Positions 1 to 27,836 of a stretch of DNA of 27,836 bases are shown piece by piece. The DNA is taken from IMG/VR virus record IMGVR_UViG_3300037231_000280, positions 1 to 27,836 of that record, one strand, 5' to 3'. A program made the translations under genes and the position numbers. The stretch's first letter is position 1. Each line of letters opens with the position of its first letter. The notes under the pieces were generated by a model. The model made no database searches and had not been told where the DNA came from. It saw only the letters and a list, made by a program, of their open reading frames with translations. Origin of the DNA: a virus.

Positions 1-1104
1 CTACGCCCAGCGAATCACCTTGTTCCCCTGGTCGAAGCGGACGGCAGGCTTCTTCGGCGGGAGCGCCTGGACAAGCGCCGGCATCGACTGCGCTGTCGCG
101 CGTTTGGACATCATCGAGATGGTCGTATAGTGCTGCTGCATCTTCGCGCTAATGTGTCCTGCAAACGCCATGATGATCGCGATCGGCACGCCCTCGGTCG
201 CCATGTTGGTAATCGCCGTGTGGCGAAGATCGTACGGCCGCAGCCACTCCAGCCCAGCTGCAGTTCTTATCTTCTCCCAGTCGGTATAGATGCCCCAGCG
301 CGTCATCGGCTGGGCAGGGTTGCAGATGTGGTTGGAATCGAAGCCATACGGGAAGACGTAGTGCGCCGGCGCATGAGAGCCAAGACGCCTCGCCCGATCC
401 TGCAGCCAGCTTGCGGCTTCGATCGCGTCTTCCTTCTCGATGGGGATCGTGCGATTCCGGAACTTATTCTTCGAAGCGGCAGGCCCTACGCGGAAGGTCA
501 GGTGCTGGAGATTGATGTCTTCGATGCGGCTCATACGCATCTCGATGGTGGAAGCGCAGGTGCGGAGGGCCAGCACGCTGTAGTGGTAGATCCATCGCCA
601 GTCCTCGCGGGATTGCATCACGTCGAGCAAAACACTCTGCTGATCGCTGTCCATTGCCCGGGGGATGTCGATGATCTCCTGCGGCAGTTGTCGAAAGGCT
701 TTCTCGAGGGCGTCGTCCCAGACGCGCGCCTCCCTGAGCATCCGAATGAGCAGGGAGACTTCCTTTCGAATACGGTTCTGTCCGCACGGCTTCTTCCAGG
801 GAGCATGGCCGAGAGCTCGCTCATCCTGGAAGACGCGGATGTTGCCGTCGTGAATGTCGCCCAACCGCATCCGGCCAAAGAACTTGTCCAGGGCCTTGGC
901 ATATTCGCGATAGGTACGCTCTGATTCTTTCGTGATGTAGCGAACGCATGAGTCCTGCCCCTCATTGACGATGCGGGCGGAGAGCCAGCCCTCAAAGGCT
1001 GGCATGAAGTTCATCTCCGCCAGCGGACTATCGCTGCGGACCAGACTTCGAGATTGACATGCAGGACAGTCTATATGCCCTGGAGAGTGCTCAGGCTGCG
1101 GCAT
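1..1104 (-). CDS. int: Phage tyrosine recombinase (integrase), atypical active site
   Basis: A 367-aa tyrosine recombinase that would integrate and excise the prophage. The first 30 residues carry a CxxC (C13, C16) in a PGHxxCxAC context; residues about 31-145 fit a helical core-binding domain; the catalytic domain follows. Visible active-site positions are K212 (beta-hairpin Lys), Y291-D-L-R294-H295 (box II, with Tyr in place of the usual first His), H317 in AGHIS, and nucleophile Y326. The box I arginine is missing: the block TCASTIE aligns with the usual TGLRxxE and puts S185 at the Arg position. The ATG at 1104 is the first start after an in-frame stop at 1120-1122; no clear Shine-Dalgarno (SD) sequence precedes it, and M31 is an alternative. 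The stop lies at the window edge, so the likely flanking att site is outside. Family assignment is confident; activity is uncertain because of S185. Confidence 0.9.
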   Translation of the reverse strand: MPQPEHSPGHIDCPACQSRSLVRSDSPLAEMNFMPAFEGWLSARIVNEGQDSCVRYITKESERTYREYAKALDKFFGRMRLGDIHDGNIRVFQDERALGHAPWKKPCGQNRIRKEVSLLIRMLREARVWDDALEKAFRQLPQEIIDIPRAMDSDQQSVLLDVMQSREDWRWIYHYSVLALRTCASTIEMRMSRIEDINLQHLTFRVGPAASKNKFRNRTIPIEKEDAIEAASWLQDRARRLGSHAPAHYVFPYGFDSNHICNPAQPMTRWGIYTDWEKIRTAAGLEWLRPYDLRHTAITNMATEGVPIAIIMAFAGHISAKMQQHYTTISMMSKRATAQSMPALVQALPPKKPAVRFDQGNKVIRWA

Positions 1105-1393
1105 GGAGGCCGCACACGATCACAGCGAGAGAGAAGAGTGAATATTTTGAGGCCTTTATTTTGCGCGATTCGAGGAAACAATCGGCGGCCTGGGAGAAAC
1201 TCATTGAAGCAGACAGGGGTGAAGCAAACACAGACTGGGCCTCGATACATGCCCGGCAATGCAGATGGCCGGGCGTATGTGCAACGGATATACCTTTGGA
1301 AGGCAACTTAGAACATACACTTTTCGCCAAAGGTTGTACGCTGGGCGCATTTTCTATTGTGGAAAACAAGGGCAACTGATCTGGAGAGGGCAT
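1091..1393 (-). pseudogene. Remnant of a second integrase 5' end
   Basis: This 100-codon reading frame lies directly upstream of the integrase, in another frame. Its residues 39-77 (about 1163-1279) align without a gap to residues 6-44 of the integrase: both share H-x-PGH-x-x-C-x-A-C and then M-x-F-x-x-A, and I count 14 identities in 39. After residue 77 the similarity stops and the frame ends in an unrelated hydrophobic stretch just inside the integrase start. The parsimonious reading is the broken N-terminus of an older integrase, replaced downstream by the present one. It could instead be a short expressed peptide or a leader that affects integrase expression. No SD is seen before its ATG. 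Confidence 0.5.
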
Positions 1394-1404
1394 GCGAGAT
1401 AGCC

Positions 1405-1416
1405 TCGACTAGTCGA
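1405..1416. promoter_or_regulatory. 12-bp perfect palindrome next to the operator array
   Basis: TCGACTAGTCGA is its own reverse complement. It sits between the integrase-side remnant and the GTATATAC array, in the divergent control region. It may be a regulator binding site or a recombinase arm site; the sequence alone does not decide. Confidence 0.3.
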
Positions 1417-1420
1417 ATTT

Positions 1421-1464
1421 GTATATACGTGTATATACACGAAAGCAACCCCCTGTGTATATAC
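1421..1464. promoter_or_regulatory. Triple GTATATAC operator array
   Basis: Three copies of the self-complementary octamer GTATATAC start at 1421, 1431 and 1457. The first two are exactly 10 bp apart, one helical turn; the third begins 12 bp before the ATG of the RHH gene at 1469. RHH repressors typically bind short palindromic sites arranged in tandem, so this looks like the autoregulatory operator of the adjacent gene. The TATATA cores could also act as -10 elements in either direction. The role is inferred; the repeats are seen directly. Confidence 0.6.
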
Positions 1465-1468
1465 GCGT

Positions 1469-1690
1469 ATGGACGATATCGATATAGTTGCCCATATGAA
1501 GCGAGACAAAACCTTTCTTATACGCGTCTCCGCCGAGGAGCTTGAGCTAGCCGAGGCCTACCGCACCCACAATGGGCTCAGATCGTCTTCCGACGCTTTC
1601 CGCGATGCGCTGAAGAATGATGCTGCCAGGCTGGGAATTAGCGTTCCAAAGAAAGTGGCCCCGCAAAAGCACCGAACCCCACGCGGCTGA
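1469..1690 (+). CDS. Ribbon-helix-helix DNA-binding regulator
   Basis: A 73-aa protein, transcribed away from the integrase. Residues about 14-56 fit the RHH fold: a beta strand (KTFLIRVS), a helix (AEELELAEAYRTH), a turn rich in Ser (LRSSS), and a second helix (DAFRDALKNDAARLG). The basic C-terminus (KKVAPQKHRTPRG) may contact DNA. Such proteins act as dimers that place the strand in the major groove. The ATG at 1469 lies a few bases after the third GTATATAC repeat; M10 at 1496 would still keep the whole fold and sit farther from the operator. Likely an autorepressor controlling this island and perhaps integrase; an antitoxin is possible, but no toxin partner is visible. Confidence 0.7.
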   Translation: MDDIDIVAHMKRDKTFLIRVSAEELELAEAYRTHNGLRSSSDAFRDALKNDAARLGISVPKKVAPQKHRTPRG

Positions 1691-1746
1691 CCCAAAGGCG
1701 CGCCGACTATCCGCTGAATATACGCACAAGACCCTAGGCTGGATGG

Positions 1747-1908
1747 ATGGCGAAGATGACCGCGATCACCCTGAAGCTGAGCGCCAAGCAGCTTCGCGAC
1801 CTTGCGAAACTTGAGGGCAAGATGGGGCTCGATCGCAGCGCCGTCATCCGCCTCGCGATTGCGCGACTGGTGGAAGAGGAAGACAATCGCAAGCCTGTGC
1901 GGCCCTGA
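1747..1908 (+). CDS. Second small ribbon-helix-helix protein
   Basis: A 53-aa ORF starting at the ATG at 1747, just 56 bp after the first RHH gene and on the same strand. It reads as strand TAITLKLS, helix AKQLRDLAKLEGKMG, turn LDRS, helix AVIRLAIARLVEEEDN, which is a textbook RHH layout with no spare residues. The pair may form a two-gene regulatory operon, or the second protein may be an accessory or heterodimer partner. The upstream SD is weak. The fold call rests on pattern only, but the strand/helix/helix spacing and the coding quality make it better than chance. Confidence 0.6.
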   Translation: MAKMTAITLKLSAKQLRDLAKLEGKMGLDRSAVIRLAIARLVEEEDNRKPVRP

Positions 1909-1959
1909 TCTACAAGCACCAGCGATTCATGCTCGACTCACTTCACACAAACGCACAAT

Positions 1960-2003
1960 GAGCCCCGCGCACACCCCAGGACTGCGGGTGCGCAACGGGG
2001 CTC
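1960..2003. terminator. Strong hairpin after the RHH genes
   Basis: An imperfect inverted repeat: AGCCCC (1961-1966) pairs with GGGGCT (1997-2002), and GCGCAC (1967-1972) with GTGCGC (1988-1993), leaving an AAC bulge. It begins about 50 bp after the stop of the second RHH gene and probably ends that transcript. It lacks a T-run, so Rho-independent action is not assured. Apart from this hairpin, I see nothing in 1909-2134. Confidence 0.4.
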
Positions 2004-2134
2004 CGGTGCGGCTCTGGCGATTCTCCGCGACCTCCTTTCCTCTCCGAATTGAGTAGATTTAGCTGCTGCTTGTTACGGTGAAGTGATGACCACGTTCTCC
2101 AGCGGAGCGCACCCGGCGCTGTAGAATTGCTGCC

Positions 2135-2281
2135 ATGGTGAAGCGCTGGTTAGCCGTCTTAAAGCTGTTCTTCTCTCGCGAAGCTGCTCTCTGCTCGAAA
2201 TGCAGCGGAGTGATCGGCTCGACCGCAGATTGCCCTACATGCGAGAAGTGGCGTGGCCATGAGCAAGCTGCATCGCTCTAG
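2135..2281 (+). CDS. 48-aa zinc-ribbon-like peptide
   Basis: A short ORF from the ATG at 2135 with a basic/hydrophobic start (MVKRWLAVLKLFF) followed by CSKC and CPTC spaced by nine residues (C20, C23, C33, C36). Two CxxC knuckles suggest a small treble-clef or zinc-ribbon fold; the hydrophobic N-terminus could touch a membrane. It is the third small plus-strand gene of the island and runs head-on into the late operon. No convincing SD is visible. Function unknown; the case for coding rests on the two knuckles. Confidence 0.4.
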   Translation: MVKRWLAVLKLFFSREAALCSKCSGVIGSTADCPTCEKWRGHEQAASL

Positions 2282-2283
2282 CG

Positions 2284-2334
2284 CTAGTAGCTCGTGCAGA
2301 AAGACAAACCACCCGCGCCGGATACAGTCAAGTG
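2284..2334 (-). pseudogene. Relic of a tail fibre 3' end
   Basis: Read on the minus strand this segment encodes LTVSGAGGLSFCTSY and a stop, closely matching the last residues of the intact fibre (ITITNPAVGGMIFTGICTSY). At DNA level, 2285-2300 and 2384-2399 share 15 of 16 bases, and the GGGTGG and TCTTTC blocks upstream also match, with a 9-nt in-frame length difference. An in-frame stop at 2335-2337 closes it upstream. It is best explained as the leftover 3' end of an earlier fibre gene. Confidence 0.55.
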
Positions 2335-2382
2335 CTATGTCTATGAGTGCCACGTGGATCTCCGAAGGTGTAAACTTCCTAG

Positions 2383-4974
2383 TTAGTAGCTGGTGCAGAT
2401 TCCAGTGAAGATCATTCCACCCACGGCAGGGTTGGTGATGGTGATCTGGTCTGTTCCCGTTGCCGATACATAAACCGCATTTGGGGCTGTATCGTTGGTC
2501 AGCGCGGAGCTGTTGACTGGGTTAGGCAGACTGCAATGACCAGTTGGAAGCATTCCTGGCAGTGTCACAACATTCGTTGTCGGTGGTGAGGCTACGGGAC
2601 CAACGCTGACTGATAGGGCAAGCGTTCCTGTAGAAATCGAATAGCCGTATGCACTTGTAGAGGGCGCACCTGTGTTGTAAGCCCAACTACCGGTGGTGCT
2701 GTTGTAACCTACCAGTGCTCCTGACGTCTCTGAAACAAGAATGTAGTTCGTAGCCGCTACAGTTGGAGCCGTGAAAGCTGTGCCTGCCACAAAGGTTTGA
2801 GTGCATGGCGCAGTGCAGGTGGTAGGGGTGACTGTGAAATAACTGCTTGAACTAGCCATCTCATAGTAGTTTCCAGTCGTGTTGTTCTCAATGTATACGG
2901 TGATTGGTGTTGTGCCATTCGGACTGGTGTTGAACCCTATGCTTATGGAATTTATCTGGCCGTTTGCTCCTAATGCTGTCGGCAACAGGCTGTAGTATCC
3001 ACCGTTGATCGAACTGTTCATCGTTGGGATAGTCCCTATTGTTGACGACGATCCTGATGTCGAGGAGGTAGTTACCGTATAAGGCAGCACAACCTTAGTT
3101 GTGTTGCTGGGTACAGCCTGAATTGTCGCCTCGAATGCTTGAGCCAGATGTACGTGACCTAAAGGGCCTGGATGTAGCGGTGCAGCTCCACCAGACATTT
3201 CCGCAGCCGTGGCGAGCATGTAATTTTCATCATAGGCAATGCGAACATCACCGCCGTCTCCGGCAATGAGCGCCGCGTTGACAAGCACGTCAGATGTGTA
3301 CTGTGCGATGGTGGCCGGCGTGGAAATTGCGCCCGTGGGGCCTTGGTTTGGAACTTGGCCGACTGCGATGGTAGGTGCGGAGTAATAGGGATTGGCCGGG
3401 ATGGAGCCAACACCAACAATGCCCACGGTGCCGCTCACCCAAGTGAAGGCAACGGTGTGTGTCCCGGCAGCTACCGGATAGCGGCCCGCCAGAGCTACGG
3501 ACGCGGTGCCGCCGTTCTGCGTTGCAATGGCCGGAGTGGTGGTGGTGGAGAATGGCCCTTGAGCCGTGCCGCCATCCACGGACAAGGTGAAGCTGCCCGC
3601 CGTGCCATCCTTGATGAACTGCCACACATAAATTGGGTTGCCAGTGGTGACGATGGTTGCCGTCTGCACGCCGGTGGCCGTCATGGTTGCTTGTGCCACG
3701 CCGTTGGTTGTCACGGACGCCGCGCTGTTAGCGCCGGAGGTGTTCACATACGCGCTGTTTCCCGGCAGGACCTTGTTTTCAAGGGGCACCGCCAGCCACG
3801 CAAGTACCGCTTGCTGGCAGGTGTTGAAGACTGCCTCATAGCTGCCCACGCCCTTCACATCGGCGTCATTGGTGCCGATCATCAACGTGTACAAGTTAGA
3901 TGTGGCTTGGACGGGCTGGTCAGTGGTGACGTTGGGCGTAATCTGCAAGGGCCAAAGGTCGCACGCTTGGTCACCAGAGATGGCGCGGTCATACAAGGTG
4001 ACGCCAAAGTCCTGTGACATCAGGTAGCCATACATCGTGGTTGCAGGCGAAGCAAGCCCGTAGCCCATAGAGATTGAGTCACCTAGCACCACAAGTTTGG
4101 CTCCGTGGGTGAGGCGCTTCTGTATGCCATTAGGCAGGCGGGCAGAGGAGATGACGCCACTGGTGATATTGGCGGCATTGGCTGCCGCTGCCCGTTCGGC
4201 AGAGACGGCGGACGTGGCAAAGGTTTGAGCGGCGGTCAAGCTCGTGGCGATGGCGCTTGTGGCAAAAGTCTCCGCCGTGGACTGCGCCGTCGCCGCCACT
4301 CCCGCCCCATCATAGGCCGAGGTCGCCGTCATCGCAGCAGAGCCCAGCACGTTCGATGATGCGCCAGACGGCAGCTGCACCGCGCCTTGCAACGAGGTGG
4401 TGGCTGCCGGGAGCTGGGCTGGCAAAGCCGTGCCCGTGAGACCAGAGAAGGCGGTCGCTCCCGAGCCAGAGCCGGCCGCCCCCGTTGCACCTGTCGGGCC
4501 TGCGGGCCCCGCTGGCCCGGTCGGTCCCGCCTGCTCCACCACCAGCGCCGCAAGGTTCGGCGTGTAGGTGTCGAAGTCCCACGCGCTGCCGCTGGGCTGG
4601 ATGCAGCTATAGCCGGGGAACGGGATCTGGCGGCCGGTAAGGTTGCTGATCAACGTAACGCTGTAGCAGACGTTCACTGGCGAGGTGAGCGACGTATCCG
4701 CCAGCTGGATGCTGAAGGCTCCGGCGGTGACCGTGGTGGAGACGGCATAGGCAATCGCCTGGCCGCCCGTTCCGCCTGCCCGGAAGGAGATGGGAGCGCC
4801 GGCGGCGTTCGCCGGCTGAAAGCGGATGGTGGCGTTGGTGACAAGTGTGCCCGTAGCATCATGCAGCAGCGAGCTGCTGACGATCGTGTATCCAGCCGTT
4901 TGCGCAGACGCAGCTGCAGCGCCAAACGCGCACAGAAGGGCCAAAGCTGCGGAGCGCAGCATCTTGTGTTTCAT
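2383..4974 (-). CDS. Tail fibre with signal peptide, collagen-like stalk and SGNH hydrolase domain
   Basis: An 863-aa protein after a perfect SD (AAAGGAG, 6 bp before the ATG). Residues 1-25 look like a Sec signal peptide (basic start, hydrophobic core, ASA-Q cleavage), odd for a virion part. Residues 26-145 form a beta-rich head, 148-170 is a Gly-Pro/Ala-Thr collagen-like run, and 180-285 is helical, Ala-rich stalk. The SGNH/GDSL esterase domain has GDS (S300), SGD (333-335), GTND (367-370) and HPGPLGH (H601); the usual Asp three residues before the His is Ala598. A beta-rich insertion (about 400-540) splits the hydrolase. Residues 620-863 form a Ser/Thr-rich C-terminal region. As the last late gene next to the tail-tip gene it probably binds or deacylates host surface glycans. 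Domain call strong; virion location inferred. Confidence 0.8.
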   Translation of the reverse strand: MKHKMLRSAALALLCAFGAAAASAQTAGYTIVSSSLLHDATGTLVTNATIRFQPANAAGAPISFRAGGTGGQAIAYAVSTTVTAGAFSIQLADTSLTSPVNVCYSVTLISNLTGRQIPFPGYSCIQPSGSAWDFDTYTPNLAALVVEQAGPTGPAGPAGPTGATGAAGSGSGATAFSGLTGTALPAQLPAATTSLQGAVQLPSGASSNVLGSAAMTATSAYDGAGVAATAQSTAETFATSAIATSLTAAQTFATSAVSAERAAAANAANITSGVISSARLPNGIQKRLTHGAKLVVLGDSISMGYGLASPATTMYGYLMSQDFGVTLYDRAISGDQACDLWPLQITPNVTTDQPVQATSNLYTLMIGTNDADVKGVGSYEAVFNTCQQAVLAWLAVPLENKVLPGNSAYVNTSGANSAASVTTNGVAQATMTATGVQTATIVTTGNPIYVWQFIKDGTAGSFTLSVDGGTAQGPFSTTTTPAIATQNGGTASVALAGRYPVAAGTHTVAFTWVSGTVGIVGVGSIPANPYYSAPTIAVGQVPNQGPTGAISTPATIAQYTSDVLVNAALIAGDGGDVRIAYDENYMLATAAEMSGGAAPLHPGPLGHVHLAQAFEATIQAVPSNTTKVVLPYTVTTSSTSGSSSTIGTIPTMNSSINGGYYSLLPTALGANGQINSISIGFNTSPNGTTPITVYIENNTTGNYYEMASSSSYFTVTPTTCTAPCTQTFVAGTAFTAPTVAATNYILVSETSGALVGYNSTTGSWAYNTGAPSTSAYGYSISTGTLALSVSVGPVASPPTTNVVTLPGMLPTGHCSLPNPVNSSALTNDTAPNAVYVSATGTDQITITNPAVGGMIFTGICTSY

Positions 4975-4995
4975 GGTGATCTCCTTTGAGAATGG

Positions 4996-7995
4996 TTATT
5001 GAATGTAGATCTCGAAGACGTTTGCGGCTGGGTTGGATTGCTCCGTTGTGCCCCGCGTGATCGGAGTCCCCACTGCGCCCGGAATCGCGATCACCTGGAT
5101 GGAGACCGTGCCGATATTTGTGCCGGCCGGGATGTCAGCGGTGTAGGTCGCCGAAGCCGTGTTTGCCGTCAACGTCGCCAGCGTCGTGACGGTTCCACTG
5201 ATCGACACCGTGAGCGAGATGGTTCCATTGGCGCCCCCGCGTGCAATGTTCATGGACGCACTGAGGATGACGCTCAGCGTGCGGTCTGATGTGCTGGAGG
5301 TCGCGGGGAAACCGAGGAAGGTGCAATCCCCATAGGCATAGCCGGACGTGGTGCCGTTATCGGTTGCCATGCCGCTGACGGTCGCACTGGTCGCCAGGTT
5401 CCCATCAAAAGCTTGATAGGCGGCAATCGTGGTGTAGCTCCCGGTGTCACTGAAGGTGGTGGGAGCGATGCGGGCGCTGCCAGATCCAGAGCTATACGCC
5501 GGGGTCACGATTGAATCGATCAGGAAGTACCCAGGCTTGCCGATGAAGTCTGCCATGGTGGTCGTCGCGATCGGCGTCACGTTGCCGCCCAGGAAGTTCG
5601 GATCGCTGTAGTAGACGTAGTACCGCGTCTGCAGCGCGAGATCCCCTCCGGCTCCGCCAATGGTTCCATCCACCAGCAGCGTTACGGCACCGGCTGGGAA
5701 GAGGATGATCAAAATCTGCCCAATGTAGGTTTGGAAGCCGCTACAGATAATGGCAGCCGTGGTGCTCGATAGCGCCGCTGCAGAGAGTGAGCCAATCCCC
5801 ACGCCCGCCTGCGAGACGATGGAGAGCACCAACCCTCCCGTAATCGTCACAGGGCCTTCCCACGCCGAGGTAGCACCGCTGGCGCGCACGGTGCGGATCT
5901 GCACGCTGTATTCCTGCCCCGCGACGATTGGCCCGATGAAGGCCTGATTGACTTCGACCGAAGGCGTTCCGCCGTCCTGCCAGGTGCCGGAGCCTCCCTG
6001 CTGATACTGGATCTGGATGCCGGTGGCGAAGCTATCCAGCGGCGTATCCCATGTGACCTCCAGCCGCGGCGTTACGATGCCGTCAGCGGCTACCAGCGCG
6101 GTTGCGGAGGAGCTGATCACCGTGAGGCCTGTGGGTGCCACGGGAAGGCGGCTGGGGCTCTGCATGACGCCCGGCACGTCGTAGATGGTCAGCTCTTCGG
6201 TGGCGCTCCACTCGTAGATGCTAGGGTCAGTCTCCGCAACGTCGAACTGCACGCGAATCTCAGACGGCTTGCCGGGGGCGCCGGGCGAACCATCCCCACC
6301 GCTGACCTTGACGGTGCAGCCGGTGATCTCCAGAATCTTCTCCGACCAGCCATGCAGGGGGAACGTGAAGTACATCACGTCTATCTCCTGCATGGAGAGA
6401 GCGGGGAGGCCCATCTCCAACTGGCCACGCCCCCAGAAGCGACGCCGCAAGAGGTCAATCTTCGCCAGGCGTTGCGCCTGCGCGATCGAGAGCACCATGT
6501 TGTAGCTGACTTCGAGCGGGAGATTGATACCCGCGAGCTGCCACACCGTCGAGGTTGGCGATGGAACATTGTTCGGATTGCTGCCAGCCAGCGACTTATA
6601 AACGCTGTAATAGGGGATCGTGCTGGTGCCAACTGCGATGTCCGTGACATAGGCAACCACCGTGCCGGCCGCATAGGCGGTGGTGGCGCTCCATGGGCCG
6701 CTGACGTTCGAGTCTTCATCTAGCCACTGGTTCGCAGCATAGCCGTGTAGCGGATCCTGCGCGTAAGGCGGGAAGCTGGTGGGCTGGAAGCCAAACTGGA
6801 AGTTGTTCTGGAGATTCCCCTCCGGATCGAAGCCGTTGGAATCGAAGAGATTCCCCGCGACGTTGTACGGGTAGTTGGGCGCGGTATACGTGCCGGTGAC
6901 GAAGTTGCAGTTGTCCTTGTAGGCTGCTGTCGGGTCCCACTGAAGAGGAGCTGTGAGCATGCTCTCATCGAAGCTGGCCGAGGGACCCTGCCAGTATGCC
7001 GGCCAGATGTATACCTCTCCGCCAATGACGCTGATGCGGCCGCCGCAGCTCTTGAGCATGGTGGCCAGCGCATCGCTGGGTGCGGTGCTGGTGTCGAAGT
7101 GATAGTGGCACTGATACATCGACTCATAGCCACCAGCAGCCAACGCAACCTGCTCATCGCACATGTTGGCTGCGGCGATCAACTGCTCCTCATTCACGGC
7201 CATGCCCATGCCATACACGGTGTCCTGCAGCCAATCCGCGATCACCAGCGCAGAGTTCGCGCTGAAGGCCGTGACGCCGGTGCGGGGATCATAGACGGGC
7301 TTGCCGTCGACGGTGACCCGAACCTCCGGAGCGTTAGGAAAGATGCTGGTGTAGTACTCGCACTTGAGATACATCCAGGTGCAGCCGCCCAGATACGGCG
7401 TGCCCGATGACGAAGGCCCCCAGGTTGAATCATTCGCCTGCAGATTGACATCGAGGTCAGCGGCCGTCTGATCGCCATAATAGGCATTCGCAAAGACCAG
7501 GTTGCCGAAGTTGTACTGCGTGCCATCCGGCCCTGTGTAGGTATTGCCATTGGCCGCGCCGCCAAAGCCGACGCCGTTCTGCACCGTCCAGCCAGCGCCG
7601 GAACCATTGAACCAAACCTTGCGGCCGTCCAGATAGAGCGCCTGGATATCGCTGCACGCATGCCCGGCAAGAGCAATCACATAGTTGAATTGCGACGGGC
7701 CACTGCCCGTGGTGCTCTCATAGATGTAGACGCCGCCCACGCGTTGTTGGCCATAGATGATCTGGCGCGGAGCTGCAGGCTGCCGCGTGGTGATATTCAT
7801 GCCACGGTTGGTGGTGAGAGCGCTGGCAATGGCGCCGGCCTCCATGGCCACGCCGCCCGCAGCGAGTGCCATCATCGCACCGGTAAGAAATGGAAGCGCC
7901 GCGATGCCCACGCCGGTAGACGCCAGCGCAAATTCAGCGACACCTACGGCGACCGCTCCTGCGATCATCGCTGCGCCTTCAATTGCCTTGCTCAT
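4996..7995 (-). CDS. Tail-tip / host-attachment protein (gpJ-like)
   Basis: A 999-aa protein sitting after the NlpC/P60-like gene, with a 4-bp ATGA overlap, the standard place for the lambda gpJ-type tail-tip protein that closes the tail and contacts the host. The first 60 residues are hydrophobic and Gly/Ala-rich. Then comes the PRQIIYG region, common at the N-terminus of this family, a hub-like body, and a fibronectin type III-like domain (about 618-725: start LPVAPTGLTV, end WEGPVTITGG). Residues about 433-489 look like an inserted carbohydrate-binding-like module (W435, Y441, G444, Y462, NPNN, W485). The C-terminal 270 residues are beta-rich. Placement and N-terminus support the call; the receptor is unknown. 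Confidence 0.75.
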   Translation of the reverse strand: MSKAIEGAAMIAGAVAVGVAEFALASTGVGIAALPFLTGAMMALAAGGVAMEAGAIASALTTNRGMNITTRQPAAPRQIIYGQQRVGGVYIYESTTGSGPSQFNYVIALAGHACSDIQALYLDGRKVWFNGSGAGWTVQNGVGFGGAANGNTYTGPDGTQYNFGNLVFANAYYGDQTAADLDVNLQANDSTWGPSSSGTPYLGGCTWMYLKCEYYTSIFPNAPEVRVTVDGKPVYDPRTGVTAFSANSALVIADWLQDTVYGMGMAVNEEQLIAAANMCDEQVALAAGGYESMYQCHYHFDTSTAPSDALATMLKSCGGRISVIGGEVYIWPAYWQGPSASFDESMLTAPLQWDPTAAYKDNCNFVTGTYTAPNYPYNVAGNLFDSNGFDPEGNLQNNFQFGFQPTSFPPYAQDPLHGYAANQWLDEDSNVSGPWSATTAYAAGTVVAYVTDIAVGTSTIPYYSVYKSLAGSNPNNVPSPTSTVWQLAGINLPLEVSYNMVLSIAQAQRLAKIDLLRRRFWGRGQLEMGLPALSMQEIDVMYFTFPLHGWSEKILEITGCTVKVSGGDGSPGAPGKPSEIRVQFDVAETDPSIYEWSATEELTIYDVPGVMQSPSRLPVAPTGLTVISSSATALVAADGIVTPRLEVTWDTPLDSFATGIQIQYQQGGSGTWQDGGTPSVEVNQAFIGPIVAGQEYSVQIRTVRASGATSAWEGPVTITGGLVLSIVSQAGVGIGSLSAAALSSTTAAIICSGFQTYIGQILIILFPAGAVTLLVDGTIGGAGGDLALQTRYYVYYSDPNFLGGNVTPIATTTMADFIGKPGYFLIDSIVTPAYSSGSGSARIAPTTFSDTGSYTTIAAYQAFDGNLATSATVSGMATDNGTTSGYAYGDCTFLGFPATSSTSDRTLSVILSASMNIARGGANGTISLTVSISGTVTTLATLTANTASATYTADIPAGTNIGTVSIQVIAIPGAVGTPITRGTTEQSNPAANVFEIYIQ

Positions 7996-8447
7996 ACCTG
8001 CCAGGCCCTCACTACGCTCAGAATCGAGAGCCTCACGGCTCCGCCTTCGCCCACCGTGACGAGGCTGGAGCCATTCAGGTGGACAATGCCCACGATGAGC
8101 TGATCGACCACATCCGGAGCGTTCTGGCGCATCACCACCAGGTCACCACGCTTCGCCATCAGCGGCAGCTTGTGCTCCACTAGCCCATACTTGTTCGCGC
8201 ACCACGCCGCTGCATCCGCCACCGTCGTGCCACCGGTGATCGTCTGGATGGCCTTGAACGCGGAGACCTTGTCCGTATACTTGCCGCGAAAGTCGGCAGC
8301 GATGTCGGTGCCAGTGAAGGCCTGGATAGCGTTCGCCGCAAAGAGGCAGCAATCATGCGCGCCCCACGCGAACGGCTTGCCCGCGATCGAGCGCAGGTGG
8401 GCGTCATACTCGCGGGTCGCCCAGTGTTTTGTGCGGATAAGTGCCAT
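7992..8447 (-). CDS. NlpC/P60-like tail peptidase (DUF6950-like)
   Basis: A 151-aa protein with the pattern FAWGAHDCCLFAANAI followed by TG.D.A..FRGKY, which I recognise from the DUF6950 group of NlpC/P60-like phage proteins. Candidate catalytic residues are C33 and H123 (in GIVHL), with the family's RGDLVV turn at 100-105. In siphophages the gene before the tail-tip gene often encodes a peptidoglycan peptidase (lambda gpK type) that helps DNA entry. The SD is GAGG, 4 bp before the ATG. A terminator-like hairpin lies immediately upstream. Confidence 0.7.
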   Translation of the reverse strand: MALIRTKHWATREYDAHLRSIAGKPFAWGAHDCCLFAANAIQAFTGTDIAADFRGKYTDKVSAFKAIQTITGGTTVADAAAWCANKYGLVEHKLPLMAKRGDLVVMRQNAPDVVDQLIVGIVHLNGSSLVTVGEGGAVRLSILSVVRAWQV

Positions 8448-8454
8448 GAAACCT

Positions 8455-8487
8455 CAAAAAGAAAGCCCCGCCGGAGCGGAGCTTTTG
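8455..8487 (-). terminator. Intrinsic terminator inside the tail operon
   Basis: On the minus strand AAAGCTCCGC pairs with GCGGGGCTTT (one mismatch; loop 8472-8475) and is followed by CTTTTT, a canonical Rho-independent terminator. It sits in the 59-bp gap between the hub gene and the peptidase gene. Unless bypassed by antitermination it would lower expression of the peptidase, tail-tip and fibre genes relative to those upstream. Confidence 0.7.
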
Positions 8488-8506
8488 GAGAAAACCGAAA
8501 GAGAAT

Positions 8507-9067
8507 CTAAGCCCAACGCAGGGCAATATCGTTGTCCCGCTCCACCCAGTTGAAGCCGGTGTCATCGGGGTAGCCGTTGGAATGCTGATCGTTGGCGGTA
8601 TAGCGGCGGTTGGCAGCGCGCGTGTGATTGATCAGCCGCGTCTCCAGCGCCAGGCTGATGGTCATCTTCTCCGGGCCGGTGTAAATCGTCGGCTTGTCGA
8701 CTTGCCCCGCGAAGAGCAGATACGGCGTGCCGATGAGCGTGCGCGTGCCGGGAGTGACTGCACTCAGCCAGCGATAGGCCGGAGCGCCCAGCCAGATGTC
8801 CGTCAAGCTCTCGCCCAGGTAGATAGGATCAATACCCGACAGCTCGACGCTCGTGCCGTCCGCGCGAACCTCGGAGGCTTCCTTGAAGTCTCCCAGCTCA
8901 CCGAGAGACCCGACGCCGAGGAAGTTGTTGCCATTCCAGCTCAGCGTGCCGAGACCCGACCAGGCATAGCAGGTCTGCGAGCGGAAGGTGAGCTGCACCA
9001 GGTGCACCGGCCATGGGTTCGGGCCAGAGAGCGCAGCCAGCAGCACGGGATCAATATTGCGAGGCAT
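8507..9067 (-). CDS. Tail hub / minor tail protein
   Basis: A 186-aa protein that overlaps the previous gene as TGATG. The pattern VELSGIDPIYLGESLTD followed by WLGAPAYRWL is typical of the hub/baseplate-type minor tail proteins that follow the distal tail protein in many siphophages and gene transfer agents. It has a basic N-terminal stretch and a beta-rich body with no TM segment. The final residues (NWVERDNDIALRWA) look like the conserved end of that family. The exact structural role is inferred from order. Confidence 0.6.
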   Translation of the reverse strand: MPRNIDPVLLAALSGPNPWPVHLVQLTFRSQTCYAWSGLGTLSWNGNNFLGVGSLGELGDFKEASEVRADGTSVELSGIDPIYLGESLTDIWLGAPAYRWLSAVTPGTRTLIGTPYLLFAGQVDKPTIYTGPEKMTISLALETRLINHTRAANRRYTANDQHSNGYPDDTGFNWVERDNDIALRWA

Positions 9068-9711
9068 CAGCGATACTCCGTGAGCGGGAAGCTCAAGTGC
9101 GTGAACTGCGTCTGATCCGCTGACCAGTTGCGCTTATTCTGTGCCAGGCGGAAGAGCCCTTGCACGTTTCCGGTGATGATGGTCGCGCCGGTGGCAACAT
9201 CCTCACGCAGCGAAGGCCAGATCTCAAAGCTGGCATTGCCTTCCGCATCCGAGCTGACGGGATCCAGCACGCGGTGCAGCCGATAGCCAATCTGAATGCA
9301 GTCATACGGCAACAACAGCCCGAACGTGCTGGGCTTCCATCCACTCGTGACGAGCGTGGTGGCAGCGGCAACCTGCGCACCGTTGGCTACCGGAGCGCCC
9401 GCCGGCATGCCATACGGGCCGCCGTACTCCGGAGGAGCCATCTGCACCGCACGGGAGACGCCACGCATCTGCAGCAGCCATGCCAGCAGCGCGGGAGCCT
9501 CCAGGGCAGTATCCAGCGGGGCATACGTGACCATCATGCCCCAGATATCCGCGCCAGTGCTTCCCTGCGTCTGCGTCTGCCCACTGAACGGAAAGGTGAT
9601 CGACGCAACCGAGTCCGACGCCCAGGGCTCAACCATGCGCGGAGCCGGGTTGCTGGGCAGCGGGACGAGCGTGACGGTATCCCCGTCGAGGGTTATGGTG
9701 CTGGTTGGCAT
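9067..9711 (-). CDS. Probable distal tail protein
   Basis: A 214-aa beta-rich protein, first gene after the tape measure, which is the usual place of the distal tail (Dit/gpM-like) protein that links the tube to the tip. No catalytic motif or membrane segment. A recognisable central part has LQMRGVSRAVQM, then PVANGAQ, then GWKPS.FGLLLPYDCIQIGYRLH, a layout seen in other phage proteins at this position. The ATG follows a GAGG with 7-bp spacing. I do not recognise a named family. Confidence 0.5.
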   Translation of the reverse strand: MPTSTITLDGDTVTLVPLPSNPAPRMVEPWASDSVASITFPFSGQTQTQGSTGADIWGMMVTYAPLDTALEAPALLAWLLQMRGVSRAVQMAPPEYGGPYGMPAGAPVANGAQVAAATTLVTSGWKPSTFGLLLPYDCIQIGYRLHRVLDPVSSDAEGNASFEIWPSLREDVATGATIITGNVQGLFRLAQNKRNWSADQTQFTHLSFPLTEYR

Positions 9712-9722
9712 TCACTTCCCTC

Positions 9723-12629
9723 TTAGCGCCGATTCGCTGGCGCAACGCGGCTGTTATCGCTGTGGATAGAGCTCTTCGTGGCGGCGATGAGATGCGGCGC
9801 GGCCTGCATGATGCCCTGCTGAACCAGCGCCATGGTCTGCGCCGGATCGGAAGAGCCGCGCGCATCGATGTGATAGTGCGTATCGCCGCTGCTCCCGGCG
9901 CCTGGCTGGTTGTACTTCTTCGGCACGACTGCCTCACCTTGATGGATCATTGCGAGCGTGTCCTGCGGGACATAGTTGGTTCCCGAATCGAGGAAGGGGA
10001 TGAAGGGGGCGGCGAGCTTGGTGGCATCGCCCATAAGGCTCTGTACTAAGCTCCCCACGCCAGAGGGCGGCGCAGTGTAGCTGGACGTTCCACCCGGGGA
10101 GACGTTCGGCATAGCCGGGCCGTTCTTGCCAAAGAGCGACATCCCCAGCGCTGCGGCTCCGGACGCCAGCGTGGCGGCGGAGTTGGCATTCGCCGAAGAG
10201 GATGACCCGGAACCGACCGAAACGCCCGGGGCGGTGGGTCCATTCGCGCCAAAGATCGACTTACCCAGCGCCGCCACTCCGGAAGAAGCGTCCGAGGTGA
10301 TCTTGGACAGGTCCACCGACCGGGTGTACATGGGATTGCCCGGGGTGCCCAGCTTGGCGCCGGCACCAGTGAGGCCAGGGATCAACCCCATCAGCGAGCC
10401 TTCACCCTTCTTCAGCGCAGTCCCGGCAACACCCGTAAAGATGTTCTTGCCCGCATCCGTCCACGCCCCGCGGCGCTGGTAGTTCTTCTCGGTCAGGTCT
10501 TTCAGGATGGCGCCGTTGGTGCTGCTAAGAACGGAATCCACCAACGCCTTCATCTGCGCGGCAGAATCCTTGGAGGCTGCCGTGAACTCTCCCAGCGCCG
10601 TTACCGCACCACCCACAGCCGTCTGCGAGAAGGCGCCCCACTGGTCCTGCATGGCCTGCAGGTCGCCATGGCCCTGCTCCTGCGCGATAGCAGCCTGCGT
10701 CGATTGCTGCTGGGCGACAAGCTGCGGAGCCTGGCGCTGATACTCTTTGCTGTTGGGATCGAGCGCCTGGAGCGTCGCGGTAAGCATGGCAAGGTCTGCC
10801 TGCAGCGCGGTGATCTTGGCGGTGGAGTCCGCGGCGTGAATATCGCCCATCGCGGCCGCGCCATCCGATTTCGACTTGGCGCCAGATTTGACAGCCATCT
10901 CGATCTGGAAGGCCTTGGCAGCTTCGGCGTTCTTGATAAGGATGTCGCCAGTGCGCTGCAACTCTACGTTGTAGGCCTTCCAACGCTCGCCGGTCTGGGT
11001 GATATCCTCCGCCTGCTCGCGCTGATAGGCGGCAAAGGCAGCCATGCCCACGTCCGCTTCCTTGGGGTCGAGCCCGGAGGTGTACTTCTGCGACTGGACG
11101 TCTTTCCTGAAGATCTCCCCGCGAAACTTGATTGCCTCTTCCGACTGCTTCACGATGTCATCGGTGATCTTCTTTGCGACGGTGCGGTACTGCTCCGAGC
11201 CCTTGGTGAATTGATCGATCCGCGCCTGCCAGTATTCTTTGTCTGCCTGCGCGCTCAGCAACCCGCGCTGATCCTCCACGGTGGCGCCGATCTGCTTCTG
11301 AGCATCGCGGCCATCCTCCATACTCTTGAGCAAATCCGCCGCCGAATGGTCCTTACCCGCCTTGTCCCCCTTGAGGCTGCCAAGCGTTGCCGTCCGCGCG
11401 AAGATGCTCTCCTGTAGCTGCTCCTGCACCTTCGCGGCCTGCAGCTGCTGCAACCGCCCCTGGATGTTCGCAATCTTTGCGCTGTTGTCGGTGGTGTAGG
11501 CCCCGTTCACGCCAGCGGCCGCGTCCATGTAGCTGGTGCCAGCCTTGCCCGACTGCTCCTTCTGAAGCCGCCCCAGCTCCGCAGCATAGGTATCGATCTG
11601 AGACTGGAAAGCAGCATGGACGGCCGCATTGCGGATATCGGTTGCGTCCTTGATCTTTTTCGCATCGGTGGTCGCAGCCTGCACCACGTCAAGCTGCTGG
11701 TTGGCGTCACGGACTGAGTCCGTAAGCTTTTTCTGATCGGCAAGCAACTCGCCGCCTTGCGCCTTTGTCCCGGATACACCCGATAACAGGGAGCCGAACG
11801 CACCCACTTCGTGATCCTTCAGAAGGCCTTCCAGCTCTTTGCGGTCTGATTGCAGTGAGAGCACAAGCTGGTCAGCCATCTTGCGGGCCTCATCCAGCGC
11901 TACAGCGAGGCCGTTGTTAGGCGTTTTGGAGATCTTGTCAATCTGCTGCTGAAGCTTGTCATTTGTGATGCTTAGATCGTCGATGGAGACAACCGCTTTA
12001 TCGTGCTCCGCCTGGAACGAATCCTGTATCGCCTCCGCAGCATGCGCGGCCTTCTGCTCCACATCGTAGATTTTCTTCCCGATGTCGACGATGATTCCCG
12101 CAAACGCGATGCCGCCCACGATGGGAAAGATAGACTGGAGCGCGGCGCCGACGCCGGGGATGGTGGTGATAAACCGCTCCACCGCCCGAATGCTATTGTT
12201 GCCCTCCGCCAAGCGGATGGTACCCGAAGCGGCCATCTGCTTCGAGATGACCGCGCCCTCCGCAGACTCCTGCAGCTTCGCGGCGGCCACAGCCTCCAGG
12301 CGCAGCGCTGTGAGTCGCTGGAGGGCAGCAGCTGCAGCCTGCGACCCGGAAGCCTCATCGAGCAGTCCGCGCTTGGTATAGGCGAGAGCCTGGTAATAAT
12401 CTTTCTGCGCCGTCTTTTCGGCGTTCATGCTGGCGATCCGCTTGAGCGTCTCCTCCGAGACGACAGTAGAAGCGAACTTCTGCGCGAGAGCTTGAGCGTC
12501 CGCAGCAGACTTGGCAGCCTTTTCGACAGCTTTCCCGGTAGCCGTGGCTACCTCGGCCGACTTCTTCATCGGCCCGTCGAACCCGGCAGTGTTTACGCCA
12601 AGTTGCGCTTCTACGTCCATGTTTCCCAT
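9723..12629 (-). CDS. Tail tape measure protein
   Basis: A 968-aa, Ala/Gln/Lys-rich, largely helical protein, the longest of the mid-tail genes. Residues 22-130 are coiled-coil-like, 155-182 form one strongly hydrophobic segment (IPGVGAALQSIFPIVGGIAF...), and a long helical mid-section (about 190-720) follows. The C-terminal third is Gly/Ser-rich and ends in a basic tail. Such proteins set tail length and often carry one or more hydrophobic segments that enter the host membrane. By the usual 1.5 A per residue rule this would give a tail near 145 nm. Its ATG overlaps the stop of the gp10-like gene (TAATG). Confidence 0.85.
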   Translation of the reverse strand: MGNMDVEAQLGVNTAGFDGPMKKSAEVATATGKAVEKAAKSAADAQALAQKFASTVVSEETLKRIASMNAEKTAQKDYYQALAYTKRGLLDEASGSQAAAAALQRLTALRLEAVAAAKLQESAEGAVISKQMAASGTIRLAEGNNSIRAVERFITTIPGVGAALQSIFPIVGGIAFAGIIVDIGKKIYDVEQKAAHAAEAIQDSFQAEHDKAVVSIDDLSITNDKLQQQIDKISKTPNNGLAVALDEARKMADQLVLSLQSDRKELEGLLKDHEVGAFGSLLSGVSGTKAQGGELLADQKKLTDSVRDANQQLDVVQAATTDAKKIKDATDIRNAAVHAAFQSQIDTYAAELGRLQKEQSGKAGTSYMDAAAGVNGAYTTDNSAKIANIQGRLQQLQAAKVQEQLQESIFARTATLGSLKGDKAGKDHSAADLLKSMEDGRDAQKQIGATVEDQRGLLSAQADKEYWQARIDQFTKGSEQYRTVAKKITDDIVKQSEEAIKFRGEIFRKDVQSQKYTSGLDPKEADVGMAAFAAYQREQAEDITQTGERWKAYNVELQRTGDILIKNAEAAKAFQIEMAVKSGAKSKSDGAAAMGDIHAADSTAKITALQADLAMLTATLQALDPNSKEYQRQAPQLVAQQQSTQAAIAQEQGHGDLQAMQDQWGAFSQTAVGGAVTALGEFTAASKDSAAQMKALVDSVLSSTNGAILKDLTEKNYQRRGAWTDAGKNIFTGVAGTALKKGEGSLMGLIPGLTGAGAKLGTPGNPMYTRSVDLSKITSDASSGVAALGKSIFGANGPTAPGVSVGSGSSSSANANSAATLASGAAALGMSLFGKNGPAMPNVSPGGTSSYTAPPSGVGSLVQSLMGDATKLAAPFIPFLDSGTNYVPQDTLAMIHQGEAVVPKKYNQPGAGSSGDTHYHIDARGSSDPAQTMALVQQGIMQAAPHLIAATKSSIHSDNSRVAPANRR

Positions 12630-13111
12630 TAGCTGAGAATCTCCTTGAAGGATTCCTTCAGGCTCGCGCTCACCACTTCCACCGCTTCACCGACGCTGGC
12701 CTCAAACGCAGGGCGCAGATAGGGATACGCCGGAATATCCTCGCCAGCTTGCCCGGGGCCGCGCGTCAGGCCGCTGGGCAACACCTTCGAATACCCGCCT
12801 GTCACCATGCGATGGCCATACTCCACCCAGCGGGCCGCATGCGCTGTCTTGCCGCCGGGGCCAATGAGCGCCACCGGCTGCCCCTCGATAATCTCGAATG
12901 CCACGCGGGTATCGTCGCGCAGCGCGCCCGGTTCAAGTTGATCGCTGCCAGGCTGGTGCTCTTCAAGCATGGGAGCGCGCTCTATCATGGCCGTTGCGAT
13001 GACGTTGCCGCCCTTGCCGAGCGCCTCGTACATTGGCGCACCCCGCATATTCACGCCGGCACTTTCCAGCTTCGCCACCATCTCCCGCAAGCCGCTAAAT
13101 TCCACATTCAT
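12629..13111 (-). CDS. HK97-gp10-like head-tail/tail completion protein
   Basis: A 160-aa protein with the HK97-gp10 family look: N-terminal MNVEFSGLREMVAKLE, a helical region, HAARWVEYGH near residues 92-101, and a C-terminal PYLRPAFEASVGEAVEV. These proteins act at the head-tail interface or complete the tail. In most relatives the gene lies before the tail tube gene; here it sits between the chaperones and the tape measure. It has a perfect GGAGG with 6-bp spacing and follows a terminator hairpin. Confidence 0.7.
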   Translation of the reverse strand: MNVEFSGLREMVAKLESAGVNMRGAPMYEALGKGGNVIATAMIERAPMLEEHQPGSDQLEPGALRDDTRVAFEIIEGQPVALIGPGGKTAHAARWVEYGHRMVTGGYSKVLPSGLTRGPGQAGEDIPAYPYLRPAFEASVGEAVEVVSASLKESFKEILS

Positions 13112-13126
13112 CGCGAACCTCCGGGC

Positions 13127-13153
13127 AAAACAAAAGCCGCCCGTGGGCGGCTT
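13127..13153 (-). terminator. Intrinsic terminator before the gp10-like gene
   Basis: Minus-strand GCCGCCC (13151-13145) pairs with GGGCGGC (13142-13136) across a 2-nt gap and the stem can lengthen with AA/TT; it is followed by TTTTGTTTT. It lies between the two-TM protein and the gp10-like gene. Confidence 0.65.
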
Positions 13154-13174
13154 ATTCTGCGAGACGCAGGGTGT

Positions 13175-13543
13175 TCAAGTGCGAGACAAGAATGCCAAGA
13201 GCGCGCCGCCGACAGCCAGCACGGCACCGGCCAACACCTTCGCCCACTCCTGATTCGTATTCTCAGGAACGGCGGCTGCCTGCTGAGACGAGCTCATGTC
13301 CGCGACAGATTGATCGCGCGCCAGCTTCGCCTCATCCGCAGCTTTCGACTGCGCATCATCATTCTGAATATCCAGCCGCAACCTGTCGCGGTCAATCTCC
13401 ACCGTCGCCTGGTCGTTCTGCGCAGAATAGAAATCCTGTATGCGGCCTACGTCGCCGGCGGCATAGACGTGATGATCACCATAGGCCCATCCGCAGAGCG
13501 CCAGGCCAACTAGAATGAGCGCAATTCCAAATGCTTTTCGCAT
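13175..13543 (-). CDS. Two-TM small protein with charged helical middle
   Basis: A 122-aa protein from the ATG at 13543 (a longer frame to 13588 exists but overlaps the chaperone end more deeply). Residues 4-22 are a TM or signal-anchor segment (AFGIALILVGLALCGWAY), 40-90 are charged and helical with Asp/Gln-rich heptad-like spacing, and 100-118 form a second TM segment. It is not a standard member of the tail module. It could be a lysis factor or superinfection exclusion factor carried in the tail genes. The SD is poor. I do not recognise a family. Confidence 0.55.
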   Translation of the reverse strand: MRKAFGIALILVGLALCGWAYGDHHVYAAGDVGRIQDFYSAQNDQATVEIDRDRLRLDIQNDDAQSKAADEAKLARDQSVADMSSSQQAAAVPENTNQEWAKVLAGAVLAVGGALLAFLSRT

Positions 13544-13556
13544 GCCCGGAAGTCTA

Positions 13557-13907
13557 TCACTTTTCCACGAAATACATGAACGCTTCACGAAACTGCGCGG
13601 CCAGGGCTATCTTTCTCGCTTTCGTCATACGCGGCTTGCGCCTCCACTTTTCATCTTCCAGCTTTGCGCTTCGCCCCGCCAACGCCTGCGACGGCATAAA
13701 GTCCTGCGGCTGCAGCGGCTTCTCCAGCCCCGCATAGCCAATGTTGCCGACCATCGCGAGCAGTTGGCCAAGCATCACCTCCAGCGTGGCATCGCGCTGC
13801 CTATCCAATCGCTCCAATTGCTTGCAGAGCGCATGGAAGTAGCGCGGGGTGATCTCCATAAACTCACTGCGGCCCATATTGAGCCGCACCCGCGCGAAGG
13901 AGAGCAT
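13557..13907 (-). CDS. Tail assembly chaperone, frameshift product part (gpT-like)
   Basis: The open frame extends from 13988 down to 13557. As a separate ORF it would start at the ATG at 13907, with GAGGAG 12 bp ahead, too far for a good SD. It encodes EELWSRMLSFARVRLNMGR then ITPR, the pattern of the second tail chaperone ORF that in lambda-type phages is made only as a -1 frameshift fusion. It overlaps the 3' end of the preceding chaperone gene in the -1 frame, with a slippery heptamer in the overlap. These chaperones coat the tape measure during tail assembly and are absent from the virion. Confidence 0.65.
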   Translation of the reverse strand: MLSFARVRLNMGRSEFMEITPRYFHALCKQLERLDRQRDATLEVMLGQLLAMVGNIGYAGLEKPLQPQDFMPSQALAGRSAKLEDEKWRRKPRMTKARKIALAAQFREAFMYFVEK

Positions 13908-13933
13908 GCGGGACCATAGCTCCTCGCGCCCAG

Positions 13934-14320
13934 CTACGGGGTGGGCGGTGGAGGGTTTGCAGCGTCCGGATCGGGCACAGGCATACTGTTATCCCATGCC
14001 TTGCTCAGCGCCACAAGGATCGGGATGATCGTATCGTTATCGACGAGGTCGAGAGCTTCTTCGAAGGGAAACTCCGGCTGATAGGCCAGCAGCGATGCGG
14101 CGAAGAGCACCCGCACATTGGAGAAGGTGCGATTCAGATAGACGCCCAGCAGGTTGACATCGTAGCCCTTGGAGCGGAGAACATCTTCGGCGTGGGCCAG
14201 CGACTTATGCTGGAACACCATCTTGTACTCTTTGCCTTGAATCGTGATGACGTAGAAGGGGAGCGTGGGGTCGGGGTCAGGGGTGACTGGGGCGATCGGG
14301 GTGGGCTTGCGGGGTGCCAT
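13934..14320 (-). CDS. Tail assembly chaperone (gpG-like)
   Basis: A 128-aa protein starting at the ATG at 14320 (AAGGA with 6-bp spacing); longer upstream extension has the Ser/Pro/Arg-rich look of noncoding frame. It follows the tail tube gene and precedes the T-frame, the fixed place of the lambda G-type chaperone. The N-terminus is Pro-rich, the middle is FYVITIQGKEYKMVFQ then a helical C-terminal region, ending in a Pro-rich run that overlaps the next frame. Position, length and the frameshift signal support the call. Confidence 0.65.
   Translation of the reverse strand: MAPRKPTPIAPVTPDPDPTLPFYVITIQGKEYKMVFQHKSLAHAEDVLRSKGYDVNLLGVYLNRTFSNVRVLFAASLLAYQPEFPFEEALDLVDNDTIIPILVALSKAWDNSMPVPDPDAANPPPPTP
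13952..13958 (-). other. Putative -1 ribosomal frameshift site
   Basis: The minus-strand heptamer AAACCCT, phased as A AAC CCT in the gpG-like frame, fits X XXY YYZ. It lies 16 nt before the gpG-like stop (13934-13936) and inside the stretch 13934-13988 where the gpT-like frame is open and in the -1 phase. Slippage would give a G-T fusion of about 254 residues. Confidence 0.55.
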
Positions 14321-14405
14321 GCGGTGTCCTTTGCGGTGAGGGAATTGGATGCGGTAGGTATAGTGCTGAGCGGCGGCGACCGCAAGCGCCGCCGCCCAGA
14401 CATTG

Positions 14406-14861
14406 CTAGGCGCCTTCGACGAAGGTCGCCGCGCCGATGACGGTGAGGCTGGTGGTGAAGGTGATGATCTTGGTCGGGTCGACATCATCGATCTCATAGC
14501 TGAGCACCCACGCGCTGCCGCTGAAGAGATCTCCCGTGGTCGATTGCCCGCCTACCAGGTTGACCGGAAGCTGCAGCCTCCAGAAGATGGGAACCTTCGG
14601 CACCGCCTGAAAGTTTGCGTAAAGAAGAGCCTGGCCGGGGTCCGTAGAGACGCGGTTTCCTTTGAGGGGGATGGTGCCGAGCTTCTGCAGCGTGGGGGCA
14701 ATCTCTTCCGTGACGCTTTGCAGGTTGGTGGTGGAGACGGTGCCGAGCTCGCCAGCCTTATACGGCGCACTGGTGATATCCCCGACAGGCAGGTAGGACC
14801 CGGTGGACGTGGTGCTGACCGAAAAGATCGCGCCTACGCCAGATTGAGCTTTGCTGGACAT
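14406..14861 (-). CDS. Major tail (tube) protein
   Basis: A 151-aa, beta-rich protein at the fixed place between tail completion and chaperone genes. The start MSSKAQSGVGAIFSVST, the PVGDITS segment and TVSTTNLQSVTEEIAP match the common tube protein N-terminus, and the ending TFTTSLTVIGAATFVEGA is typical of phage tail tubes (SxxGxxTF-like). It would stack into the non-contractile tail tube. The SD is AGGAG with 9-bp spacing. Confidence 0.75.
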   Translation of the reverse strand: MSSKAQSGVGAIFSVSTTSTGSYLPVGDITSAPYKAGELGTVSTTNLQSVTEEIAPTLQKLGTIPLKGNRVSTDPGQALLYANFQAVPKVPIFWRLQLPVNLVGGQSTTGDLFSGSAWVLSYEIDDVDPTKIITFTTSLTVIGAATFVEGA

Positions 14862-14920
14862 GGTTTGCTGCTCCTGTTACTACAAGATGCCGCGCCCTCG
14901 CGAGCAACGGGGTGATACGG

Positions 14921-15319
14921 TTAGGCGCCCTGAATGGCGAAATCGAAGTAAAACTCAGCCGAGCAGCGGAACTGCCGGGCGTCGTTATCAAAGTAGTCGA
15001 TGGGTTGAATCAGCCAGCAGTCCGCAATAATGAACCCGTTCGGCAGCGGGCCGTTGAAGCCGTTGAGGACACGGATGACAGCGTCACGAAGCGCATCCGC
15101 GACGTCATCCGTGGCCGCTCGAAAGTCCAACTGCACCCGACGCCGCTGCATGCCGGAGGTGCCGAAGATTGGCCACTGACTGCCGCCCACCACGTGAAAG
15201 GTGGTAGCGGGCAGCGCCGTATCCTGCGGCAGGATGATCGGAAACACCCTCGCGCCCTGCAGCGCCACCAGTGCCGGTGCGGTGGCAAGCAGTTGATAGA
15301 GGCCTATACGAAAGGACAT
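14921..15319 (-). CDS. Tail completion protein (DUF3168, SPP1 gp17-like)
   Basis: A 132-aa protein with start GLYQLLATAPALVALQGARVFP, centre RRRVQLDFRAATDDVADALRDAV and end FRCSAEFYFDF, a good fit to DUF3168, whose members cap the head-proximal end of the tail tube. It overlaps the upstream gene as TAATG and has GGGAG at 6-bp spacing. The neighbours (head closure upstream, tube downstream) agree. Confidence 0.8.
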   Translation of the reverse strand: MSFRIGLYQLLATAPALVALQGARVFPIILPQDTALPATTFHVVGGSQWPIFGTSGMQRRRVQLDFRAATDDVADALRDAVIRVLNGFNGPLPNGFIIADCWLIQPIDYFDNDARQFRCSAEFYFDFAIQGA

Positions 15320-15699
15320 TATTGGCTCCCGTCGATTTCAAGGCACATCAGGTGAAGCACCCGGTTGCGCTCCTGCACGTTGTCAATCACCTGCACCTGG
15401 AAGAGGCGCGCGCCGAAGACAACTTGCAGGCTGGCCGCCAGGGCAACCGCGGGCCCGGGATAGTCGATGCTTACCCTGTGCGTTACCTGCGCGGAGAATT
15501 GGCCGCTCTGATACGCCTGCTTCGCCGCCAGCGTGTCGATCGCAGCCATGCAACTCAGCAGCACCACTGGATCTGTTGCTGTTTGGCCACCGGTGGGGCC
15601 CGGCGTGGTGCTCACTTGCTGGATCTGAATGAAGTTGCGCTTAGCGCCGGCCGGTATGGAGATGGGGTTACGGTTGCGGTTTTGGGGATAGGACCACAT
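15319..15699 (-). CDS. Head closure / head-tail joining protein
   Basis: A 126-aa protein with the Phage_H_T_join pattern: short basic N-terminus, QIQQVSTTPGPTGG, YQSGQFSAQVTHRVSIDYPG (residues about 63-82) and a C-terminal FQVQVIDNVQERNRVLHLMCLEID. SPP1 gp16-type proteins close the head after packaging and dock the tail. It starts one base after the previous gene's stop, with AGGA upstream. Confidence 0.8.
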   Translation of the reverse strand: MWSYPQNRNRNPISIPAGAKRNFIQIQQVSTTPGPTGGQTATDPVVLLSCMAAIDTLAAKQAYQSGQFSAQVTHRVSIDYPGPAVALAASLQVVFGARLFQVQVIDNVQERNRVLHLMCLEIDGSQ

Positions 15700-16569
15700 T
15701 TACGCCGTCCTATTCCGGTAGAACTCCAGCATGTCTGCGACGATGCTGGGCGTGGGCATGTCGATAGATCCGCCCTGCTCAAACAGAAACTGCGTCATCA
15801 GCAGGATGGCGATGATGATGTTGCTAGGCACCTGCTGCCCAACCCAGACGTTATTAGCGGCCGAGGCCACAGCCGTGGTGGCTTCAGCAGTGAGCGTGGC
15901 CTGCCCATTGTTATCGACGGAGGCGATGGTGGTGGTAAGCGCTGCACCAGCAGCGCCGGCAGCCGGAACGCTGACAGCCTGCCCAACGTCTCCCTGGTCA
16001 AAGACGGGGCCAGTGAGGACCGCAGAGGAAGCAGCCATGGCCGCAGTTACGGGGCCACCATAGCCAGCTTTGAATTGGATCTGCACAGCGTTCGGCACCC
16101 AGCGCAGCGGCGGCCAGGGGGTCGCCCAGCGGGGCGAGAGGCGGGCTGGGCGCGTATCTGTACCAGGATCCAGCTGGTAGCCATACATGGGCTCGCTAAC
16201 GTTTGTTCCGTAGCTGGTGTCAAGCGCTAGTGGGCAGATATTGCCGTCTTCGTTGACATAGTTGAACGAGACGATGGACTGGAAAGGAGTGCGCGGCAGA
16301 AGGAACGCGCCAGGCTGCCCACGGTCCTCATACCGAAGATCACGCGGGGGCCAACCGTCACGCTGGTAAAGCCATGTGCTCGTGATGAAGCAGCTGCGCG
16401 TGTAGTTTTCGCAGTGGATCCGCGCTGCCGTCGCGAGATTGGTAATACGGGTGGTGAGCTGCGGGCCGTACACGTCATCGTCGGGGATAGTGAGGCCCAA
16501 CTGACTCGCGATCGCCTCCACATTCACCGGCTCTGCTACCGGGAGCGCAATGGGAATCAGCTCATTCAT
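15700..16569 (-). CDS. Head-tail connector (gp6-like) with an inserted domain
   Basis: A 289-aa connector; usual gp6-like connectors are about 100-210 aa. Residues 15-60 form the helical start (VEAIASQLGL...LTTRITNLATAARIHCENYTR), 85-170 the beta part with PRTPFQSIVSF and VQIQFKAGYGG, and 248-289 the C-terminal helices (VPSNIIIAILLMTQFLFEQ). Between AGYGG and VPSN lies an insertion of about 75 residues (173-247), rich in Ala/Thr/Val and resembling the beta module FxxxDVGxxVxVxGAGxxGxxLTTTI known from phage tail and carbohydrate-active proteins. It overlaps the previous gene by ATGA and has GGAG. It would form the ring below the portal. Confidence 0.75.
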   Translation of the reverse strand: MNELIPIALPVAEPVNVEAIASQLGLTIPDDDVYGPQLTTRITNLATAARIHCENYTRSCFITSTWLYQRDGWPPRDLRYEDRGQPGAFLLPRTPFQSIVSFNYVNEDGNICPLALDTSYGTNVSEPMYGYQLDPGTDTRPARLSPRWATPWPPLRWVPNAVQIQFKAGYGGPVTAAMAASSAVLTGPVFDQGDVGQAVSVPAAGAAGAALTTTIASVDNNGQATLTAEATTAVASAANNVWVGQQVPSNIIIAILLMTQFLFEQGGSIDMPTPSIVADMLEFYRNRTA

Positions 16570-16778
16570 GGGCGGCTCCGGCGGTGGCGCGTGGAAATAG
16601 CGGGGGTTGCAGGTGCGGCGGTGGGCGTGGCAGCGACTTCCGCAACCATAGCGGGCAATGGGGCCTCGAGACGCGGATCGGTAGCGCGGCCATCAGCGAG
16701 CATGGCCCAACCAGCTGCGGGGTCGACGAAGGCAATCTCACCCTTGCGCGGACCGTCTGTGAAGCGAATGCGGAGCAT
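16566..16778 (-). CDS. Small beta-rich protein of the head module
   Basis: A 70-aa protein from the ATG at 16778 (AGGGG, 4-5 bp upstream); a nine-residue longer start is less likely. The N-terminal half (MLRIRFTDGPRKGEIAFVDP then GWAMLADGRA) looks like a small SH3-like barrel; the C-terminal half is Ala/Pro-rich and basic. It resembles short proteins with a GPRKGE turn and a DGRA end often found between capsid and connector genes in phages. Role unknown. Confidence 0.6.
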   Translation of the reverse strand: MLRIRFTDGPRKGEIAFVDPAAGWAMLADGRATDPRLEAPLPAMVAEVAATPTAAPATPAISTRHRRSRP

Positions 16779-16823
16779 AAAACCCCTGAAAATCGGATAA
16801 AACAAGGGAAAAGAGACGATTTA

Positions 16824-16857
16824 GCCCCAAAACGGCCAGTTTCGACCGTTTTGGGGC
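16824..16857. terminator. Perfect 12-bp hairpin after the decoration gene
   Basis: GCCCCAAAACGG and CCGTTTTGGGGC form a perfect 12-bp stem with a 10-nt loop. It lies between the 166-aa structural gene and the next gene. No clean T-run follows on the minus strand, so it may be an attenuator, an mRNA-stabilising 3' end for the abundant head transcript, or a weak terminator. Confidence 0.5.
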
Positions 16858-16872
16858 GCATATCGCGGGTTA

Positions 16873-17373
16873 TTAGGTGGTAGCCGACGGTTGCTGCGAA
16901 CCAGGGTAGCTGAGGCCGGTGAGGATAGCCGAAGCTGCGACGTAATCCGCGTTGGTGCCGTCCGCGAAGGCGATCGCCAGATACTGAAGGCCAGCAGGCA
17001 GCTGATCCTCTTCAATGACGATGCCGACGAACGTATTCGCCGTGTTAGCCGGCGTGAAGCCCGCAGCGGTGGCGGAGTTGGCAGCGGATGGTCCCGTAAC
17101 CAGATCCAGCGTGTCTGCGGCATTGCCAGTGGTGCTCTTGGTGTAATACGTGAAGGGGATGGCCGTCGCACCCGCGCCAGCATTGTTCGAAGCAGCCAAC
17201 AGGGTGAGTGCACCCTCAGCAGCGGCCAGCGCGCCGATGTTGATCAGGATGTTCGCCTTTGCGGCAGTCTTCAGGTTGAAATACGTGGACGTTACGCCGC
17301 CGCTGATGCTGCCCGGCGAGAGGATCTGTACAACGTGACCCTCTTCGAAGATGTTGAATCCGCGTGCTCCCAT
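16873..17373 (-). CDS. Probable capsid decoration / head-associated protein
   Basis: A 166-aa, Ala/Thr-rich, beta-type protein with no charge clusters or TM segment, placed directly after the major capsid gene and with a perfect SD (AAGGAG, 7-bp spacing), so probably highly translated. Two parts stand out: MGARGFNIFEEGHVVQIL at the start and GIVIEEDQLPAGLQYLAIAF near the end. I do not recognise a named family. Position and composition suggest a head decoration protein. Confidence 0.5.
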   Translation of the reverse strand: MGARGFNIFEEGHVVQILSPGSISGGVTSTYFNLKTAAKANILINIGALAAAEGALTLLAASNNAGAGATAIPFTYYTKSTTGNAADTLDLVTGPSAANSATAAGFTPANTANTFVGIVIEEDQLPAGLQYLAIAFADGTNADYVAASAILTGLSYPGSQQPSATT

Positions 17374-17468
17374 GGTGAATCTCCTTCGGTCGCATGGACC
17401 GCGTGAACAGCGAGGCCGACACTATGCGACCTCGCTGCGGGTTGAGTTGTGAGCTACGAGAGCAGGGC

Positions 17469-18755
17469 TTAGCGGCTCTGCAAGGCAACGAAGGAGCTGA
17501 GCGCCTGCGACCCATTGAGCGGGGTGAGCGGTGCGCGCCACTTCGGCTTGCCATCGTTGCGCATCATCCAGCGGAACGCCGTCTGCCCCGTGAGGAACTG
17601 GACGTGAATCGAGGAATCCGCGCGAATGCCAGAGCGCTCGCCGATCAGGTACTCGTCCATATCCGCCAGCACAATGTCGCCGGTGGTAGAGAGCGAAGAC
17701 GCCTGCTCGATCGGGATGACCGGGTGGCCGAGGATCTTGCCATACTGGCCGTTGACGTTGCTGCCGGTGCCAGGCTGCACATACAGCGCGACCGCCGTGC
17801 CAGCTTCACCAGGGATGGTGAGCTGGTACAGCTGCTGTTCGCAGTTCTGGTTGATGAACCACGCAGCATTCTTGCGGCTGGTGGCTATCAGAGCCGCATG
17901 CATGTTCAGCACGTTGCTGGTGCTGATCGTGCCCGTGGCCTGGCCGGAATCCTTGTTCACGGTGACGAGTGCCGGCGAGTTCATGATGCCCAGGAACTGG
18001 CCTGCGCCGGTACCGGAGAAACACTCCAGGTCAAGCTGGAAGGCCATCGCCTTGGGGAACGTCTTGGAAGCCCAGGCATTGAGCGCGTCAGTGTCTTCCA
18101 TCAGCTCTTCGGTCGCATACAGCAGCCCGATCAGCTTCTGATTGATCAGCTCCAACATACCGAAGTTCGGCTTGCTGGAGACATAATTGCCAGCTTCCGC
18201 CTCGCGATATACCTGGATACCGCCGTACCGGAAACCGGCCGCGCGGCTGTTTTCGTTCAGCACCGGGCGCGTCATCCGGGAAGACTTCATCGGCGTGCGA
18301 TCTGCACGGCCAGAGACCAAGCCTTCATCCCAGACGCGCTCGATCACTTCCAGATTCTGCTCTACCGGGACCAGGAATCCGCCATCGGTGTCCGACGTTT
18401 CGCTCGAACCCAGCGCAGCCTGCAGGCGGGGATCCGCAACGTGACCGCCGCGAATCGTCTGCTGCTTCACTGCGCCAAGGAACTCTCCGAAATGCTTGAA
18501 GGGCTTATCCTCCGCGCGATTCTTGCCTACTTCGATGCTGACGACGCCAGCAGCAGGAGCGGTGCGAGCAGCGGCATTGAGCGCTTCCTTGGTTTCGATC
18601 TGCGCGTCATAATCCTTTACTTCCGCGAGCAGGCCTTTGATCTTGGCGGATTCCTCCGCCGTGTGCGCGCGATTCTCACGCTCGGTAAGGGCGTCGATGG
18701 CCGTGGCCGAGGCGTGAGCCTCATGCCGCAGCTGCTTCAACTGTGCAAGTGTCAT
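17469..18755 (-). CDS. Major capsid protein, HK97 fold
   Basis: A 428-aa protein starting at the ATG at 18755 (GGAGGGGAGCT upstream, strong SD); the reading frame extends further upstream but the extra 49 residues look noncoding and cross a hairpin. Residues 1-65 are a charged coiled coil (ALTERENRAHTAEESAKIKG), the usual delta-domain scaffold that the protease removes; the mature part begins near SDTDGGFLVPVE and contains the HK97-type sequence GGFLVP...LINQKLIGLLYATEELMED and QYGKILGHPVIP. Ending RNDGKPKWRAPLTPLNG is typical of this family. It assembles the icosahedral shell. Confidence 0.9.
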   Translation of the reverse strand: MTLAQLKQLRHEAHASATAIDALTERENRAHTAEESAKIKGLLAEVKDYDAQIETKEALNAAARTAPAAGVVSIEVGKNRAEDKPFKHFGEFLGAVKQQTIRGGHVADPRLQAALGSSETSDTDGGFLVPVEQNLEVIERVWDEGLVSGRADRTPMKSSRMTRPVLNENSRAAGFRYGGIQVYREAEAGNYVSSKPNFGMLELINQKLIGLLYATEELMEDTDALNAWASKTFPKAMAFQLDLECFSGTGAGQFLGIMNSPALVTVNKDSGQATGTISTSNVLNMHAALIATSRKNAAWFINQNCEQQLYQLTIPGEAGTAVALYVQPGTGSNVNGQYGKILGHPVIPIEQASSLSTTGDIVLADMDEYLIGERSGIRADSSIHVQFLTGQTAFRWMMRNDGKPKWRAPLTPLNGSQALSSFVALQSR

Positions 18756-18868
18756 AGCTCCCCTCCATGGGGTTTTCGGGTTGAAGGGCGAGCGCCACAG
18801 CCAACTGCCATCGGGCAGCCAGCGAACGCACACGATCGGCAACGCAGAACGCGCCGAAGGGATTGGCA

Positions 18869-18904
18869 AAGTGAAAGGCCCCGCATCGGCGAGGCCTTTC
18901 ACTT
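18869..18904. terminator. Terminator-like hairpin between protease and capsid genes
   Basis: GTGAAAGGCC (18871-18880) pairs with GGCCTTTCAC (18893-18902), and GC/GC in the loop region extend the stem. On the minus strand it is followed by TTTGCC, so the T-run is weak. It stands in the 163-bp gap before the capsid gene; apart from it and the capsid SD I see nothing else in 18756-18918. Confidence 0.55.
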
Positions 18905-18918
18905 GAACTTTTGGGAAT

Positions 18919-20058
18919 CTACTTCGCCGCGGTTAGCTGCAACCTCAACCGCGTGGTGGCCGTGTCGGCTTTCGCCTTCGTTGCCTTCGCCGCCATGTCA
19001 CAGGTGCAACCGTCGCAGTCGCAGCCGTCATGAGTGCAGCCGTCGCAATCGCCGCCCTCGCAGGAATCACAGGTGCAAGTGCAGTCGACGGAGCCCGATG
19101 AATCGTCAGCCTTCGCGGCGCCGAGCTGCGGCACGATGGTGTGCGCCTGGGCAAACTTGCCATCGGCCTCCATCGACATGCTACTGGGGTCCATCTTGAC
19201 ACCGAATCGCGCCAGCACCGAGTCAAATGTGCCGATGGAATCAGCCATGCCGATGCTCACCGCATCCTTAGCCGTGAAAACCTTGCCCTGGCCAAAACTC
19301 TGGTGCACTTTCGCTTGGCTGATCTTGCGGCCAGAGGCAACGGCTTTCTCAAACATCTCCCCGAAGCTGTTGACCATGTTCTGCAGGTCGGCCCGCGCAG
19401 TATCAGAAAGCGGCTCGTAATTGTTGCCGGCAGTCTTGTTTTCGCCAAAGCTGATCAGCGTCACCTTCACGCCGATGTCTTCGAGCATCTTCGAATCATC
19501 TTCATGCGCGCAATAGACGCCGACTGAGCCCGTCAGCGAACTGGGACTCACCACCACTTCAGAACAGCTGGCCGCGATGTAATATGCGGCCGACGCGCAG
19601 AGGCAATTTGAAACCGCGATGACTTGCTTCTTCGACCGCGCTCCACGAATCTCGCTGGCGAGCTCGTCGACGCCTTCGACGGTGCCCCCGGGCGAATCGA
19701 CATCGATCACAATGGCCTGCACGTTAGGATCATTCACCGCCTGCCGGAACTGCTGCAGGAACTTCGCCGTGGAAGTAGCCGTTGGGCCGCTTATGTCGCC
19801 CATGGCGCTGCCACGATGCAGAATGAGGCCGTAGAGCGGCAGAACAGCAACTGCGCCCTTGCTGGACGAAGAGACCTTCTGCGCGCGAGCAGCGGTGACA
19901 GCGGACTGCCCCTGGATTCCGGCCAGCGTCTCCGCCTCAACGGCTTTACCCTCAGCCTTGAGTTGGAGGAAGGCCATGATGGCTTCGAGCTTTTCGGGCT
20001 GGATGGCCCAGAGTTGCGACCGCATCGCGTGACGAATTGCGCTGTATGCCTTGCTCAT
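18919..20058 (-). CDS. Head maturation protease, S49 (SppA-like), with Cys-rich tail
   Basis: A 379-aa protein that overlaps the portal stop by ATGA. Residues 70-285 fit the S49 (signal peptide peptidase A) fold used by some phages as prohead protease: VIDVDSPGGTVEGVDEL (118-134), nucleophile S156 in CASAAYYIA, SLTGSVGVY (174-182) and general-base Lys K208 in FGENKTAGN. It would cleave the capsid delta-domain and itself. The odd part is the C-terminal tail: residues 326-353 hold ten cysteines (C326, 328, 330, 333, 338, 341, 346, 348, 351, 353) with Asp and Gly between, then a basic Ala/Lys/Thr-rich end. This looks like a metal-binding tail and I know no close parallel in prohead proteases. 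Confidence 0.85.
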   Translation of the reverse strand: MSKAYSAIRHAMRSQLWAIQPEKLEAIMAFLQLKAEGKAVEAETLAGIQGQSAVTAARAQKVSSSSKGAVAVLPLYGLILHRGSAMGDISGPTATSTAKFLQQFRQAVNDPNVQAIVIDVDSPGGTVEGVDELASEIRGARSKKQVIAVSNCLCASAAYYIAASCSEVVVSPSSLTGSVGVYCAHEDDSKMLEDIGVKVTLISFGENKTAGNNYEPLSDTARADLQNMVNSFGEMFEKAVASGRKISQAKVHQSFGQGKVFTAKDAVSIGMADSIGTFDSVLARFGVKMDPSSMSMEADGKFAQAHTIVPQLGAAKADDSSGSVDCTCTCDSCEGGDCDGCTHDGCDCDGCTCDMAAKATKAKADTATTRLRLQLTAAK

Positions 20059-21743
20059 TTCGCTCCTTCAACTACAAGTGTGGCGAGCTTTACCGGCTCG
20101 CTGGCTGCGATGGTGTCAATCCAGACCTGTGCGCCGGTTGAAAATTCGTCGTCTTCATCTTCGAGCAACATGGTTAGGTGCTGAGCCCGGTTGTCACAGC
20201 CCACCTTGACCGCGAGCTGCGTGGCGGCGTCCAGCATCGGGAAGACGCCCAGGACGAAGCGCACCTGCTCGGCATAGAACTCGCCGACCTGGAAGCCGTT
20301 GGCCTCTTGCTCAATCAGCCGTTTGACGCCGCTTACCTCGCGACGCACGCAGCGATCGGCCGAGGCCGAAGCCATGAGCGTGAGACGTGCCGTTGCGGCT
20401 GCATCGCCGCCGCTGCCCGTCTCATCCGCCTGATCGTCGCCCTCATCTGCCGAGCCGTCTTTGCCATCCTTGCCAGGGCTGCCCGACTTACCACCGAAGC
20501 CACCGCCCTGCGGCTGGCCGCTGGTGAGCTGCTTCAACGGTGCCCAGTTGACCGGACGCCAGTAGTTTGAGCCCACGCCGTCCGCGATGGGGTTCATATC
20601 CTCCAGCTCGCGCACATCATCCTGCGACATCCAGCCGTCGCCGATCGCGACATGATAGGCCGCGAAGCGGCTGGCAGTATCGCCACGCAGCAGCGATGCG
20701 AGCGATGCCTTCGCATAATAGCGGGTGGTGGTGAGCAGATCCCGTTGGATTGCCTGCTCCCACATGATCGCCATGGGAAGAACGCTCTGCACGGCGTTCA
20801 TGATGTTGAACTGCTCGACTGAGGCGTAGGTGGCCGCCTTACCGGCGTCTACGCCAACCAGGTGAGGCAGGACATTGAAGATGGTGCAGATCTCAACCTG
20901 CGAGGCCTTATGGCCTTCTATCAGCTGCGCATCGACCGGCGTAACGCCCAGGGCTTTGATATCCGCGCCGCTTGGCAGTACCGCAATCTTGCCGCGATTC
21001 GCTCCAGTTCCGCCCGACTGCAGGTTATCCCGGAAGAGCTTCTCATCGTCCTTCGTCTTGAAACTGGTGCCGGTGACCACCCATCCGGTACGCGCATCGT
21101 TCTTGAGAAACCGCGCGATATAATCCTGCCGCGCCAGGGCGACGCCGAGTGCATCCAGCGCCATGCTGATCCGCGATTGACCAACGGCCATCACATCGCA
21201 GAAGTCGCGGAGATGAAATACCTCTTCCTGCAGCAGCACGCGATCAATGTCCGTGAGTGGATCGCGATAGACGTACCGCAGATCGCCGGTCGCCTTGATG
21301 ATCTCTACCTTGACACGATCCGGGTGCAGCGGCACCAACTCTTCCAGAAAGCCATTCCCGTCGAAGAACTTCTCCGCATAAGCGTTGCCGCGGAGCTCGA
21401 CGTGCCCCTGCATCATCGTCTTGAACTCATACGCCGTCTGCCAGCGGTTGGGCTGGTAGTAGAGGATCTTATACAGCGGATGGCTGGTGACGATGCGCTT
21501 GCCGCCCTTGGGGCTGTCCGTGTAGATCTTGAACGGCAGCATCGCAAGCTGCCGAGACTTGGCGGAGACACATGCGATGACCGTGCTGAGGCGCTTAGAC
21601 GATTCCGGCGTGACGCGCATACCGGCGCTTGAGCTGTGACCACCTGCGGCCTCATACCAATAGTTATCCCAGGGCGCAGGCGCACCGCTGACATCGGCGC
21701 GCAATTGGAACGCGCCCTCGAAAATACCAGAGATCAGCTTCAA
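20055..21743 (-). CDS. HK97-type portal protein with C-terminal extension
   Basis: A 562-aa protein. The core (about 40-405) has the HK97 portal pattern: TPESSKRLSTVIACVSAKSR, LPFKIY (69-74), HPLYKIL, FKTMMQGHVELRGNAYAE, LVPLHPDRV, VFHLRDF, QVEICTIFNVLPHLVG (282-297) and the late YNPI-like stretch LEDMNPIADG. Residues 410-450 are a Gly/Asp-rich linker containing the collagen-like GSPGKDGKDG, followed by an extra 110-residue helical domain. It starts with TTG at 21743 after the stop-embedded SD (TAAGG), 7 bp upstream. The portal is the dodecamer at the DNA-entry vertex. The gene overlaps the protease gene. Confidence 0.9.
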   Translation of the reverse strand: MKLISGIFEGAFQLRADVSGAPAPWDNYWYEAAGGHSSSAGMRVTPESSKRLSTVIACVSAKSRQLAMLPFKIYTDSPKGGKRIVTSHPLYKILYYQPNRWQTAYEFKTMMQGHVELRGNAYAEKFFDGNGFLEELVPLHPDRVKVEIIKATGDLRYVYRDPLTDIDRVLLQEEVFHLRDFCDVMAVGQSRISMALDALGVALARQDYIARFLKNDARTGWVVTGTSFKTKDDEKLFRDNLQSGGTGANRGKIAVLPSGADIKALGVTPVDAQLIEGHKASQVEICTIFNVLPHLVGVDAGKAATYASVEQFNIMNAVQSVLPMAIMWEQAIQRDLLTTTRYYAKASLASLLRGDTASRFAAYHVAIGDGWMSQDDVRELEDMNPIADGVGSNYWRPVNWAPLKQLTSGQPQGGGFGGKSGSPGKDGKDGSADEGDDQADETGSGGDAAATARLTLMASASADRCVRREVSGVKRLIEQEANGFQVGEFYAEQVRFVLGVFPMLDAATQLAVKVGCDNRAQHLTMLLEDEDDEFSTGAQVWIDTIAASEPVKLATLVVEGAK

Positions 21744-21752
21744 TTCCCCGCC

Positions 21753-21953
21753 TTATCGCTTGCTGGAGCGCACGTCGTTATACAGCCAAAGGAAGGCGGG
21801 AGATGCAACCGCAAAGCCAGCAACCATCCATCCAGCGGGATGCCACGCAAGCCACGCGCCACGCGTGAAGGCAGCGATGCCAGCGCCGAGGATGGCCGCG
21901 CCGATCGACCTTGCGACGTTCTGAATTCGTTGCTTCTGTTCTGCGGTTGTCAT
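21753..21953 (-). CDS. 66-aa two-helix membrane protein between terminase and portal
   Basis: It overlaps the large terminase stop by ATGA and ends nine bases before the portal start. It has a basic N-terminus (MTTAEQKQRIQNVARS), two hydrophobic helices (about 16-32 and 41-58) and a basic end, and no known motif. Small membrane proteins at this place occur in some phages. It could be a holin-like or exclusion factor, or anchor packaging at the membrane. Unknown. Confidence 0.55.
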   Translation of the reverse strand: MTTAEQKQRIQNVARSIGAAILGAGIAAFTRGAWLAWHPAGWMVAGFAVASPAFLWLYNDVRSSKR

Positions 21954-23665
21954 ACATAACCCACGTACGGCGAGGTGAACTTTTCGGTCTCGGCAGTGTA
22001 GGCCCGATTCATTGCGGTGATCAGCGCGGCGACGGGATCGATCTTCAGCTTCGCGTCGGGGCCTTTGCGCGGGAAGAGCGTTTCGTTCTGCCCCTCGCGC
22101 ACTTCAACGTTCGACATTGCCCAGGTGAGGACCGGATCGCCGTTATGGTGCAGTCGGCCGCTGTAAACAGCGGCCTGCAGTTCCTTCATCGGATCCGACA
22201 GATACTGCGTCGTCTGCGGGATGGTGAGCACCACATCCTCGCCAAATTCGGCCGCCAGGTCCTGCTGCATCTGGAGAGCAGACCACGGATCGAATCCCAG
22301 GCACTTCATGTCGTACAACTGGCAATCGTTTCGGATGTCGCGCTGGATCTGCGACAGCCGGATCTCAGGTCCATCGACGGAGATCAGCGCTTTCTCAGCG
22401 ACCCACTGTGCATAGGCCGGATGCTCTCCATCGTTGATCGTTGCGCTCGGCGCGTAGTGGTAGCCGAAAACGTAATAGTGATCCTGGTCGATCGTTTCCA
22501 ACTCGCCGGCTTCTCCGTTGAGAACCTTGTCAGTCTGCGACCGCTTGAAGATCAGGATGCGGCTGGCGAGATCGATGCGAGCTGCAAGGTCGTTACCCAT
22601 CCAGCAGGGCATACCCGCGAAGTCGGCGATGCGGAGGCTGCGATTAGCGCAGGCCTTCCACTTCTCCATGTTCATCCACACCGTGCCCTGATTGGTCCAC
22701 ACGCTGAAGTGCTTTGTGAGGATGTTGTTTTGCTTGTGCGCAAACTCGATCGCATCCTGCTGGCGACCGCGCAAGTACTCCCAGCTGATGGACACGCCGA
22801 CGTTGGGGTTCGCTTTCGCGATCCCGATGTCCGTCTTCCACTCGTCCGGTGAATCAATGGTGAAGATAATCCCGAACTGCCGGTCATCTTTGATCGTGCC
22901 CGACAGAATCTTGATTACGTCCTGCCGCAGCATGTAGCAGGGCCCGCCGACATTGAAGCCTGCGGTGGTGATAACGAACAGGATGGGCTGCTCGCGCGCT
23001 CCCATGCCCGACTCCATCGCATCGTAGAGCGTTGGGGAGTCGTGTTCGTGGTATTCGTCGACTATCGCGCAGGACGGGCTGGATCCATCGCCAGGATTCT
23101 TTACCAGCGGTTCAAAGCGGCTTCCATCAGTGCGGGTGAGGCTTTTCTTGTTGACTTCGACGTTGAACGAGCGCAGGAAACCGTGCGATCGCATCGCCAT
23201 GAGACGCGCCGGCCGGAAGACTTCGAGCGCCTGCTTCTCCTTCGTAGCCCCCGAGAATACTTGGGCGTCCGTTTCGCCGTCGCAGGCGAACATATACAGG
23301 CCCTTCTGCCCGGCGCTGGTCGACTTTCCACTCTTGCGGCCGGTCTCGACGTACACCTTGGTGAAACGGCGCTTGCCGGTCGACTTGCTAACCCAGCCGA
23401 AGATCGAGCAGTCGATGAAGAGTTGCCAGGGCTCGGCGGTGATGCGGTGATCCTTGCCGCGGATCCGCCGCGCCCACTTGCCGGAGACGTGAGGGAACTT
23501 GCTGACGATCCAGCAGTAGCGATGCGCCAAGCCTTCGTCAAATCGGTACGGGTAAACCGGATCGAGCGACTGCTGCAGATCGTCGAGGTGACGCTGGCAG
23601 GCTTGGCGAACAAAGAGGCAGGCGATGATCTCACCTGACACCACGCCGCGCGCGTAGGCCATCAT
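21950..23665 (-). CDS. terL: Terminase large subunit
   Basis: The packaging motor. From the ATG at 23665 it has 571 aa. Residues 109-116 are Walker A (GRKSGKST), D203-E204 in CAIVDEYHEH is Walker B, FVITTAG follows as motif III, and the C-terminal nuclease has the acidic residues in NDLAARIDLAS, CLGFDPWSA and KIDPVAAL. The N-terminal YARGVVSGEI...CQRHLDDL and EPWQLFI blocks are those of the Terminase_1/HK97 type. Start choice: the open frame runs back to a GTG at 23869, but that would overlap the small subunit by 188 bp in another frame with a low-complexity Ser/Thr/Lys sequence; the ATGs at 23665 and 23662 come 16-19 bp after the small-subunit stop with a weak GAGAAG. Confidence 0.9.
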   Translation of the reverse strand: MMAYARGVVSGEIIACLFVRQACQRHLDDLQQSLDPVYPYRFDEGLAHRYCWIVSKFPHVSGKWARRIRGKDHRITAEPWQLFIDCSIFGWVSKSTGKRRFTKVYVETGRKSGKSTSAGQKGLYMFACDGETDAQVFSGATKEKQALEVFRPARLMAMRSHGFLRSFNVEVNKKSLTRTDGSRFEPLVKNPGDGSSPSCAIVDEYHEHDSPTLYDAMESGMGAREQPILFVITTAGFNVGGPCYMLRQDVIKILSGTIKDDRQFGIIFTIDSPDEWKTDIGIAKANPNVGVSISWEYLRGRQQDAIEFAHKQNNILTKHFSVWTNQGTVWMNMEKWKACANRSLRIADFAGMPCWMGNDLAARIDLASRILIFKRSQTDKVLNGEAGELETIDQDHYYVFGYHYAPSATINDGEHPAYAQWVAEKALISVDGPEIRLSQIQRDIRNDCQLYDMKCLGFDPWSALQMQQDLAAEFGEDVVLTIPQTTQYLSDPMKELQAAVYSGRLHHNGDPVLTWAMSNVEVREGQNETLFPRKGPDAKLKIDPVAALITAMNRAYTAETEKFTSPYVGYV

Positions 23666-23681
23666 CTTCTCGACGAATGGG

Positions 23682-24125
23682 CTACTGAACTCGTATTCCG
23701 GTACTACCGTCTGCGGCTTGCTGCCACTCGTCCTCTTCTTCTTCGGTGGTTTTGACGCCGTTGCCGTTGACGAGGCTTCGGCTGGCTGGGTTGAGGCCGA
23801 GTTGCGACTGGTACTTGTTGAGCTGCGCAAAGTCACCGGTGGATGCTCCAGGGCGCCGGCACCGCACACGCAGGCGGGCCGTCATCTCGAAGTGACCGCG
23901 ATCAGCACTTGTGATCAGCACTTCCTTGGTCTCTTCGAGCAATTCATTCCACGCCTCAAGGTGTTCGCGCGACGTGGGGCTGTTCGGGTTGGTAAAGCTG
24001 GACGGTGGAGTGCCAAGCGGCCCGGTGACAACCGGCTCCAAGGCCCGCTCGCGAGCGCGTTGAGGATTCTTATCGAAGGCCCCCTTGCGGTCGAGTTCAG
24101 CGGATGTTTTGCGGGTTCGACCCAT
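23682..24125 (-). CDS. terS: Terminase small subunit (P27-like)
   Basis: A 147-aa protein with start MGRTRKTSAELDRKGAF, a mid-part SREHLEAWNELLEETKEVLITSADRG and an end ASTGDFAQLNKYQSQLGLNPASRSLV, the order seen in P27-family small terminase proteins. These bind the packaging site and recruit the large subunit. The ATG has GAGG at 7-bp spacing. The C-terminal Glu-rich segment (TTEEEEDEW) is probably the link to the large subunit. Placed right after the noncoding gap that may hold the packaging site. Confidence 0.75.
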   Translation of the reverse strand: MGRTRKTSAELDRKGAFDKNPQRARERALEPVVTGPLGTPPSSFTNPNSPTSREHLEAWNELLEETKEVLITSADRGHFEMTARLRVRCRRPGASTGDFAQLNKYQSQLGLNPASRSLVNGNGVKTTEEEEDEWQQAADGSTGIRVQ

Positions 24126-24318
24126 ACGAATACCTCATCAGGAATGCCCCTGCACGCGCATTACAGCGCCCATGGCGAATCACCACGCAGAATCACTGAT
24201 TTTCGAGGGGCCAAACTGCTGTGTTTTATTTCCGAATTGCTTATTTTGTGGAAGCGAAAATTTGTCCTAACGTCGGTCTGCGGTCGCCAATGTCAGAGAG
24301 ATTTGCACCCCCCCACCC
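24126..24318. promoter_or_regulatory. Noncoding gap before terS, candidate cos/pac region
   Basis: A 193-bp gap between the HNH gene and the small terminase gene, the longest noncoding stretch in the late operon. Visible features are a pair of GAATCAC direct repeats (24177-24183 and 24190-24196), an inverted repeat ATTTTCG/CGAAAAT (24199-24205 and 24255-24261), an AT-rich block (24225-24270) and a C-run (24308-24319). In HK97-type phages with an HNH gene, cos sites often lie just upstream of terS. A late promoter is an alternative. Confidence 0.4.
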
Positions 24319-24702
24319 CTATGAGGTTTGGAGATTGCTTGTACGTCCTAAGCCGCCATCCTCTGTCGAGGTCTTATGGTTATGACACTCAGTGCAGAGC
24401 GACTGATGATTGTTCGCATCCCAGAAGAGCACCATATCGCCTTTATGCGGATCGATGTGATCCGTACACGTTGCGGCTATCACACGCAGTGGATGCCGTT
24501 TCTTAGGATCTACGCACAGCGGATGCTGTCGCAGACGCGCCTTACTGTATGCAGACCACTCGCGCGTATAACCACGCTTGTGAGCGCTGGGCCTTGCAGC
24601 TTCTGTTCTTGCACGCGCGCTGTGCTTCGGTGCACATGCATCGCAGTATCCACGCGCGACCAGCGCTTTACATCCTGGCCGAGCACATGGACGCTTCGCC
24701 AT
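24319..24702 (-). CDS. HNH endonuclease of the packaging module
   Basis: A 127-aa protein. Residues 1-25 carry CARPGC and CDAC knuckles; the HNH core is D81-H82 in CTDHIDPHKGD, N98 in DANNHQSLC and H107 in CTECHNHKT, with zinc-ligand cysteines around it (C63, C103, C106). HNH proteins next to terminases (HK97 gp74 group) assist terminase in cutting the packaging site and are needed for morphogenesis. The ATG overlaps the upstream stop (TAATG). Confidence 0.85.
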   Translation of the reverse strand: MAKRPCARPGCKALVARGYCDACAPKHSARARTEAARPSAHKRGYTREWSAYSKARLRQHPLCVDPKKRHPLRVIAATCTDHIDPHKGDMVLFWDANNHQSLCTECHNHKTSTEDGGLGRTSNLQTS

Positions 24703-25244
24703 TAGGCAGTTGCTGCTGGTGTTGCAGTCGAAGCAAGCTGCGCTTGGATGGCGTTGAACTCACCACTGATGAGCGTGATGATGCCAGTCGCCTTCGTCTG
24801 TGTTGCCGCATCCTTCACCTGGAAGGCAGCTTCCAGAGCGCTTGCATTGCTTACCAGCGAAGCAAGGATGCTGGTGAGGTTCGTCGTACCAGCAGGGGTC
24901 TTGGCAGCGTTGATCGTTGTGGCCAGCGCAGCCAGGCCAGTCTTGATCTTGTCGATGATGGGATTGATGATGGGCGCGAGCGTCGGATCGACGAACGTAT
25001 CGAGCTCTTCAATGAACGGCGCGATGTAGTTGACGGTAGAAGACACCTGAACTTCGACGGAAGGAAGATTCTTGAACTTCGACTTCAACCAGCTTCCAAT
25101 GGACTCGAAAAACGTAATCAACTTCATATTCATCTCCACGGCTTCCGCCGGCTTACTTTGCTGCAAACTCTCTACAACGGGCTTCGCTGGTGAAGTCACA
25201 GCAGCCCTCGCAAACCAATGCAACGGATTCAAGTCGATGATCAC
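24702..25244 (-). CDS. 180-aa protein of unknown function, possible internal start
   Basis: It starts at a GTG that overlaps the previous stop as GTGA. Residues 40-55 (MKLITFFESIGSWLKS) are an amphipathic/hydrophobic helix, followed by basic KFKN and a long Ala/Thr/Ile-rich helical region with heptad-like spacing (about 75-165), then a Thr/Ala-rich tail. M40 (codon at 25125-25127) has GGAG six bases ahead, so a shorter product of 141 aa may be the main one. No motif recognised. It lies between a putative membrane peptide and the HNH gene, so a lysis or packaging accessory role is possible. Confidence 0.55.
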   Translation of the reverse strand: MIIDLNPLHWFARAAVTSPAKPVVESLQQSKPAEAVEMNMKLITFFESIGSWLKSKFKNLPSVEVQVSSTVNYIAPFIEELDTFVDPTLAPIINPIIDKIKTGLAALATTINAAKTPAGTTNLTSILASLVSNASALEAAFQVKDAATQTKATGIITLISGEFNAIQAQLASTATPAATA

Positions 25245-25411
25245 GGCTTTGGATTCTTCTGAAAGAACGCCGCCACAAACACTACCGGAGCAACGATCGG
25301 TGTAATCAGCGCAGCGCCTAGCTTTGCAGGTCCAGGAGCGCAGTCACTTTGTGAGGCGCTAGTGAATATGCCGCCGACAACGCTGCCAACAGCCTTGAAT
25401 GGGTTTTTCAT
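25241..25411 (-). CDS. 56-aa membrane peptide
   Basis: An ORF from the ATG at 25411 (GAGG, 6-bp spacing) with MKNPFKAVGSVVGGIF, a central SASQSDCAPGP and a C-terminal hydrophobic stretch LGAALITPIVAPVVFVAAFF with a Lys/Pro end. One clear TM helix plus a weaker N-terminal hydrophobic part. The stop overlaps the next start (GTGA), which supports that it is a gene. It may belong to the lysis set. Confidence 0.55.
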   Translation of the reverse strand: MKNPFKAVGSVVGGIFTSASQSDCAPGPAKLGAALITPIVAPVVFVAAFFQKNPKP

Positions 25412-25423
25412 CGTGATCCTCGT

Positions 25424-25627
25424 TTACGACTTCTGACAGTCTTCCATCGCAGTGCCAACGCCAGCGCCGATAACACCCGCAGCGACGCTGAACCAATCGC
25501 GTGCAGTCATCGCAAGATGACCGGATGCGTCAAAGTGCACGCTATGAATCGCAGAAACCAGCAGCACGCAAAATCCCACTGCGGTGCTTTTCCAATTCGC
25601 ACTCAACTTACTGGTATCGATCGTCAC
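25424..25627 (-). CDS. 67-aa holin-like membrane protein
   Basis: The reading frame is longer, but the start is best set at the GTG at 25627, which overlaps the upstream stop as GTGA and has GGAG at 7-bp spacing. The protein reads TIDTSKLSANWKSTAVGF, a TM helix, a short polar loop (FDASGHLAMTARD), a second hydrophobic helix (WFSVAAGVIGAGVG), and an acidic end. The NWKSTAVG opening and two-helix build resemble the small phage holin-like proteins of the NWKTTxxG type. It would permeabilise the inner membrane for the endolysin. Confidence 0.55.
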   Translation of the reverse strand: MTIDTSKLSANWKSTAVGFCVLLVSAIHSVHFDASGHLAMTARDWFSVAAGVIGAGVGTAMEDCQKS

Positions 25628-25839
25628 GATTGATCTCCGTCTTGCTCTTGCGCTGCGATTGCGATATCGAAATCGCCAGTCTTTATAAAGCGATTCCACA
25701 ACACGATGTGCGCTTTTCGTTCCACGTGGAACGAAAGTATTCTATTGCCATCTGCATCAAAGCAGTCTTCGCTGTTGCACAATTCACCCAGATCCGCGCC
25801 GCACACACAGCAGTCGATATCGAGCGGATCGTCAAACAT
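25624..25839 (-). CDS. Small phage zinc-finger protein
   Basis: A 71-aa protein with CVCGADLGELC (C11, C13 or C10, G14-A15, C21) and an FHVERK about 15 residues on (H38), matching the phage zinc-binding pattern CxxCGAxxGxxC...HxxR. The rest is acidic and helical. It overlaps the next gene by GTGA. Such proteins are common in phage genomes; their function is unknown. Confidence 0.55.
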   Translation of the reverse strand: MFDDPLDIDCCVCGADLGELCNSEDCFDADGNRILSFHVERKAHIVLWNRFIKTGDFDIAIAAQEQDGDQS

Positions 25840-25841
25840 GG

Positions 25842-26159
25842 CTACTGCTCCAAAATGCCCGTTGCGTCTTCCACCTTCGCTACTGCGGCAGCGCGTTCTT
25901 CGTCACCAGCAATAGCCTTTGCGCCGTGATCGCGCTGCAGAATATCGAGTGTCTTCGACACAATCTCGCCGACCACTTCATGCTTCACCGCATCACGCGC
26001 AGCGCGAGCAGAGATCGTCTCATCAGGCATTCCGCCAGTGAGCACATTCCCCAAGTCATCCACAGCGATCAGCGCGCGCTTCACGTAGCCTTCGCCTGCA
26101 GCTTGCGTTTCCTGTTGCTGCACCTGCACTGGTGTCAACGGCACAATTCCATCACTCAT
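25842..26159 (-). CDS. Conserved 105-aa phage protein
   Basis: Perfect SD (AGGAG, 6 bp). The core ALIAVDDLGNVLTGGMPDET followed by ISARAARDA and, near the end, LDILQRDHGAKAIAG looks like the small phage proteins with DxxLNxLxGGxPDETxSxR and a C-terminal RDHCxxA that are common beside lysis and HNH genes. The Gln-rich N-terminus (QVQQQETQ) is specific here. No function is known to me for the family. Confidence 0.55.
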   Translation of the reverse strand: MSDGIVPLTPVQVQQQETQAAGEGYVKRALIAVDDLGNVLTGGMPDETISARAARDAVKHEVVGEIVSKTLDILQRDHGAKAIAGDEERAAAVAKVEDATGILEQ

Positions 26160-26168
26160 CGCGATCTC

Positions 26169-26840
26169 CTAAAACCACGCCGGGCTAATCTTCGAAATCG
26201 TCTGCCCAATCCCCAGCATCACGCCCCAGAACGTAACCTTCTTCACTGGCGGATGTGTGAGCTTGTGAACTTCCTCATGAACGTCCTTCAACGTGCCATC
26301 CGCCTGAACAGCGCTATCCGCCACAGCCGCGCTTGTCGTGTCCAGGTTGTGCACCGTCTGTAGCAGATCGGGTGAGGCCAGCAGCGCATGGAGCGCTTGA
26401 ACATCATCGTTTGCACCCGCGTAGATGGTCGCTTCCTGTTGATCCAGCGTTCCGAGATTCTTATCTTCGTGATTCGCCGCAATCTCAATCTGGCCCATCG
26501 TCATCCGAGCCGTATTCAGCGTCTTCGCAGCATCCGCCAGCAGGCCACATGGCCCAGGAACGCATGGAGCCTTCACGAGCTGCAGCGTCTGGTTGCCGGT
26601 CTTCAGCAACGCCACAGCGGCATCTGCGATCGCATAAAACTTGCTCACATCCAACGGCTGCGCTGGAATGAAACCCTTCGCAGTACTCAGTAGGTCTGCA
26701 CCCTGCACAGCGATTCCATGCTCATCCTGCCGAGCATCCTTCAACACGCCACAAGCCTGAACCGCGAGCACCACTAGCATGCACGTCAACAACCCGAGAA
26801 AGGCAGTGCGCGCCAACGTGTTGTATCGCTCGAAGGTCAT
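26169..26840 (-). CDS. Membrane-anchored or lipoprotein, possible spanin-like
   Basis: A 223-aa protein overlapping the previous stop by ATGA. Residues 11-29 are strongly hydrophobic and end at C30 (AVQAC), which could be a lipobox. The rest is periplasm-type, helical and Ala-rich, with Cys pair CVPGPC (92-97), which may form a disulfide, and a hydrophobic C-terminal segment (VTFWGVMLGIGQTISK). In the lysis neighbourhood a spanin or lysis accessory is possible. No known family recognised. Confidence 0.5.
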   Translation of the reverse strand: MTFERYNTLARTAFLGLLTCMLVVLAVQACGVLKDARQDEHGIAVQGADLLSTAKGFIPAQPLDVSKFYAIADAAVALLKTGNQTLQLVKAPCVPGPCGLLADAAKTLNTARMTMGQIEIAANHEDKNLGTLDQQEATIYAGANDDVQALHALLASPDLLQTVHNLDTTSAAVADSAVQADGTLKDVHEEVHKLTHPPVKKVTFWGVMLGIGQTISKISPAWF

Positions 26841-27178
26841 CGGTGCTCGATATAGAAGCCTTGTGCTCCATCCACCAGGCCGAAGTACAACTTACCGGTG
26901 CGCTTGTTCTGCGCGGCGGCGATCTCATAGAAGCCGTCTTTCAGTTCAGGGCAGGCGAACGACAGATCGCCATGCTTCATGTCGGCCGCAACGCTTGCCT
27001 CTTTGCCAGCTTCATCCGTCAGCGTCACTGCGTATTCGCCGTCCGCCATGTGCCGGTGCGGATAGGAATAGCTCACCGTGTCGCCAGGGGCAAACACGTC
27101 GCCAATCCACCGTGACGGAGAGGTTGCATTCAATCCGTGAAACAACATCACAAAACCTAACGCCAGGCTCTCAAGCAT
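26837..27178 (-). CDS. 113-aa exported protein of unknown function
   Basis: Best start is the ATG at 27178, preceded by GGAGG at 8 bp; an ATG at 27193 lies before that SD. The N-terminal 20 residues (MLESLALGFVMLFHGLNATS) look like a signal peptide, followed by a beta-rich, Ig-like domain with GDTVSYSYPHRHMADGEY then VTLTDEAGK. The end FGLVDGAQGFYIEHR is distinctive. A periplasmic or surface role during lysis or lysogeny is possible; no family recognised. Confidence 0.5.
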   Translation of the reverse strand: MLESLALGFVMLFHGLNATSPSRWIGDVFAPGDTVSYSYPHRHMADGEYAVTLTDEAGKEASVAADMKHGDLSFACPELKDGFYEIAAAQNKRTGKLYFGLVDGAQGFYIEHR

Positions 27179-27204
27179 CGCAGCAACCTCCATCGTTCTT
27201 TAGT

Positions 27205-27336
27205 TCAGCGCGCCCAGTGAATCCGCAGATGGAACGCAACATAAAGCAGCGCAAACGCGATCGCCATGACACCTATCGTCGTGAGCACCACGATGACCGC
27301 AATCAGCCAACCCGGAATATCAAGACCTGGATACAT
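27205..27336 (-). CDS. 43-aa single-TM peptide
   Basis: An ORF from the ATG at 27336 (GAGG, 6-7 bp upstream) eight bases after the endolysin stop. It reads MYPGLDIPGW, a 25-residue hydrophobic helix and a basic end HLRIHWAR, a membrane peptide with N-out/C-in features. Next to the endolysin it could be a pinholin or an antiholin. It is too short for many gene finders. Confidence 0.55.
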   Translation of the reverse strand: MYPGLDIPGWLIAVIVVLTTIGVMAIAFALLYVAFHLRIHWAR

Positions 27337-27344
27337 CGATAACC

Positions 27345-27836
27345 TCAGCTCGGCATCGCCGTGGCATACGTAAACGCCAGCTTGCCTTCATACGCTGGAT
27401 CCGGCGTGATATGCCCGGCATTCCAGCAATCACCAATCTGCGCCAGCGTCTGCGGCTTCCACTGCCGCAGCTTGCTGTTCAGAAACAGCACCGAGGCATT
27501 CATCGCCAGGGGAAGCTGATCGAACATCACAGGACCATACGTCGCCGGTGCATTGCACAGCATCACCTGCAGCGGCCCAAAGCTGCACGCACCAGACGAT
27601 CCATACAGCGAGAGCAGTTGCGGCATCGGCGCATGCGTGGCATACATCCCGCCAACGTCAAACGCGGGCTCATGCCTGGGCTGGCAGTCAGCACCAAAGC
27701 TCGACTCCACACCACTCATCGCCCACAGCAACTGCGTACCATCTACACCTGGAGGCAGAGGACCAACCCGCGATCCAAACTGCACGCAAGCCGCAGCAAT
27801 CTGTTCGCGCGTAAAGTTCGCTCTGGTCGCAATCAT
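27345..27836 (-). CDS. Lytic transglycosylase-like endolysin (5' end at window edge)
   Basis: 163 residues are visible. The pattern LLWAMSGVESSFGADC gives the catalytic Glu (E44) of the SLT/goose lysozyme superfamily, with GACSFGPLQVM (82-92) corresponding to the GxxGxMQ motif and IGDCWNAGH (134-142) to the usual AYNAG. It would cut the glycan strands at lysis. No signal peptide is seen, in line with a holin-dependent endolysin. The first ATG is exactly at the window end (27834-27836), so the true start could lie further upstream. Confidence 0.7.
   Translation of the reverse strand: MIATRANFTREQIAAACVQFGSRVGPLPPGVDGTQLLWAMSGVESSFGADCQPRHEPAFDVGGMYATHAPMPQLLSLYGSSGACSFGPLQVMLCNAPATYGPVMFDQLPLAMNASVLFLNSKLRQWKPQTLAQIGDCWNAGHITPDPAYEGKLAFTYATAMPS

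Follow-up and report, generated by a model that had tools for sequence, protein, structure and literature searches.

The last gene of the tail operon in this DNA raises the question of why a tailed phage would encode a fibre-like protein that begins with an export signal, and what becomes of the product. The usual view is that tailed-phage fibres fold and are put together inside the cytoplasm, and to our knowledge export of a tail-fibre-like enzyme through the host is not generally expected of tailed phages. The window, the whole 27.8-kb IMG/VR virus record that was analysed, belongs to a phage of soil Acidobacteria. Its minus strand carries terminase, portal, protease, HK97-type capsid, tape measure and distal tail genes together with DUF2163-like, NlpC-like and J-like genes, and an integrase lies at its left end. 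The gene in question (2383–4974; this and all features described below are on the minus strand) starts with an ATG 21 bp past the stop codon of the immediately preceding gene of the operon (4996–7995), which encodes a J-like tail tip protein (phrog_31/5616), with a ribosome-binding site, AAAGGAG (4981–4987), 6 nt ahead of the start. No promoter-like site was found between the two genes, where the scan stayed at chance level, and an Rfam search of the window gave no RNA family.

Sequence and domain searches divided the 863-residue product into a signal peptide, an N-domain, a collagen-like stretch, an SGNH hydrolase and a C-terminal region. Gly-X-Y repeats occupy residues 150–172 (4459–4527), and Collagen was also found in 10 of 50 signal-bearing relatives. 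An Ala-rich linker leads from the repeats to the hydrolase (residues 290–625; 3100–4107), which scored above the cut-off for PF00657; the C-terminal region (residues 626–863; 2386–3099), with Cys720, Cys724, Cys814 and Cys860, had no family match. The open reading frame, the repeats and the Pfam match confirm the combination of a tail gene with collagen-like and SGNH parts that had been proposed in the sequence-only reading. The protein is called a putative tail fibre because of where its gene lies and which domains it contains.

The N-terminus has the layout of a Sec signal peptide (residues 1–24; 4903–4974): a positively charged n-region (K2–R7), a hydrophobic h-region (A9–A22) and the A-x-A junction A22-S23-A24, with predicted cleavage by signal peptidase I before Q25 and, by the heuristic used, no lipobox at the junction. 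The signal peptide claimed earlier is therefore present, ending at residue 24 and not at residue 25. Signal peptides were called by a crude heuristic plus family evidence. The heuristic made calls in 47 of 62 family members, in none of the NlpC, distal tail, tape measure, capsid, portal and terminase homologues, and, among other neighbours, in 2 of 21 DUF2163 and 7 of 27 J proteins. J proteins, which have a long Gly/Ala-rich hydrophobic N-terminus, are a false-positive class of the heuristic. The family signal peptides could be told apart from them because a [small]-x-[small]-Q junction was present in 43 of the 46 family members with a hydrophobic N-terminus, compared with 0/7 J proteins and 110/914 other ORFs; the same junction occurs in non-phage proteins at the same loci. 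Comparison of the window signal peptide with that of locus L002 gave a dN of 0.057 and a dS of 0.30, indicating purifying selection, a result that is only supportive given the few sites and 8 differences. Between L148 and L151 the signal peptide has evolved fast, with its hydrophobicity kept.

The N-domain (residues 28–145; 4540–4893) defines the family. AlphaFold2, run with a 22-sequence alignment, predicted a confident beta-sandwich over residues 29–135, with pLDDT mostly above 90 over residues 30–120. Residues 1–20 lay outside this attachment-like fold at low confidence (pLDDT about 52–54); an attachment fold covering residues 1–25, which the sequence-only reading had named as a finding that would refute it, was not predicted. 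Among viral proteins, the best fold matches included tail-fibre proteins and a minor tail protein from Arthrobacter phage Thunderclap (E 2.7e-5), with N-terminal portions of tail and tail-fibre chains among the matched parts; a weak match (E 0.04) came from an SGNH protein encoded by Pseudomonas phage LIT1. Searches of the PDB yielded nothing relevant by sequence and nothing at E<0.001 by fold, and no close relatives of the domain were found among described phages.

Relatives were found with an N-domain profile in 36 of 398 genomes in the family of the Acidobacteriaceae MAG that gave the first match, in 36 of 397 genomes at the level of the order, and, in a draw across the whole phylum, in only 6 of 396, most of which had already been found. 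Viral scans, the later of which used three sub-alignments of the family, added about 25 contigs. The second search round was queried with the mature domain alone (A3), so the signal peptide was not part of the query; a signal peptide preceded the domain in 51 of 59 distinct members. The other eight (L047, L048, L050, L051, L053, L056, L126 and L134) start within 1–8 residues of the domain and have no hydrophobic stretch after the start codon; their N-domains are up to 62% identical to those of signal-bearing members, and the signal peptide alone may have been gained or lost. A further signal-less N-domain gene, in the same genome as L048, is a decayed copy with a frameshift (L084:9078-9624 / L129:5335-5881).

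All members that could be placed lie in prophages or viruses, and the family spans several tailed-phage types. The gene is found after J or a tail hub, between the tape measure (TMP) and distal tail (DIST) genes, between those for DUF2163 and NlpC, within the head region, and in the early operon of Mu-like prophages (L063, L064, L074 and L078), where it ends the MuA/MuB operon beside host DNA. It thus changes slots as accessory cassettes do, and signal-less members share the TMP-DIST and post-J slots with signal-bearing ones. The C-termini of signal-bearing members are fibre or depolymerase modules (Collagen, GDSL, CBM5/12, beta-helix and K1-lyase_C), and SGNH was also present in four of the eight signal-less members. 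Capture of the N-terminus from a host secreted protein, suggested earlier for the first 145 residues, was not supported. It was rejected because the domain was found essentially only in prophages, where all strong matches that could be placed are located, and because the host-like matches (L079/L080, Ig/CarboxypepD_reg-like) reached only E ~1e-4.

Cysteine patterns gave two further lines of evidence for export. Five pairs of N-domain columns co-vary in cysteine, both positions being occupied together in 15/15, 7/7, 3/3 and 24/25 cases and, for the fifth pair, in 27 cases against 7 singles, of which 5 are signal-less members. In the window protein Cys103 (4666–4668) and Cys124 (4603–4605) form such a pair. 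A complete N-domain pair was present in none of the eight signal-less relatives. Full-length signal-bearing proteins, which hold 2–30 cysteines each, have an even number in 40 of 45 cases (p=8e-8), or 35 of 40 with close relatives removed, and the region after the N-domain has an even number by itself in 39 of 45 (p=5e-7). Controls were drawn from the head and tail proteins that these phages encode, and the count was even in 41 of 96 of them; signal-less proteins gave 5 of 7, a figure from few proteins. Per 100 residues, signal-bearing proteins contain 1.75 cysteines, signal-less relatives 0.92 and controls 0.80. The mature window protein contains 8. The even counts and co-varying pairs are those expected of chains whose cysteines pair in an oxidising compartment, and the even-cysteine result, which was unexpected, is independent of good signal-peptide prediction. 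On the family tree five signal-peptide changes are needed, of which well-supported branches force only one, the deep branches being poorly supported; the link between signal and cysteines is therefore not proven to be independent of ancestry.

The hydrolase gave 26.6 bits with PF00657 (cut-off 23.6) and 32.4 bits with PF13472 (cut-off 32.9). The catalytic Ser300 in a GDS motif (4075–4077), the GxND block at G367–N369 with Asn369, and the catalytic His601 (3172–3174) were all found; the block II glycine was assigned by eye. The Asp of the D-x-x-H motif is absent. Its place is taken by Ala598 (3181–3183), as the sequence-only reading had noticed, whereas relatives L054 (ADVVH) and L055 (ADPVH) keep the Asp. 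A sequencing error is an unlikely source of the substitution, since two changes separate the codon, GCA, from an Asp codon. The beta-rich insertion (about residues 395–545; 3340–3792) that had been said to split the hydrolase is real, but it is not peculiar to this protein: it is common to L054, L055 and L083 and is therefore the normal architecture of the subfamily. AlphaFold2 run on the hydrolase alone without an alignment gave a pLDDT of 37, and the model was set aside. A single-protein search of viral contigs found no relatives of the SGNH region. Homology to the SGNH fold family is upheld by these motifs, and standard triad activity is not. The esterase may have been inactivated by Ala598; a few SGNH esterases operate with a Ser-His dyad, however, and the substitution alone is therefore no proof of inactivity.

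The closest relative detected for the SGNH domain is a lipoprotein gene in an Acidobacteriaceae prophage region (L055:887-2617, minus strand, and L153; E 4e-46). It shares the SGNH-plus-insertion architecture and differs from the window protein in its intact Asp, in IPT-like repeats that replace the N-domain and collagen-like stretch, and in a lipoprotein-type signal with lipobox TGC-G, implying a lipid anchor where the window protein has a signal peptidase I site. Two fibre-like genes with signal peptides are located a few kb upstream of the L055 gene.

Among known systems, lambda Stf and PF08400 (phage_tail_N) fibres resemble the window gene in lying downstream of J and having a variable receptor-binding part, and resemble its product in an Ig/prealbumin-like N-domain that starts ...SG.L.D..G.P..N.TI. 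The N-domain did not reach the PF08400 cut-off (best 13.3 of 26.6 bits, in one relative), and hhalign gave a probability of 46% over 23 columns; the resemblance to the Stf N-terminal domain is suggestive only. Stf differs in having no signal peptide. No tfa-like gene was seen downstream of the window gene: no ORF of at least 100 aa was present on the gene's strand between 1393 and 2383, though many fibres need no such chaperone. For position the nearest precedent is Lom of the temperate siphophage lambda, a protein that has a signal peptide and whose gene directly follows J. Lom is small and sits in the outer membrane, in contrast to the 863-residue collagen/SGNH product, and no Pfam match to the Ail/Lom beta-barrel family was found in the latter. 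Tail fibres and spikes with SGNH domains, such as G7C gp63.1 and those of Klebsiella and Acinetobacter phages (PMC13123978, PMC11058221), are likewise receptor-binding proteins of tailed phages with an SGNH esterase domain, and Klebsiella prophage SGNH fibre proteins are active esterases (PMC13123978). These reports do not mention a signal peptide, which the window protein has, and the window protein differs from such fibres in its Ala for the catalytic Asp and its long beta insertion.

Export of the window protein through Sec is strongly supported by the family-wide signal peptide, the host-type signal peptidase I junction, the even-cysteine rule and the co-varying cysteine pairs, and these phages apparently make the host export a tail-fibre-like enzyme that acts on sugar coats. 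We consider it on balance probable that the late tail operon carries this gene as an accessory cassette encoding a Sec-exported, disulfide-stabilised, tail-fibre-like glycan-binding esterase. In the late phase the infected cell would export the product, and signal peptidase I would remove residues 1–24. Disulfides formed outside the cytoplasm would stabilise the N-domain, and in most relatives they would do the same for the remainder of the protein; the collagen-like stretch would probably trimerise the product. The SGNH domain, with Ser300 and His601 in place and its activity uncertain, may deacetylate or at least bind host surface polysaccharide. The putative site of action would be the periplasm, the cell surface or the lysate, where the free protein could remove or hide the receptor polysaccharide that surrounds a cell as it lyses.

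The slot hopping, the Mu-like early-operon copies and the lipoprotein relative favour a protein that is free or at the surface; attachment to virions is favoured by the conservation of the N-domain and by its signal-less counterparts. The signal-less N-domains, so similar and in the same operon slots, suggest one shared partner, most simply the virion, and this counts against the free-protein account. On that view the product might be a genuine fibre of the virion which is first exported, acquires its disulfides in the periplasm and attaches to the tail no earlier than lysis. A constant N-domain followed by variable C-termini, as in fibre anchors, and the fold matches to tail-fibre N-termini fit this well; the slot changes and early-operon copies suit a virion part poorly, and the open-access full texts offered no tailed-phage precedent. 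We regard this reading as possible, if unlikely. In its general form, it would mean that in Acidobacteriaceae tailed phages part of the machinery for recognising the host is made outside the cytoplasm, by Sec export, periplasmic disulfides and joining at or after lysis, with repeated switching of one anchor domain between exported and cytoplasmic forms, a proposal that we put forward as tentative.

Expression of a secreted or surface esterase by the resting lysogen, as with Lom, appears improbable. It draws on the signal peptide and post-J position of Lom, on Lom expression in a phi24B lysogen (PMC3342100), on the four copies that end Mu-like early operons beside host DNA, and on an acyltransferase-3 gene downstream in L046. 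The late-operon position disfavours it for the window, where the gene follows J by 21 bp with no promoter-like site between, and several relatives lie deep in tail operons, inside the TMP-DIST stretch. The earlier suggestion of a host-conversion gene was thus not supported here, while the four Mu-like relatives keep it alive for part of the family. Least probable is an ordinary fibre assembled in the cytoplasm, its hydrophobic N-terminus incidental or buried in the tail tip like that of J. The tail-module position and the J proteins that trip the crude test are compatible with this; the A-x-A-Q junction, absent from the seven J proteins compared, the cysteine patterns and the low-confidence position of residues 1–20 outside the predicted fold argue against it.

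Searches of open-access full texts turned up no account of tailed phages exporting tail-fibre-like proteins through Sec, which is weak evidence of absence. With exported-looking tail-operon fibres or esterases beside signal-less homologues in the same slots, the family offers a clean natural experiment. It asks whether fibre-like enzymes are deployed outside the cell before lysis, possibly clearing or masking receptors, excluding rivals or remodelling the host coat, or whether they are virion parts matured in the periplasm. It is also a source of disulfide-stabilised glycan-active enzymes from a barely studied phylum.

Several further genes were observed at these loci. The window itself encodes a second N-terminal export-like signal, with a lipobox-like LAVQAC-G, in a small late protein (26169–26840, minus strand). 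Additional signal-peptide genes directly flank the fibre-like gene in the same operons (L002:7164-7546, L008:2644-3072 and 11053-11475, L139:4315-4773, L145:11195-13438 and L049:1209-5514), and these phages seem, from such predictions, to export several late proteins. The exported fibre-like protein L008:7362-11048 and the J proteins of L008 and L005 contain similar insertions of Gly-rich repeats of the GGSGY type; judged by eye, cysteines are present in the exported copies and absent from those in J. In L046 two fibre-like genes with signal peptides stand in tandem, the first of them encoding a GDSL domain, and are directly followed by the acyltransferase-3 gene (14514-15620; O-acetylase type, PF01757, E 2e-30), a possible acetylation/deacetylation pair of the prophage.
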